In this document: piece by piece, positions 1 through 57,165 of the stretch | Numbering within the stretch: position 1 is the stretch's first letter | How the letters are laid out: every line of letters begins with the position of its first letter | Assembly: GCF_000747095.1 (NCBI RefSeq) | Contig: NZ_JQGL01000017.1 | Coordinates: 1 to 57,165, forward strand | Direction of reading: 5' to 3' | Length of the DNA stretch: 57,165 nt | Origin: Sulfuricurvum sp. MLSB | GTDB taxonomy: Bacteria > Campylobacterota > Campylobacteria > Campylobacterales > Sulfurimonadaceae | Notes under the pieces: model-generated | The model's input: only the letters and a program-made list of their open reading frames with translations | The model's database searches: none | What the model was told of the DNA's origin: nothing | Program-made: the position numbers and the translations under genes

Positions 1-2
1 TT

Positions 3-167
3 CTCTCCGAAGCACGCGGTAAAATCGTTGCCGAGTACCTTGTTTCACAGGGAATCGATGCGTCGCGCATCACGGTCAAGGGGTTGGGCGCTCTCAATCC
101 GGTCGCTCCCAATGATACCGAAGAGGGACGCTCGAAAAATCGCCGCATCGAGTTCGTCCTGCGCTAA
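3..167 (+). CDS. OmpA/Pal-type peptidoglycan-binding protein, C-terminal end (partial)
   Basis: Only the last 54 codons lie in the window; the start is off the left edge. The visible part reads as the end of an OmpA C-terminal domain: a segment beginning LSEARGKIVAEYLVSQGI, then RITVKGLG, then an N-D-T-E-E-G-R-S-K-N-R-R-I-E-F run before the stop. The NRR-(I/V)-E-F ending is a hallmark of the family, which anchors the outer membrane to peptidoglycan in the periplasm. The full protein could be a Pal lipoprotein, an OmpA-like porin or a MotB-like stator, and the visible part cannot tell these apart. It converges on the minus-strand gene that ends 21 bases downstream. Confidence 0.8.
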   Translation, partial: LSEARGKIVAEYLVSQGIDASRITVKGLGALNPVAPNDTEEGRSKNRRIEFVLR

Positions 168-188
168 TCTCTTTCTCTTCTCCCCGTA

Positions 189-1073
189 TCAGGGGAGCTG
201 CTCATACAAATCAAACAGATCGATATCATCGGGCAAGCGTGTTTTCCCGTCGCGGTGCGAGCGGGTGTAGGCGACAAGGCGCTTGAAGTGTTTGCGCAAG
301 TGGTAGGCATCGGGGACGTTCGGACGGAACCAGTCGCCTTTGACACTGAAAAGCCAGTCGATGACCCCTTTGATATCCATCAGCGTATAGCCGTGAACGT
401 CGATCAGGATTTTGATCTGCTTGGCCCAGCTCATGACGTCGAAGGGTTCCTCGAACTGCGGATCGATCGAGGCAAGGCGCCGGATGAAATACTGCGCCGT
501 TTCGAATTCTTCGCTTGAGGGTCTGGCGTCCGTGAGGTTTTGAGCTGAAATGACGGAGGGGGCATTAGATGCGGATTCTTTGCGCGCCCACCGCTCGAAT
601 TCGGCGCACCAGTCGAACGAACGGCGGTTTTGGGAACGCTGGTAGAGGTTGAAATCGTCAAATACGTCGCGGCGCAACCCTTCGCGGTCGCACAGCTCCA
701 GCGCGAAGGCATGGAGTTCCTCGAACGCGCCGTTGGAGAGGTTGAGATAGTAGTTGCTGTCGATGTATTCGGTCGGTGCGGCAGCCGCTGCGGGAACGTC
801 CGGCATCTGAACGGGGGCAAAGGTGTAACGTACCATCATCCCTTCGGGTGTTTTTCGGCGTGCCGAAGCAAGAACCCCTTTTTTGACAAGCGAATCGAGC
901 GCTTCAACGACTTCTCGCGGGCTGTGGCGCAGCGCAGCGGCGAGAACGGAAGCTTCGACTTCTCCGGGTTTCTCACCCCATCGTTGGGTATGACGGGCAA
1001 TGAGGGGAAGGATGGCCCTTTCCAGCAGGCTCAGATCGTCGCGGTCGATCAGGAAAACGGGAAGCGAGATCAT
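189..1073 (-). CDS. Hypothetical protein with winged-helix-like N-terminus
   Basis: A 294-residue protein I do not recognise by name. Residues 1-95 look like a small winged-helix domain (LIDRDDLSLLERAILPLIA, then SPREVVEALDSLVKKGVLA). A proline/alanine-rich linker (PDVPAAAAAP) follows. The C-terminal 80 residues contain IDWLFSVKGDWFRPNVPDAY and LRKHFKRL, a pattern reminiscent of phage or plasmid replication-initiation proteins, where a similar helix precedes a W/F-x-x-N segment. There is no signal peptide or membrane segment. Its start overlaps the stop of the upstream gene by 4 bases (ATGA), so the two form an operon. DNA binding is inference from the N-terminal domain only. Confidence 0.6.
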   Translation of the reverse strand: MISLPVFLIDRDDLSLLERAILPLIARHTQRWGEKPGEVEASVLAAALRHSPREVVEALDSLVKKGVLASARRKTPEGMMVRYTFAPVQMPDVPAAAAAPTEYIDSNYYLNLSNGAFEELHAFALELCDREGLRRDVFDDFNLYQRSQNRRSFDWCAEFERWARKESASNAPSVISAQNLTDARPSSEEFETAQYFIRRLASIDPQFEEPFDVMSWAKQIKILIDVHGYTLMDIKGVIDWLFSVKGDWFRPNVPDAYHLRKHFKRLVAYTRSHRDGKTRLPDDIDLFDLYEQLP

Positions 1074-1660
1074 GATTTCAGGAGCCGTGCTTTGAGCGGT
1101 GCGGCGATGGACTCGGTTTTCGAGCGTTCACGGCGGAGAATTTCATTCGTATATTCGCTCATTACCCGCGCTTCGAAAAGTCCCCGGTCCAAAGAGACGT
1201 AATCGTATATCCACCGCTTTCCGAGCGCTTTGACGACATTGACGTCGGTTTGATCCAATAGGGGCTGTTCTTCGCCCGCGCGGCGGATCGAGGTAAAACG
1301 GATCTCTTCGAATCGTTCCAGCGCACTTTTTTCACTATCGCGCGTGAGGGTGATGTCACGGCGCAGATCGTACATCAAATGGTAGAGTTTATCGGTGCGT
1401 TCGCGCGCTTCCTGTTCGATCGGGGTAAGCGATTCGTCTTCGAATTCCGCCGCGACTTTGGCGATTTTTTCGAATCCGTTTTTAAACGCCATTCCCCCTG
1501 CGGAAAGGCGGCGGAAGAACTCGCGGTACTGCGAGGGATGGATGGTTCGGACGAGATCGGCTACATGCGCGCGGAGGTTGATATCCTCCTCGATCTTGAA
1601 ATATTCCATCAGCGAGGTGACGAATTGGGCGCGGATCTGTTCTTCAGTGTGTCGTTGCAT
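1070..1660 (-). CDS. Hypothetical helical protein, first gene of a two-gene operon
   Basis: A 196-residue, charged, probably all-helical cytoplasmic protein with no recognisable catalytic motif. It has many Arg/Glu heptad-like stretches (EQEARERTDKLYHLMYDLRR, SEKSALERFEEIR). ATG at 1658-1660 is taken as the start, although the Shine-Dalgarno match is poor. It overlaps the winged-helix-like gene downstream by 4 bases, so the two products probably act together. The gene is divergent from the 1788-2903 gene, and the shared intergenic region carries repeated GTAC-core motifs. No function is assigned. Confidence 0.55.
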   Translation of the reverse strand: MQRHTEEQIRAQFVTSLMEYFKIEEDINLRAHVADLVRTIHPSQYREFFRRLSAGGMAFKNGFEKIAKVAAEFEDESLTPIEQEARERTDKLYHLMYDLRRDITLTRDSEKSALERFEEIRFTSIRRAGEEQPLLDQTDVNVVKALGKRWIYDYVSLDRGLFEARVMSEYTNEILRRERSKTESIAAPLKARLLKS

Positions 1661-1717
1661 GAAATGAGTATAGCATGTGTCTGTTTAGATTTGCGTTAGG
1701 GTCTCTTTGCCCTATTC

Positions 1718-1774
1718 GTACCGAAAATAAGGTACAATTATAGTGGGTGTCAGTAATGGTACCTTAATCCGTAC
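1718..1774. promoter_or_regulatory. Clustered GTAC-core repeats in a divergent promoter region
   Basis: Four GTAC cores fall within 57 bases, at 1718, 1732, 1759 and 1771. The first pair forms an inverted repeat, GTACC-N8-GGTAC (1718-1735). The third core is a perfect GGTACC palindrome (1758-1763). The fourth is CGTACC. A -10-like TACAAT sits at 1733-1738, inside the first inverted repeat. The arrangement looks like an operator for a dimeric regulator controlling one or both divergent genes. No regulator is identified. Confidence 0.4.
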
Positions 1775-1787
1775 CAAAAAGTATATT

Positions 1788-2903
1788 ATGCTCACGATCA
1801 ATGAAACCGTTATCCCCGAAGGGGACGAAGAACTCGGCGACAACCTTCTGTACTATGATTATAATACCGATCATCTCCTTTCGTTAGAGGCCAAAGGGCT
1901 GAGTATGGAGGATGAGGGGTATATCAGCGCGTACCGCTCGTTCGAGGGGGAAGTGTACGAAAACTACATCTACGAAAAGCTGCTGCGGTATGCGGCCAAT
2001 GAGCCGAAAATCAAGAGCTTTATCATCAAAGGCCCCCACAAGCATCGCACCCGTGCGCAGAGCGACGCACTCTCGGTCAGCTGGAAAGGGCAGATTATCT
2101 ACCGCGCCCGCCATAAAGAGATCGGAGAATTCGACGGCCTTTTGTTTACTGACAAAGAACTCTATTTCGTTGAAATGACCCTCGTCAAATCGGTCAGCAA
2201 CCTGAAAAAACGGCTCCGTAAAAAACGGGCGTTGCTGGAAGTGCTGTTTCCCCGTTACAAGGTCAAAGCGGTTCTGGTGCTCAATGAAGGGGCAACGGGG
2301 ACATCCGAACTTCCCGATTACGCGTCGGTATGGCTCACCAAACCCTACAGCGCCCGCCATATCCTTGAGCGTCTCAGCACCAATGCCCCAAGAGAGCCGA
2401 TGCGTCGTGTCGAGAGCAAAAAAATAGCCCACGCCGAAGAGATCAAAACGGCATCGTTCAAATACTATGCGACCTTATCGTGGATGCTGCGCTCACTTCG
2501 CGGCAAAGACCCTCTCGACGTCGAATTTTTTCGCCGCGGTTCGACCCAGCGCTATCACGATATTTACACGAAAGTGTACATAGGGTATGTGAGCATAGAA
2601 GATTTCAAGCGCATCGCTCCGGGTGCGGTAAGCGAATCGAGCAATGCGGCCCGCGCCGTCGTCGCGATCGAAAAAGACCACAGCGGAGGATACTTTCTCA
2701 CCTATTTCGTCCGTCATTCGGCAAAGAAGCTTGATAATGTGACCGTCGTGAACGGGGTAAGCAAAATCGTCAAAAAAGATCCTTTCGGGATCACGCTCAC
2801 GGAAATGAATCATCTGGACAAGATGATGGGGAATGAATTTGTGCTGAACATCGACCAGCATGACCGGCTTGAGAAACTGATCGGTACGATTCGGCATAAA
2901 TAG
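1788..2903 (+). CDS. Hypothetical protein, possible PD-(D/E)XK nuclease-like core
   Basis: A 371-residue cytoplasmic protein, taking the ATG at 1788; an in-frame GTG at 1743 would add 15 residues that run through the repeat-rich promoter, so it is less likely. Residues about 115-150 read GEFDGLLFTDKELYFVEMTL followed by VKSVSNLKKRLRKKRALLE. A beta-hairpin with D then E-x-T/K and a following basic helix resembles the restriction-endonuclease-like fold, but the canonical ExK lysine is replaced, so nuclease activity is only a suggestion. The C-terminal half has no motif I recognise. The gene stands alone, divergent from the 1660-189 operon. A -10-like TATACT for the next gene lies just after its stop. 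Confidence 0.55.
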   Translation: MLTINETVIPEGDEELGDNLLYYDYNTDHLLSLEAKGLSMEDEGYISAYRSFEGEVYENYIYEKLLRYAANEPKIKSFIIKGPHKHRTRAQSDALSVSWKGQIIYRARHKEIGEFDGLLFTDKELYFVEMTLVKSVSNLKKRLRKKRALLEVLFPRYKVKAVLVLNEGATGTSELPDYASVWLTKPYSARHILERLSTNAPREPMRRVESKKIAHAEEIKTASFKYYATLSWMLRSLRGKDPLDVEFFRRGSTQRYHDIYTKVYIGYVSIEDFKRIAPGAVSESSNAARAVVAIEKDHSGGYFLTYFVRHSAKKLDNVTVVNGVSKIVKKDPFGITLTEMNHLDKMMGNEFVLNIDQHDRLEKLIGTIRHK

Positions 2904-2970
2904 CTCGTTTATCATTAATTATCCTTTTTTCCTTTATACTTTCAGCACGTTTAAAATATAAGGGTTGATT

Positions 2971-3429
2971 ATGAAAAAGGTTATCATTCTATTGTGTGCC
3001 GCGATTGCGCTGTGTGCCGCTCCCTACAAAGTCGGACAGTCGGTCATGCCGCTCGATCTGACTGACCAGTTCGGCAAGAAACATGCGCTCAAAGCGATGC
3101 CGAAAACGCTTATTATGGCGTTTGAAAAAGGGACCGGCGCTACGGTCAACGAATACCTCGCCGCACAGGATAAAGGGTATCTTGCCAAGAATAAAACGGC
3201 TTTCGTCGCCGACATCAGCCAGATGCCCAAATTTATCACCGAAAGTTTCGCGTTGCCCAAAATGCGCAAATACCCCCACACCGTTTTACTGATTCAGGAT
3301 GAGGAGCAGGGATTGCGATTTCCCGGCGAAGACGGAAAAATCACGATTATGAAATTCCGGGGCAACTTCTTGACCAAAGTGGAATTCATCTCTACCGCGT
3401 CTGAATTGAAACAGGCGATTGAGCAGTGA
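2971..3429 (+). CDS. Secreted thioredoxin-like protein
   Basis: A 152-residue protein with a signal peptide (MKKVIILLCAAIALCAAPYK, cleavage probably after one of the alanines near residue 18). The rest resembles a thioredoxin-fold domain of the AhpC/TSA or SCO type: KVGQSVMPLDLTDQFGKKHA is the usual opening strand and hairpin. However, no CxxC or peroxidatic cysteine is visible in the mature part, so it is probably not a redox enzyme. ATG 2971 follows an AAGGG ribosome site; a TTG two codons earlier is less likely. It is the first gene of a six-gene operon, and its stop overlaps the GTG of the permease by 4 bases. A -10-like TATACT lies at 2935-2940. Confidence 0.65.
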   Translation: MKKVIILLCAAIALCAAPYKVGQSVMPLDLTDQFGKKHALKAMPKTLIMAFEKGTGATVNEYLAAQDKGYLAKNKTAFVADISQMPKFITESFALPKMRKYPHTVLLIQDEEQGLRFPGEDGKITIMKFRGNFLTKVEFISTASELKQAIEQ

Positions 3430-4505
3430 TCACTCCTGTTAAAGCTCTGCGCAAAAACCGCTTTAAAACAGCCCTGATTTTTCTGAGTATGACCGTCTCC
3501 ATTGCGGCGATTTTTCTGATCAGCGCAATATCGGGCGGGGTTGTGAGCATGTACAGCGCGATGCTCAAAACCGACGGCGACATCATCGTCACCCAAAAGG
3601 GGATCGCCGATACCTTTTTCAGCGACATCAACCGCTCCATGACAACCACCATTGCCGCTATGGAAGGGGTCAAAGAAGTAAGCGCTCTGATCTTGGGTGC
3701 CGCACCCGTTGACCCGCTTCCCATCGTCGGCATCTACGGGGTGAGTGATAACCGCTTTAAAAGCTATACTCTTAAGCAGGGAAGCTATCCCAAAACACGC
3801 GAGGTCATGCTGGGATCAAAGATCTACGAAACGCTGAAGCACCCCGAAACGATTGTTCTCTCCAAACAGACGTTTACCGTCAGCGGCGTTTTTAAAAGTA
3901 GGATCGGATTTGAAGACGGCGGGGTGGTCATGCCGTTGGAGGATGCGGGAAAACTGTTTCATAAAAGCGCTTCGATCTTTTTGATCAGTTTGAACGATTT
4001 GGGTCAGAGTGACGCAATCGTTGCGAAGGTCAATGCGCTGAATTCCCAGATCGAAGCGAAAACGACCGAGAGTTTCATTGATTCGTACAATCAGTTCAAA
4101 ATCATCCAGACCAGCTCCGACGTCATCGGAGCGATGGCGTTTTTAATGGGGATTCTGGGGATTGTCAGCATGATGAGCATGGTGGTCAACGACCGCAAAG
4201 CCGAGTTCGGAATCATGCGTTCCATCGGCCTCTCTTCGGGGGCCATCATCGCTAAACTTCTCTGGGAGACGCTGATTATCGCTCTGGCGGCTTTTTTCGT
4301 CGCATGGGGACTTTCGGAAGGGGTACTGGAACTCATCGAACATGCCGAGAAATTTCAAGGGTACATCAACGGTGAAATCACGGCGGCATTGCTGCTGAAA
4401 GTATTTATCGTTTCGGTAGTGATGGCTCTGGTAGGGACGCTTTTGCCTGCGGTGTATGCCTCGCGTATTGATCCGATGAGCTTGATACAGAGGGGGGGCG
4501 CATGA
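3426..4505 (+). CDS. FtsX-family ABC transporter permease (MacB/LolC-like)
   Basis: A 359-residue inner-membrane permease starting at GTG 3426, inside the stop of the preceding gene. It has an N-terminal membrane segment (FKTALIFLSMTVSIAAIFLI), a large extracytoplasmic domain of about 200 residues, then three C-terminal membrane helices, the usual FtsX/MacB/LolC order. The first of these (AMAFLMGILGIVSMMSMVV) is followed by the family's cytoplasmic segment N-D-R-K-A-E-F-G-I-M-R-S-I-G. It pairs with the ATPase encoded immediately downstream (4-base overlap). Family members do not transport in the classic sense; they extrude or move lipoproteins or peptides by mechanotransmission. The substrate cannot be told from sequence. 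Confidence 0.85.
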   Translation: MITPVKALRKNRFKTALIFLSMTVSIAAIFLISAISGGVVSMYSAMLKTDGDIIVTQKGIADTFFSDINRSMTTTIAAMEGVKEVSALILGAAPVDPLPIVGIYGVSDNRFKSYTLKQGSYPKTREVMLGSKIYETLKHPETIVLSKQTFTVSGVFKSRIGFEDGGVVMPLEDAGKLFHKSASIFLISLNDLGQSDAIVAKVNALNSQIEAKTTESFIDSYNQFKIIQTSSDVIGAMAFLMGILGIVSMMSMVVNDRKAEFGIMRSIGLSSGAIIAKLLWETLIIALAAFFVAWGLSEGVLELIEHAEKFQGYINGEITAALLLKVFIVSVVMALVGTLLPAVYASRIDPMSLIQRGGA

Positions 4506-5134
4506 AAATCGAAGCACACGCTCTGGAGCACTATTACGGAGCCGAACATATTCTGCGCGGCGTTGACCTCTCGATCCCTTCGTCAGGTTTTACGGCGATT
4601 ATCGGCGAGAGCGGAAGCGGAAAAACGACCCTTCTCTCGATCCTTTCCACTCTCCTTCAGCCGACGGGAGGGACGGTCACGTATGACGGCAAAGCGCTTG
4701 CCGAGCTGGGGAACATCGACCTTTTCCGCCGCCGTAATATCGGATTTGTCTTTCAGTTTCATTATCTGATCTCCTATCTGAGTCTTCGTGAAAACGTCGC
4801 GTTGGCGGCGCTCGCACCCGAGGGGATCGATCCGCTGATGGAGAGGTTGGGCATCGGGCGTCTGGGAAGCCGATACAGCGATGAAGTCTCCGGCGGAGAA
4901 CGCCAGCGCGCGGCGATCGCCCGCGCGCTCATCAACCATCCCTCCGTCGTCTTTGCTGACGAGCCGACGGGGAATCTGGACACGAAAAATGCGTTGGGGG
5001 TGTATGAGCTCTTCCGGGAATTTTCAAACAGCGGAACGGGTTTTATCGTCGCTTCGCACGACAAGAAGATTGCCGATTTTGCCGACACGATCATCGAAAT
5101 GGAGGACGGAATTGTTAAAAAAATTCATCACTGA
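4502..5134 (+). CDS. ABC transporter ATP-binding protein (LolD/MacB type)
   Basis: A 210-residue nucleotide-binding subunit. The Walker A motif is GESGSGKTT (residues about 35-43). The Q-loop is FVFQFHYLI, the signature is SGGERQRAAIARAL, the Walker B plus catalytic glutamate is VVFADEPTGNLD, and the switch histidine is in ASHDKKIA. All ATPase motifs are intact. Length and the ...EPTGNLD ending are typical of LolD/MacB-type ATPases that partner FtsX permeases. It overlaps the permease gene by 4 bases, so the two make one transporter. The 3' end overlaps or abuts the start region of the following membrane-protein gene. Confidence 0.9.
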   Translation: MKIEAHALEHYYGAEHILRGVDLSIPSSGFTAIIGESGSGKTTLLSILSTLLQPTGGTVTYDGKALAELGNIDLFRRRNIGFVFQFHYLISYLSLRENVALAALAPEGIDPLMERLGIGRLGSRYSDEVSGGERQRAAIARALINHPSVVFADEPTGNLDTKNALGVYELFREFSNSGTGFIVASHDKKIADFADTIIEMEDGIVKKIHH

Positions 5135-5202
5135 CGAACTCCCTCTTTTACTGGTCTGGCTTCTACTCGCAGACACTCCTCTCGCCCGAGCGCGCACGCT
5201 CT

Positions 5203-6603
5203 TTGCACATCTCGCTGATGCTGTACGGGTTCTTTCCGCTGCTGCTGTCGCTGCTGCCGTTTGCGCTGTTCGAAAAAGAGGGGGTGCTGAGCGAAGCGGG
5301 CGTAGCCCATCTGCGCCGCTATTTTGTCGTGTGGAACCTCTTTTTGCTTTTTATGAGCATGGCGATCCTTTTCGGGAATATTCGGGGCTTGCCGTTTTAC
5401 GATTTCCCCTACGAGCTCAACTTCCTTTTGGCGTTCAGCGGCGTCTTTTATCTGCTGGCCCTTATCGACGCACTTCGCCGTTACGAAAAGCGTCCGCTGT
5501 GGGTCAATGTTTCGCTGGCAGCCGTGATCGCGGCACCCATTGCACTGGTGGTTTTGATGAACCCCCAGTACGGGCAGGTGGAAAAGAGTCTCATCGGACC
5601 GCACGGGGACAACACGCTGGGGATGAGTTTTACCCTCATTCCGATTTATTACCTGCTTATCAAACTTAGCGCAGAGAAACCGTTTGTCCCCCGATGGCAT
5701 TGGCTGTGGATCGTTCCGCTTTCGGGTTATGCCCTTTCGCTTGTTATCCGAAACTTTTTTCACCCTCTCAGCTACAATGAGGAGTGGTTCTTCCAGTACC
5801 TGACCCTGCTGTATCTGCCGCTGTTGTGGGTGTGGCTGCGGGATGCCGGGGTGAGCTTTGCGCGCAATCCGTATCTGATCCTCTCGATAGCCGCGTTCGT
5901 ATTCGTCGATGTGGAGGGGAACATCCTCTTTATCCCCGAGTTGCGCACTCTGATTCACCGCAATGACCTTGTTGTGGGGCATGCGCATATCGCAATGGGG
6001 CTGGGAGTCGCGTTTATGGCGTTGGCCATCGCCCATCATCTGCTTCCCCATTTCTTCCGCCGTATTCACGCGCTTGCGTGGACGGCGCTGATGGCGGTAA
6101 TGGCGGGAGTGCTGAGTATCGCCGGATTGATCGAAGCGGGATTGATCGCGGGGAGTATCGAGCCGTTGCTGCTCATCCGTGCGATTGCCGGCGGTGTCAT
6201 GTTGCTTATGGTATCGGCAATTCTCTATGAGCGGATCGCACTGCGCTTTGATACGCCGCTGAAGCTCTATCACGGGATCGGTTTTGCCAGCGATGCCGGA
6301 GGCGGCATCGTACTTCTGATAGCCGGAGGAATCCTTTTCGAACAGCTCGGATTTCATTTCAGCGGAACGTACGAGTACGTTGTTTTCGCCTTTATGATTG
6401 GGACGGGGTTGGCTCATTGGGCGGGATTGCACGGCGATTCTGAGCGTTTTGCCGGCCTCAGCGCGCAGATTCGCGCCGTGTGCGCTTCGGTTTTTGCCGC
6501 GCTGTATATGGCCGGAACGCTGGACGGAATTGCCCTGCTGGTCGCTTTGTATGACGGTATGTTTGCCCTTGTGTATTGGCTCTTTTTACGGGGGCGCGCG
6601 TGA
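5203..6603 (+). CDS. Multi-pass membrane protein, diverged haem-copper-oxidase subunit I-like
   Basis: At least 466 residues and about twelve predicted membrane segments. A central motif, GHAHIAMGLG...AHHLLP, resembles the CcoN (cbb3 oxidase) helix with G-H-N-A-V-G-F...Y-F-x-P, so a haem- or copper-binding role is possible. The other ligands are not obvious, so this is a diverged relative at best. The open frame only has TTG 5203 or ATG 5218 as starts, both inside what looks like the first helix. A more natural N-terminus exists in another frame from TTG 5112 (LLKKFITDEL). Removing one C from the CCC at 5141-5143 joins it to FYWSGFYSQTLLSPERARSL and then this frame. The true gene therefore probably starts near 5112 and is frameshifted in this sequence. 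Confidence 0.55.
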   Translation: MHISLMLYGFFPLLLSLLPFALFEKEGVLSEAGVAHLRRYFVVWNLFLLFMSMAILFGNIRGLPFYDFPYELNFLLAFSGVFYLLALIDALRRYEKRPLWVNVSLAAVIAAPIALVVLMNPQYGQVEKSLIGPHGDNTLGMSFTLIPIYYLLIKLSAEKPFVPRWHWLWIVPLSGYALSLVIRNFFHPLSYNEEWFFQYLTLLYLPLLWVWLRDAGVSFARNPYLILSIAAFVFVDVEGNILFIPELRTLIHRNDLVVGHAHIAMGLGVAFMALAIAHHLLPHFFRRIHALAWTALMAVMAGVLSIAGLIEAGLIAGSIEPLLLIRAIAGGVMLLMVSAILYERIALRFDTPLKLYHGIGFASDAGGGIVLLIAGGILFEQLGFHFSGTYEYVVFAFMIGTGLAHWAGLHGDSERFAGLSAQIRAVCASVFAALYMAGTLDGIALLVALYDGMFALVYWLFLRGRA

Positions 6604-7556
6604 ATTTTCTCGTCATCGTTTTAAGTTCCCAGATGCTGTATTACCTCCTGATTGCCCAGACGGGGGTCGTCGGGGCATTCGATTCGCACATCCATGATCT
6701 GTTTACCCTCCCGATCGGCGGAGTAATCGGAGCGCTTTTAAGCGCGTATTGGCGTCATCGCGAGATTCGGCAGGAGCTTTATTTTCTTTTTGGAGCGCAG
6801 ATCATCATTTCATGGCTTTATCCCAATTATTCGTTGGGAATGCTTTTGGCGTTGGGTTTTGTCGTCGGGTATACGACTCCGCTGATGCTGTACGTATTCG
6901 GTTCGCAGGGAAAGGTGCAGCTTGCGATAGGGCTTGGGATTTCGTATGCCCTCGGAACGGCATTTTACAGCTATCCTTTCGCTGAGCGCGATATCATCGC
7001 CGTGATTTTGCCGCTCATATCGGTTGTTGCGCTTCGCTTTGCACGGCTTGGGACGGTCCCCCGCCCCGAAGTCAGAGAATTTGACTGGCAGAGTGTCGCG
7101 GTGATGATGCTCTGGATTTTTGCCGATTCGGCGCTATTTGAAACGCTGAGCCGGTCCGGCGACATGGATATCTGGAGCGAGTATACGCTTCTGATTGTGA
7201 CGTCGCATCTGTTTGGCGTCTTTTTGGCCTATCGATACGGACATGAGCTTCTCTCGCAGACCCGCGTCATCTGGCTGCTGTTTACGGTGAGCTATCTGCT
7301 GTATTGGGTCAAGGAGCCGATTTTTCTCTCGGTTGCCTATCCGATAGTCATTTCGTACTATAATGTGTTGCTATTTCAAAAGCTGATCGGGATGCGGGAT
7401 GTACGTCTTATTGCTCTGTCGATGGTCGGAGTCGGCTGGATCGCCGCATCGGCGGCTAACGGCGTCGCATTAAGTCATCAGCTATGGATTGCCGCAGCGG
7501 TGTTGGGGCTTTTTGCCCTTGTTTATCCATTTATTATGAGGAGATTTAGAATATGA
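6600..7556 (+). CDS. Multi-pass inner-membrane protein of unknown function
   Basis: A 318-residue protein from GTG 6600, overlapping the stop of the previous gene (GTGA); an in-frame TTG at 6576 lies inside that gene and is less likely. It is almost entirely hydrophobic, with about nine or ten membrane segments and short loops, such as VIGALLSAYWRHREI and FALVYPFIMRRF at the end. I see no nucleotide-binding, redox or transporter signature. Its coupling to the haem-copper-oxidase-like gene and to yceI suggests a shared membrane process, but the role is unknown. Confidence 0.6.
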   Translation: MNFLVIVLSSQMLYYLLIAQTGVVGAFDSHIHDLFTLPIGGVIGALLSAYWRHREIRQELYFLFGAQIIISWLYPNYSLGMLLALGFVVGYTTPLMLYVFGSQGKVQLAIGLGISYALGTAFYSYPFAERDIIAVILPLISVVALRFARLGTVPRPEVREFDWQSVAVMMLWIFADSALFETLSRSGDMDIWSEYTLLIVTSHLFGVFLAYRYGHELLSQTRVIWLLFTVSYLLYWVKEPIFLSVAYPIVISYYNVLLFQKLIGMRDVRLIALSMVGVGWIAASAANGVALSHQLWIAAAVLGLFALVYPFIMRRFRI

Positions 7557-8080
7557 AAAAATTAGCGTTGGGAGCCATTGTGCTGGCCGCATCATTGTAT
7601 GCAGGAAATCTCGGTTTTGACTCGGGAGTGATTAAAGCTCATACCGAAGTATTCGGTGACAGTTCGATTGATCCGGTGTTCAAAAAAGCCCATTCGCGAT
7701 TGACAATGGAGACGGAACCTTCATCATTGCGCGGCAGTATCGATGTGAATATCGTCGATTTTATCAGCGATAACAAAAAGCGCGATACCAATATGTACGA
7801 GACGATGGAGTCCGATAAATTCCCAAAAGCGTCGTTCGATATCAAAGAGGTTGTTGCAAAAGGCGGTGACAATTATATCCTCAAAGGGACGATGAATCTT
7901 CACGGTGTCGCCAAACCGATGAGTTTTGAGGGAACCGTCGCCGAAGAGGCGGGCAAAGTCCGCATCAAAGCCAAAAGTGTTATGAAAATGTCCGAGTTCG
8001 GTATCCAGCCTCCTAAAATGGTCTTTTTGGTCGTGCGCGATCAGGTTGATCTGAATGTCGACGTCGTACTGAAACGATAA
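7553..8080 (+). CDS. YceI-family periplasmic lipid-binding protein
   Basis: A 175-residue secreted protein. The signal peptide is MKKLALGAIVLAASLYAG. The mature part shows YceI features: FDSGVIKAHTEVFG at the start, the KKRDTNMYETMESDKFPKAS segment (family D-x-F...K-(F/Y)-P-x-(A/S)-x-F), then LKGTMNLHGVAKPMSFEG, and a beta-strand ending. YceI proteins form a lipocalin-like barrel that binds isoprenoid chains such as quinones or polyprenols in the periplasm. It overlaps the membrane-protein gene by 4 bases and is the last gene of the operon. Its last 40 bases overlap the 3' end of the convergent hydrolase gene. Confidence 0.85.
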   Translation: MKKLALGAIVLAASLYAGNLGFDSGVIKAHTEVFGDSSIDPVFKKAHSRLTMETEPSSLRGSIDVNIVDFISDNKKRDTNMYETMESDKFPKASFDIKEVVAKGGDNYILKGTMNLHGVAKPMSFEGTVAEEAGKVRIKAKSVMKMSEFGIQPPKMVFLVVRDQVDLNVDVVLKR

Positions 8081-8955
8081 ACTTCTCCGATTCGGAGCAT
8101 TCGGGCCGCCGAGGGAGTTTCGCTACGCCGGATCAGCTCATGAAACCACTCCGGCGGCTCATCGAGCGGTTCGTCGGAGAGACGGAAGGTTCCGTAATGG
8201 ATCGGGATCAGCGTCTTTGCCCCCAGATCGTTAAACGCCCGTATCGCTTCGGGCGGATTGAGGTGGTTGGGCTGCATGATCGCTTCGGGGCGGTAGGCTC
8301 CGATCGGCAAAAACGCTTCGTCAATCGCAAACCGCTCCGCAATCTCCGCAAAATGCTCTCCGTATGCGCTGTCCCCCGCATGGAAGAGCGTATGCTCTTC
8401 GTTTTGGATCACGTATCCGCCCCAGAGAGCTTTGTTCGTGTCAAAAGGGGTGCGTTTGCTCCAGTGTCTGGCGGGGACGAGGGTGATAAAAAGTCCTCGG
8501 GCCATGACCGATTCCCACCATTCCAGCTCAAAACACCTTTCCCGTGCAATATGCCCTTTTAAATATCGCCAAAACCCCTGCGGCGCAACAATGATCGTTT
8601 CGGGATTTCGCTTTAACAGTTCCAGTACGGAAGGTTTGTCGAAATGGTCGTAATGGGCATGGGTGATGAGGATCAGGTCGGCGCGAAGCTCTTCTCGCGG
8701 CAGCGGCAGAGGAGTATGACGGGCGTACATCGGAATACCCCCCAGTACGGGATCGATGGCGACCGTTGTGCCGCCGATACCCAGCCACAGCGACGCATGC
8801 CCAAGCCACAGAGCGTATTCCCCCTCCGGAAGGGCGTTTTGATACTCGATCGGCAAGGGTTTTTCATCAGGGCGCTGCGCCGCCAAACGCTTCGAGAGCT
8901 GCCATCGCAAAATGGTGCGTAATCTGATTTTCGGCGACGTGTAGCGATCGAGCAT
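8041..8955 (-). CDS. Metallo-beta-lactamase-fold hydrolase (NAPE-PLD / UlaG-like)
   Basis: A 304-residue protein with the zinc-binding H-x-H-x-D-H motif as THAHYDHFD (His99, His101, Asp103, His104). Before it is GHASLWLGIGGTTVAIDPVL, and later come the other ligands in FHAGDSAYGEHF and the C-terminal IPIHYGTFRL. The order WLGHAS, then LITHAHYDH, then the GDS, then IHYGTF matches the N-acyl-phosphatidylethanolamine phospholipase D/UlaG branch, which cleaves phosphodiester or lactone bonds. No signal peptide is visible. The gene is convergent with yceI and the two 3' ends overlap by 40 bases, so the last 13 codons of each are read from both strands. Confidence 0.8.
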   Translation of the reverse strand: MLDRYTSPKIRLRTILRWQLSKRLAAQRPDEKPLPIEYQNALPEGEYALWLGHASLWLGIGGTTVAIDPVLGGIPMYARHTPLPLPREELRADLILITHAHYDHFDKPSVLELLKRNPETIIVAPQGFWRYLKGHIARERCFELEWWESVMARGLFITLVPARHWSKRTPFDTNKALWGGYVIQNEEHTLFHAGDSAYGEHFAEIAERFAIDEAFLPIGAYRPEAIMQPNHLNPPEAIRAFNDLGAKTLIPIHYGTFRLSDEPLDEPPEWFHELIRRSETPSAARMLRIGEVYRFSTTSTFRST

Positions 8956-9026
8956 AAAACCCCTTTCTTTTTTTTATTGTACCAAAAGGGGGAAAGGATT
9001 AGTATTCGCCTAAAAAAGGGATGGGA

Positions 9027-9914
9027 ATGGAACAGTTTGCATTTATCATCGGATTGCTGTTGATCGGTGTGCTGCTTCAAAAGGCTCCCGCCCCCGCCGA
9101 TTTTTCCAAAAGCCTCAATTTTTTCGTCATCTACGTCTCGCTCCCCGCAACCGTACTTCTGCAGGTCCCGAAAATCCATTTCGATCTCTCCGCACTCGGG
9201 GTGGTTATCGTGCCGTGGCTGCTGCTGCCGATTATGGCGGGAATCGTTATTGCCATGACCCGAAACCATCCGCTTCATGTCAGGGCGGCGCTGCTGCTTG
9301 TCGTTCCGTTGGGGAATACGTCGTTTGTCGGAATTCCGATCGTCCATACACTGCTGGGAGAAGGTGCCATCCCCTACGTACTGATGTACGATCAGTTCGG
9401 GACGTTTTTGATGCTCTCCCTGTACGGCAGCGCGGTAATCGCCCGTTATGAAAGCGGCATTTTTCACAAACGGCTGATCTTGAAAAAACTGCTTCTCTTT
9501 CCGCCGTTTTTGATTCTGCTGTTTGCTCTGGGGTGGGGGGAGATGCCGCAGGCTGCACAGCCTTATCTTCAGACGCTTTCCTCTACACTGGTGCCTCTGG
9601 CACTCGTATCGGTGGGCTATTCGCTCAAGTTCGGCGGAGAAATCGATTATCCCCTCTTTATGAAAGCGCTGGGGCTGAAACTGCTTGTGATGCCGCTGAT
9701 TGCATTCGGTATTTTAGCCGCATTAGGCACGGATCTGCCGGCGCTCAAAACAGGGGTGCTGGAATCGGGAATGCCCGCGATGATAACGGCCGGAGCGCTT
9801 GCGATCGCGTCCGGATTTGCCCCGGCACTCAGCGCGGCGTTGGTGGGGTATGGGATTGTCGTCTCGCTCGTCACGCTGCCGCTGATCGCGTATCTGATGG
9901 AGAGGCTGCTTTAG
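9027..9914 (+). CDS. AEC-family (auxin efflux carrier-like) permease
   Basis: A 295-residue inner-membrane protein with about ten hydrophobic segments arranged as two five-helix repeats, as in the bile-acid/auxin-efflux carrier superfamily. Motifs in keeping with this family are LVVPLGNTSFVGIPIV in the first half and ESGMPAMITAGALA in the second, where the unwound crossing helices lie. ATG 9027 is chosen because the AAAAAAGGG ribosome site sits six bases upstream; ATG 9021 is too close to it. The substrate is likely a small organic acid, but cannot be deduced. The stop overlaps the stop of the convergent CDGSH gene. Confidence 0.8.
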   Translation: MEQFAFIIGLLLIGVLLQKAPAPADFSKSLNFFVIYVSLPATVLLQVPKIHFDLSALGVVIVPWLLLPIMAGIVIAMTRNHPLHVRAALLLVVPLGNTSFVGIPIVHTLLGEGAIPYVLMYDQFGTFLMLSLYGSAVIARYESGIFHKRLILKKLLLFPPFLILLFALGWGEMPQAAQPYLQTLSSTLVPLALVSVGYSLKFGGEIDYPLFMKALGLKLLVMPLIAFGILAALGTDLPALKTGVLESGMPAMITAGALAIASGFAPALSAALVGYGIVVSLVTLPLIAYLMERLL

Positions 9915-10147
9915 GGCACCTGCTGATGCGATCCGTCGCAGTAGGGTTTACGTCCCGAGCGGCCGCAGCGGCAGAGCCATTTGTCGGTATCGACGTCGAC
10001 GGAGAATTTGATCGGTGTTTTCCCGGTTCCTTCGTGGCTTCCGTCACAAAACGGGAAGCTTTCGGACAGGCCGCACGTGCAGTACGCGTATTCGACATTG
10101 GCGTCCAAGGATGCTTTAAACGGTTCGTTCTGGAACTTGGTGTCCAT
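9911..10147 (-). CDS. Double CDGSH iron-sulfur protein
   Basis: A 78-residue protein with two CDGSH iron-sulfur motifs. The first has Cys23, Cys25, Cys34 and His38 (CTCGLSESFPFCDGSH). The second has Cys59, Cys61, Cys70 and His74 (CRCGRSGRKPYCDGSH). Each would bind one [2Fe-2S] cluster through three cysteines and a histidine, as in mitoNEET/Miner2. No targeting signal is present, so it is cytoplasmic. Bacterial double-CDGSH proteins are linked to iron-sulfur or redox homeostasis, but the exact partner is unknown. Its stop overlaps the stop of the convergent AEC permease by 3 bases. Confidence 0.9.
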   Translation of the reverse strand: MDTKFQNEPFKASLDANVEYAYCTCGLSESFPFCDGSHEGTGKTPIKFSVDVDTDKWLCRCGRSGRKPYCDGSHQQVP

Positions 10148-10221
10148 GACATACTCCTTTAAGCAGTATAAGCAAGTATCATATCACGTTTTTGGCGGCA
10201 ACATTCCCCATTACTAAAATT

Positions 10222-10244
10222 TATAATCAATGATAAGCTATAAT
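10222..10244 (+). promoter_or_regulatory. Two candidate -10 elements upstream of the 10279 gene
   Basis: Two exact TATAAT hexamers occur at 10222-10227 and 10239-10244, one 17 bases after the other, 35-50 bases before the ATG at 10279. The downstream copy is the better placed. No convincing -35 accompanies either, which is common in this group of bacteria. Confidence 0.5.
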
Positions 10245-10278
10245 TCCAATATCTTTAAAATCATTTTGTAGGTAGATA

Positions 10279-10689
10279 ATGGGTTACGATAGTGTAAACG
10301 AAGTTAGCGCTCTTATCAAAAAGACGTATTACACCTATGAAAGATTTCAATTGTACGCAACGTTCGCGTTGCTGTATCACGAAGAACCGATCAGTGTCGT
10401 AGAGTTGGCAAAGTATATCAGGCTCTCCGATCAGCTGATGCAGATCGATGAACACCACTATCTGATCGTTTTCTCATTTACCACACAAGACAACGCGTAC
10501 AAAGCGGCGCAAAATCTTCTCTATAGTCTGGACAAGCATTTCAACAACCACACCAGTTTTATCGCGCTGGATTCTTTCGACGTCTCGAAATCTCCTAAAA
10601 TTGTGTTGCGCCGACTGGAACAGATTCTCGCCGAAATCCGAAAAAGCCCCTATCACCGAATCGAAACGGAACAAATAATCGAAAATTAA
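10279..10689 (+). CDS. Small hypothetical cytoplasmic protein
   Basis: A 136-residue protein with alternating strands and helices and no signal peptide or membrane segment. Features include VAELAKYIRLS-like text (VVELAKYIRLSDQLMQIDEH), HYLIVFSFTTQDNAYKAAQN and a C-terminal helix. The pattern is reminiscent of a degenerate nucleotide-cyclase-type (GGDEF-like) half-domain, which alternates in the same way, but no GGDEF motif is present and I do not assign it. A TAGGTAG ribosome site precedes the ATG. The gene stands alone between the CDGSH gene and the tRNA array. Confidence 0.6.
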   Translation: MGYDSVNEVSALIKKTYYTYERFQLYATFALLYHEEPISVVELAKYIRLSDQLMQIDEHHYLIVFSFTTQDNAYKAAQNLLYSLDKHFNNHTSFIALDSFDVSKSPKIVLRRLEQILAEIRKSPYHRIETEQIIEN

Positions 10690-10765
10690 AAAATCGCTAA
10701 ACAGATGCATGAACAGAACAAAATTTTATTTTGGAAGTGTTTTTTGTGGAAGATTTAAAAGTAAG

Positions 10766-10853
10766 TGGCGGGCAGACTGAGATTCGAACTCAGGGACCTG
10801 TTACAGTCGCCGGTTTTCAAGACCGGTGCATTCAACCGCTCTGCCATCTGCCC
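10766..10853 (-). tRNA. tRNA-Ser (UGA)
   Basis: An 88-base tRNA including an encoded CCA. The acceptor stem GGGCAGA/TCTGCCC is perfect, the anticodon loop CTTGAAA gives UGA, the extended variable arm (GACTGTAACAGGTC) is as expected for serine, and the T arm is CTGAG-TTCGAAT-CTCAG. It is the last tRNA of the array in transcription order. Confidence 0.97.
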
Positions 10854-10875
10854 GTAAATTGAGTGTATTTTATAG

Positions 10876-10949
10876 TGGAGGCGGCACCCGGATTCGAACC
10901 GGGGATCAGGGCTTTGCAGGCCCATGCCTTACCACTTGGCTATGCCGCC
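10876..10949 (-). tRNA. tRNA-Cys (GCA)
   Basis: A 74-base tRNA with encoded CCA. The acceptor stem is GGCGGCA/TGCCGCC, the anticodon loop CTGCAAA reads GCA, and the discriminator base is U, the identity element of cysteine tRNA. Confidence 0.97.
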
Positions 10950-10954
10950 GTTTA

Positions 10955-11041
10955 TGGTGCCCGAAGCCGGACTTGAACCGGCACAGTGTTACCACCGAGG
11001 GATTTTAAGTCCCTTGCGTCTACCGATTTCGCCATCCGGGC
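10955..11041 (-). tRNA. tRNA-Leu (UAA)
   Basis: An 87-base tRNA with encoded CCA. The acceptor stem GCCCGGA pairs with TTCGGGC (one G-U), the anticodon loop CTTAAAA reads UAA, and the long variable arm and the A discriminator fit leucine. It lies 5 bases upstream of tRNA-Cys in the same transcript. Confidence 0.97.
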
Positions 11042-11102
11042 AACTGACACAAAAAAATACCCCAGTTCAAACATTGACGATACAATGTTTCAACTAGGGT
11101 TA

Positions 11103-11177
11103 TGGAGCGGGAAACGAGGTTCGAACTCGCGACCCCAACCTTGGCAAGGTTGTGCTCTACCACTGAGCTATTCCCGC
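11103..11177 (-). tRNA. tRNA-Gly (GCC)
   Basis: A 75-base tRNA with encoded CCA. The acceptor stem is GCGGGAA/TTCCCGC, the anticodon loop TTGCCAA reads GCC, the T arm is CGAGG-TTCGAAC-CTCG on the complementary strand, and the discriminator is U. It is the first tRNA of the array. Confidence 0.97.
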
Positions 11178-11195
11178 ATCTTTTTGTGGACTGGA

Positions 11196-11224
11196 AGTAT
11201 AGCAAAAAATTTTGGGCGTGTAAA
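11196..11224 (-). promoter_or_regulatory. Promoter of the Gly-Leu-Cys-Ser tRNA array
   Basis: On the minus strand, a -35 TTTACA (11219-11224) and a -10 TATACT (11196-11201) are separated by exactly 17 bases. The -10 ends about 19 bases before the first base of tRNA-Gly. This is the best sigma-70 promoter in the window. Confidence 0.75.
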
Positions 11225-11286
11225 GAGGTCGGAGATTTTTTTTTGGTTTTTTGACAGGGGACAAGGTTTTTAGAGCATCGGTGCGG

Positions 11287-11292
11287 TATAAT
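11287..11292 (+). promoter_or_regulatory. Candidate -10 element of ilvD
   Basis: An exact TATAAT about 37 bases upstream of the ilvD ATG. The obvious TTGACA at 11251 is 30 bases upstream of it, too far to be its -35, and no leader peptide or attenuator fits in the short 5' region. Confidence 0.55.
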
Positions 11293-11328
11293 CGCGCTAT
11301 TTAAACATTATGATCAAAAAGGAATCCT

Positions 11329-13017
11329 ATGCGTAGTGATACTATCAAAAGAGGATTTGACAAGACTCCGCACCGCAGCCTTTTGCGCGCGACGGGGCTC
11401 AAAGACGAGGATTTTAACAAACCTTTCATCGGGGTGGCAAACTCCCACATTGACATCATTCCGGGACACTTTTTCCTTCAGGAATACGGCCGTATCGTGA
11501 AAGAAGCGATCCGCGAAGCAGGCGGCGTGCCGTTCGAGTTCAACACGATCGGCGTCGATGACGGGATCGCAATGGGGCACGACGGGATGCTCTACTCTCT
11601 TCCGAGCCGCGAACTGATCGCCGATTCGATCGAGACGGTGATGAATGCCCATAAGCTTGACGGACTCATCTGCATTCCCAACTGCGACAAGATCGTTCCG
11701 GGGATGCTGATGGGCGCATTGCGCGTGAATGTTCCGACGATCTTCGTCTCGGGCGGTCCGATGAAGGCGGGGCACAAGAAAGACGGTACTCCGATCGACC
11801 TTGCCACGGCGTTCGAAGCCGTCGGCAAACATGCCGATGGCAAAATGTCCGACGAAGAGCTGTACGAGATCGAGTGCGAAGCGTGTCCGAGCGGCGGGAG
11901 CTGTTCGGGGATGTTTACCGCGAACTCGATGAATACGCTGTGTGAAGCGATGGGTGTGGCTTTGCCGGGTAACGGCACCGTTTTGGCGATGACGCCTGAG
12001 CGGATCGAGATGGTCAAAACGGCGGCCCGCCGTATCGTCGAGATGGTCAAAGACGAAAATAGCGCCAAATGGAACATGCGCAATATCCTGAACGAAAAAG
12101 CGGTTCACAACGCATTCGTCGTCGATATGGCGATGGGGGGAAGCTCGAATACGGTTCTGCATATGTTGAGCATCGCCAAAGAAGCGGGAGTCGAGTTCGA
12201 CATCACCCAGATCAATAAAATCAGCGAGAATGTCGCCCACATCGCGAAAATCTCTCCGTCGCTATCAACTGTTCATATGGACGACATCAACCGTGCAGGC
12301 GGCGTTAACGCCGTTATGAAAGAAGTCAGCCGACGCGGCGGAATCCTCCACACCGATGCGATGACGGTCACGGGCGAGACGATCGGAGAGCGGATCAAAG
12401 ACGCCGTGATCAAAGATCCCAACATCATCCACACGAATGAAAATGCCTACTCTCCAGTCGGCGGTCTGTCGATTTTGTTCGGGAATCTCGCCGAAGAGGG
12501 TGCCGTCGTCAAAACGGCGGGGATCGCTCCGAGCATGCGGCAGTTCAAAGGAAGCGCGGTGTGCTTCAATTCGCAGCAAGAAGCGATTGCGGGAATCGTG
12601 GGCCACAAGGTCAAAGCGGGCGACGTCGTCGTTATCCGTTACGAAGGTCCGAAGGGTGGTCCGGGGATGCAGGAAATGCTTGCTCCTACAGCCCTGATCA
12701 TGGGTATGGGGCTGGGCGAGAGCGTTGCGTTGATCACCGACGGCCGTTTTTCGGGTGCAACCCGCGGAGCTTCTATCGGGCATGTCAGCCCTGAAGCAGC
12801 GGAGGGCGGTCTGATCGCGCTGATCGAAAACGGCGACGAAATCGAGATCGACGTCGATGCGCACCTGCTGCAGCTCAATGTCAGCTACGAAGTGCTCGAA
12901 CAGCGTCGCCTCCACTGGAAACCGATCCAAAAAGAGATCCCTTCCAAATGGCTCAAACGCTACAGTCTCCTCGTTTCCAACGCTTCCAACGGTGCGGCTC
13001 TGAAAACAGAACTATAA
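11329..13017 (+). CDS. ilvD: Dihydroxy-acid dehydratase
   Basis: 562 residues, the full family length. It catalyses dehydration of 2,3-dihydroxy-isovalerate and 2,3-dihydroxy-3-methylvalerate in valine, leucine and isoleucine synthesis, in the cytoplasm, using an iron-sulfur cluster and Mg. Visible signatures are NCDKIVPGM (Cys119) and [15 protein letters not shown] (Cys192), the cluster ligands, [13 protein letters not shown] near residue 80, and [16 protein letters not shown] near the C-terminus. The ATG follows AAAAAGGAATCCT, a good ribosome site. It is a single-gene transcription unit with a TATAAT upstream and a hairpin terminator downstream. It lies between the tRNA array and the end of the glycan operon, with which it converges. 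Confidence 0.97.
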
Positions 13018-13028
13018 ATACTGCAGCT

Positions 13029-13054
13029 TGCCTCTGTCGAGGCAGATTGTTTTT
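13029..13054 (+). terminator. Rho-independent terminator of ilvD
   Basis: A perfect six-pair stem, TGCCTC-TGTC-GAGGCA (13029-13044), followed by GATTGTTTTT. A near-copy of this hairpin on the minus strand terminates the dcd/DUF465 unit at 41495-41518. Confidence 0.8.
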
Positions 13055-13064
13055 CTGTACGTTT

Positions 13065-14849
13065 TTAGGTGTTTTTGGCGTGCGCAAACTCCGGCACGAT
13101 TCTTCTCAACCCTTCAACAACATTTTCCGTCTGCGCCAATGCGTCGATATCGTTGCGCAGTTCGTCGATCGGGTACGCGGTCGAACGGGCAATCATAATC
13201 GATTCAAACGCCGTTTTTCGTTCGCTTTCGTCGATCAAAAGCTCTTCGTAAAGTTTTTCACCCGGGCGCAATCCCGTATAGACAATTTCCACGGGGCGGG
13301 TAGCGTAGAGGCGGATCATCGTCTCTGCCAGAGTGCGGATCTGAACCGGCTGACCCATATCGAGGATAAAGAGTTCTCCGCCCCGTGCAATGGCGGCCGC
13401 TTGCAACACCAACTGGCACGCTTCGCTGATCAGCATGAAATAGCGGGTGATGTCGGGGTGAGTGATCGTAATCGGACCTCCCGATTCGATTTGCGATTTG
13501 AATTTGGGAATAACGCTTCCGCTGGAACCCAATACATTGCCAAAGCGGACGGAAACGATCTCGCTGTTTTTGGGATCGACGTTTTGGGCATAGAGTTCGA
13601 CGACCCGTTTGGTGGCTCCCATGACGTTGGTAGGGCGGACTGCCTTGTCGGTCGAGATGATGACGATTTTGGGGACGTCATGTCCGATGGCACAATCGAT
13701 CAGGGTGCGCGAACCGATAACGTTGTTCATCACCGCTGCATGAGGGTTGGCCTCGCACAACGGAACGTGTTTGAAGGCCGCCGCATGGATCACAATATCG
13801 GGGCGCTCGGAGGAAAAGATCGCATTGAGCGTTTCACGCTCGGTAATGCTGCACAGATGCAGTGCCGCTTCTGGGAGTTTTTCGCCGACCTGATAAAGGT
13901 TGTATTCGCTGTTGTCGATCAAGACAAGCCGCGCCGCGCCGAAACGGCGGCACTGCAGTGCGATTTCGCTCCCGATGCTTCCGCCTCCTCCGGTGATAAG
14001 GACGGTTTTGTTTTCGATGAAGGCGCCGATGGTCGCGGTGTCAAGGTCTTTGGGGTGGCGGGCAAGGAGCTCTTCCACCGACAGTGGAGTGATCGTTTCG
14101 GCTCCGTCGGCAAGGAGGGCGGAACGTTTGATCTCTTTGATCCCCGCTTCGCTGAGAAGTTGATAGGCCTGACGGAAATCCTCATTGGGAAGCTCGCCGT
14201 CGATGATAGCGGCGGTGATTTCGCGCTCGCGGACCGTTTCGCCCAGATGTTCGGTTCCGATGATTTTGAGGTTCTGAACGGTAGAGCCGATCATGTGGCG
14301 GTTTTTCGGCTGGAGCGAGACGACGGCAACGGGATAGTAGGGGATGGAGCCTTCCAGCGCACTTTTGATCAGGTTTGCGGTATTGGGCGATATGCCGACG
14401 ATCAGAGTCGGTTGTACGTTGGCATGATGTGAACCGAAACCGAAGATCAGCCGCTTCAGCAGACGCAATCCCCCCAGAAAAATAATCGAAAGGATTAAAT
14501 CGATAATAATGACGCTTCGGGGAAACGGGGCAAATAGATCGGGCAGTGCGACGTAGATCAGCGACATGGCCGCGTACGCGCCAAAGAGTGCGTAAACGAG
14601 TTTTTTCCCTTCGGGGAGTCCGTAAAAACGCCAGATGACGCGGTAGTTTTTAAAGGCGTAAATGAACACGATTTTCAGTGCGATCAGGGTAATAGCCACC
14701 GTGCAAAAAGGGTCTAGAAATTTTGTCGGGATATCGAAATTGAATCGGAGCAGATAGGCGCCATAAAGCGTTATAAAGGAGAGAAGAATATCGGATACGA
14801 CAAAAAAAGCGATCCGTTTGGCGCCGGTGGGGCGAAGCATCGTACTCAC
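13065..14849 (-). CDS. pglF: Membrane-anchored UDP-GlcNAc 4,6-dehydratase, PglF type
   Basis: 594 residues from GTG 14849, which overlaps the pglE stop (GTGA); ATG 14840 is an alternative three codons in. Four membrane helices occupy residues about 10-130, followed by a CoA/nucleotide-binding-like region, then an SDR catalytic domain: VLITGGGGSIGSEIALQC (NAD-binding), IHAAAFKHVPLCEANP, the modified catalytic region STDKAVRPTNVMGATKR and RFGNVLGSSGSVIPKF. This is the layout of C. jejuni PglF (590 residues), which makes UDP-4-keto-6-deoxy-GlcNAc, the first step to N,N'-diacetylbacillosamine. It is the last gene of the 22-frame glycan operon and supplies substrate to pglE. A homologous branch makes capsule precursors, but the pglB-C-E neighbours favour PglF. 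Confidence 0.9.
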   Translation of the reverse strand: MSTMLRPTGAKRIAFFVVSDILLSFITLYGAYLLRFNFDIPTKFLDPFCTVAITLIALKIVFIYAFKNYRVIWRFYGLPEGKKLVYALFGAYAAMSLIYVALPDLFAPFPRSVIIIDLILSIIFLGGLRLLKRLIFGFGSHHANVQPTLIVGISPNTANLIKSALEGSIPYYPVAVVSLQPKNRHMIGSTVQNLKIIGTEHLGETVREREITAAIIDGELPNEDFRQAYQLLSEAGIKEIKRSALLADGAETITPLSVEELLARHPKDLDTATIGAFIENKTVLITGGGGSIGSEIALQCRRFGAARLVLIDNSEYNLYQVGEKLPEAALHLCSITERETLNAIFSSERPDIVIHAAAFKHVPLCEANPHAAVMNNVIGSRTLIDCAIGHDVPKIVIISTDKAVRPTNVMGATKRVVELYAQNVDPKNSEIVSVRFGNVLGSSGSVIPKFKSQIESGGPITITHPDITRYFMLISEACQLVLQAAAIARGGELFILDMGQPVQIRTLAETMIRLYATRPVEIVYTGLRPGEKLYEELLIDESERKTAFESIMIARSTAYPIDELRNDIDALAQTENVVEGLRRIVPEFAHAKNT

Positions 14850-15952
14850 GCAAGAACCTGTCTGAGAATCGTGCATACCCGCGATACGTCTCCGCGGTTC
14901 ATGCGGGTACCGCTGGGGAGGCACAGCCCTTTTTCGAAAAGCATTTGTGAAGTGCCGTTTTCGATGTGCAAGGCGCCGTTGAACAGCGGTTGCAAGTGCA
15001 TCGGTTTCCACAGAGGGCGGCTTTCGATGTTTTCGGCTTCAAGAGCAAGGCGGACGCGTTTGGGATCGGTGCGCTCGAAGGTCAATGTGCTTAGCCAGCG
15101 GTTCCCTCGACTGTTCGGGAGTTCAGGCATAAACGTGATTTCGCCGATATCGGCCAACTCCTCGCGGTACCAGTCAAAAACCTGCCGCCGCGCTGCGATC
15201 CGCTCGTCCAGAACTTCCATCTGGCCGACGCCGATGGCGGCGATGATATTGCTCATCCGGTAGTTGTAGCCGAAGTCGGTATGTTCGTAATGGGGGGCAT
15301 CGTCACGCGCCTGCGTCGAATAAAAGCGGGCTTTGTCGATGAACGTTTTGTTCGCCGATACGAGCATGCCGCCGCCCGAAGTGGTGAGGATTTTGTTGCC
15401 GTTGAAACTGTAGGCGCCGAAGATTCCGTACGTTCCGCTTTGTTTTCCCTCATAAATCGCTCCGAGGCTTTCGGCGGCATCTTCGATCAGAAAAATTCCG
15501 TGACGGTCGCAGATCTGAGCGATACGGCCGATGTCCGCGCACTGGCCGTAAAGATGGGTCAGGATCAGTGCTTTTGGCTTTTTGGGGGAGGCCGCAATCG
15601 CTTTTTCGAGAAGATCGGGATCAAGATTCCAGCTGCGCTCATCGCTGTCGATGAAAAACGGCGTCGCATCCTGATACAAAATGGGAGCGATCGAACCGAT
15701 GAACGTAAACGAGGAGGCCAGGACGATATCGCCTTTGCCGATTCCCAGTACCCGCAATGCCAGATGAATGGCGGCGGTGGCACTGGAGAGTGCGAGAACA
15801 TGAGGCGCTTTCGTATAGTCGCGGATACTTTGTTCGAACCGGTCGACCATCGGCCCAAGAGGAGCGATGTAATTGCTCTCAAACGCCTCTGCGACGTAGG
15901 TCTGTTCGCGGCCGCTCATGTGCGGCGGAGAAAGAAAAAGGCGGGATTTCAT
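14846..15952 (-). CDS. pglE: UDP-4-keto sugar aminotransferase, PglE type
   Basis: 368 residues, a PLP-dependent DegT/DnrJ/EryC1 aminotransferase. The start MKSRLFLSPPHMSGREQ is typical for PglE. The PLP lysine is in YSFNGNKILTTSGGG, the aspartate binding the pyridine nitrogen is in LIEDAAESLGA, and the C-terminal half has GYNYRMSNIIAAIGVGQ. It would transfer amine from glutamate to the 4-keto product of PglF, giving UDP-4-amino-4,6-dideoxy-GlcNAc. ATG 15952 overlaps the pglC stop by 4 bases, and its stop overlaps the pglF GTG. No pglD acetyltransferase is adjacent, which is unusual for the pathway; LegH upstream could substitute. Confidence 0.88.
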   Translation of the reverse strand: MKSRLFLSPPHMSGREQTYVAEAFESNYIAPLGPMVDRFEQSIRDYTKAPHVLALSSATAAIHLALRVLGIGKGDIVLASSFTFIGSIAPILYQDATPFFIDSDERSWNLDPDLLEKAIAASPKKPKALILTHLYGQCADIGRIAQICDRHGIFLIEDAAESLGAIYEGKQSGTYGIFGAYSFNGNKILTTSGGGMLVSANKTFIDKARFYSTQARDDAPHYEHTDFGYNYRMSNIIAAIGVGQMEVLDERIAARRQVFDWYREELADIGEITFMPELPNSRGNRWLSTLTFERTDPKRVRLALEAENIESRPLWKPMHLQPLFNGALHIENGTSQMLFEKGLCLPSGTRMNRGDVSRVCTILRQVLA

Positions 15953-16545
15953 GAAAATACGGTCCTCCACAGATAACCGATATCCCCCATAAACGACCAT
16001 TCGTGAATATACCGGCGGTTGAGGCGGACTTTATCGGGCCAAATAATTTCGTCATTATAGCGTTTTGGGTCGTCCTGCGATGCAAGAATGTTCTCTTCAT
16101 CCTTGTATTTCAGCGTCGCCGGCCCCGTAATCCCCGGACGAAGCGTCAGAATTTCGGCGTCGTCACCCGTCAATGTGTCGGTGTAGCCGCTGACGTCCGG
16201 ACGCGGACCGACCAGACTCATGTGTCCCAAGACAACGTTGATGAGTTGCGGGAGTTCGTCGATTTTCGTTTTTCGGAAAAACGCGCCGCTTCGGGTAATG
16301 CGCGGATCGTATGCCGTGGTGATCGTCGTTGAGAAATCTTCGATGGGCCGCATGGTTTTGATCTTGATGAGCGGAAACAATTTTCCCATCCGTCCGACGC
16401 GCATCTGAATAAAAAAGCCGTTGCTGCGCGTTTCGACGGACGCAACGACAAAGGCGATCAGGATGATCCACCATGTCAAAGACAATCCGATCAGGGACAC
16501 GATGATGTCGAAGGTGCGTTTACAAATTTTCTGGCGTAATGTCAT
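15949..16545 (-). CDS. pglC: Undecaprenyl-phosphate sugar-1-phosphate transferase, PglC type
   Basis: 198 residues, the small monotopic phosphoglycosyl transferase form. It has one N-terminal re-entrant membrane helix (FDIIVSLIGLSLTWWIILIA), then the catalytic segments: IKTMRPIEDF, DPRITRSGAFFRKTKIDELP (the Asp-Glu catalytic pair), and GHMSLVGPRPD. PglC attaches the diamino sugar phosphate to undecaprenyl phosphate on the cytoplasmic face, priming the lipid-linked glycan. It abuts pglB without a gap and overlaps pglE by 4 bases. Related WecA/WbaP-like enzymes are longer, so the short length supports PglC. Confidence 0.9.
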   Translation of the reverse strand: MTLRQKICKRTFDIIVSLIGLSLTWWIILIAFVVASVETRSNGFFIQMRVGRMGKLFPLIKIKTMRPIEDFSTTITTAYDPRITRSGAFFRKTKIDELPQLINVVLGHMSLVGPRPDVSGYTDTLTGDDAEILTLRPGITGPATLKYKDEENILASQDDPKRYNDEIIWPDKVRLNRRYIHEWSFMGDIGYLWRTVFS

Positions 16546-18639
16546 TTAGATTTTGAGCTTGTAAATTTTTGTCATCGGATCGAGAATGACCGGCTCGAAC
16601 AGATCTTTGTCGTAGTGCTCAAAGACGAACATCTGGATATACGTCGAGTTCAGGTAAAAATCATCAAGAACCATAAAGCGTCCGTAGTTCGGCATATAAA
16701 CAATATTCAACCCTTCGGAGGCGAATTGCTGCCGATTGACCTGCAATTTATTGTTCTGATCGTAGCCGACTTGATAAAACTCTTTGATCGGAATCTCCTG
16801 ATTCCCTATTTTCAGAATGTTTTTTTCTTTCAATACCGTAATGCCGTTGCCGAGATCCAGCGCTTTTCCGGTGTCCTGGACGGACGCGGTGCTGTACATG
16901 TAGGGCTGTTGGCGGTTGTCGGGCGCATTGAGGTCCAGATTGCTAAACAACGTAATCGTCGGGAGGATATCGATCATCCGCCACGGGAGGTAGACATAGA
17001 CATCGCGGGTCTTTTTCGGCAGCACGACGGACTCTTCATAGCGAAGGGTGTCAAGGTAGTCGCTGACGTTCTTGGGAACGCCGTTTTGGCCTATGAACAG
17101 GGTGTCCGCGATTTCTTTGTATCCCGAAGACACATACGTTTCGACGGCGATGCGGGCAAGGCGCGCCGCTTCTATCGGCGAAGAGGTCGTTAGAATCTCA
17201 CTGACGATAAAATTATCATGATTGTGCTTTCCTCCGTCGATCAACGTATTGGTGTGAGTGTAAAACCACAGGGGATACCCGTAGTCCCACCAGGCAACCG
17301 TGTAATCTTTGGAGTCGGAGAGCGATTTGAATTTTTCGAGCGCGGAAACTTCTTTCGCGCTCATTACGGTCGGAACCTTGTACTCTAGAATGTGGGCGAT
17401 ATGGGGGGAAAGGAAAATGAGCGTCGATGCGACAATGATGCCGTAGCGGATTTTCAGCGATGCGGCGGTTGCCGTGATCACATAAAGAAAATAGACGGCG
17501 CCTAACGCCGCGACCGGAACGGCGTAGATAGTAAAGCGCAATCCGCCCCAGAAGGAAAAGAGGCCGATTCCCAGAAGAGGAAGGGTCAAAACAAACGCTT
17601 TGTGCCGAAAAACCAGGGCGATGTAGCCGATGAAAGCGACAAACAGCAAAGGGATGCTTCCGCTGATACGGTTAGCGATTTCGGAAAACGGTATTTTCCC
17701 CGCTTCGCGAACCGTCTGGGTTACTTGAAAGAAGTGGAGCCCTTCGCTTTCAGTCCCTTTGGCAGTGTAGCTGAGGATTTTGGCCCATATCAGCGAAGCG
17801 ACGTTGCCGTTGACCAAAAAGACGGCAAACGCGGCGGCCCCGAGGATGATCAGGACGCGGATAGAGAGAATCCCGCGCTGATAAAGGAAGGTGAGTGTGG
17901 CAATCAGGACAATCTTGATCCACACCGGCACTAAAAAGAGGGAAACCGACAGGAGCGCGATGGAATAATAGGTAAAGGACTCTTTGCGGTGGAATACCAG
18001 CATGTATCCCATGTAAAAGATGCTTACCGCATAGATGACGGACAGCCCCTGATCGTATAAAAAGGGGTAGAACATGATCGAAAACGCACTGAGCAGCGCC
18101 CATGTGATATTCTCTTTCATCGTGGTGGCGATCAGGAAATAAACGATCATCATCGGCGCCATGGCAGAGAACATATCGGTATCGTAATAGCCCGCCATTG
18201 TGCGGTTATAGTAGCTCCACGCGATCGATGCCAGCAATGCGGAGAAAAAACCGAAATACGGGGCATTGAAAAGACGCGCAATCAAAATCAGCGGGACGAC
18301 GACGAGCGAGGAGATGAAAACGGGGAGGTATAGAACAACGCTCTCAAGGGGAAAGACTTTGGAAAGCAATGCCGTGAGCGCTATGGTCGCCGAGCTCCAC
18401 GGCTCTGCGATTCGAGGGTTGGCGTCAAAAATATGGCTCAGTGCATTGTGCGCCGCCGTAGCGAAATAATAGCCGTCATTGGTGTTGATCATCAGCTGAT
18501 TATTCCAGTAAAACTCCGGCATCCCAGAGGCCCAGTCGATCCAGATCAGCCGCATGGCGACACTGAACGCGTAGGCGACAACCATTAAGAGAATAAGGTG
18601 AAGCGTTGAGGTCCGCTCATTCGGGAGTGAAAAATTCAT
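16546..18639 (-). CDS. pglB: Oligosaccharyltransferase, STT3/PglB family
   Basis: 697 residues: about thirteen membrane helices (to residue about 415), then a periplasmic domain. Catalytic features are NTNDGYYF (metal-binding Asp about 55), the NRTMAGYYDTDMF loop (about 145-157), an acidic residue in FSEIANRISGS (about 320), and the WWDYG acceptor-binding motif at about 450-454, followed by TLIDGGKHNHDN as in Campylobacter PglB. It transfers lipid-linked oligosaccharide to Asn in D/E-x-N-x-S/T sequons in the periplasm. ATG 18639 overlaps the upstream stop (TGATG); the TTG just before it is not needed. It lies directly before pglC. The sugar enzymes in the operon indicate an unusual donor glycan. 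Confidence 0.95.
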   Translation of the reverse strand: MNFSLPNERTSTLHLILLMVVAYAFSVAMRLIWIDWASGMPEFYWNNQLMINTNDGYYFATAAHNALSHIFDANPRIAEPWSSATIALTALLSKVFPLESVVLYLPVFISSLVVVPLILIARLFNAPYFGFFSALLASIAWSYYNRTMAGYYDTDMFSAMAPMMIVYFLIATTMKENITWALLSAFSIMFYPFLYDQGLSVIYAVSIFYMGYMLVFHRKESFTYYSIALLSVSLFLVPVWIKIVLIATLTFLYQRGILSIRVLIILGAAAFAVFLVNGNVASLIWAKILSYTAKGTESEGLHFFQVTQTVREAGKIPFSEIANRISGSIPLLFVAFIGYIALVFRHKAFVLTLPLLGIGLFSFWGGLRFTIYAVPVAALGAVYFLYVITATAASLKIRYGIIVASTLIFLSPHIAHILEYKVPTVMSAKEVSALEKFKSLSDSKDYTVAWWDYGYPLWFYTHTNTLIDGGKHNHDNFIVSEILTTSSPIEAARLARIAVETYVSSGYKEIADTLFIGQNGVPKNVSDYLDTLRYEESVVLPKKTRDVYVYLPWRMIDILPTITLFSNLDLNAPDNRQQPYMYSTASVQDTGKALDLGNGITVLKEKNILKIGNQEIPIKEFYQVGYDQNNKLQVNRQQFASEGLNIVYMPNYGRFMVLDDFYLNSTYIQMFVFEHYDKDLFEPVILDPMTKIYKLKI

Positions 18640-19637
18640 CAAGAGCCTCGAAACAGGATTTTTTTTGTGAGCGCTATTATACCGCCAATGCCCCCAAAGC
18701 CGTAGCTAAAGTGCAAGACGATGAAGGCGGCGATCTGGTGAAGCCACGTTGTATTTTTTTTGATCTGAGCGGATCGGACGGCGATGATGCCAAGGTACAT
18801 GCCCAGTAATGTGCCGCTGATACACAGAAACGGCGGGTACAGCAGAGCAAGCAGCGTCGGAACGATCAGCCCCAGTACGAACAGCAACGGCACGAAGTGG
18901 CGCAGGCTTAATGAGCGGAGCGTATGGGTGTAGTAGGGGGTGAGGATATTCCAGTAGCCGTTTTGGTAGTTGTTTCGGGCAAGCCCCGCATAGGTCTCGC
19001 GCGCATAATAGGTGCAGGTGACCTCGGGGATCAGGTAAATTTTTCCGCCGCCGCGTAGAATCCGCTTGTTGAGTTCGATGTCCTGATTGCGAATGAGCCG
19101 TTCATCGAAGAGTCCGAACGTCTCAAAAGCGTCCCGGCGGTAGCAGCCGAACGCGACGGTATCGACTTCTTCGACGGTTGCCGCGCCGCTGCGGAAACGG
19201 CTTCCCGTTCCGAGACGGTCTTCGAGGACGTTGATGATTGCGTTGGCCGTCGGGGTATCGGAAACGGTACGGGTGTTCAAAACGCCGCCCGTGCACGCGG
19301 CGTCCAGACGGATCGATTCGGTAACCAGCTTTTCAAAATAGTCTTGCGGATAGTCTCCGTGGGCCGAGAGGATGACGATGAATTCCCCGTCTCCTTGTGT
19401 GATTCCCAGATTCAAAGCCTGAGGAGTAGCGCGCTCAGGATTGTCGATAAGGCGGATGATGGGATGTACGGCCGCGTATTCGCCTACGATTCGCCGGGTG
19501 GCATCATCGCTGATCCCGTCGACGACGAGTATCTCCATCGCTTCTTTGGGGTAGGTGGAAGAAAGGATCGAATCGAGGCATTTGGCGATGTAGCGCTCTT
19601 CATTGCGGCAGGGGATAATAACGGATAATTTTTTCAT
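18639..19637 (-). CDS. Family 2 glycosyltransferase with C-terminal membrane helices
   Basis: 332 residues. The GT-A fold begins SVIIPCRNEERYIAKCLDSI and ILVVDGISDDAT, the usual GT2 start. The metal-binding position normally a DxD reads LSAHGDYP, so it is shifted. It continues with AFGCYRRDAFETFGLFDE, then an E/D-x-x-N-x-R-x-x-R-G-G helix (IELNKRILRGGGKIY). The last 90 residues contain two or three membrane helices, so it acts at the inner-membrane face. It probably adds a sugar to the undecaprenyl-linked glycan made for PglB, immediately downstream (1-base overlap). Substrate cannot be deduced. Confidence 0.82.
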   Translation of the reverse strand: MKKLSVIIPCRNEERYIAKCLDSILSSTYPKEAMEILVVDGISDDATRRIVGEYAAVHPIIRLIDNPERATPQALNLGITQGDGEFIVILSAHGDYPQDYFEKLVTESIRLDAACTGGVLNTRTVSDTPTANAIINVLEDRLGTGSRFRSGAATVEEVDTVAFGCYRRDAFETFGLFDERLIRNQDIELNKRILRGGGKIYLIPEVTCTYYARETYAGLARNNYQNGYWNILTPYYTHTLRSLSLRHFVPLLFVLGLIVPTLLALLYPPFLCISGTLLGMYLGIIAVRSAQIKKNTTWLHQIAAFIVLHFSYGFGGIGGIIALTKKILFRGS

Positions 19638-20134
19638 AGAGATTCAGAACCTGTAGCGGATTTGGCCGGAACGCCGTAGGCGGTCGCTCCGGAGGGGATT
19701 GAGCGGTTGACGAGACTGGCGGCGCCGATGATCGCTCCGCGTCCGATGACGAGCCCCGACCGCCCTGAGAGAATCGTGCAGCGCATCCCGATGTAGGCCC
19801 CTTCTTCGATAAGTATCGGCGTATGGGCCTGATTTTTTCCGTGGCAGGCGAAATAGCACCCGTACGAGATCGTGACGTTATCGCCGATTGTGGTCAAAGA
19901 GGGGTCCATGTCGTCCAGATAGCATTTCATCCCGATAAAGACGTTTTTCCCGATTTTGAACCCGATCGCGCGGTAGAGCAGAATGCGCAGGGTGTTGTAG
20001 GGGATTGCGGGGATCACCGCCACGTTAATGAACTTTCGGATCGGTTTCCAGAGGATGAGCCAAAACGGGTAGCGTGTATAGTACGGCGGGGTGCGTCGCA
20101 GCACGTATGTGTAAAAAAGACGGACCAGAAACAT
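19634..20134 (-). CDS. Left-handed beta-helix O-acetyltransferase (WcaF/LbH type)
   Basis: 166 residues with a hydrophobic N-terminal part (RYPFWLILWKPIRKF, then GFKIGKNVFIG) and hexapeptide repeats: IGKNVFIGMKCY, IGDNVTISYGCY, ILIEEGAYIGMRCTIL, LVIGRGAIIGAASLVN. The usual catalytic histidine position reads YFACHGKNQAH. This matches colanic-acid-type acetyltransferases that O-acetylate glycans, rather than PglD/NeuD, which have an extra Rossmann domain. It overlaps GT4 by 1 base and GT2 by 4 bases in the glycan operon, so it likely decorates the same glycan or its lipid-linked precursor. Confidence 0.8.
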   Translation of the reverse strand: MFLVRLFYTYVLRRTPPYYTRYPFWLILWKPIRKFINVAVIPAIPYNTLRILLYRAIGFKIGKNVFIGMKCYLDDMDPSLTTIGDNVTISYGCYFACHGKNQAHTPILIEEGAYIGMRCTILSGRSGLVIGRGAIIGAASLVNRSIPSGATAYGVPAKSATGSESL

Positions 20135-21264
20135 TATGCCCCCTTTGAGGTAAGCTGTGAATAAAGCGCGAAGAGTTTACGTTTTTCGCACTCCCAGTTG
20201 TAGATGTCCATGACCGCTTTTTTACCGTTTTGCCCCATTTTTTCCGCTTCATAGGGATGGGTGATCAAATACTCGATTGCTTTGGCGATATCGTCCGGGT
20301 CGAGCGGATCGACCAGCACTCCGCATTCGGCCGTTTCGACGATGGAGCGCCACAGCGGAAAATCGGAGGCAATGACGGGGATTCCGGCGGCCATGTATTC
20401 GAACATCTTGACCGGCAGCGCGTCCATGTAGTTTTGGGTGGGGTGCAGCGTGACCAGCCCTGCTTTGGAACGGCTGAGTAGATCGGCAATTCCGGCGCGC
20501 CCCAGAAAACCGAGCTCGTTGACCTTATCCCAGCCGGGAGTGCGGGAAGATAGAAGGTGTGTCTGTGAAGACTCAAACGAACCCGCCAAATTTAGCCGCA
20601 CGTTGCGCGTATGGCTCATCGCTTCGACGATTTCGAGGATACCGCGGATTTTGGCGATGCCGCCGATGTAACACACTTCGTTTTTTTTCACATCCCACGG
20701 AGTGTCGTTGGAAAGCTCGCCGAGAATCGGAAAGTTGTTGATATCGACCGTCTGCGGATTGATCCGTAAAAATTTTTCCCGTATGTAGGGCGTTGCGGTG
20801 ACGATGGCGTCAAAGCGCCGACATGCATAGCGCTCGTACATTTCGGAAGCTTTGGAGAGGATGATTTTGGCCGCTTTGTTCAAGTAGGGTTTGCCAAGAA
20901 TCTGTTTGGGAAGGTCTTCGTGAGCGTCGAAAATGACCGTTTTCCCCCGTTTTTTGAGTTTGAGACCGATCGGCATGAGTTCGGGGTCGTGCAGATGATA
21001 TACGTCGGCGTCCAGTTCGAGCGCTTTGCCGTAGACGGCACTTACGGTGCGGGTAATACGCGAGAGGCGGCCGCCCGTTCGCGCACCGGCATCGATGATG
21101 GCGACGTTGTTCTTGACTTCGTCTCCAAGGCCGTCGGCAACGATGAGGCTAACGGAGTGTTCGGCGATTTCGGCCAGAGAAGAACACTCTTTGACGAAAA
21201 TGCGGGTGTCGTAGCGGGGATGGACGGACGTTAAATGGGCGATTTTAATTAATTTTGATGTCAT
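20134..21264 (-). CDS. Family 4 glycosyltransferase (GT-B fold)
   Basis: 376 residues. Features of a GT4 enzyme are KIAHLTSVHPRYDTRIFVKE at the start, DVYHLHDPELMPIGLKLKKR, and the C-terminal Rossmann part with the E-x7-E-like LPVKMFEYMAAGIPVIASDF followed by ECGVLVDP. It is cytoplasmic, acting on undecaprenyl-linked intermediates. ATG 21264 is chosen because upstream in-frame sequence lies inside the asparagine-synthetase-like gene; the overlap of 20 bases with it is large for the operon. It abuts the acetyltransferase. Donor and acceptor are not predictable, though ManNAc/GlcNAc-type transfer is common in this class. Confidence 0.88.
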   Translation of the reverse strand: MTSKLIKIAHLTSVHPRYDTRIFVKECSSLAEIAEHSVSLIVADGLGDEVKNNVAIIDAGARTGGRLSRITRTVSAVYGKALELDADVYHLHDPELMPIGLKLKKRGKTVIFDAHEDLPKQILGKPYLNKAAKIILSKASEMYERYACRRFDAIVTATPYIREKFLRINPQTVDINNFPILGELSNDTPWDVKKNEVCYIGGIAKIRGILEIVEAMSHTRNVRLNLAGSFESSQTHLLSSRTPGWDKVNELGFLGRAGIADLLSRSKAGLVTLHPTQNYMDALPVKMFEYMAAGIPVIASDFPLWRSIVETAECGVLVDPLDPDDIAKAIEYLITHPYEAEKMGQNGKKAVMDIYNWECEKRKLFALYSQLTSKGA

Positions 21265-23053
21265 AGATCCGCTCCCATTCGGCGATGTTAAAAAGTTTCC
21301 ATTTTGTTTTTGCGTCCAGTTTCGAATAGTCATACGGATCGCATACGCTTCGGAGCAGCAGGCTGTTGCGCACCGATGTTTCCATGGTCGGCGCGAGTTG
21401 TTTGAGCCATGTCGCCGTAGGAGCCTCGAACCCGATTTTGTCCCTGCGCCATACGACATCCGAGGGGAGGAACTTTTCGACCCCTCTGCGCAGCAGGTAT
21501 TTCGTCCAACCGTCGCGGATTTTCAGCTCGTTGCGGATCGCAAGAGCATTCTCGACGTTCCGATAGTCCACGAACGGTAACCTAGCCTCGATCGAATGGG
21601 ACATCGAGTTTTTGTCTTCGTATTTGAGAAGATGGGGCAGTTGAGTGGAGGTGATTTCCAGAAGCTGCAATCCCAGAATGTTACCATAGTTTCGGGCCGA
21701 ATCGCGGAGGGTGTCTAGGCTGAGATGGCCGAAATACTCGGGTTTGATGAATGACAACTTCTTTTTGAGCCGCCATAGCCGGATCGACGCGTTCGTGAAA
21801 TAGACGAAATACTGGAGCAGTTTCCATACGGTCAGTTTGGAATGCCGGAAACTCAGCCAGAACCCCCGGATTTTCTCGGAACCTTTGAGGCTCAGGAGAT
21901 AGGCGGGGAGGTAGCGTTCGTATCCCATGAGAGTTTCGTCTCCGCCCTGGCCGTCGAGCATTACTTTGCAGCCGAGCCGGTTCGCTTCCTCGAAGACAAG
22001 GTACTGCATGACGATCGAGGGGCTTCCGAAAGGTTCCTCCTGAATACGAATCACGTTTTCGAGGCATTCGCGGAATGCGTTAGCATCCGGTTCGATGACG
22101 CTTAGTTTCAAGGCGCAGTGGTCGGCGACTTTTTTAGCCCACCGGCTTTCGTCGCTGGCGGCTTCGGTCGATTTGGCATGGATGGCGTTCAGTGAGCGTT
22201 CGGTAGTATTGTACATTTTTGCGGCGATTGCGGCGACGCTTGAGCTGTCGAGTCCGCCGCTGAGGCAGGTTCCCACTCTGACGTCGGAGCGGAGACGGAT
22301 TTTGACGGCGTCTTCGAGAGTAGCGGCATAGGTGCGGACCGCTTCTTCTTCCTCCAGTGCGCCGAGTTTCTCATCAACCGTGATTGCGTAATAGCGCCGC
22401 AGGGTAAATTCCCCCGTTTTGAGATCGTAGAGGAGATTGTGCGACGGGAGGAGTTTGAAGACCCCCTCAAAAAATGTCTCGTCGGTGTGCTCTTCGTAGC
22501 TCAGCACCAGGTAGTCCATCAGGATTTTCGTATTGACTTTCCGCTCGTCCAGAAAAGGGAAGAGCTGTTTGATCTCCGAGCCAAAGGCGAACCGTTCGGG
22601 GGTCTGCGTATAATAAAACGGCTTGACCCCGAAGCGGTCGCGACTGCAGAAGAGAGTCTCTTTTTCACGGTCGTAGAGGGCGAAGGCCCACATTCCGTTG
22701 AAGTGCGAAACGCACGCCTCCCCCCAGTGTTCGTATGCCGCCAGGATTACTTCAGTGTCGGTATGGGAGGTGAACGAATACCCATCGTCAATAAGCTCTT
22801 CGCGCAATTCGAGGTAATTGTAGACTTCTCCGTTGTAGACGATGACGTAGCGCTGGGAGCGGTGCATGGGCTGGTGTCCCTCAGGGCTGAGGTCGAGGAT
22901 CGAGAGTCTCCGGTGGCCGAGGGCAACGTTTTTTTCCAGAAAGAACCCCTCGTCATCAGGCCCCCTGTGGCGGATCAGCCCGTTCATGGACCCGATCTCC
23001 TCGGAGGAAACCGGAGTATTGTTTCTGTCGATAATTCCGCTAATTCCACACAT
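21245..23053 (-). CDS. AsnB-type glutamine amidotransferase in glycan operon
   Basis: 602 residues, complete. The N-terminal glutaminase domain starts with the nucleophile Cys2 (MCGISGIIDR), RHRGPDDEG, VIVYNGEVYNYLELREEL, and NGMWAFALYD. The C-terminal synthetase domain has LSGGLDSSSVAAIA (ATP pyrophosphatase loop), MLDGQGGDETLMGYERYL and SHSIEARLPFVDYRNVE. These are all features of asparagine synthetase B. In glycan clusters such paralogues (for example WbpS) amidate uronic acids to uronamides. Because wbpA-B-D-E make a diacetamido-uronic acid in the same operon, amidating that sugar is a reasonable inference, though plain asparagine synthesis is not excluded. Gap to the upstream 453-residue gene is 3 bases. 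Confidence 0.85.
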   Translation of the reverse strand: MCGISGIIDRNNTPVSSEEIGSMNGLIRHRGPDDEGFFLEKNVALGHRRLSILDLSPEGHQPMHRSQRYVIVYNGEVYNYLELREELIDDGYSFTSHTDTEVILAAYEHWGEACVSHFNGMWAFALYDREKETLFCSRDRFGVKPFYYTQTPERFAFGSEIKQLFPFLDERKVNTKILMDYLVLSYEEHTDETFFEGVFKLLPSHNLLYDLKTGEFTLRRYYAITVDEKLGALEEEEAVRTYAATLEDAVKIRLRSDVRVGTCLSGGLDSSSVAAIAAKMYNTTERSLNAIHAKSTEAASDESRWAKKVADHCALKLSVIEPDANAFRECLENVIRIQEEPFGSPSIVMQYLVFEEANRLGCKVMLDGQGGDETLMGYERYLPAYLLSLKGSEKIRGFWLSFRHSKLTVWKLLQYFVYFTNASIRLWRLKKKLSFIKPEYFGHLSLDTLRDSARNYGNILGLQLLEITSTQLPHLLKYEDKNSMSHSIEARLPFVDYRNVENALAIRNELKIRDGWTKYLLRRGVEKFLPSDVVWRRDKIGFEAPTATWLKQLAPTMETSVRNSLLLRSVCDPYDYSKLDAKTKWKLFNIAEWERIYDIKIN

Positions 23054-23056
23054 AGG

Positions 23057-24418
23057 TTACTTCCGTATCTCTTGTTTGATAAAGGCTTCGAGCTGTTGAG
23101 AGTGATTCGTCGCCCATAAAGGGGACGTTTCGTTTTCGAAAGGGAGTTCCGCCGCTGCGGCAAACCCGTGCACGTCTTGGATAATGCGGATGTTTCTGCT
23201 CTTCATACCGCCCATGAAATTCGTGGCCAGACCGTCGATGTCGGCCAGGATCGCTATTTTTCCGAAAAAAAGAGCTTCCTGCGCACAGGTTGAATAACAG
23301 GTCATATGAATATCCGAAACGCGCATGACATCGTAACATGAATATTCACCCTTGAACAGATAGACGTTGGGACCCATGCCGAATTCGGCATAATAATCCC
23401 GGTCGAAATGCCTCAGAGAGAATATAAAAGCGATGTCGGTATGCTCTCTGGCAAGTTCGCGAATGAAAAGGGCGAGCTTTTTTTCGGCCGTGTACTGGGT
23501 TGATACGGAGACACTTAGGCGGTATCTGCCGGTGAGGTCGAGGAGTTCTTCGGGGAGCGGTTCGCGTGCGATCAGCTCCAGCTGGTAGCGGCCGACGGGA
23601 TAGATTCGGGTAAATGGGTTGTTCGGGGTGTTTTCGAGTGCACGCTTATCGTATTCTCCGAATGCAAGCAAAACATCGGGGAAATAGGAGGTATCGAGCG
23701 GTTTGCTCAGGTTGTAGGCGAAATGTTCGGCGCCGATGGCGGAATGTTGCGCTTCGACGGTTTTGATCCCCAGTTCCGATGCGGCTTTGAGGATCGCCTG
23801 ATCGCTGTCGTAGCAGCTGACAAAGACCGCTTTGGGGCGGTAGAGCGCAAACAGCAGCCGGTAAACCTTTCTGCGTACGTTGAACGCACGGATGAAGGAA
23901 TCGTAATCAAAGGAGGTCGCGTTCTCACGGTTGATGGTATCGAGCAGCGGTATTTCGATGCGTTGTCCCAGCAGCCGTTGGGGAACGAGCAGCAGGCGGA
24001 CGATCATGTCGATTAGTCGTTTGGAGACGATTCGTTTCGTCGATATACGGTTTCGGGGGAGATGATCCGGGTTTGGGAGATCGACGTAGAGGCATTTCTC
24101 CTTCCCCAGCAGGTCAATGAGCGCTTCAAAAGCTTTTTCGCGGTAGATCCCCTGGTGCAGGAAACGCGACTGCGTGTTGGAAAAAACGACGTATTCGTAG
24201 CGTTTGAACCAGTTTCGGAAGCCGTAAAACGTTTCGCGGAGTGCTTTGAATGCTTTTTGGAGAGAGTTTTGCTTCCGTTGCCGAGCGTACTCTCCCGTCA
24301 TATTCTGGACCGTGTGCCAGAAATAATAGGTTCTCAGGTACGACCAGACTTGTTCTCCTTCGTAACGAATGGTTTCGACGTCGTAACGGCGTTCGGTTTG
24401 TTTAAACGTGCTGTTCAT
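23057..24418 (-). CDS. Unassigned glycan-operon protein, possible GT-B glycosyltransferase
   Basis: A 453-residue cytoplasmic protein I do not recognise by family. The N-terminal third is rich in basic and aromatic residues. The C-terminal half has a Rossmann-like order: FVSCYDSDQAILKAASELGI, VEAQHSAIGAE, LLAFGEYDKRAL, YPVGRYQLELIA, SVSVSTQYTAEKKLALFIRE and CYSTCAQEALFFGKIAILAD. The last is like the acidic donor-binding helix of capsule/teichoic-acid (CDP-glycerol) transferases. No membrane helices. It overlaps the flippase by 17 bases. A role as a transferase in assembly of the lipid-linked glycan is plausible but not proven. Confidence 0.55.
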   Translation of the reverse strand: MNSTFKQTERRYDVETIRYEGEQVWSYLRTYYFWHTVQNMTGEYARQRKQNSLQKAFKALRETFYGFRNWFKRYEYVVFSNTQSRFLHQGIYREKAFEALIDLLGKEKCLYVDLPNPDHLPRNRISTKRIVSKRLIDMIVRLLLVPQRLLGQRIEIPLLDTINRENATSFDYDSFIRAFNVRRKVYRLLFALYRPKAVFVSCYDSDQAILKAASELGIKTVEAQHSAIGAEHFAYNLSKPLDTSYFPDVLLAFGEYDKRALENTPNNPFTRIYPVGRYQLELIAREPLPEELLDLTGRYRLSVSVSTQYTAEKKLALFIRELAREHTDIAFIFSLRHFDRDYYAEFGMGPNVYLFKGEYSCYDVMRVSDIHMTCYSTCAQEALFFGKIAILADIDGLATNFMGGMKSRNIRIIQDVHGFAAAAELPFENETSPLWATNHSQQLEAFIKQEIRK

Positions 24419-25667
24419 GGTTTCTCCAAAACATCCAGGGCATGGGATAGAGCCGGTAGGCGACGATCCATCCGAGGAGAAAAATCATCCCGTATCCGCA
24501 AACGAGGGCGTAGGCCGAGCCGATGACGCCGTAACGGAGGATAAAAAAATAGTTCAAGCCCCACAGCACTGCGAGCGAGAGGGTTGTAATGACCGAGAGA
24601 AGGTAGGTTTTTTTTACGTAGAAGATGTAGTTGGTCACGATGAAATAAAATCCCTGCAACAAGAAAGCGACTGACAATACCTGCGACAGTACGATACCGC
24701 TCCGGTAGCCTTCCCCGATGAAAAAACGGTACACAAGCGGTATGAAGGCAATGAAAACGAGGGTGAATCCGGACATTGCCAGCGCGACTTTGTACGTTTG
24801 TCGGACGATAAGGATTTTGGTTTGGAGTGAAGGAGTGGCGTTGAGCTGTTCATAGAGATGCGGCATCCATGCTTGGTTGATTGAGGTCATGACGATCAGG
24901 ATGGCGCCGGCAACCTGAAATGCGACGCTATAGATTCCGACTTCTCCGGCCCCCAGCATATTGGCCAAAAAAAGTTTGTCCGACATCGCCAGTAAAATTC
25001 CCGCCAGGGTGTGGGGAAGCAAGGGGATGCCGAAGCGCAGCGCTTCTTTGATTGTGCCGCGTGAAACGCGAAACTCCAGGTACCCCAGACGGCGAAGTAC
25101 AGCGAGGCTGACAAGCGTAAAAACGGTGTATGCTGCGACGATCCCCAGAATACGTCCTTCCCATCCCATTCCCATCGAAATGATGAAATAGAGGGTAAAG
25201 GCGAAATTCACGAGGGTAAGGGAGATTTTGAATTTTCCGTAATTCAGCGGTTCCTTTTTGGCCTGGAAGATGACCGGCAGCATCGTCGGGATCGACTGCA
25301 TTAGGACGAAAAAAGGGACGTAGAGAATCCATTGCACAGGAATTTTGAATATATCCGAAAGAGGGTTTTGGAAAAGGAAAAAAAGGAGCTGCAAGATGCT
25401 GAAAGCTCCAATCGGTATCCAAATCATCGACGAAACGAAGTGGCCAAACTCGGTGCGGGAGAGTTTGGAGTATTCCATCACGAACAAGCTGTGAATGTTT
25501 AACAGGACAAACGGAAACGACAGGCTCATTAAAAGCTGAACCAGTGAAAGTTTCCCGTAATCATGTGGGTTCAGGTACGACGTCAGCAGCGGCAGCAGCA
25601 AAAACGGCAGCGCGGCATTGACCATGTTGGCTGCCGAATAGGAAAAAATGTGTTTGCGCAGACTCAC
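24402..25667 (-). CDS. Polysaccharide flippase (Wzx/MATE-like)
   Basis: 421 residues with twelve hydrophobic segments and no large loops, starting at GTG 25667, which overlaps the upstream 28-codon frame (GTGA). The first helix region (HIFSYSAANMVNAALPFLLL) and FGIPLLPHTLAGILLAMSDKLF are typical of O-antigen/polysaccharide flippases. It would translocate undecaprenyl-linked glycan across the inner membrane. In Campylobacter this step for N-glycans is done by the ABC flippase PglK; here a Wzx-type protein lies in the operon instead and may serve PglB or a parallel polymer. Confidence 0.88.
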   Translation of the reverse strand: MSLRKHIFSYSAANMVNAALPFLLLPLLTSYLNPHDYGKLSLVQLLMSLSFPFVLLNIHSLFVMEYSKLSRTEFGHFVSSMIWIPIGAFSILQLLFFLFQNPLSDIFKIPVQWILYVPFFVLMQSIPTMLPVIFQAKKEPLNYGKFKISLTLVNFAFTLYFIISMGMGWEGRILGIVAAYTVFTLVSLAVLRRLGYLEFRVSRGTIKEALRFGIPLLPHTLAGILLAMSDKLFLANMLGAGEVGIYSVAFQVAGAILIVMTSINQAWMPHLYEQLNATPSLQTKILIVRQTYKVALAMSGFTLVFIAFIPLVYRFFIGEGYRSGIVLSQVLSVAFLLQGFYFIVTNYIFYVKKTYLLSVITTLSLAVLWGLNYFFILRYGVIGSAYALVCGYGMIFLLGWIVAYRLYPMPWMFWRNHEQHV

Positions 25668-25750
25668 AGGTACAGCCCAGCTACTTTGAAATTGATCTCT
25701 TTGTCGCGAGTGACGACGATGATTGCTACAACAGGCTGCTTTTCAATCAT
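25664..25750 (-). pseudogene. 28-residue remnant, probably of a family 2 glycosyltransferase
   Basis: An open frame of 28 codons fills the space between the acyltransferase and flippase genes. It starts with ATG 25750, overlapping the upstream gene by 8 bases, and its TGA overlaps the flippase GTG by 4. Residues 6-17 read VVAIIVVTRDKE, the way many GT2 proteins begin (VAIIVVTYNR). The remaining eleven residues have no such match. The simplest reading is that a glycosyltransferase gene has lost its middle and the scar kept the translational coupling. A functional small peptide is possible but unsupported. Confidence 0.45.
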
Positions 25751-26816
25751 GGCGCGGTCTCCGGGATAAGAGATATCGGGTCATGGGAAGCTCGTAACGC
25801 GCATAGACGATATGTGACGCGATGAGAGTAACGAGGATCATGAAAACGATCTGCGCTTCCGGGGTGATATCGGTGCCGTTGAACCACAGGACGTTACAGA
25901 TAAGGAAAATGACAGGGTGCAGAAGATAGACAGTGTAGGAAATGTTGCCGAAACGTTCAAAGACTTTTTCTGCTGTGCCCGCAGGGTTGATGTGCGGGTT
26001 CAGCGCCGTAAATAGGTAAAACAATGTCAACGCGACTGCCGAGAGTATCAGGCGATTTTCTTCGTAGATAAGGGCGACGATTCCTCCTTTAATCGGGTAA
26101 AACACCGCAATAGCGGCGGTTACGGCGATGAGAAGCCATACGGTCCGTTTTCGGAGGATAAAAAAGGGATTTTTTTCGAGGTAGAACACCCCCGCGAGAA
26201 TCCCGAAGAGAAAAAAGTAGACATGGTTCAGCGGATTCATGTAGATCGGCCAGTACAGAGCTGTTTCGGGGGAATCGTACATCCCGTACGAGGAGATAGC
26301 CAAAGCTGAAAGCGCCAGTGCGAAAAGGAGTACTGTTCCCGCCGTTTTCCCTTTTTTGGCGACATAGAGCGCGATAGGGAGAAGCAGGTAGAACGCGATC
26401 TCCATTCCGATCGACCAGCTCCCCGCCGTAAAGCCCGTATACTCCCCGAAAAACACGAAACTGATCGTCAGGTTCAGGAGAATCTGTTCAATCGCAGGGA
26501 ACGTTTTCCCCCCTACAAGCAGCGAGGCCAGAAATAGGGTCACGACGAGCCAGTAGAGTGGATAGATTCTCGCAAACCGTTTGAAAAAATAATCCTTTAG
26601 CGCACGGATGTCAAAATGATCGAATTTGCGGTAGTAGCTTAGTGTCAGTGAAAAACCGCTGATGATGAAAAAGAGCGAGACTCCGTAGAGCGCATTGCGC
26701 GTCAGGAAGGACGTGGCATCGGGAGTCAAGAGTTTTTCCCACATTGAATAGTGGTAGACCATTACGAGTAGGGCCAGTATCCCGCGCAGGTAATCGATCG
26801 TATAGACTCTTCCCAT
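25743..26816 (-). CDS. Acyltransferase family 3 (OafA/NodX-like) O-acyltransferase
   Basis: 357 residues, about ten membrane helices. The N-terminus YTIDYLRGILALLVMVYHYS has the family R/K-G-I-A-A-x-x-V-x-x-x-H pattern, with the catalytic histidine in VYHYS. Further motifs are FFIISGFSLTL and KRFARIYPLYWLV (the R-x10-H-like segment). It transfers acyl groups to sugars at the membrane. It abuts ptmE (1-base overlap, TAATG), so it may O-acetylate the legionaminic acid or the finished glycan. Confidence 0.9.
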   Translation of the reverse strand: MGRVYTIDYLRGILALLVMVYHYSMWEKLLTPDATSFLTRNALYGVSLFFIISGFSLTLSYYRKFDHFDIRALKDYFFKRFARIYPLYWLVVTLFLASLLVGGKTFPAIEQILLNLTISFVFFGEYTGFTAGSWSIGMEIAFYLLLPIALYVAKKGKTAGTVLLFALALSALAISSYGMYDSPETALYWPIYMNPLNHVYFFLFGILAGVFYLEKNPFFILRKRTVWLLIAVTAAIAVFYPIKGGIVALIYEENRLILSAVALTLFYLFTALNPHINPAGTAEKVFERFGNISYTVYLLHPVIFLICNVLWFNGTDITPEAQIVFMILVTLIASHIVYARYELPMTRYLLSRRPRHD

Positions 26817-27862
26817 TAAAAAAACTCGTAGTATTCGACGTTAGCCCGCTCATACTCTTCGATCCGTCCAATGTCGAGCCAGTATTCATGGATCAGGAAC
26901 GAAATCGCCTTGCGGTTTTGGGCGATCGCCGCTTCGAAGAGCGATGGCATGTCGTAAAACCGGTTTTTGGGGATCAGCTCGATAACCTGCGGGCTGAGCA
27001 TGTAGATCCCGGCGCTGACGAAAAATTTGTGAACCGGTTTTTCGACGATCGAGAGAATACGGTTCTCTTCGACGTTGACGACGCCGTAGGGAACCTGAAA
27101 ATCGTATTCGCGGACGCACATGGTTGCCGCTGCGTTCTGGTCGGTGTGGTATTCGAGGAGATGTTCGAAATTGGTGTTGGTTAACAAATCGCCGTTCATG
27201 ACGAAAAACGGCTCTTTCGGGAGGGGGGAAAGAAGGCTGAGCGCCCCTGCTGTCCCCATCCGCTGCTCTTCGAGGAGGTATTCGATTGTCACGCCGAACG
27301 CGCTTCCGTCGCCGAAGTAATTGCGGATGACGTCAGATTTGTAGTTGACGCACATCACGATGTCGGTAAATCCGTACTGGGCAAATTTTTCGACAATGGT
27401 CTGCAAGATAGGCTTGTTTCCGACTTTCAGCATCGGTTTTGGGGTTTCTTCGGTCAGCGGCCGCAGACGGCTTCCAAGCCCCCCGACCATCAAAACGACT
27501 TTGTTGGGCTTGCGGTGCGGGCGGACCAGCTCTTCGATCCCCCGGATCCCGATGACACGGTTGTCGTTGTCGACCAGCGGCATCTGGTGGAGTTTTTTTA
27601 CCAGTGCTTTTTGGAGGATTTCCTCTTTGGAATCGGTCAGTTTCGCGACGGTCGGGTTTTTAAAAACGATGCTTTCGACCGTATCGTCCAACGTCAGGTT
27701 GCTCAGCAGCCCTCGGCGGATGTCGCCGTCAGTGAGGGTACCGATGAGGCGGTCGTTTTCATCCACGATGATGGCGATCTGCATTGCTCCGTTGTCGATG
27801 ATTCGGAGCGCTTCGCGGATTGTTGAAGAAGAGAGGAGTTTGATTTGATCTACGGGGTTCAT
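26816..27862 (-). CDS. ptmE: Glucosamine-1-phosphate guanylyltransferase with CBS domains
   Basis: 348 residues in two parts. Residues about 1-120 hold two CBS domains (STIREALRIIDNGAMQIAII ... LIGTLTDGDIRRGLLSN, and MPLVDNDNRVIGIRGIEELV). Residues about 125-348 are a nucleotidyltransferase: VLMVGGLGSRLRPLTEETPK, PMLKVGNKPILQTIVEKF, MNGDLLTNT and VEKPVHKF. This CBS-plus-transferase architecture is that of PtmE in Campylobacter jejuni, which makes GDP-glucosamine, the entry to legionaminic acid via GDP-sugars. Its position directly after legG and the legB-C-H-I genes supports that. It abuts the O-acyltransferase. Confidence 0.9.
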   Translation of the reverse strand: MNPVDQIKLLSSSTIREALRIIDNGAMQIAIIVDENDRLIGTLTDGDIRRGLLSNLTLDDTVESIVFKNPTVAKLTDSKEEILQKALVKKLHQMPLVDNDNRVIGIRGIEELVRPHRKPNKVVLMVGGLGSRLRPLTEETPKPMLKVGNKPILQTIVEKFAQYGFTDIVMCVNYKSDVIRNYFGDGSAFGVTIEYLLEEQRMGTAGALSLLSPLPKEPFFVMNGDLLTNTNFEHLLEYHTDQNAAATMCVREYDFQVPYGVVNVEENRILSIVEKPVHKFFVSAGIYMLSPQVIELIPKNRFYDMPSLFEAAIAQNRKAISFLIHEYWLDIGRIEEYERANVEYYEFF

Positions 27863-29022
27863 TCGATTCCGTCCAGATCGTAAAACGACTTTTTCAGCAA
27901 CCCGGAGAATTCGGTGCTTCTGAGGATTTCGAGTATTTTGGAGCTCGCGTTTCCATCACCATACGGGTTCGTCACGCTGCGGAGACTCTCACGAAACGGA
28001 ATCGAATAAAGCCGATCCAGGGCACCCATGATCCCTTCTTTGGTCGGGGCGCAGTCGATGACACTGGCAGCTTTAAGGCGTCCTTTCTGGCGGTCTCCGA
28101 TATTGACGGTTCCGATGCGGAAACTCGGGGCTTCAGTCAGTCCGCTCGAACTGTTTCCGACTACTCCGTCGACGTATTGCAGCGCGCTGAGGTAACGCAG
28201 CTGCCCCAGCGAGGCGAATCCTGCCGATGTCTTTGGGTATCGGGCTACATATTCGTCGATCATCCGGTTGATGACCCGCCCGTCGGTGTCGCTGTTGGCT
28301 TTGGTAAAGAATATACAGGTTTCTTCAAGCGTCGAAAGGACGTCGAGAAGTGCACCGAATTGTTCCTCCGAAGTTGCATTTTCAAGGGTAACGGGGTGAA
28401 ACGTCACAAGGAGGTTTTTCGGCGCGAGCGTGAAACCGATACTTTCTTCGAACGCCTCTTTTGAGAGGAGCGGAAGGCAGCGGATGTTCTCGATCCCCAT
28501 CCCCCCGACGTTGAAGACCCGATCGGGGTGTTCCCCCAGCTGTATGACGCGACGGCGGTACACTTCAGCGGCGGTAAAGTGCAGATGAGCCATTTTGGTG
28601 ATGCTGTGACGCATCGCTTCGTCATAGGCTCCTTCAGTTGTTTCTCCGCCATGCAGGTGAGCGGTCGGGATGCGTGCGATCATGGCGGCACTTGCGGCAC
28701 TAAAGATCTCGTAGCGGTCTCCCAGCACCACCAGAAGATCAGGTTTGAGCTCGTCAAAACATTCGGCGAACGAGATTTGCGCCAGCCCCATCGATTTGGA
28801 GATGCCGATCGGGGTATCGCTGGAGAGGAGCATCTCGACTTTTTTGTCGATAGGGAACTCTTTTTCGATGTCGCGGTAAGTGAGGCCGAATTCGGGGCTG
28901 AGGTGCATTCCCGTGACGACAAGCTGCAGCTGCAGTTGCGGGTCGGCTTCGATCTCTTTCATGAGCCAGTAGAGCAGGCCGTATTCGGCCCGTGTCCCGG
29001 TGACGACGCAGATTTTTCTCAT
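27859..29022 (-). CDS. legG: Hydrolysing NDP-sugar 2-epimerase, LegG/NeuC family
   Basis: 387 residues from ATG 29022. Signatures are CVVTGTRAEYGLLYWLMKEI at the start, LVVLGDRYEIFSAASAA, HLHGGETTEGAYDEAMRHSI and GNSSSGLTEAPSFRIGTVNI, as in NeuC and LegG. It hydrolyses and epimerises GDP-N,N'-diacetylbacillosamine to 2,4-diacetamido-2,4,6-trideoxymannose, the substrate of LegI. It overlaps legI by 4 bases and ptmE by 4 bases, fixing its place in the legionaminic acid series. NeuC (UDP-GlcNAc) is the alternative; the neighbouring legB, legC and ptmE favour LegG. Confidence 0.9.
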   Translation of the reverse strand: MRKICVVTGTRAEYGLLYWLMKEIEADPQLQLQLVVTGMHLSPEFGLTYRDIEKEFPIDKKVEMLLSSDTPIGISKSMGLAQISFAECFDELKPDLLVVLGDRYEIFSAASAAMIARIPTAHLHGGETTEGAYDEAMRHSITKMAHLHFTAAEVYRRRVIQLGEHPDRVFNVGGMGIENIRCLPLLSKEAFEESIGFTLAPKNLLVTFHPVTLENATSEEQFGALLDVLSTLEETCIFFTKANSDTDGRVINRMIDEYVARYPKTSAGFASLGQLRYLSALQYVDGVVGNSSSGLTEAPSFRIGTVNIGDRQKGRLKAASVIDCAPTKEGIMGALDRLYSIPFRESLRSVTNPYGDGNASSKILEILRSTEFSGLLKKSFYDLDGIE

Positions 29023-30014
29023 AAGGGTTCGTCCTCTTCGTAATCTTTGGTTGAACACTGCCCGAGGATCTCGTCGTAGCGCATCGGGCTGATCCCGTTT
29101 CCGGGACGTTTGATCGCGATATTCTCGGAGGTGAAACTCTCCCCCGCGCGTATGGGGCGGGCTGCAACGATCCTTTTGCGGGCGACGGCCATGTTTTTGC
29201 GTTCGCTCTTTGAGGGTTTTTTGACTCCGTTGCCGAGGGCCTGTTCGATGTTGCGGATCGCACTTATCATCGCGCACAGCTCGTCGGGCTCCAGGCTCGC
29301 CTTGTGATCGGGCCCTTCCATCGTCCGGTCCAGGGTGAAATGCTTTTCGATGACGCTAGCCCCCATCGCCACCGCGGCAATTGGAACTTCGATTCCGTTG
29401 GTATGATCCGAATAGCCGACGCGGACACCGAATGCCGATGCAATCGTGCGCATCGCCCTGAGGTTCACTTCGTTCATCGGACAGGGGTATTCGGTGGTTG
29501 CGTGAAGCACGGTAATATTTTCTTTGGGGGTCCCCGAAGAGATGAGAAGGTCGAGCGCGTCCTCGATTTCGCCCAGATCTGCCATCCCTGATGAGAGGAT
29601 CACCTCTTTCCCCAGCCCCCCGATGCGGCGGAGGTAGGGGAGATTGGTGATCTCGCCGCTGGGGATTTTGAAAATTTCCATCCCCAGGTTGCTTAGCAGA
29701 TCGATGCTCTCGTGATCGAACGGCGTCGAGAGGAAGCGGATCTTTTTATCGCCGCAGTAGCGGATGAGTTCGCGGTGCGCCGATTCATCCAGCTCGAGCT
29801 TTTTGATCATGTCGTACTGCGATTCGGATGCGTTCGTCGTTTGCTTTTGGTACTCGGCTTTTTGCGCGGTTTTGGAGACTAGTTTGTCGGCTTTGAAGGT
29901 TTGAAACTTGACGGCGTCCGCTCCCGCTTCGCTGGCAACGTCGATCAGTTTTTTGGCGAGTTCCAGCGAACCGTTGTGGTTGACCCCCGCTTCGGCGATG
30001 ATGAAAGTACTCAT
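29019..30014 (-). CDS. legI: N,N'-diacetyllegionaminate synthase
   Basis: 331 residues, a NeuB-family sialic-acid-synthase homologue. It has the TIM-barrel start IIAEAGVNHNGSLELAKKLI, VKFQTFKADKLVSK, STPFDHESIDLL, YSDHTNGIEVPIAAVAMGAS, EKHFTLDRTMEGPDHKASLE, and a C-terminal SAF/antifreeze-like domain (VAARPIRAGESFTSENI-like). It condenses the trideoxymannose derivative with phosphoenolpyruvate to give legionaminic acid in the cytoplasm. It overlaps legH and legG by 4 bases each. NeuB and PseI are close relatives; the operon context points to LegI. Confidence 0.92.
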   Translation of the reverse strand: MSTFIIAEAGVNHNGSLELAKKLIDVASEAGADAVKFQTFKADKLVSKTAQKAEYQKQTTNASESQYDMIKKLELDESAHRELIRYCGDKKIRFLSTPFDHESIDLLSNLGMEIFKIPSGEITNLPYLRRIGGLGKEVILSSGMADLGEIEDALDLLISSGTPKENITVLHATTEYPCPMNEVNLRAMRTIASAFGVRVGYSDHTNGIEVPIAAVAMGASVIEKHFTLDRTMEGPDHKASLEPDELCAMISAIRNIEQALGNGVKKPSKSERKNMAVARKRIVAARPIRAGESFTSENIAIKRPGNGISPMRYDEILGQCSTKDYEEDEPL

Positions 30015-30592
30015 GTAACGATGCTCCCCGCTTTGATGAATGACGCTTCCGCGATCAACGCTCCCTCTTTGGAAACGGCGTTGCTGCCGACGAAAGTACC
30101 CTCTCCGACGACGGTGGCGCCGTTGAGGATCGCTCCGGTCGAGACGTGGCAGTGATCCCCCACACGGCAGTCGTGCTCGATCAGGGCCTTGGTGTTGACG
30201 ATGCAGTTTGCCCCCACCCGTGCGTGGGCGTTGATTAGCGCGTCGTGCATGACGACGCTCCCCCGTTCAACCCGGGCATGGGGGGAAACGTAGGCCCGCG
30301 GCGATATGATGGAAGGGATGACATAGCCCGCGCGTTCGAGCAGCGCGAAGAGTTTTTTGCGCAGGTCGGGGGTGCGCACCTGTCCTACGCTGACGATCGC
30401 ATAGGGATAACGCGAGACGAGGGACGACAGGTCGTCGTCGCACCCGATTACGCGGTACCCCAGGATTTGTTCTCCGATGAGTTCGGGACGGTCGATAATC
30501 CCCGCAATCGTGTATTGCCCTGCGGCTTCGATCACATCGATTAGGGCTTTGCAGTGCCCCCCTCCGCCGACCAAAAGGATTTCGGGTTTCAT
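30011..30592 (-). CDS. legH: Sugar N-acetyltransferase, LegH/PglD/NeuD family
   Basis: 193 residues: an N-terminal Rossmann part (EILLVGGGGHCKALIDVIEA) and a C-terminal left-handed beta-helix with hexapeptide repeats (ISPRAYVSPHARVERGSVVM, HARVGANCIVNTKALIEHDC, VGDHCHVSTGAIL). The catalytic histidine is in EHDCRVGDHCHVS. This is the PglD/NeuD/PerB architecture. Here it is placed to acetylate the 4-amino group made by LegC. As no other PglD-type gene is in the window, the same enzyme might also acetylate the PglE product in the bacillosamine branch. Overlap is 4 bases on each side. Confidence 0.9.
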   Translation of the reverse strand: MKPEILLVGGGGHCKALIDVIEAAGQYTIAGIIDRPELIGEQILGYRVIGCDDDLSSLVSRYPYAIVSVGQVRTPDLRKKLFALLERAGYVIPSIISPRAYVSPHARVERGSVVMHDALINAHARVGANCIVNTKALIEHDCRVGDHCHVSTGAILNGATVVGEGTFVGSNAVSKEGALIAEASFIKAGSIVT

Positions 30593-31728
30593 GGGCGCAC
30601 GCTGCTGGGGATGTTGACCACTCTTTCGGAGAGAAAGAGGGCGTTGGAAAGATCACCGCATCGGCAGTTCTCAAACATCGGGAGGTGGTTCATCAGCTTC
30701 CAGATCGGCCGTGTCATGACGCCGTTGGCATTAGTGTATTCCAAAAACGCATCCCGTTGTTCGAGATTTTCCAGCACGATGGCGTTGAGCCAGTAGTTCG
30801 AGCGCCCGTGCGGCGGTTCTGCGGCAAAACGGATGCTCAGACCGGCAAAAAAACGGCGGTAGGCTTCGGCAAGGTCGCGTTTGTTTTCCAAGAATCCCTC
30901 CAGCTGCTCGAGCTGCGCGCACAGCAGCGCCGCATTGAGGTTGGGGAGACGGTAGTTGTAAGCGACTTCATCGTGCGCATACTCCCACGGATGGGGAATT
31001 TTGGCGGTCGTCGTCATGTGTTTGGCCCGCTTGGCGAGCGTTTCGTCGTCGGTGACGATTACCCCGCCGCCGCCGCTGGTGATGATTTTATTGCCGTTGA
31101 AGCTGAATGCGCCGAGGCGGCCGAAGGTCCCGGTATGCTTCTCTTTGTAATAGCTGCCGAGCGATTCGGCGGCGTCTTCGACGAGAACGATGTTCCATGC
31201 GTTGCAGAGCGCTTGTATTTCATCGATGCGGCAGGGGTGGCCGAACGTGTGCATCGGTACGCACGCACGTATAATTTTGCCGCTGGTGCGGTTGAGGCAG
31301 CATCCCCCCTCAAAGGTGCAGTGCTCTTCCAAAAAACGCTTCAGGGCGTCCGGGCTCAGTCCCATCGTATCGCGGTCGACGTCGAGGAAAACCGGATCGG
31401 CGCCGCAGTAGCTGATGGCGTTTGCCGTCGCGATGAATGTCAACGGCTGGGTAATCACTTCGTCCCCCCGCGCTACCCCGCCCAGGAGCAGCGCGATATG
31501 CAGCGCAGCAGTGCCGTTTACCGTCGCGACGGCATATTTGGCACCGACCGTCCGTGCGAATTCGGTTTCAAATCGGTCTACAAATTTTCCGACGCTGGAG
31601 ACGAACGTCGAATCGATGCATTCGTTCAGATAAGCTTTTTCATTACCGGCAAAACGGGGTTCGTGGAGCGCGATGATCCCTTCGTTTTGGTAAAGGTTGC
31701 GGATGAACTCTACGATTTGGGTCTGCAT
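30589..31728 (-). CDS. legC: GDP-4-keto-sugar aminotransferase, LegC type
   Basis: 379 residues, a PLP aminotransferase of the DegT class. The PLP lysine is in FSFNGNKIITSGGGG, the aspartate in LVEDAAESLGSYY, and the characteristic cluster insertion is HTFGHPCRIDEIQALC after residue 160. Features like LHEPRFAGNEKAYLNECI at the start are as in LegC. It aminates the 4-keto sugar made by LegB. The start abuts the legB stop with no spacing, and the 3' end overlaps legH. It differs from pglE downstream in lacking the short N-terminal MKSRLFLSPP form. Confidence 0.9.
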   Translation of the reverse strand: MQTQIVEFIRNLYQNEGIIALHEPRFAGNEKAYLNECIDSTFVSSVGKFVDRFETEFARTVGAKYAVATVNGTAALHIALLLGGVARGDEVITQPLTFIATANAISYCGADPVFLDVDRDTMGLSPDALKRFLEEHCTFEGGCCLNRTSGKIIRACVPMHTFGHPCRIDEIQALCNAWNIVLVEDAAESLGSYYKEKHTGTFGRLGAFSFNGNKIITSGGGGVIVTDDETLAKRAKHMTTTAKIPHPWEYAHDEVAYNYRLPNLNAALLCAQLEQLEGFLENKRDLAEAYRRFFAGLSIRFAAEPPHGRSNYWLNAIVLENLEQRDAFLEYTNANGVMTRPIWKLMNHLPMFENCRCGDLSNALFLSERVVNIPSSVRP

Positions 31729-32916
31729 TTACATTTTCCCGTCCAGGTATTTTCCGGTCTCTTTGTGTGCGAAATCAGGGATCATCTCGAAAAAGAGGTC
31801 GATGATTGCTTCTTTGCTCCATCGGCGCGAGCTCTTCATCGCTTCGATTTTTTGGATGAAGAAGTTCAGTTTCGATTCTTCAAAGACGGGATCGTTCTTG
31901 ATCACCCCAAGGTTATGAAACCGTTGCATGTCGAGGGTCTCTTTGTCGGTGAAAAACTCTTCAAAATCTTTTTCTCCGGTCGTGTCGCTGGCGGTGAAAA
32001 GGCAGGGCCATTTTCCTTCGTCCGGAAGCGTTTTGACTAAGGCTCTGGCTTCGTCTTCGGTCGCGCACAAGTAAGGCTCGTATCCGAGCGCTTTGAGGTA
32101 TTTTACCGCGATGTCGGCAAATGTGACGAGATGGAGCTCTTCACTCAGCTTTGGGAAAAAGATATCGCGATTTTCGCCGAAGATACACGACATCAGACAC
32201 AGTTCACCCGACTCCTTGGGAGTGACGAAATAGCGTTTGATATCGTTTGGAGCGACGATGGGCTGGGCTTTCTGGATTCGCTGGTTAAACCCGTGCAGCA
32301 GTGAGCCGTCGCTAAAAGCGACGTTGGCGAAACGCGCGGTGGAGATTGCGATTTCAAGGCTTCGGCGCATGAGGAACATCTCCATGATCCGTTTGCTCGC
32401 CCCCATCATGTTGACGGGGTTGGCCGCTTTGTCGGTTGAGACGCAGAAATATTTTTTGCTCCCTTTCGCAATCGACTGCCGAAGGGTTTTGTCGGTATTG
32501 AAAATATTGACGTCGATCATTCGCATCAGGGTAAAGGGGTCTTTTTCGCTACGGACGTGTTTGAGGGCCGAGAGGTTGAGGACGTAATCGTAGCAGCCAT
32601 CGGCTTCGATGAACGCATCGTATTCGACCGAGCCGATATCGAGGGCGTAGGTTTGAAAATCGCCGTCGATGTATCCGAATGAACTGCGGATGTCCCGCAC
32701 CAGTTCGACCATATTGTTCTCGCTGATGTCGACAACGTGGAGTTTACACGGATTGCGTTTGAAAATTTCTTTGGTCACTGCTTGGCCGATCGAGCCCGCG
32801 CCGCCGATGACGAGGAACGTCGACGAGGAGACGATCCGTGAGAGTTCGTTTTCGTGTTCGGCAATGTCTTCGCGAAACAGTTCTTTGTTCCGTCCGATCA
32901 GGGAGAGGATATTCAT
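31729..32916 (-). CDS. legB: GDP-GlcNAc 4,6-dehydratase, LegB type
   Basis: 395 residues from ATG 32916. SDR fold without membrane anchor: FLVIGGAGSIGQAVTKEIF is the nucleotide-binding loop, LSALKHVRSEKDPF follows, and the catalytic region is CVSTDKAANPVNMMGASKRI and ARFANVAFSDGSLLHGF. The remainder is typical for the LegB/polysaccharide-biosynthesis family. LegB acts on a GDP-linked sugar, matching PtmE, and differs from PglF downstream, which is membrane anchored. It overlaps wbpE by 4 bases. It starts the legionaminic acid part of the operon. Confidence 0.88.
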   Translation of the reverse strand: MNILSLIGRNKELFREDIAEHENELSRIVSSSTFLVIGGAGSIGQAVTKEIFKRNPCKLHVVDISENNMVELVRDIRSSFGYIDGDFQTYALDIGSVEYDAFIEADGCYDYVLNLSALKHVRSEKDPFTLMRMIDVNIFNTDKTLRQSIAKGSKKYFCVSTDKAANPVNMMGASKRIMEMFLMRRSLEIAISTARFANVAFSDGSLLHGFNQRIQKAQPIVAPNDIKRYFVTPKESGELCLMSCIFGENRDIFFPKLSEELHLVTFADIAVKYLKALGYEPYLCATEDEARALVKTLPDEGKWPCLFTASDTTGEKDFEEFFTDKETLDMQRFHNLGVIKNDPVFEESKLNFFIQKIEAMKSSRRWSKEAIIDLFFEMIPDFAHKETGKYLDGKM

Positions 32917-33995
32917 AGCGCACCTGCCGTATATTCGATTTCTGCGTCGGTGAGAAACGGATTCATGGGCAGACTCATAATCTCGTTTGCGACCGTTTCG
33001 CTGATCGGGAAATCCCCTTCTTTGTATCCGAGATAGGTAAAACATTCCTGAAGGTGCAGCGGCATGGGGTAGTGGACCGCGGTCGGGATGCCGCGGTTTT
33101 TGAGCTCTTCTTGGAGAGTGTCACGGTTTTGGACGCGGATCGAATACTGCGCATACGCTGAGGTACGCTCGGGTGCGATGAAGGGGATAGAACGTTTTTC
33201 GCTTAACATGGCGTCGTATTTGCGGGCAACTTCCTGTCTTTGCGCCAGGTCTTTTTGGTAATGCTTCAGCTTGACGTTCAGCACCGCTGCCTGAATCGTA
33301 TCCAGACGGCCCCCGATACCGATGTATCGGTGATGATACCGTTTGCTCTGCCCGTGCACTCTCATGGAGCGCATTTTCTCGGCGAGTGAGTCGTTATCGG
33401 TGAAGATTGCTCCGCCGTCGCCGAAGCATCCCAGCGGTTTGGCGGGGAAGAAGCTGGTGCAGCCGATGTCGCTCAAGGCGCACGATTTTTTGCCTTTATA
33501 AGTCGCCCCGAAGCTCTGCGCCGCATCTTCGATGACGATAAGGCCGTGTTTGGAAGCGATGGCGTTGATCGCGTCCATGTCCGCCGTCTGCCCGTAGAGG
33601 CTGACGGGGATGATCGCTTTGGTCTTGGCGGTAATTTTATCTTCGATTTTGGCCGGATCGATGTTATACGTCGCTTCATCAATATCGACAAAGACGGGAA
33701 CGGCTCCCAGATGGGCGATCATCTCGGCGGTGGCGATAAAGGTGAAAGGCGTCGTGATCACTTCATCCCCGGGAGCGATATCAATGGCCATAAGCGAGAG
33801 CTGCAGCGCATCGGTTCCGCTGGAACAGGTGATGGCATGCTTGACGCCGACATAGGCTGCGAGGGCGCTTTCGAGCTGCGCGACCTCTTCGCCCATGATG
33901 AAGTTGCATTTGTCCATGACGGCAAGCACTGCCGTATCGATTTCGTCTTTGTAGAGGAGGTAGTGTTTTTGGAGGTTGGCGAAATCAATGGTCAT
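32913..33995 (-). CDS. wbpE: UDP-3-keto-GlcNAcA aminotransferase, WbpE type
   Basis: 360 residues, DegT/DnrJ/EryC1 PLP enzyme. Features include IDFANLQKHYLLYKDEID at the start, CSSGTDALQLSLMA, IPVSLYGQTADMDAINAIA, VIEDAAQSFGATYKGKKSC and the PLP-lysine motif SFFPAKPLGCFGDGGA, as in WbpE/WlbC. It converts UDP-2-acetamido-3-dehydro-glucuronate to the 3-amino sugar using glutamate. The upstream wbpA, wbpB and wbpD are in the same operon (4-base overlap with wbpD). The order A-B-D-E differs slightly from the P. aeruginosa order but keeps the pathway set. Confidence 0.9.
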   Translation of the reverse strand: MTIDFANLQKHYLLYKDEIDTAVLAVMDKCNFIMGEEVAQLESALAAYVGVKHAITCSSGTDALQLSLMAIDIAPGDEVITTPFTFIATAEMIAHLGAVPVFVDIDEATYNIDPAKIEDKITAKTKAIIPVSLYGQTADMDAINAIASKHGLIVIEDAAQSFGATYKGKKSCALSDIGCTSFFPAKPLGCFGDGGAIFTDNDSLAEKMRSMRVHGQSKRYHHRYIGIGGRLDTIQAAVLNVKLKHYQKDLAQRQEVARKYDAMLSEKRSIPFIAPERTSAYAQYSIRVQNRDTLQEELKNRGIPTAVHYPMPLHLQECFTYLGYKEGDFPISETVANEIMSLPMNPFLTDAEIEYTAGAL

Positions 33996-34567
33996 GCAAG
34001 CTCTCTTAGTCGGTCATTTTCAAGGATATAGCGGCTGTTGTCGTAGGAGTCTACGGCGATGTTGTTCTCATCAAAGCTGAGCGTGTTGCCCGCACGGCTG
34101 ACCCATCCGATCTGGCGCGCGGGGACACCGACCATAAGGGCGTAAGGTTTGACGTCGCGGTTGACGACGGCACCGCTTCCGATCAGGGCGTATTCGCCGA
34201 TCGTGATACCGCAAACGATCGTTGCGTTCGCACCGACGCTGCATCCGCGCTTAAGAAGCGTTTTTTTGAACTCTTCGCGACGCACGATGAAAGCTCTGGG
34301 ATTGACGACGTTGGTAAATACCATGCTGGGGCCCAGGAAGACGTCGTCTTCGCACTCTACCCCTTCATACACGCTGACGTTGTTCTGCACTTTGACGCCG
34401 TTGCCGATTTTCACTTTCGGGCCGACGACGCAGTTTTGTCCGAACGAGCAGTTCTCCCCGATCACGCTTCCTGAGAGGATATGGCTGAAATGCCAGATTT
34501 TCGTGTTGTCGCCGATGGTGACGTTCTCGTCGACGTAGCTGGAAGGGTGAGTGAAAAAGGGTGCCAT
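33992..34567 (-). CDS. wbpD: UDP-3-amino-GlcNAcA N-acetyltransferase, WbpD type
   Basis: 191 residues from ATG 34567, sharing one base with the wbpB stop (TGATG). Left-handed beta-helix with hexapeptide repeats: VTIGDNTKIWHFSHILSGS, IGENCSFGQNCVVGPKVKIG, then the family loop SMVFTNVVNPRAFIVRREEF and the repeats VGANATIVCGITIGEYALIG and SGAVVNRDV. Ends with PYALMVGVPARQIGWVSRAG, typical of WbpD/WlbB. It N-acetylates the amino group made by WbpE, giving UDP-2,3-diacetamido-2,3-dideoxyglucuronic acid. Confidence 0.92.
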   Translation of the reverse strand: MAPFFTHPSSYVDENVTIGDNTKIWHFSHILSGSVIGENCSFGQNCVVGPKVKIGNGVKVQNNVSVYEGVECEDDVFLGPSMVFTNVVNPRAFIVRREEFKKTLLKRGCSVGANATIVCGITIGEYALIGSGAVVNRDVKPYALMVGVPARQIGWVSRAGNTLSFDENNIAVDSYDNSRYILENDRLRELA

Positions 34568-35526
34568 CAGCCGAGCACCTTGCGGCAGAACGGGTGGTAG
34601 TCGCCCACAGCACCCAATGCCGGCAATTTCCGGATTGTCGAGACGATGTTGATCGAGTTGCGCGCTTCGTCGAGGCCGAAACCGCCCCCTTGCAAAATAT
34701 GGCGGTAGCTGGTGGTGTGCAAGTCGGTGAACCCTTCGCTGAATTCGAACTCTTCGCCATTCACCGTGATGCTGCGATAGGTCGTTTTCCCCGAAGCTCT
34801 GACTTCTTCGGGGATGTAGTCGTAATTGACGCTCAAAAACCATCGGACGTTGGCATTTTTGAGTTTCATGTATCCCGCATTGGCATCGGGCTGTTTGAGG
34901 TGGACGACGTTCTCCTCGATCGGGCCGAAAATCCAGCTGAGCATGTCGAAGAAATGGACGCCGATGTTGGAGGCGATCCCGCCGCTTTTGGCCTCGTCAC
35001 CTTTCCAGCTGACGAAATACCATTTGCCGCGGCTGGTCAGATAAGTCAAATCGATATCGTAGATTTTATTCGGATTGGCTTCGAGTTCTTTGGCAATCTT
35101 GTTTTTCAGGGCGATGATCGAGTCGTGCAGACGCAGCTGCAGGATGTTGTAGACCTTTTTTCCCGTCTCCTCCTCGATCACTTTGAGCTGGTCGATGTTG
35201 TGGGGGTTGAGGACGAGCGGTTTCTCGCAGATCGCGTGGGCGCCGCTTTTGAGGGCGAAGCGGATATGGCTGTCGTGGAGGTAGTTTGGGCTTGTGATCG
35301 CGATATAGTCGATTTTTTTATCGGTTTCCCGGTGGTATTTGTCGATAAAGCGGTCAAAGCGCTCGAATTCGGTGAAAAAATGGGCCTGCGGGAAGTGGCT
35401 GTCCATGATCCCGATCCCGTCGTATTTGTCGAGTGCGGCGATGAGCGTATTGCCGGTCTCTTTGATGGCTTTCATATGGCGCGGCGCAATGTAGCCCGCC
35501 GCTCCGATAAGGGCAAAATTTTTCAT
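34567..35526 (-). CDS. wbpB: UDP-GlcNAcA 3-dehydrogenase, WbpB/WlbA type
   Basis: 319 residues, Gfo/Idh/MocA-type oxidoreductase. The start FALIGAAGYIAPRHMKAIKE is diagnostic of WbpB/WlbA. Also present are YIAITSPNYLHDSHIRFALK, the E-K-P motif in AICEKPLVLNPHNID, and GGIASNIGVHFFDMLSWIFG. It oxidises C3 of UDP-N-acetylglucosaminuronic acid with NAD. ATG 35526 is used; an in-frame start five codons up overlaps wbpA. It follows wbpA with a 2-base gap and shares a base with wbpD. Confidence 0.93.
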   Translation of the reverse strand: MKNFALIGAAGYIAPRHMKAIKETGNTLIAALDKYDGIGIMDSHFPQAHFFTEFERFDRFIDKYHRETDKKIDYIAITSPNYLHDSHIRFALKSGAHAICEKPLVLNPHNIDQLKVIEEETGKKVYNILQLRLHDSIIALKNKIAKELEANPNKIYDIDLTYLTSRGKWYFVSWKGDEAKSGGIASNIGVHFFDMLSWIFGPIEENVVHLKQPDANAGYMKLKNANVRWFLSVNYDYIPEEVRASGKTTYRSITVNGEEFEFSEGFTDLHTTSYRHILQGGGFGLDEARNSINIVSTIRKLPALGAVGDYHPFCRKVLG

Positions 35527-35528
35527 GA

Positions 35529-36803
35529 TTAGAGTCTCCACGTAGGATTGTCGACAATCCCTTTGACGTCGATGATAACAGGTTCGCCGACGCTGATCGA
35601 TTGATAATCTTTGGACGTCAGCACTTTGAATTGCCGATGCCCTACCGCCACGATGATCGCGTTGTACTTTTTAGAGCTTTTAAACGGGTCGTTAATGATT
35701 CCGTGATGATAATGGTGTTTCTCTTCTTCCGGGTCAACCCACGGATCGTAGACATCAACATTGCATTTGTAGGACTTTATCTCTTCGATGATATCCACGA
35801 CTTTCGTATTGCGCATATCAGGGCAGTCTTCTTTGAACGTTACACCCAGTACAAGGACATTGGCCCCCTTAATTTTTTGATCGTTTTCGATCATGCATTT
35901 GATCGTTTTTTCGGCGATGTATTTTCCCATTCCGTTGTTGATCTGGCGCGCCCCGAGGATCAGGTTGGGTTTGTACCCAAGCTCTTCGGCTTTGAACGTC
36001 AGGTAATATGGGTCCACTCCGATGCAGTGTCCACCTACGAGGCCGGGTTTGAGTTTGATGAAGTTCCATTTCGTCGCTGCCGCGTCGACCACTTCGTTCG
36101 TATCGATCCCCATCGTATCGAAGATGAGGGCGAGTTCGTTGATGAGCGCGATGTTGACGTCGCGCTGGGTGTTCTCGATGACCTTGGAGGCTTCGGCGAC
36201 TTTGATACTGCTGGCGAGGTACGTTCCGGCGGTGATGACGCTCTTGTACAGCTCGTCGACTTTGCGGGCGATTTCGGGGGTACTGCCCGAAGTGACTTTG
36301 AGAATCTTTTTGACGGTGTGCTCTTTATCGCCGGGATTGATCCGCTCCGGACTGTAGCCGCAAAAAAAGTCTTCGTTGAACGTCAGCCCCGAGGTGTTTT
36401 CGAGTTCGGGGACGCACACCTCTTCCGTCACGCCGGGATAGACGGTGCTTTCGTAAATGACGATGTCCCCTTTTTTAAGGACTTTTCCGACCGTCTGGGA
36501 CGATTTGATCAGCGGGGTCAGGTCGGGGCGGTTACTTTCATCGATCGGAGTGGGAACGGTGACGATGAAAACGGTCGAATCCGCGATCTCATGGATGTCA
36601 CAGGTATAGCTCAGACGCGATTTGACGGCTTGCAGCTGCGATTCGTCCAGTTCCAGAGTGCGGTCGTAGCCGCTTTGCAGCTCTTCGATCCGTTTGGGGT
36701 TGATGTCGAAACCGACAACACGGTATTTTTCGGCAAAAGCAGCCGCCAACGGGAGCCCGACGTACCCTAAACCGATTATGGAAATTTGAAAATTATCGCT
36801 CAT
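35529..36803 (-). CDS. wbpA: UDP-N-acetylglucosamine 6-dehydrogenase, WbpA type
   Basis: 424 residues, UDP-glucose/GDP-mannose dehydrogenase family. Features: IIGLGYVGLPLAAAFAEKYR (NAD-binding), IVTVPTPIDESNRPDL, YESTVYPGVTEEVCVP, YSPERINPGDKEH, IENTQRDVNIALINELA, and the catalytic cysteine in LVGGHCIGVDPYYLTFKA. The VTFKEDCPDMRNTKV end is typical of the WbpA/TviB-like group, which oxidises UDP-GlcNAc to the uronic acid. First gene of the 22-frame operon; the upstream region has a TATAAT. Some relatives act on UDP-ManNAc; the wbpB-D-E neighbours favour UDP-GlcNAc. Confidence 0.92.
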   Translation of the reverse strand: MSDNFQISIIGLGYVGLPLAAAFAEKYRVVGFDINPKRIEELQSGYDRTLELDESQLQAVKSRLSYTCDIHEIADSTVFIVTVPTPIDESNRPDLTPLIKSSQTVGKVLKKGDIVIYESTVYPGVTEEVCVPELENTSGLTFNEDFFCGYSPERINPGDKEHTVKKILKVTSGSTPEIARKVDELYKSVITAGTYLASSIKVAEASKVIENTQRDVNIALINELALIFDTMGIDTNEVVDAAATKWNFIKLKPGLVGGHCIGVDPYYLTFKAEELGYKPNLILGARQINNGMGKYIAEKTIKCMIENDQKIKGANVLVLGVTFKEDCPDMRNTKVVDIIEEIKSYKCNVDVYDPWVDPEEEKHHYHHGIINDPFKSSKKYNAIIVAVGHRQFKVLTSKDYQSISVGEPVIIDVKGIVDNPTWRL

Positions 36804-36841
36804 CGCTTCTTCTCGTTTTTTTGTGTATGAAAATAATGCCT

Positions 36842-36847
36842 ATTATA
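36842..36847 (-). promoter_or_regulatory. Candidate -10 element of the glycan operon
   Basis: An exact minus-strand TATAAT, 38 bases upstream of the wbpA ATG in a 101-base gap. No internal gap in the following 23.7 kb is long enough for another promoter, so this may drive the whole operon. The -35 is weak. Confidence 0.55.
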
Positions 36848-36904
36848 GTCTTTTCGGACTTCATTTATGCTAAAAAATCGTGCGAGGCGCTTTGTCTGCA
36901 GGGG

Positions 36905-38527
36905 TCAGAAACGGTCGATGCTTTTATACAGTGCTTTTGAAAAATTGCGGGTAAGATGGACGATATTCATGAAAACGGCGGTCATGTGTTTTGAAATTTT
37001 GTAATTGACGATCATATCGTTAAGGATGCCGATGCTGTTCTGGTAGCTGGCATCGAGTTTGCTAAAAAGTTGTTCGAGTTCGGTTTTTGCATTTTCATCC
37101 CCTTCCAGCCAGTCGTTGTAGCTCATGCACAATGCCAGAATCTGGTAACGAAGTTCGTGATAAAAGGCGACCATTTCAAGGGTATCCGATTCGCTAAGCA
37201 TGGCGATATCGTCCAGCAGGTCCTTGACGTGTTTGGATGCGGCGATGAGCTGGGCGGCCATCGCAACGGTGCTGTCGAATTCGCGACGTACTTCGGGGAG
37301 CTGAATTCGGTTGGACAACGCCGAGGCATAATCGAGGATTTCCCCTTGAAGATGCTGTAGTTCGAGATATTTTATGCGTGCTGGATACTCCGAAGATTCT
37401 TGATGCATGTCGAGTATTTTTGAAATGGAAGCATGATGTTTAAGCCCTTCTTCGGGCGGGATATGGATCGATGAAAGGGCAAACGCACACACTTCATGCC
37501 CCAGATGATACACCTCTTTGCGCAACGCTTCGTGGGCCAGTGCAGGTATCGTGTGCGAGACGTTGTGGATATAGAGGGTCATGGCCGGTTTGGCAATGAC
37601 AAAACGCTCCTTCAGCCATTGTGAAAGAGGGGCGATAAAAGGGTACCACATCACAACGCCGATCACATTGAATACGGTGTGGAAGAGGGCAAGCGCTTCG
37701 ACGTTTTGATCCAAGCCGATGTGGGTGACCCCCCAGCTCATCGGGTACAGGAGCAGAAACGCCACGATCCCCGTAGAGAGGTTGAACAAAATATGGGCAA
37801 CCGCAGCCCGTTTTTTGTCGCTGGAACTTCCAATAGCCCCAACGACGGCGGTTACCGTCGTTCCGACATTGGCTCCGATGACGAAAGCGGCAGCATGATC
37901 GAAGCCGAGAATATTCGTATACAGCGCACTTTGGGCTATTGCGATAGATGCCGAACTGCTTTGAATGGCAGCCGTCAGGACAAAGCCGAGAAAGACGAAA
38001 ACAAGGGGGTTATACCCTTGAAATGCCCGGATGTCGATGACCGTACTCAGAAGGGAAAAACTCTCTTTAAGTCCTTCAAGCCCCAGAAAAATCAACCCGA
38101 AGCCGGTAATACCTCCGAAACTATGGCGTGTTTTCCCCTCCCCGAGCAAAACACTCCCGATTCCTCCGAACCCGACCATGACGAGGGCGATAAGTTTGAT
38201 TTCGAATTTAAATCCGATGAGGGCGATAATCCATCCTGTCGTCGTAGTGCCGATGTTCGAACCGAAAATAACCCCTATCGAGCTTTGAAGGTTCATGAGA
38301 CCCGCTCCGACAAGAGAGAGGGACATCAGGGTGACTACGGAGGAACTTTGGAGCCCGGCGGTTGCAGCAGCTCCGGTCAAAAGAGCTTTTCGATCGGTAT
38401 CCGTCGAGATTTTGACCCATCTCCTGAAAGACGACCCTGCCGCTTTTTTGAGGGAATCTTCAAGATAAAACATCCCGAACATAAAAAGGCCTAAAGAGGC
38501 GAAAGCTTCGATCAAAGCAGCAGACAT
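36905..38527 (-). CDS. Na/Pi cotransporter-like protein with C-terminal PhoU-like domain
   Basis: 540 residues. The two QSSS repeats characteristic of sodium-phosphate cotransporters (NptA/NaPi-II) are present: GLQSSSVVTLMSL (about residue 60) and AIQSSSASIAIAQ (about 190). Each precedes a G-(A/S)-N-I/V-G-T-T motif (FGSNIGTTTTGWI; IGANVGTTVTAVV). About ten membrane helices to residue 320 are followed by a helical PhoU-like regulatory domain (KHHASISKILDMHQ, FDSTVAMAAQLIAASKHVKD). ATG 38527 follows an AGGAG. The gene is divergent from the broken asparagine-synthetase-like gene. It may import phosphate, or work with phosphate-storage control; the direction is not known. Confidence 0.88.
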   Translation of the reverse strand: MSAALIEAFASLGLFMFGMFYLEDSLKKAAGSSFRRWVKISTDTDRKALLTGAAATAGLQSSSVVTLMSLSLVGAGLMNLQSSIGVIFGSNIGTTTTGWIIALIGFKFEIKLIALVMVGFGGIGSVLLGEGKTRHSFGGITGFGLIFLGLEGLKESFSLLSTVIDIRAFQGYNPLVFVFLGFVLTAAIQSSSASIAIAQSALYTNILGFDHAAAFVIGANVGTTVTAVVGAIGSSSDKKRAAVAHILFNLSTGIVAFLLLYPMSWGVTHIGLDQNVEALALFHTVFNVIGVVMWYPFIAPLSQWLKERFVIAKPAMTLYIHNVSHTIPALAHEALRKEVYHLGHEVCAFALSSIHIPPEEGLKHHASISKILDMHQESSEYPARIKYLELQHLQGEILDYASALSNRIQLPEVRREFDSTVAMAAQLIAASKHVKDLLDDIAMLSESDTLEMVAFYHELRYQILALCMSYNDWLEGDENAKTELEQLFSKLDASYQNSIGILNDMIVNYKISKHMTAVFMNIVHLTRNFSKALYKSIDRF

Positions 38528-38593
38528 CAGCGTATCATCTCCTCTAGGGTTGTTGGTTATCATAGCGTATAATTGCGGAAAAAAAGGCTTCAC

Positions 38594-40346
38594 GTGTGCG
38601 GCGTATTCGGAATCATCGGTGAGTATTCTTCTTCAAAAGCGCGCGAAGCTTTGGCCAAACTCGAACATCGCGGGCGCGACCACTGCGGTATTGTGGAGCG
38701 AGACAGACTCTTTTTGGCGCATCAGCGCCTCTCGATCACCGATGTGCATCCGCGTTCCCATCAGCCGATGGCATCGGGGCAGGTGCTGATCAGTTTTAAC
38801 GGGGAGATTTACAATCACGCCGCATTGCGCGAGCGGTTGAAGCTTTCGCATTGGGAAACGGCCAGCGACACCGAAGTGATTCTGCGGGCGTATGAGTGTA
38901 GACGGCGAGAAACTTTACCTGGTACGGGACCGATTCGGCAAAAAACCCCTCTTTTACCATCCATCGGCGGAGCATTTTATTTTTGCGTCCGAGATCAAAG
39001 CGATCAAACCGTTTCTCTCTTCCGTCCGAATGAATGACGAAGCGCTCCATTCGTATCTCTCCTTTTTGGCGCCGACACCGCCCCATACTTTTTTTGAGGG
39101 GATTGAGAAACTTGAGAGCGGAGAGTGGCTTTGTTATGAGCGCGGGAACATCACCAAACACCGCTATTACGATGTGCTGCAAGCCCCTTCGTCGGGTATC
39201 ACCGATTCTGCGGATGCAATCCGTCTGATTGATGAGCATTTGCACCGCTCGATTCGCCTCCGCCTCCCTTGCGAAGTCCCCGCAGCCGCGCTGCTATCTG
39301 GGGGGCTGGACAGTGCGATGATCTGCGCCGTTGCGGCGGCACAGGGGGTAAAACTGCCCGTTTTTACTCTCGGATATGACGAGTACGGTGCGTATGACGA
39401 GCGCTCCAATGCCCGCATCACCGCCGATTATCTCGGGCTTGAACATAGTGAGGTGGTCATTTCCCGCGGCGACTTCGATGAGCACCTTGACGAGTTGATC
39501 GCTCATATGGACGAACCGCTCAACGATCCCGCGGCACTGCCGCTGTACCTGCTGATGAAGAAGATCTCCTCGGAAGGGTACAAAGTGGTTCTCAGCGGGG
39601 AAGGGAGCGATGAGCTTTTTTTGGGGTACCGGCAGTATTTCGAGTATCTTGACATTGAAAAAGCAGCTTCCCTGCACCATAAGAACTGGCTGAAAAAATA
39701 TTTTCACTCCCATTTCTCGATGAACCGGGAATGGGAATGGTACAAGCGGATATTTGACGATACGCTTTTGTTTCGTACGTCGGGAGAGAAATTCACCGAT
39801 TTGCAGCAGAACATGCTGCTGCGGCGCAACGTTCGGGACAACGAATCGCTCCGCTTTTTGGCCCCGTATCGGGAGATGTTCGAACAAAGTTCCCATACGC
39901 ATCCGGCGCAGTGGTACAGCATGATCGATCTGAAACTTTTTGTCGGGGAACATTTTCTTGCCAAGCTCGATCGGGTATCAATGGCCCATACGATCGAAGC
40001 GCGTACGCCGTTTCTCGATCATCGTCTTGCCGAGGCGGCAATGTCGATCGATCCGGGATTGCGGATCGGGAAAGGGGAAACGAAAAGCCTTCTCAAAGAG
40101 GTTGCCGGAAGCTATCTGAGCGAGGAAATCATTCACCGAAAAAAGAAAGGATTTTCAAACCCTTACATGGAATGGTTGATCGCGTCGGGGAGAATCGATC
40201 TGATCCGCGAAGTAAACACCCAAACGGGACTGTTTCACCCTGAAATGGTAGATAAATACCTAGAGATGGCCCGCCGAGGAAGATTCAAGCAGCATGTCTG
40301 GGGATTGTATGTCCTCAGCCATTGGATCAAGCGTGAACTGTTATAA
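38594..40346 (+). pseudogene. Asparagine-synthetase-like gene broken by internal deletion
   Basis: The first frame starts at GTG 38594 with the catalytic Cys as residue 2 (VCGVFGIIGE) and shows LEHRGRDHCG, ISFNGEIYNHAAL and SDTEVILRAYE, ending its homology near 38896. The second frame resumes at about 38895 with VDGEKLYLVRDRFGKKPLFY and runs to 40346 with LSGGLDSAM, VVLSGEGSDELFLGYRQYF and HTIEARTPFLDHRLAEA. Comparison with the intact paralogue at 21245-23053 shows that about 19-20 residues (the HWGEACVSHFNGMWAFALY part) are missing, and the frame shifts. A deletion of about 60 bases, congruent with 2 modulo 3, explains this. The synthetase half alone (from ATG 38892) has an open frame of 484 codons, but the glutaminase domain is disrupted. 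Confidence 0.75.
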
Positions 40347-40381
40347 TTGACGCATCAAACGACAATCGCGATGGGCTTCGC

Positions 40382-40888
40382 TTAGTTTGCCTGCTTGCTT
40401 TTTTCCATCAAAAGAGCCAGTTCGAGCGTTCCGCTGATGTAGTTGGCGAAAAAAGTCATGACCCCTTCGTCCGCTTCGGTGAAATCACCGTTGTATTTGT
40501 TGAGCAGCTGAATAATGCCGATCACTTCCTGCATGGAATTGTAAATGGGTACGGCGAGAATATTGCGGGTAACGAAGCCGCTTTTTTCGTCAATTTTCCC
40601 CAAAAAATTGGGGTTTTCATACGGGTTGTTGACCCTTTGCGCCGCTTTGGAACGTACCGTCTCTCCGACGATTCCCGAATCGATTCCGATTGCGATCCTG
40701 CCGATCCCGTCAGAGAGTTTCGTCCAGAGCATGCAGGCCGTGTAATCGACCATGAAGATCGAGCACCGCTCCGCGCCGACAATGGCTTTGGCCTCTTCGG
40801 CAATCGTAGGGAGCGCATTTTCGATACGGTCCAGCGAGGAGAGTTTTTTGCCGAAATCGGCAATCCGTTTATACACTTCCAGACTCAT
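40382..40888 (-). CDS. Free-standing GAF-domain protein, copy 2
   Basis: 168 residues, one GAF domain and little else: IVGAERCSIFMVDY, TKLSDGIGRIAIGIDSGIVG, RVNNPYENPNFL, SGFVTRNILAVPIYN and IIGIIQLLNK in the usual order. GAF domains bind small ligands, haem or nucleotides; no output domain is attached. It is a clear paralogue of the gene immediately upstream, with which it overlaps by 4 bases (ATGA), so the two are co-translated and possibly form a hetero-complex. It converges on the broken asparagine-synthetase gene. Confidence 0.88.
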   Translation of the reverse strand: MSLEVYKRIADFGKKLSSLDRIENALPTIAEEAKAIVGAERCSIFMVDYTACMLWTKLSDGIGRIAIGIDSGIVGETVRSKAAQRVNNPYENPNFLGKIDEKSGFVTRNILAVPIYNSMQEVIGIIQLLNKYNGDFTEADEGVMTFFANYISGTLELALLMEKSKQAN

Positions 40889-41406
40889 TCGATCCCTTTC
40901 GCGAGTAGTGTGGCTTCATCGTCAAACAAAACGGCCAATTCAAGATACCCGCTGATGTAGTGGGCGAAAAAAATCATGAACCGCGCGTCTTCGCGCGTAA
41001 AACCCCCTTCTTTGTTCAGAAGCTGAAAGACTCCGATGATTTGGCGGTTGGAATCGAAAATAGGGATGGACGCGATATTTTTGGTCACAAACCCTGTTTT
41101 TTTATCGATCAAAGGCAAGAAACGAGGGTCGTCATAGGGGTCGTTGACCAAAATCGGTTTTCCCTCTTTGACGGTATGCCCGACAATACCGTCTTCTTTG
41201 TGCACCATGATTTTTGCCGTTCCGTCGGCGATCGTCGTCCACAGCATCTGGATTTTAGGGTTGTAGATGAAAATAGAACAACGCTCCGCACCGATGGACT
41301 GTTTTGCATATTCCGAAATCATCGGAAGTCCCTCTTGCAAGGACGGTCGGTTCAGCAACGCACGGCCGAATTCGGCAAGCGCGCTGTACGATGGCGCGGG
41401 ATTCAT
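40885..41406 (-). CDS. Free-standing GAF-domain protein, copy 1
   Basis: 173 residues from ATG 41406, preceded by AAGGAG at five bases; the GTG one codon earlier is too close to it. It is a single GAF domain with the same landmarks as its neighbour: SIGAERCSIFIYNP, DGIVGHTV, PYDDPRFLPLIDKKTGFVTKNI and IIGVFQLLNKEGG. First gene of a two-gene unit with a -10-like TATAGT at 41475-41480 (minus strand). The pair looks like a tandem duplication whose members have diverged. A signal-sensing role, perhaps through partner kinases or cyclases elsewhere, is inference. Confidence 0.88.
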   Translation of the reverse strand: MNPAPSYSALAEFGRALLNRPSLQEGLPMISEYAKQSIGAERCSIFIYNPKIQMLWTTIADGTAKIMVHKEDGIVGHTVKEGKPILVNDPYDDPRFLPLIDKKTGFVTKNIASIPIFDSNRQIIGVFQLLNKEGGFTREDARFMIFFAHYISGYLELAVLFDDEATLLAKGIE

Positions 41407-41494
41407 CACTACTCCTTGATATAAGAAACGATGCTAATCGTATCAGGAGGAAGCTAAAAAAAAACTCAATGGGTACTATAGGGAGGAGAAGGGG

Positions 41495-41518
41495 AAAAAA
41501 ATCTGCCTCGCAGAGGCA
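41495..41518 (-). terminator. Rho-independent terminator of the dcd/DUF465 unit
   Basis: On the minus strand, TGCCTC-TGC-GAGGCA followed by GATTTTTTT. It lies between the DUF465 gene and the GAF pair and is nearly identical to the ilvD terminator. Confidence 0.8.
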
Positions 41519-41564
41519 AACGTAGCCAAAGGAATAAAATCCCGTTGGCGTTCAGAACAATATT

Positions 41565-41801
41565 TTAGAGATTGTTCTCTTTTTTGTATTCGATGATCAT
41601 TGCGTAGGCTTCGTCTTTGAGAAGCAGTTTTTCTTTTTTGAGTTTTTCCATCTCAAGGTCGCTCATCGGAACTTCACCGCTTTCAGCTTTGGCGATTTGA
41701 TCGTCCAGCTCGTTGTGGCGGTCGAAAATTTTCAAAAAGTGGGCATTCGCCGCATCGTTTTGTTTCATATGGGTGATGATGTCGCGGTATTCGTGTAGCA
41801 T
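41565..41801 (-). CDS. DUF465 (YdcH-like) small protein
   Basis: 78 residues, a short coiled-coil protein: the N-terminal FLKIFDRHNELDDQIAKAE and the following MSDLEMEKLKKEKLLLKDEA are the signature of the DUF465/YdcH family, proteins of unknown function common in Proteobacteria. No membrane segment. The gene lies 42 bases downstream of dcd in the same orientation, and a strong terminator follows it. Confidence 0.88.
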   Translation of the reverse strand: MLHEYRDIITHMKQNDAANAHFLKIFDRHNELDDQIAKAESGEVPMSDLEMEKLKKEKLLLKDEAYAMIIEYKKENNL

Positions 41802-41843
41802 CGGGATTCCTTACAGGATAAATTTTCGAAATTTTACCACTTC

Positions 41844-42404
41844 TTATTTTAAAATACGCGGAAGGGTGATTCCTTCTTGCCCTTGATACTTGCCGCTTTT
41901 GTCTTTATAGCTGGTTTCGCACATCTCATCGCCCTGCAAAAACAATACCTGTGCTATTCCCTCGTTGGCGTAGATTTTCGCCGGAAGCGGGGTAGTGTTG
42001 GAGATTTCAATCGTAATGTGCCCTTCGAACTCGGGTTCGAACGGGGTGACGTTGACGATAATACCGCAGCGGGCGTACGTTGATTTCCCCAGACAGATGG
42101 CGAGGACGTCGCGGGGAATTTTGAAAAACTCCACCGTCCGGGCAAGTGCAAACGAATTGGGCGGAACGATGCAGACGTCCCCGGTAAAGTCGACAACGTT
42201 CGCGTCATCAAAATGTTTGGGGTCGACGACGGTCGAATTGAGATTGGTGAAAATTTTGAATTCGTTGCTTACGCGGATGTCGTAGCCGTACGAGCTAAGG
42301 CCGTAGCTGACGACGCCGACGCCGACTTGTTCCTCGCAAAAAGGGGTGATCATATCCTCTTTTAACGCTTTTTCCCGTATCCATCCATCGCTTTTAAGAC
42401 CCAT
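41844..42404 (-). CDS. dcd: dCTP deaminase
   Basis: 186 residues from ATG 42404. It converts dCTP to dUTP for thymidylate synthesis. Motifs: [56 protein letters not shown] (active-site S-x-x-R and E), and [12 protein letters not shown]. Length and motifs are those of the monofunctional Dcd. A TATACT -10 element on the minus strand (42435-42440) lies about 30 bases upstream. It is divergent from accB. Confidence 0.95.
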
Positions 42405-42434
42405 GCTATATCCGTTGTTAAAATAATTTGTGGT

Positions 42435-42442
42435 AGTATAAC
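42435..42442. promoter_or_regulatory. Overlapping -10 elements of the dcd and accB promoters
   Basis: The 8-base region contains TATACT on the minus strand (42435-42440), facing dcd, and TATAAC on the plus strand (42437-42442), facing accB, within the 72-base gap between the two start codons. Confidence 0.4.
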
Positions 42443-42476
42443 ACATCTCTTACCCTACTTTTAGGAGCTTTTTTCG

Positions 42477-42935
42477 ATGGATATGAAACAAATCAAAAGC
42501 CTTTTGCAAGAGTTTGACACCAGCACTCTTTCAAAATTAAAAATCACTCAGGACAATTTTTCAATCGAACTGGAAAAAAATGTGGGTGCCGTTGCGGCAC
42601 CGGTGATGGCGGCGGCTCCTGCAGCGATCGCAGCGGTTCCTACGGCGGCTCCTGTCGCAGTTGAGGCTGCCGCATCTGCGGCTCCGGTACATACTGGCGA
42701 CATGATCGTTTCACCGATGGTCGGAACGTATTATTCAGCCCCGTCTCCTGATTCGGCTCCGTTTGTGAAAGTCGGCGACCGCGTCAAAAAAGGACAGGTC
42801 ATTGCGATTCTCGAAGCGATGAAAATCATGAACGAGCTCGAAGCGGAATTTGATTGTAAAATTGTCAGCATTCTGGTTTCTGACGGTCAGGCGGTCGAAT
42901 ACGATATGCCACTTTTCGCGGTTGAGAAACTCTAA
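42477..42935 (+). CDS. accB: Biotin carboxyl carrier protein of acetyl-CoA carboxylase
   Basis: 152 residues. The biotin attachment motif EAMKIMNE carries the biotinyl lysine at 116. An alanine/proline-rich flexible linker (about 37-70) separates it from the N-terminal domain ([20 protein letters not shown]). The carrier domain [20 protein letters not shown] is intact. It carries carboxybiotin between AccC and the AccA/AccD transferase in fatty-acid synthesis. A TAGGAG ribosome site lies upstream; accC starts 2 bases after its stop. Confidence 0.97.
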
Positions 42936-42937
42936 TC

Positions 42938-44278
42938 ATGGCGGAAATCAAACGTATTTTAGTGGCGAACCGGGGCGAAATCGCTCTGCGCGCCATTCGA
43001 ACGATCAAAGAGATGGGCAAAGAGGCGGTTGCCGTCTATTCGACTGCCGACAAAGACGCGTCGTACCTGAAATTGGCCGATGCGGCGATTTGTATCGGTG
43101 CGGCGCCCAGTTCGCAAAGCTACCTTAATATTCCCGCTATTATCGCCGCGTGCGAAATCAGCGGGTGCGATGCGGTATTTCCGGGATACGGATTTTTAAG
43201 TGAAAATCAGCATTTCGTCGAGATATGTACCCACCACGGGATTAAGTTCATCGGGCCGACTCCGGAAGTTATGGTCATGATGTCCGATAAATCCAAAGCC
43301 AAAGATGTCATGATCGCCGCCGGTGTTCCGGTTGTTCCGGGATCTGACGGTGCGATCAAAGATATCGCGGACGCTGCGGTTCGCGCCAAAGAGGTCGGAT
43401 ACCCGATCATTCTTAAAGCGGCTGCCGGCGGCGGCGGGCGCGGAATGCGTGTCGTTGAAGACGAAAGTTATCTCGAAAATGCCTTTTTGGCGGCGGAAGC
43501 CGAAGCGATCGGCGCATTCGGCGACGGCACCATCTACATGGAGAAATTCATTAAAAACCCGCGCCACATTGAGGTTCAGGTTATTGCCGACAGCCACGGC
43601 AACGTGTTGCATATCGGCGAACGCGACTGTTCGATGCAGCGCCGCCACCAAAAGCTTATCGAAGAATCGCCTGCGGTTGCGTTGACTCCAGAAGTGCGTG
43701 CCGAGCTGCACGCATCTGCGGTGCGTGCGACCAAATACATCAAGTACGAAGGGGCGGGGACGTTCGAGTATCTGCTCGATGCCGATAAAAATTTCTACTT
43801 TATGGAAATGAACACCCGTCTTCAGGTGGAACACTGCGTTTCCGAAATGGTTAGCGGTCTGGATTTGATCGAGATGATGATCCGTGTTGCCGAAGGCGAA
43901 GCGCTTCCGGCGCAGGAGAGCGTCGTCCTCAGCGGACATTCGATCGAGTGCCGCATTACCGCCGAAGATCCGGTTAAATTCCTGCCGTGTCCGGGGAAAA
44001 TCACCCAGTGGATCGCTCCCGGCGGCCGTAACGTCCGTATCGATACCCATGCGCATGCAGGGTATATCGTTCCGCCGACCTACGATTCAATGATCGGAAA
44101 GCTGATTGTCCACGGCAAAGACCGTAACGACGCGATCGAGCGGATGCACCGCGCACTCAGCGAGTTTACGATCACCGGGATCAAAACCACGATTCCGTTC
44201 CACATGAAAATGATGAAAAACCCTGATTTCGTTTCCAATAACTTCGATACGAAATACCTCGAACGCTACAACGGCTAA
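42938..44278 (+). CDS. accC: Biotin carboxylase subunit of acetyl-CoA carboxylase
   Basis: 446 residues, full family length. ATP-grasp enzyme: ILVANRGEIALRAIRTIKEM start, GYGFLSENQHFVEIC, the glycine-rich KAAAGGGGRGMRVVED ATP lid, HIEVQVIADSHGNVLHIGER, CSMQRRHQKLIEESPAVAL and the metal/carboxylate MEMNTRLQVEHCVSEMVSGLD. It carboxylates biotin on AccB, using ATP and bicarbonate. Directly downstream of accB (2-base gap), as usual in Proteobacteria. Confidence 0.97.
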   Translation: MAEIKRILVANRGEIALRAIRTIKEMGKEAVAVYSTADKDASYLKLADAAICIGAAPSSQSYLNIPAIIAACEISGCDAVFPGYGFLSENQHFVEICTHHGIKFIGPTPEVMVMMSDKSKAKDVMIAAGVPVVPGSDGAIKDIADAAVRAKEVGYPIILKAAAGGGGRGMRVVEDESYLENAFLAAEAEAIGAFGDGTIYMEKFIKNPRHIEVQVIADSHGNVLHIGERDCSMQRRHQKLIEESPAVALTPEVRAELHASAVRATKYIKYEGAGTFEYLLDADKNFYFMEMNTRLQVEHCVSEMVSGLDLIEMMIRVAEGEALPAQESVVLSGHSIECRITAEDPVKFLPCPGKITQWIAPGGRNVRIDTHAHAGYIVPPTYDSMIGKLIVHGKDRNDAIERMHRALSEFTITGIKTTIPFHMKMMKNPDFVSNNFDTKYLERYNG

Positions 44279-44410
44279 TAGCCGTCGCAGCGCCTTCATT
44301 TCCCTTCTTTAATTTCCTCAATTAATTTTTTTGGCTGTCTGCTTTTTACGTTCTTTTTACACTGTTTCGTTACCCTAAGATGACAATAATAATCTGCTCA
44401 AAGGGTATAA

Positions 44411-46540
44411 ATGAACAATTTAAGCATCGCGCAAAAAGTACACATACCGCTCATCGCTTCGATCGGCGTCGGATTTGTGATCGTATTGATCAACTATTGG
44501 GCATCGGTCGATCAGCTCAGATCAAATGTCTATACAGCGCAGGCCAAAGAGATGACAACGGTTTTCGGCGAGGCGATTGAATCGAAGAAAAACGTGGGTA
44601 TCACCAATGCAATCAGCATCTCGAAAAACAGCGCAGTAGTCAACGGGCTGGCGAGCGGGGACCGGGCTCAAATGCTCAGCAGCCTCAAATCGCTTTCCAA
44701 AGAGTACAAAGAAAATACCAAATTCGGGAACATCAAAATCCATGTCCACGACAGCGATGTCCGCAGTTTTCTGCGTGTGTGGAAACCGGAGAAATACGGA
44801 GACGATCTCTCCGGTTTTCGTAAAACGATTGTTGCGGTCAAAGAGAGCCGCAAACCGTTGGTTGCCATTGAAGTCGGGGTTGCCGGACTGGAATTGCGCG
44901 GTATTGCACCGATTTTGTCCGGAGGCGCATACATCGGATCGGTTGAGTTTATGCAAGGCCTTAACTCGGTCGTCAAGGATTTGCGTGAGGATTTCGGCAC
45001 CGAAGTGATTGTTGCCATTGATAACCGCTTTTTAGAGACTGCTAACGAACTGGCAAATGCCCGCAAAATAGGTGAGGGCCATACGCTTGCGGTCAAAGAA
45101 GATGTAATAGACAAAGCCTTTTTGGAAGAATTGGGAAGCAGCACGTTTGACCCTGCGGCCGGCTCTTTTGTCACTGATGGGTACTACGTTACGCCGATCG
45201 CGATCAAAGACTACTCCGGTGAACAGATCGGATACGCGTTTTCGGGGAAAAAACTTGAAACCGTCGAAGCACTCATCAACGAATCCGAAAATTCGCTGCT
45301 TCGCCAACTCGTCATCATGGCGCTGATCGATGCGGTCATATTGTTTTTGCTGATCATCATTGTGCGCCGCGCCGTAACGGGACCGATTGAGCATTTGGAC
45401 GTCATTGCGCAGGAACTGGCCAGCGGGGATGCGGATCTTAGCAAACGGCTTCATGTCGCTTCGAACGACGAGATCGGCAAAGCGGCCGAGAGTTTCAACG
45501 TATTTATCGACAAAGTCGAAGCGATTGCCATCGAAGCGCAGAAAAAAGCGGCGGAGGCATCGGAGGCAAAAGCGAAAACGGAAGAACAGGTGCGAAAAAT
45601 TCAGATGTCGCTGGCCTTGGCACACGGAATGATCAGCGGCAACATCGATAATGCCGGCAGTCTTCGCAGCTCTTTGGAAAGCAGCATCGAGGACCTCACT
45701 GACGTGAACGAGTTGAATAACGAGACAGGAGTTGTCGTAGATCAGGTGAGTGCCCAAACCGATGCCATCATGACGAGTATGTCCAACATTACCGAAATGA
45801 TCAACAATTCCCGCGAGAATTCCGAACAGCTGAACCACAACGTCAGCGAAATATCCAATGTTATCACGCTGATCAAAGACATTTCAGATCAGACGAACCT
45901 TCTGGCCTTGAACGCGGCGATCGAAGCAGCGCGCGCGGGCGAACACGGGCGCGGCTTCGCGGTCGTTGCCGACGAGGTGCGCAAGCTGGCGGAGCGGACG
46001 CAAAAAGCGACGAGTGAAGTCGAAGCAAACATCAGCGTCCTGAAACAAAATTCGGTCGGAATGGTCGAAAACAGCGAACAGGTCGAAGAATACGCAATCG
46101 ATTCGACCCGTCGTCTGGATGAGTTTAAACAGGTGATGTCACGTCTGATCCAAAATGTCGAAAAGATCAAACAGGACAATCAGGTGATTAGCCATGAAAT
46201 CTTCACCAATATGGCAAAAATCGACCATATGATTTTCAAAGCACACGCCTATGAAGCGGGCTTCGAGGGCAAAGTGTCTCATGTGTTCAGCGATCATCAC
46301 AGTTGTGCGCTTGGAAAGTGGTATGAGCACGGAGACGGAAAAGCCGTTTTTTCAGAATCTCCGGCTTACGGCCGTTTGAGTGCTCCGCATAAAAAAGTGC
46401 ACGAAGAGATTCGCAAAGCGATGGAATTGCTCTCCAAAGATCCGGTAGAGAATGACGAGAAGATTATTGCGTGTTTCGAAGAAGCGGAAAATGCGAGCCG
46501 GGAATTGTTTGTGATCCTGAATGAGATGGTGAAGGGATAA
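44411..46540 (+). CDS. Methyl-accepting chemotaxis protein with Cache sensor and CZB domain
   Basis: 709 residues. N-terminal membrane helix ([19 protein letters not shown]), a periplasmic Cache-type sensor (about 35-290; [33 protein letters not shown]), second membrane helix ([19 protein letters not shown]), HAMP (about 320-370), and the signalling hairpin tip [20 protein letters not shown]. The C-terminus is a zinc-binding CZB domain ([41 protein letters not shown]), with conserved His-Cys-His ligands. Such receptors sense zinc, chlorine oxidants or energy cues in Helicobacter and relatives. The ligand of the Cache domain is unknown. Monocistronic. Confidence 0.92.
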
Positions 46541-46557
46541 GAACCCCTCGCCGTTAT

Positions 46558-47391
46558 CTATGGAAGACGCAGGACTTTGATGTCGGCGCTGAGACGCAAT
46601 CGGGTGAAATAATCGTTCAGAACCTGATTGCGTTTTTCAGCCAGAATGGCATTGGAAATCTCAGGACGGATCGAATCGAGATTTTCGGTCACGACGTTAA
46701 TCTTGTCTTTCATGTAAAAACTCATAAAGCCGTTTTTGCCGTTGGGGAGAATCGGCCCGAAGCTCCCTTCGGGAATTTTATTCAGTATTTGGGCCAGTTG
46801 CGGATGGACGGCGTTGAACGCGATGGTTTCATCTTTGACCTGGATGTTTTCGACATGGCGCATCGGATCGGCTATTTTTGCCTGCAGCGCTTCTTGGGAA
46901 GCCGCGAGGTAGGTGGTCACCTCAAAGCTCTCGGGGCGGGAAAAGTCATTCAGATGAAGCTGATAGTATTCCGCCTCTTCTTCTGCGCTCGGCTGCGCCA
47001 TTTTTGAAAACGCGATGCTCTGGTAGAGCTTTTGCCCCTTGAGCGTCTCTTCGACTTTGACTTTCAACTCTTTTTCGCTGATCCCCCGAACGGTTTGCAT
47101 CGCATTGTAAAACTGATCGACGGAAAGGTTGTTCTGGGCTGCCATCCGCGCAATCTCGTCACTCACTTCGGCGGGGGTGACGGTGATTTTTTTCTCCTGC
47201 GCTTCGAGTTGTTCGAGTTTTTTTCGAATCAGCGCATCGGCGCTTTGTTTGGCATTGGTACCGCTTTGTTTCATTTCTTGCTGAATTTCATAGAGGGTGA
47301 TAGGACTGTTTTTGACCAAAATACTTACCCCTCCGACAGGGGCGCTCCATAAAAAAGTGGCTAATACGGCTGAAAGGGTAAGGGAACGCAT
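46558..47391 (-). CDS. Periplasmic peptidyl-prolyl isomerase / SurA-like chaperone
   Basis: 277 residues from ATG 47391 (GGAG ribosome site). Signal peptide MRSLTLSAVLATFLWSAPVG. The remainder is SurA-N-like: SILVKNSPITLYEIQQEMKQ, DALIRKKLEQLEAQEKKITV, SVDQFYNAMQTVRGISEKEL, then a parvulin-type domain of degenerate form (EVTTYLAASQEALQAKI ... FGPILPNGKNGFMSFYMKDK). It would help outer-membrane protein folding, like Campylobacter PEB4 or Cj1289. The gene is divergent from gltX and convergent with the chemoreceptor gene. Confidence 0.8.
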   Translation of the reverse strand: MRSLTLSAVLATFLWSAPVGGVSILVKNSPITLYEIQQEMKQSGTNAKQSADALIRKKLEQLEAQEKKITVTPAEVSDEIARMAAQNNLSVDQFYNAMQTVRGISEKELKVKVEETLKGQKLYQSIAFSKMAQPSAEEEAEYYQLHLNDFSRPESFEVTTYLAASQEALQAKIADPMRHVENIQVKDETIAFNAVHPQLAQILNKIPEGSFGPILPNGKNGFMSFYMKDKINVVTENLDSIRPEISNAILAEKRNQVLNDYFTRLRLSADIKVLRLP

Positions 47392-47480
47392 CGAATCTCC
47401 TGGCACAAAGTTCTCTATTTTACCCGCTTTTAACATAGCCTCAACTAAAATTGTGTAATTGTTTTAAAAGGAATTTCATC

Positions 47481-48863
47481 ATGGTAGTTACTCGTTTCGC
47501 CCCCAGCCCGACGGGGTATTTGCACATCGGCGGATTACGGACGGCGCTGTTGAGCTATTTGTGGGCCAGACGTAATAACGGGAAGTTTTTGCTCCGTATC
47601 GAAGACACCGATTTCAGCCGTAACGACGAAGCGGCGGCACGAGCGATTGTCGAGGCGTTCAAATGGGTCGGATTGGAGCACGACGGAGAGATCGAATACC
47701 AGTCTTCGCGCTTGGCTATTTACCAAGAATACGCCCAGAAGCTTCTGGATGAGGGGAAAGCGTATCGCTGCTACATGTCCAAAGAGGAGCTGGAAGCGCT
47801 GCGCGAAGAGCAGAGCGCGCGCAAAGAGCGCCCCAAATACGACAACCGCTACCGCGATTTTACGGGGACCCCTCCCGAGGGGAGAGAGAGCGTTATCCGT
47901 ATCAAAGCTCCGCTGAGCGGCACGTTGACAGTGCATGACGGGGTCAAAGGAGATGTCGTCTTCAATGTCGAGGATATCCTTGATGATTTCATCATTGCAC
48001 GTGCCGACGGTACTCCGACGTACAATTTCGTCGTTGCCGTGGACGATGCGCTGATGGGAGTGACCGACGTTATCCGAGGGGACGATCACCTCTCCAACAC
48101 CCCCAAACAGATGGTCGTTTACGACGCGCTCGGTTTTCCGATCCCGAAATTTTTCCATGTGCCGATGATTCACAACCACGAGGGGAAAAAACTCTCCAAA
48201 CGCGACGGCGCGACCGACGTCATGATGTACAAACAGCTGGGCTACACTCCCGAGGCGCTGCTGAACTTTCTGGTTCGTCTGGGATGGAGCCACGGAGACC
48301 AGGAGATTTTCTCGCTGAGCGAGATGCTCGAGCTCTTCGATCCGAGCGACATCAACCGCTCCGCGTCGGTGTACAACGTCGAAAAGCTCGACTGGCTCAA
48401 CAGCCATTATCTCAAAAACATGCCGAACGAGAAACTCTGCGAACTTCTTGAATTTCACGGCGTGGTACTGATCAGCCATGACAAACGGGAGATTTTGCTT
48501 GACGCGGTCAAAGAGCGTGCCAAAACGCTTGTCGAGATGGCGATATTGATCGGAGAGATTCTGGTCCGTCCTGCCGACTATGACGAAGCGGCATTGAAAA
48601 AAGGGTACAAAGAGGACAGTAAAGAGGTATTGGAAAAATTCTGTGCAGCTCTTCAGAGTGCCGAACAACTACATCTCCCCAGCGATTACCATCATGTGAT
48701 GGAACAGGTGGTTTCGGAGCTGGGGATCGGTTTTGGGAAAATCGGCCAGCCGTTGCGGATCGCGCTGATGGGGAAACTCTCAGGCCCCGGTCTGGACAGC
48801 GTCATGGCGATCATCGGAGTGGACGAAACGCTCGCGCGGGTCGAAGCGCTTCTTCAGCGGTAA
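47481..48863 (+). CDS. gltX: Glutamate--tRNA ligase
   Basis: 460 residues from ATG 47481 (AAAAGGAATTTCATC upstream). Class I synthetase: RFAPSPTGYLHIGGLRTALL (HIGH-like), the KMSKS-like loop GKKLSKRDGATDV, and the anticodon-binding C-terminus. The family doublets in epsilonproteobacteria (GltX1/GltX2) raise the possibility that this enzyme charges tRNA-Gln as well or instead; motif inspection alone cannot separate them. Followed by a perfect hairpin terminator at 48877-48896. Confidence 0.95.
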   Translation: MVVTRFAPSPTGYLHIGGLRTALLSYLWARRNNGKFLLRIEDTDFSRNDEAAARAIVEAFKWVGLEHDGEIEYQSSRLAIYQEYAQKLLDEGKAYRCYMSKEELEALREEQSARKERPKYDNRYRDFTGTPPEGRESVIRIKAPLSGTLTVHDGVKGDVVFNVEDILDDFIIARADGTPTYNFVVAVDDALMGVTDVIRGDDHLSNTPKQMVVYDALGFPIPKFFHVPMIHNHEGKKLSKRDGATDVMMYKQLGYTPEALLNFLVRLGWSHGDQEIFSLSEMLELFDPSDINRSASVYNVEKLDWLNSHYLKNMPNEKLCELLEFHGVVLISHDKREILLDAVKERAKTLVEMAILIGEILVRPADYDEAALKKGYKEDSKEVLEKFCAALQSAEQLHLPSDYHHVMEQVVSELGIGFGKIGQPLRIALMGKLSGPGLDSVMAIIGVDETLARVEALLQR

Positions 48864-48876
48864 CGCTTTCCTTTTT

Positions 48877-48896
48877 TCGCCCTGTCGGGCGATTTT
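48877..48896 (+). terminator. Rho-independent terminator of gltX
   Basis: TCGCCC-TGTC-GGGCGA hairpin (48877-48892) followed by TTTTAATT, 13 bases after the gltX stop. Confidence 0.75.
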
Positions 48897-48916
48897 AATT
48901 CCCATCGATTCTAAGT

Positions 48917-48922
48917 TATAAT
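48917..48922 (+). promoter_or_regulatory. Candidate -10 element of mntA-hepT
   Basis: Exact TATAAT 32 bases before the mntA ATG, downstream of the gltX terminator. Confidence 0.5.
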
Positions 48923-48954
48923 AGCTTTACTATTTTCTATCGAAAGGGTCATAG

Positions 48955-49245
48955 ATGCGGTTGCAACGTTCTGAAATCGATATTATCAAATCAACGTTGC
49001 ATGAAATAATTGACGATGCAAAGATTTTTTTGTTCGGAAGTCGAACCGATGATACCAAAAAGGGGGGAGACATCGACCTCTTTGTCCAAACCCGCAAATC
49101 CATCACGCTAAAAGACGAACTCAAAATCCTCTCTCGCATGGAGCTTCGGGGGATAGGACGCAAAATCGATCTGATTATTCAAACCCCGCAAACCCCTCCT
49201 CAGAAACTTTTTGAAACGATACTAAAAGAGGGGATATTGCTATGA
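48955..49245 (+). CDS. mntA: MntA-type nucleotidyltransferase antitoxin
   Basis: 96 residues, a minimal nucleotidyltransferase: FLFGSRTDDTKKGGDIDLFV holds the G-S-x9-D-x-D catalytic motif, and the third acid is in RKIDLIIQTP. MntA proteins add AMP groups to a tyrosine of the cognate HepT toxin and neutralise it. The gene overlaps hepT by 4 bases (ATGA). Its position next to a restriction-modification cassette and its type suggest a defence or stability role, but the function here is inferred from the family. Confidence 0.9.
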   Translation: MRLQRSEIDIIKSTLHEIIDDAKIFLFGSRTDDTKKGGDIDLFVQTRKSITLKDELKILSRMELRGIGRKIDLIIQTPQTPPQKLFETILKEGILL

Positions 49246-49691
49246 TGCAAGAGATTATAGAAAAAATCCATCTACACCTGCACCGTGCAAAAAGTGCAGT
49301 CAATGAGATCAAAGCGTGGAGCCATATCGATTCGGGAGTTTTTGAAGATTTTGAAAAAATCAAAACGATCGATACCTTCATTTATCGTTTTATCAAGCTT
49401 CAAGACATGATGGGAGAGAAGCTGTTTCGGATCTTTTTGGACGAAATTGGCGAATACCGCGACAATATGTCTCTTTTGGATATTTTAGACAAACTGGAAA
49501 AGCTCGAAATTATCGAAAACGGCGAAGAGTGGATGACCTATCGAAAGCTCCGCAATAAGCTCACCCATGAATATCCGAGCAATGAAAACGAGATCGTCGA
49601 GGGGATCAAACTCTCCATCGAGGTATTTGGTGAGATTGAAAAGATTTTGGAAAATATCGAAAGCTACAAAGAGCGGCGTAAGCTTATTTAG
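49242..49691 (+). CDS. hepT: HepT-type HEPN toxin
   Basis: 149 residues, an all-helical HEPN domain protein. The catalytic RNase motif R-x4-H-x-Y is present as RNKLTHEY, where Tyr is the residue adenylylated by MntA. Upstream segments KTIDTFIYRFIKLQDMMGEK and MSLLDILDKLEKLEIIENGE are typical for HepT of the nucleotidyltransferase-associated type. Its stop lies just 20 bases before the first 30-bp repeat, and the repeat's hairpin terminates this operon. Confidence 0.9.
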   Translation: MMQEIIEKIHLHLHRAKSAVNEIKAWSHIDSGVFEDFEKIKTIDTFIYRFIKLQDMMGEKLFRIFLDEIGEYRDNMSLLDILDKLEKLEIIENGEEWMTYRKLRNKLTHEYPSNENEIVEGIKLSIEVFGEIEKILENIESYKERRKLI

Positions 49692-49710
49692 CCGCGACGA
49701 ATTTTTCCGA

Positions 49711-49735
49711 GAGAGGGGTTTAGCCCTCTCTTTTT
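49711..49735 (+). terminator. Terminator of mntA-hepT (within repeat copy 1)
   Basis: GAGAGGG-GTTTAG-CCCTCTC hairpin followed by TTTTT, 20 bases after the hepT stop. It also forms most of the direct repeat, and on the other strand it encodes part of the ancestral MqnA tail. Confidence 0.75.
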
Positions 49736-49741
49736 CGCTTC
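49712..49741 (+). repeat. 30-bp direct repeat, copy 1 (left edge of R-M cassette)
   Basis: Identical, base for base, to 53553-53582. On the minus strand it encodes the ten residues EAKKRGLNPS, continuing to LGKIRRG and a stop at 49688-49690. This looks like the original C-terminus of MqnA, now separated from its gene by the cassette. The copy also contains the hepT terminator. Confidence 0.9.
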
Positions 49742-49750
49742 AAAAAAATC

Positions 49751-52700
49751 TTACAGATATTTTTTTAAAATTCCTTCTTTTTGTTTTGGAATCTCTGCGA
49801 TTTGAGTCTCCAAAAGAGCTATTTGCGCTTCAATTTTTTCTATTTTAGAAACGATTTTTTGCTGTTCGGAAAGTGGTGGAACATTTATTTCTATTGGTTT
49901 TAAATTTATTACAGAAAGTCCAGGTTGAGCTGTTCCAGTAGCATATTGATTCAAATTCATAGAAACTAATTTGTGGTGTAGCCAATTTATATCAATATCA
50001 TTTAAAGGTTTTGCAACTAAAGCATGTTCTGTTGCGTGAAATTTACCTTCAACTAAATGAACATTACCGCATAAAGCACCTTGTCTACCAACTAAAGAAT
50101 ATTTTCCTTCATGAGTAAAAGTTTTTACATAACCTCTCAAACCATTTCCTCCATAACAAGGGAATGAATTTTCTATTTTCTCTTTACTAATATTTCCAAC
50201 TTTTACAAAATCTCCTGCTTTCAACTTACAAACTTCATCAAACCTTTTTATAACAGTTTCATTATTAGAACTAAAAATTTCGTTTGATTTTGATTTCAAA
50301 CTCTCAATTTCCTCTTTCGCTTTCTTCTCTTTCGCTTCTAAAACTGCAATTTCATTTACAATTTTTTGTTGAATGTCGAGTGGTGGAAGTGGTATTTTTA
50401 AAGAGTTAAAAGTTTCAATTTCAAGATTTTTTTGTGCAACACCTTGACCACACAAATAAACTCTCTCTTGATTTAAGAATAAATATTGATTTAAGTAATT
50501 TTGATTTAGAACAGATGAATCGGATGTGTTTAGAGTTAATCCTGAATCATTTAGGAAGAATTTTCCATATACATACCTGACACATTTTGGTGACATCCCA
50601 AATCTTGAAATTATAAAAACATCTTCTCTATTATAATCGTTTGATTTGAAAGTTTCTCCTCCGCCTCCATATACAGGGTAAACACTGCCTTGTGCAGTTT
50701 TTTTTACAATGCGAGTTCCATAGTCAATAGTTGAAATTTCACCCAGTCTTTTTAGTTGCCATTTGCTTTCAATTTTTACTTTTTTTTTAACCGAAAGCGA
50801 AATATTTTTTTCAAACTCCACTCGATCAAAAGTTAGCATATCTACCAAATTATGTCTAGTAACATTGTTTTGAATACTCTCATGTATTGGGCTATCAAAA
50901 TCACCCTCGAATGCTTTGTAGATATAAGTACTTGCTTTTGTTGGATTGTCAAAAATATTAGAGTCAAAGAGTTGCGTGCACTCATCTATACTTTTGCCTC
51001 TTTGTATAGGATGAATCCCTTCACTTCCTCTACGGTTACTAAATTCATACCCTAAAAAGCGTTTTTCTGCATCTTTTTCACCACTTTTTATCAGTATTAC
51101 TTTTTGTGGATAGGTGAGAATAAAATAGTAGAGTTTTTCTGCTTCTCGCTCTAGTAATAGATTCCAAAACTCTTTCTCATTTTTGGCTTTTAGTTTTTTG
51201 CGATATTCGGTATAAATTTCATGTTTTGTTATCTTTTCATTGGGTTCACATTTGAGCATAGATATATAATCATCAAATGAAATGGCTCCCCACACATAAT
51301 TTATATATTTAGTTACTGGTTTTTCAACGCCACCCAGTGTAACATCTTGATATACACTAAAAAACTTTTCAATAGCTATTTTGAGATTGATACTGTCGTA
51401 GTTATTTCTTCTTCGCATAAATAAAGTGACAGTATTGGTTCCTGTTGCCATAAAGGTATTGGAACCGAGTTCCGCAATAGCAATAATTTCAAAATATTGC
51501 AAAATTATTTCTCTGGTTTTTGTGTAAATTCCAGTATTACTAAGTATTGAGCTTGGTAGAATAATACCTGTTACTCCGCCATCTTTGAGTAATTGTTTGG
51601 TTCGCTCCACAAATAAGCATTCAATCTCTGAGCTATTGTCTGTGAGCTTATCATAAAGTTCAAAATCATTTTCTCTATAGTATTCACGTGATGCATTTTT
51701 AAATGCAGATACAGAATAAGGGGGATTTGAAACCAATATTTCAAATTGTTTATTTTCTTGGCAAAAGTCTTTGTCTATTTCGTTTAATTTTCCTTTGTAA
51801 TCGCTGTGTTTGAAATTGGATAATCCATCAGAATGCATAACGTTTGCCAGCCCATCTCCATGTAGGTAACAACCAACTTTCCCAACTTTTACTAATCGGT
51901 AATCTTTTTCTATGCCATAAACATATTGTGATGCCCAATCAAAATGTCTAATCTTGGAAACATCAATAAAACTTTTTGCTTCTGATTTTAATTTGCTTGT
52001 GTCTGTATTTAAAAGTAATCGCTGAATTTCGTGCATACTCTCAGTGAGAAAATGTCCACTTCCTGCGGCATAATCTATGATAAAAGGGAGTAAATCATCT
52101 TTTTTACCAGATTTCAATTTGTCTTCTACCATTTTGTCAATAGGTAAACTTTTTATAATAAATTGTGCAATAGGAACAGGTGTAAAAAATTGTCCAGACT
52201 CTTGTTTAAGTCCGGTTGTTAAAAGTAATTCAAAAAAATCAGATAGATACTGTTGTTTTTGAGTGTAGCGTATTTTAAAACCTTGTAATAGTTCTACAAC
52301 TTCTTTGACAACTTTTGCATTTTCCAAAAATGATTTTTGATCATAAACTTCTTTAATAGCAAATTCATTATTTTTTTCTAAACGTAGTCTTGCAATCTCA
52401 GTTTTAAGTGATTTTTTTAATTGTTCATCCCCGCTAAAGAGCGATGCATATTTTGAATCGAAATCTTCATCTGAAAAGTCTGTTACATTTTTATCTAAAA
52501 AATCTTTCATTCCATTTTTATATAAATCAGTCAATCTAAGCTGAAAAGAAACATTATCGTCTTTGCCTTCAATCCATTGAAAATCTAACTCTTCGTCTGT
52601 ATTATGTTTTGATTTTTCATCATAAATTTTACAAAGAAATAGTGTAAAAATTTTATTAAAAGCATTTGGCTTGTCTGAAACTACATTGTGACGAAGGATT

Positions 52701-53392
52701 TCAAGAAAACGATTGAAAATAAAGCTACTATCTTCAGGTCTTATCTCTTCTAGCTCATTTATAGTTAATGCTTTGCTTTCAAAATTATAAGGGTTGACCC
52801 AAGGGTCAAATACCCCATTGTCTTTTGTAAGTTTATTCCATTTGTCATAGAAATCTTTTACATCACCCGTTTTATAGTCGTCTTCAATTTTTACAATCTC
52901 ATTTTTATATACGAGTGTATCGGCTTTTAGCTCGGATGCATAAAGCATAATAATATCTGCATTGTTACTAAATTTAAAGTAAGTAAAAAGTTGCCCGCCA
53001 TCTTTTTTCATACGGTTAAATTCTTTATCGAACTCTTTTCCATAGGTTTTGCATTCGATTAATAAATATTCAGTTCCATCATCGTGAGTGACACAAATAT
53101 CAAGTCTTCCTGAAAAACCATGTCCAGCAGGATATACTTTTTCTAATTGAATATTTTCAGGCTTATATCCTCTTTCAAGTAAACGATTTACACACTCTAA
53201 AACAACAAAATCTTCTGGTTTTACAATATTTTGTGTAAATTTATCATACACTTTAATTTTACCGCCATAGTTGATAGTATGGTTTTTTATATCTATATCT
53301 ATGAAGTAGTTGTCTTGATATGATTTTGTGTATATGTCGATAGTATTTTCTTTTGGTCGAAAGCCTATGGTAAAAAATAAATTTGTGTCCAT
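49751..53392 (-). CDS. Fused restriction-modification-specificity protein (type IIG/type I-like R-M-S)
   Basis: 1213 residues in one chain. Residues about 85-140 form a PD-(D/E)XK nuclease: Asp98 in FSGRLDI, Glu113-x-Lys115 in LIECKTY, and Gln134 in GGQLFTYFK. Residues about 380-720 are an N6-adenine methyltransferase like HsdM (ESGQFFTP; motif I AAGSGHF about 442-448; motif IV NPPY at 556-559). The C-terminus has two target-recognition domains (about 890-1030 and 1070-1210), each ending in a PPL-x-x-Q-Q-K-I helix, as in HsdS. All catalytic residues seen are intact. Base composition is clearly AT-rich compared with its neighbours, so the gene was probably acquired recently. SD AGGAGG lies 8 bases before the ATG. 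Flanked by a 30-bp direct repeat. Confidence 0.92.
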   Translation of the reverse strand: MDTNLFFTIGFRPKENTIDIYTKSYQDNYFIDIDIKNHTINYGGKIKVYDKFTQNIVKPEDFVVLECVNRLLERGYKPENIQLEKVYPAGHGFSGRLDICVTHDDGTEYLLIECKTYGKEFDKEFNRMKKDGGQLFTYFKFSNNADIIMLYASELKADTLVYKNEIVKIEDDYKTGDVKDFYDKWNKLTKDNGVFDPWVNPYNFESKALTINELEEIRPEDSSFIFNRFLEILRHNVVSDKPNAFNKIFTLFLCKIYDEKSKHNTDEELDFQWIEGKDDNVSFQLRLTDLYKNGMKDFLDKNVTDFSDEDFDSKYASLFSGDEQLKKSLKTEIARLRLEKNNEFAIKEVYDQKSFLENAKVVKEVVELLQGFKIRYTQKQQYLSDFFELLLTTGLKQESGQFFTPVPIAQFIIKSLPIDKMVEDKLKSGKKDDLLPFIIDYAAGSGHFLTESMHEIQRLLLNTDTSKLKSEAKSFIDVSKIRHFDWASQYVYGIEKDYRLVKVGKVGCYLHGDGLANVMHSDGLSNFKHSDYKGKLNEIDKDFCQENKQFEILVSNPPYSVSAFKNASREYYRENDFELYDKLTDNSSEIECLFVERTKQLLKDGGVTGIILPSSILSNTGIYTKTREIILQYFEIIAIAELGSNTFMATGTNTVTLFMRRRNNYDSINLKIAIEKFFSVYQDVTLGGVEKPVTKYINYVWGAISFDDYISMLKCEPNEKITKHEIYTEYRKKLKAKNEKEFWNLLLEREAEKLYYFILTYPQKVILIKSGEKDAEKRFLGYEFSNRRGSEGIHPIQRGKSIDECTQLFDSNIFDNPTKASTYIYKAFEGDFDSPIHESIQNNVTRHNLVDMLTFDRVEFEKNISLSVKKKVKIESKWQLKRLGEISTIDYGTRIVKKTAQGSVYPVYGGGGETFKSNDYNREDVFIISRFGMSPKCVRYVYGKFFLNDSGLTLNTSDSSVLNQNYLNQYLFLNQERVYLCGQGVAQKNLEIETFNSLKIPLPPLDIQQKIVNEIAVLEAKEKKAKEEIESLKSKSNEIFSSNNETVIKRFDEVCKLKAGDFVKVGNISKEKIENSFPCYGGNGLRGYVKTFTHEGKYSLVGRQGALCGNVHLVEGKFHATEHALVAKPLNDIDINWLHHKLVSMNLNQYATGTAQPGLSVINLKPIEINVPPLSEQQKIVSKIEKIEAQIALLETQIAEIPKQKEGILKKYL

Positions 53393-53400
53393 TTCTTAAG

Positions 53401-53461
53401 CCTCCTCCCTTGATTTATCTATAATATTATAATATCAAAAAATTACTAAAAAATATGACAA
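53401..53461 (-). promoter_or_regulatory. Promoter and ribosome site region of the R-M gene
   Basis: AT-rich 139-base gap between the R-M gene and mqnA. A perfect AGGAGG lies at 53401-53406, and a TATAAT at 53426-53431 on the minus strand. A TGACA direct repeat (53456-53460 and 53464-53468) lies upstream. No small control-protein gene is visible in the gap. Confidence 0.5.
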
Positions 53462-53531
53462 TTTGACATATTGAGTTCTCAAAACAAGTAATGTGAGTAC
53501 ATTCATACTCGATAACTTACCATTTTTGTTT

Positions 53532-54215
53532 TTAATAGCGAATTTTACTCAAAGAGGGGTTTAGCCCTCTCTTTTTCGCTTCTCTCACAAACCGCTTATA
53601 CCCTCTCTCCTCTTTCGCATCCACTTTATAGCTAATGAATTTCAGATAGTGGGTGATTTGAGCCGGGGTCAGGCCGCTTTTACGGGAGGCTTCGTTCAAA
53701 ATATAGTACGGAATACGGATTTTGGTTTTGACGAATGCGCGGCTGAGGCGTTTGAGCTCGTCCGTATGCTCGTGTGTGCACAGAAGGGCAAAGACAAACG
53801 GCAAACCCGTCTTCTCATGCCATACCCTGCCCAGATCGGTGTGTTCGCCTCCGCTGTAATAATAGCGCAGCGCCTTGTCCCCGATCAGTACCTCCCCGTG
53901 GGTCCCGAGTATTTGGGAAAGGCGGTTGGAGGTTGCCGAATCGGCATCGTTTTTCGACAATTCCGCCGGAAGGGACAAAACACTGAGGACTTCACGCTTC
54001 GCGACGATTCCGACGTTGAAATGGGTGCAGTTTTTGGCGGTGATGCTGGAGATAAACGCCGCATCGATCCGCCGCATCGCAAACTCTTGGTTCAGCGCCG
54101 AGGGGACCCCTTTGTGGTGGTGGAGGCTTTGGTGAAATCGGAGCGATCTGGCGTAGCGTTTGATAAAAACATGAAACGGCAGAAGATTCAAAAAATCAAT
54201 TTTTCCGAAAATCAC
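53532..54215 (-). CDS. mqnA: Chorismate dehydratase (futalosine-pathway menaquinone synthesis)
   Basis: 227 residues from GTG 54215 (GAGGGA ribosome site). MqnA features: FGKIDFLNLLPFHVFIKR start, DAAFISSITAK, GDKALRYYYSGGEHTDLGRV and WHEKTGLPFVFALLC. It makes 3-enolpyruvylbenzoate from chorismate, the first step of the futalosine route used by epsilonproteobacteria. The last residues EAKKRGLNPSLSKIRY lie in the second 30-bp repeat. Another version of the tail (ending LGKIRRG) is found at 49688-49741 beyond the R-M gene, which suggests that the 3' end of this gene has been replaced by that of the insert. Shares a compact divergent promoter with moaD. Confidence 0.88.
   Translation of the reverse strand: MIFGKIDFLNLLPFHVFIKRYARSLRFHQSLHHHKGVPSALNQEFAMRRIDAAFISSITAKNCTHFNVGIVAKREVLSVLSLPAELSKNDADSATSNRLSQILGTHGEVLIGDKALRYYYSGGEHTDLGRVWHEKTGLPFVFALLCTHEHTDELKRLSRAFVKTKIRIPYYILNEASRKSGLTPAQITHYLKFISYKVDAKEERGYKRFVREAKKRGLNPSLSKIRY
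53553..53582 (+). repeat. 30-bp direct repeat, copy 2 (right edge of R-M cassette)
   Basis: Identical to 49712-49741. Lies inside mqnA, minus-strand codons for EAKKRGLNPS. Past the identical block, the tail diverges (SKIRY here against GKIRRG in copy 1), while matching bases remain in ATTTT and CGA. The repeat hairpin is preserved. Confidence 0.9.
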
Positions 54216-54245
54216 AAAGGTCCCTCTTTTGGAAATAAGAAAAAT

Positions 54246-54297
54246 ATTATACTAATCGAAGGCTAACAAAGCTCTGTTAGTTCTCTTGCGATATAAT
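54246..54297. promoter_or_regulatory. Back-to-back mqnA/moaD promoters with shared operator-like inverted repeat
   Basis: A minus-strand TATAAT (54246-54251) faces mqnA and a plus-strand TATAAT (54292-54297) faces moaD. With 17-base spacers both -35 positions fall on the same hexamer, 54269-54274. That hexamer is the loop of a perfect inverted repeat CTAACA-N6-TGTTAG (54263-54280), so a dimeric regulator bound there would cover both promoters. The regulator is unknown; ModE-like or a redox regulator are guesses. Confidence 0.55.
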
Positions 54298-54334
54298 TGG
54301 CTTCAATAATACCGCCCAAAAAGGGGAAATTGTC

Positions 54335-54556
54335 ATGGTGACAATCGAATTTTTAGGACCGATCCAAAAGGCTCCGTTGACGCTGGAAGCGGCCTCTTTG
54401 CGCGAGGTCGCCGAAGCGCTTAAAAACGATACCGAAATGGGGCAATGGCTTGATTCTTGTGCCGTTGCGGTGAACGACGCCCTCGTCGCATCGCTCGACA
54501 CGCCTCTGAAAAACGGGGACAAAGTATCCTTGCTTCCCCCAGTCTGCGGAGGCTGA
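54335..54556 (+). CDS. moaD: Molybdopterin synthase sulfur-carrier subunit
   Basis: 73 residues, a ubiquitin-like beta-grasp protein ending in the required Gly-Gly (LLPPVCGG), which is thiocarboxylated to carry sulfur. Start MVTIEFLGPIQKAPLTLEAA and VAVNDALVAS fit MoaD. First gene of moaD-moaE-moeA, with AAAAAGGGG upstream; moaE starts 2 bases after the stop. Confidence 0.92.
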   Translation: MVTIEFLGPIQKAPLTLEAASLREVAEALKNDTEMGQWLDSCAVAVNDALVASLDTPLKNGDKVSLLPPVCGG

Positions 54557-54557
54557 T

Positions 54558-55004
54558 GTGCTTGAACTTTACGACGGGGCACTTAATGTTCCTGAAATCC
54601 TGAATCGCTGGTATGCCGAAGAATCGGATAATAACTACGGCGCCTATATCCCGTTTGTGGGGACGGTGCGCGAAGAGGACGGGATCGAGGGGCTGAGTTT
54701 TGACGTGTACGAGCCGATTTTGACCTCATGGTTCGAAGCGTGGGTCGCCAAAGCCGCACCGTTGGGCGCGACACTCAAAATGGCGCACAGCAGAGGAGAT
54801 GTTCTGGTGCACGAATCCTCGTACATCGCGGCCGTTTTTTCACCGAAGCGCCGGGTAGCGCTTGAGACGATCGATGCGTTCGTCGAGGATTTCAAAGCGT
54901 CCGCACCGATTTGGAAATACGATCTGAAAAACGGCGAGCGTCTGTATGCGCGCGACCGCTCGACACCGATTGAGGGTTCGGGACTGCTGGGGGGCAAATC
55001 GTGA
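54558..55004 (+). CDS. moaE: Molybdopterin synthase catalytic subunit
   Basis: 148 residues from GTG 54558. MoaE features: AYIPFVGTVREEDGIEGLSF, the active-site H-S-R-G-D motif in KMAHSRGDVLVHES, AVFSPKRRVALETIDAFVED and the catalytic lysine in IWKYDLKNGE. With MoaD it inserts the dithiolene sulfurs into cyclic pyranopterin monophosphate to form molybdopterin. Overlaps moeA (GTGA). Confidence 0.93.
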   Translation: MLELYDGALNVPEILNRWYAEESDNNYGAYIPFVGTVREEDGIEGLSFDVYEPILTSWFEAWVAKAAPLGATLKMAHSRGDVLVHESSYIAAVFSPKRRVALETIDAFVEDFKASAPIWKYDLKNGERLYARDRSTPIEGSGLLGGKS

Positions 55005-56206
55005 GCATGATCTCGTACGAGACGTCCCAAAATATGCTTTCGCTTCTTCCAATGGGTGCGGTGCGAAGCGAACGGGTCTTTTTGAGCAGCGCGTTGGGAC
55101 GGATTCTGGCCGAGGACATTGTTGCAGGCGAAGACTATCCTTCTCACCCGACGGCATCTATGGACGGTTATGCCTTGCGCCATGCCGATCTGGCCGAATT
55201 TGATACGCTCGTCATCGAAGGAGACAACCCCGCGGGTGCCGACAAGATTGGCAGCGTGATCAGCGGAATGTGCATTAAAACCTTTACCGGCTCGTTGATG
55301 CCCGAAGGCTCCGATACGCTGATCCCGATCGAAAACGTTCGGGTACAAGAGGGCGAGATAGTGATTGAAAAACCTGTCCCTATCGGATTTGCCGTCCGTC
55401 CGATCGGCGAGAGCTACCGCGAAGGGGAGACTCTGATAGCGCGGGGGACGAAGCTCGGATTTGCGCAGATAGGCGTATTGGCGGGGATTAACCGGGTGAT
55501 GGTGCGCGTCGCTCAACGTCCCCGCGTTGCGGTTGTCGCGACGGGGAGCGAAATCCTTGATATCGGCGAAGAGTCCCGCCACGCCGGACAGATTCGAAGC
55601 TCCAACAGCTACACGCTGCAAGCCCTCGTCGAAAATCTGGGCGGCGAGTGCGTTCAGATGGGTATCGTGGGTGATGACAAAAAAGCGATCATGGAGCGGT
55701 TTGACGAAGCGCTGCGCTCCAGCGACATCGTCGTCAGTACTGGCGGTGTCAGCGTGGGCGATTACGATTTTGTCAAACATATCGTCCCCAAGCTCGGTGC
55801 CGAAGTGATCTTCAAAGGCGTTAACATCAAGCCGGGACAACACGTGATGGTGGCGCAGCGGGGAGAGAAGTTTATCGTCTCCCTTCCCGGATTTGCCTAC
55901 TCCTCGACGGTTACCTTCATCCTTTACGTTGTCCCGATGATGGCGCGGATGATGGGGATAGCAAACCCTTGCGAGCCGATTGAGGCGACGCTTAAAACCC
56001 CGTTCGCCAAACGCTCGAACAAAAGCGAGTTTACGGCCTGCAACCTGACGTTCGAAGAGGGGCGCTACTGGGTCGATTTCGAGGGCAAAAAGACGGGGAG
56101 TTCGGCCATACTGACGAATCTTTTGGGAGATGCCGCCTTGATGATCTGCGGCGAAGAGGACAGTGAGCTCGACGCCGGCACTCAGGTACGCGTCATCAAG
56201 CTATAG
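55001..56206 (+). CDS. moeA: Molybdopterin molybdenumtransferase
   Basis: 401 residues; GTG 55001 overlaps the moaE stop, and ATG 55007 is an alternative. Features: SHPTASMDGYALRHADL, TFTGSLMPEGSDTLIPIENV, GSEILDIGEE followed by IRSSNSYTLQALVENLGGEC, and STGGVSVGDYDFVKHIV plus FKGVNIKPGQ and SLPGFAYSSTVTF, the MoeA substrate loops (the usual P-G-N-P is P-G-F-A here). It inserts molybdate into adenylated molybdopterin. Many epsilonproteobacterial reductases need this cofactor. A GC hairpin follows the stop. Confidence 0.92.
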   Translation: MSMISYETSQNMLSLLPMGAVRSERVFLSSALGRILAEDIVAGEDYPSHPTASMDGYALRHADLAEFDTLVIEGDNPAGADKIGSVISGMCIKTFTGSLMPEGSDTLIPIENVRVQEGEIVIEKPVPIGFAVRPIGESYREGETLIARGTKLGFAQIGVLAGINRVMVRVAQRPRVAVVATGSEILDIGEESRHAGQIRSSNSYTLQALVENLGGECVQMGIVGDDKKAIMERFDEALRSSDIVVSTGGVSVGDYDFVKHIVPKLGAEVIFKGVNIKPGQHVMVAQRGEKFIVSLPGFAYSSTVTFILYVVPMMARMMGIANPCEPIEATLKTPFAKRSNKSEFTACNLTFEEGRYWVDFEGKKTGSSAILTNLLGDAALMICGEEDSELDAGTQVRVIKL

Positions 56207-56222
56207 GTTTTTTTCTTGGCAT

Positions 56223-56236
56223 CCCGCTAACGCGGG
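56223..56236. terminator. Hairpin between convergent moeA and MFS genes
   Basis: CCCGC-TAAC-GCGGG stem-loop in the 42-base gap between two convergent stop codons. The T tract is short on both sides, so it is a weak bidirectional terminator at best. Confidence 0.45.
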
Positions 56237-56248
56237 GCTTTCACAACT

Positions 56249-57165
56249 CTATTTAACAATCTTCGCTTTTATCGCTTCTTCTTCCACCATATCTTTACGG
56301 TATTTGACCGCCACGATATTTTCGGTCTCGTTGATATACCACTCGGCGATATGTTCGTGTTCCAGCGCGTTGAGCTTCTCCATATCCACATGATCCGCAG
56401 AGATGTAAAGATGCGAATAGCGGTGCGGATTCGCCATTTTGAAGGTCCACAGCAGCCACAGCGTCGTGATGACGATCAGCGCGACGGCAAATGTTTCACG
56501 TCCGCCGTATTGCAGCGCGATCCCGGCTACGGCCCCGCCGATGAAGGTCATCAGGTAGGCAAAGCCGTTGGCGATCCCCAACGCCGCCCCTTTTTGGTGA
56601 ACCCGCGCGTATTTGCTGATCATCGACTGCACCAGCGGTTCCATCATGTTGAACGCGACGAAGAAACTGACGACGCCCAGAACCAGTTCCCACCCCTGCG
56701 ACGCAAATCCCAGCAGGGTGAACGACACGATGAAGAGGACGATCGAGATCAAAAAGATTTCGCGCGGTTTGTTGAACTTTTCGCCGAAAACGGCGGCAGG
56801 CCCCATCGCGAGCAGACCCAGCACCATTGCCGGCACATAGGCCTGCCACAGCTCTTTTTTCTCCCACGCAAAACCGTATTCGGGCTGGATCAGAAGGACC
56901 GGGATCAGAACGAACGCGACCGTCATCAGCCCTTTTTGCATCCCGTTGGTGATGATCATCGAGAGGAGATTGGGATCTTTGAGGATGTCCGACGTGGTCG
57001 TAGCGGAGTGGTAGATATGGCGGATGCGCGGCGGTGTCGGAACGCCCGTAAACAATATGACCATCGACACGATCGCCAGCACGGCGGTGATCCAGAACAG
57101 CGATGCCAAACCGAAGTAGCCGCCGACCATCGGCCCGATTGCCATCGCGGCCGCAAAGCTGATCG
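56249..57165 (-). CDS. Major facilitator superfamily transporter (partial, 5' end outside window)
   Basis: The visible part is about 305 codons. It begins inside the N-terminal half (AAAMAIGPMVGGYFGLASLF) and has about nine membrane helices, so roughly the first 3-4 helices are missing. The PMVGGYFGLASLFW motif is the characteristic MFS motif C-like helix of drug/proton antiporters (family 12-14 TM). The last 60 residues are a soluble, charged C-terminal tail (HRYSHLYISADHVDMEKLN). Substrate is unknown. The gene converges on moeA. Confidence 0.85.
   Translation of the reverse strand, partial: ISFAAAMAIGPMVGGYFGLASLFWITAVLAIVSMVILFTGVPTPPRIRHIYHSATTTSDILKDPNLLSMIITNGMQKGLMTVAFVLIPVLLIQPEYGFAWEKKELWQAYVPAMVLGLLAMGPAAVFGEKFNKPREIFLISIVLFIVSFTLLGFASQGWELVLGVVSFFVAFNMMEPLVQSMISKYARVHQKGAALGIANGFAYLMTFIGGAVAGIALQYGGRETFAVALIVITTLWLLWTFKMANPHRYSHLYISADHVDMEKLNALEHEHIAEWYINETENIVAVKYRKDMVEEEAIKAKIVK

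Follow-up and report, generated by a model that had tools for sequence, protein, structure and literature searches.

We analyzed a window of 57,165 nucleotides (the whole stretch of DNA under study) from the draft genome of Sulfuricurvum sp. MLSB (G000). At the locus described here, gltX, an mntA-like gene and a hepT-like gene on the plus strand are followed by a restriction-modification (R-M) gene and mqnA on the minus strand, and the R-M gene is flanked by two copies of the mqnA 3' end. The features are given below. G012 is the genome of a second species, Sulfuricurvum sp. STB_144 (locus L100), and L099 is an R-M locus of a genome from another family (G303).

47484-48863, plus strand: gltX, the ancestral convergent neighbour of mqnA in the genus
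48955-49245, plus strand: mntA-like nucleotidyltransferase gene, 96 aa
49242-49691, plus strand: hepT-like gene, 149 aa (Pfam matches under the curated cut-off)
49688-49741, minus strand: copy 1, read as the native mqnA tail left over (EAKKRGLNPSLGKIRRG, then stop); identical block at 49712-49741, single-tail empty sites in relatives
49709-49736, plus strand: intrinsic-terminator-like hairpin of hepT inside copy 1, a 9-pair stem followed by a T run
49751-53392, minus strand: Type IIG R-M-S gene, 1213 aa, assigned by domain and motif evidence
53393-53531, minus strand: R-M promoter region and spacer; the mqnA-proximal part (~53473-53531) is common to G012 and absent in L099
53532-53582, minus strand: copy 2, read as the rebuilt mqnA tail (EAKKRGLNPSLSKIRY, then stop); identical block at 53553-53582
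within 53532-53582, minus strand: distal part of copy 2, the last ~21 nt, common to G012
53532-54215, minus strand: mqnA (VitK2_biosynth, PF02621), 227 aa

The R-M gene (49751-53392) is the sole substantial ORF between the copies. As the preliminary description had it, an AT-rich R-M-S gene lies there alone: the ORFs between the copies include no transposase, integrase or second gene, and the GC content of the insert is 30.5%, compared with 50.9% for the window. The encoded protein contains an HSDR_N-like nuclease part (ECK at residue 113), an N6 methyltransferase part (NPPY at residue 556) and two specificity domains. Judged from these domains and motifs, it is a predicted Type IIG R-M enzyme that unites nuclease-like, methyltransferase and specificity parts in one polypeptide. 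Known Type IIG enzymes have the same single-polypeptide domain set (PADLOC REase_MTase_IIG; solved relative RM.BsaXI, 8w0p), and nothing is unusual here. A vehicle search among R-M homologues revealed no phage, viral or closely related plasmid homologue; the two plasmid matches were Lactobacillus proteins with ~33% identity. Part of the R-M promoter region (53421-53472, minus strand, TATGTCAAATTGTCATATTTTTTA...) resembles the stretch directly upstream of recA in two other Sulfuricurvum genomes (L157, L160), possibly reflecting a shared promoter or a damage-response operator.

The 30-bp block AGAGGGGTTTAGCCCTCTCTTTTTCGCTTC is exact at 49712-49741 and 53553-53582 (offset 3841), as had been claimed, and has no other copy in the window. 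The extended match comprises 44 nt at 91% identity (49698-49741 and 53539-53582). When the 2.1-Mb genome was searched with a 29-nt pattern over the block, allowing up to 3 mismatches, only these two copies at this single locus were matched and no third was found; the reversed pattern, used as a control, gave 0 matches. A chance origin of the repeat was rejected by this search and by the comparison of flanking repeats with other ORFs described below.

Copy 2 is translated in frame with mqnA, restores its reading frame and ends in LSKIRY before the stop, confirming that it is the real end of the gene. At the end of hepT, copy 1 can be read as another mqnA tail, also as described: it ends in LGKIRRG, and its stop codon (49688-49690) overlaps that of hepT (49689-49691) by two bases. 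Because copy 1 also forms a strong intrinsic-terminator-like hairpin, the labels "conserved terminator" and "mqnA tail" both apply to it. The earlier concern that the left copy might be a mere terminator was thus right about the hairpin but wrong about the coding relation to mqnA. In a permissive scan, a terminator-like hairpin was present in the mqnA tail, on the strand of the neighbouring gene, at 34 of 38 genus loci. A conserved terminator alone was rejected as an explanation of copy 1, which reads as an mqnA tail too and is single in relatives.

Among these 38 mqnA loci of the genus Sulfuricurvum, a second mqnA tail was detected at exactly the two with the R-M gene (G000 and G012), and 36 loci were single-copy. 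The genomes used for comparison throughout are mostly draft assemblies. The downstream-recurrence score of the tail was 32 in G000, 17 in G012 and at most 12 in the others. The preliminary description had named two tails in R-M-free relatives as the finding that would speak against an insertion; in the relatives, the single tail is joined mostly to gltX, and in G022 and G019 to hepT. In most genomes of the genus, mqnA converges directly on gltX, with stop codons overlapping or nearly so. These single-tail empty sites support the claim that the R-M gene was inserted into the mqnA tail, within the final 30-50 bases of this vitamin K2 synthesis gene, and that the tail was rebuilt by incoming sequence. 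An empty site with a single tail joined to hepT had been predicted and exists in G022 and G019, but the predicted exact IRRG ending was not recovered: mqnA of G022 ends in IRYR before a stop that overlaps the hepT stop.

The 3'-3' junction of gltX and mqnA (window 48863-53532; L032, L033, L035, L036 and L037) is an insertion hotspot, the cargo of which is, depending on the species, mntA-hepT, a ketoacyl-synthase-like gene or a membrane-protein-like gene. Tail duplication by these non-R-M insertions was not seen in the genus loci.

In G012, the same R-M gene is found in the same place, without hepT. The near tail copy of G012 is similar to the one in the window, and the far copy adjoins gltX, as the mqnA tail does at empty sites. 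G000 and G012 are not sister genomes: as placed by identity tables, the nearest relatives are G044 and G054 for G000 and G048 for G012, all with empty sites. The identity of mqnA between the two is 76%. The methyltransferase part of the R-M gene, in contrast, is mostly 90-97% identical at the nucleotide level both to G012 and to L099, where the R-M gene sits between a yajQ-like gene and a molybdopterin oxidoreductase-like gene. Because of this difference, the R-M gene is, by sequence comparison, foreign at the locus; it is mobile between species and families. A specificity domain (window ~50461-50751) is 97-98% identical to that of L099 and unrelated in G012, which by alignment is a domain swap. 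In a 148-contig draft, an insert with strongly different GC content next to a short repeat could be an assembly error, but the same gene order, with diverged copies, is present in the independent draft of G012, which belongs to another species, and comparable arrangements are known from Flavobacterium (see below). We regard such an error as extremely improbable.

Comparison of the two insertions indicates that the far copy in each genome fits its own neighbour and that the tail beside the R-M gene is common to both non-sister species. The distal tail is alike at 22 of 24 nt and the spacer is roughly 70% alike (0 of 2000 shuffles were as good); both are absent from L099. The R-M gene therefore goes with a piece of the mqnA end. 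The 24-nt match is equalled or beaten by 4 of 567 other pairs of similar divergence. Between G000 and G012, mqnA is 78% identical up to its final 54 bp and 89% identical within them. The left breakpoint falls in this stretch, which places the join to the resident gene within the tail. The window differs from its sister genomes in the 3' part of gltX and in the last ~140 bp of mqnA, a pattern suggesting that the junction region was brought in by homologous recombination.

We considered whether the R-M gene stood behind mqnA already in a common ancestor, was mostly lost cleanly and was later homogenised by recombination. Between G000 and G012, the spacer has diverged about as much as the mqnA body, and R-M specificity domains visibly recombine, both in line with such a history. 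However, many independent clean losses across non-sister lineages would be needed, the methyltransferase part is mostly >90% identical even between families, and the G000 copies are still identical over 30 bp. Old vertical inheritance is therefore very unlikely in our judgment.

Direct repeats also flank related R-M genes. Repeats scoring at least 17 were detected around 5 of 46 R-M-family ORFs and around 1 of 173 other ORFs at the same loci, well above chance, with the limit that the two mqnA loci among the repeat-flanked R-M ORFs are not independent of each other. The remaining 41 of the 46 had no flanking repeat; none was found for the R-M homologues in G003, G005 and G042. The single control with a repeat (L114, 9608-10498) is an ORF that immediately follows an R-M gene and has copies of an R-M C-terminal motif on both sides; the repeat matches a motif typical of specificity domains, and the ORF is perhaps a remnant of another such domain. 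At L110, a ~210-bp imperfect direct repeat flanks the R-M gene (~5694-5905 and 9860-10070). As this could be an interspersed repeat, we did not count it as evidence. The repeat at L125/L148 lies 500-700 bp away.

Around distant homologues of the R-M gene, two unrelated Flavobacterium genes show the same arrangement as mqnA. At L115, the last 32 bp of sucB are doubled around the R-M gene, and a second sucB-tail copy was found in none of 59 matched relatives. The near copy is followed by a terminator like that of G439 and the far copy by one like that of G462; each likeness exceeded shuffled controls, and the two terminators thus resemble those of different Flavobacterium lineages. At L104 (F. 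psychrotolerans), the R-M gene lies between two copies of the rng terminator, which is kept behind rng in the genus.

These observations bear on a plain insertion with long target duplication, in which a transposon-like act duplicated 30-45 bp of the mqnA tail, with divergence of the copies afterwards. The block is identical over 30 bp in G000, and long, variable duplications have been reported for R-M systems (PMC3031569, PMC3874152). Yet the R-M-side tail and spacer are common to G012, although the far copies differ and fit local neighbours, and the terminators behind the two L115 copies resemble those of different lineages. Both points count against this explanation because neither is expected from a fresh target copy. 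We consider it unlikely, while giving it a real share of the probability.

There is no sequence relationship among the mqnA, sucB and rng repeats, each of which equals the local gene end, and they have no common attachment core. Thus, one integrase with a fixed attachment site is unlikely. Integrative elements are known to occupy the 3' ends of tRNA or protein genes, e.g., e14 in icd of E. coli, and leave a tail rebuilt from incoming DNA with the old tail on the far side, as at mqnA. In contrast, the mqnA insertion has no integrase, and related R-M insertions have no common core. The likeness to integrative elements at tRNA genes drawn in the preliminary description was therefore not upheld. 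A recombinase acting in trans, with the mqnA-tail hairpin as attachment site, could explain the sharp left breakpoint within the tail and the restored tail, and some Gastranaerophilales homologues adjoin tRNA or tmRNA 3' ends. Against it speak the insert without integrase or second gene, the unrelated flanking repeats, the failure to find a phage, viral or close plasmid relative, and the missing third block copy in the genome. We judge this route to be quite unlikely. The R-M homologues near the 3' ends of tmRNA or tRNA genes in Gastranaerophilales (L107, L110, L113, L116) may reflect integrase-type hotspots.

We see about an even chance that the Type IIG R-M gene, which brings no integrase, entered the mqnA 3' end by recombination. 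The mobile unit would be a solitary, horizontally spreading Type IIG R-M gene, and the incoming DNA would consist of this gene and a short upstream stretch, made up of the mqnA 3' end of another lineage plus the spacer. On the upstream side, it would join the resident mqnA within its last ~50 bp, giving the rebuilt in-frame tail (copy 2). On the downstream side, directly past the R-M stop codon, the join would lie at or just before the resident tail block, so that copy 1 stays beside hepT. An import anchored by homology in the upstream gene is favoured because the R-M-side copy is at least partly the gene end of another lineage, and homologous exchange, one of the options offered beforehand, fits better than the comparison with tRNA-type integrative elements. 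The import may have occurred by homology-facilitated illegitimate recombination, and later spread between species by ordinary homologous recombination. Since the doubled stretch holds the stop overlap of the neighbour and its terminator, mqnA, hepT and the terminator would all stay intact, and selection may have had a role in keeping the insertion. Several observations count against the import: the exact 30-bp identity of the G000 copies is also expected from a true target duplication, most related R-M ORFs have no flanking repeat, and the tail sharing between G000 and G012 amounts to 24 nt plus the ~70% spacer, a match that a few other pairs reach or exceed.

With somewhat less assurance, we propose that the "long target duplication" of R-M genes is in many cases the meeting of donor and recipient versions of a gene end, with the donor's version riding upstream of the R-M gene. 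With the borrowed tail as homology, R-M genes would then be able to enter the corresponding gene of other species. At the window locus, its G012 counterpart and the Flavobacterium sucB locus, one copy can be assigned to the recipient and the other to the R-M gene. This assignment favours recombination with its anchor in the upstream gene and opens the question of entry to testing. A reason for the survival of such repeats is suggested as well: where genomes are packed and convergent genes overlap, a doubled overlap harms neither gene. The locus is a clear case of a known, poorly understood movement of R-M genes without an integrase, in which neither neighbour is damaged.

Homology-facilitated illegitimate recombination in natural transformation resembles the proposed import, in which one side would be anchored by homology, the other would join without long homology, and no element-encoded enzyme would be needed (PMC3240628). 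Its reported products, however, mostly carry deletions (PMC3240628), whereas the recipient tail is doubled here, which also counts against the import. R-M systems are known to insert with long, variable target duplications, for which the cited literature gives no explained mechanism (PMC3031569, PMC3874152, PMC4978471); as referred to in these articles, the observation is traced to Nobusato 2000 and Furuta 2010. The mqnA locus belongs with this known kind of insertion: it has the same direct-repeat flanks, a single copy in R-M-free relatives and no transposase or integrase. It differs in that the repeat is 30-44 bp long, compared with the order of 100 bp quoted for known cases, and in that the target is a gene 3' end overlapping a convergent gene. 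What it appears to add is that the copy beside the R-M gene is, at least in part, the gene-end version of another lineage.
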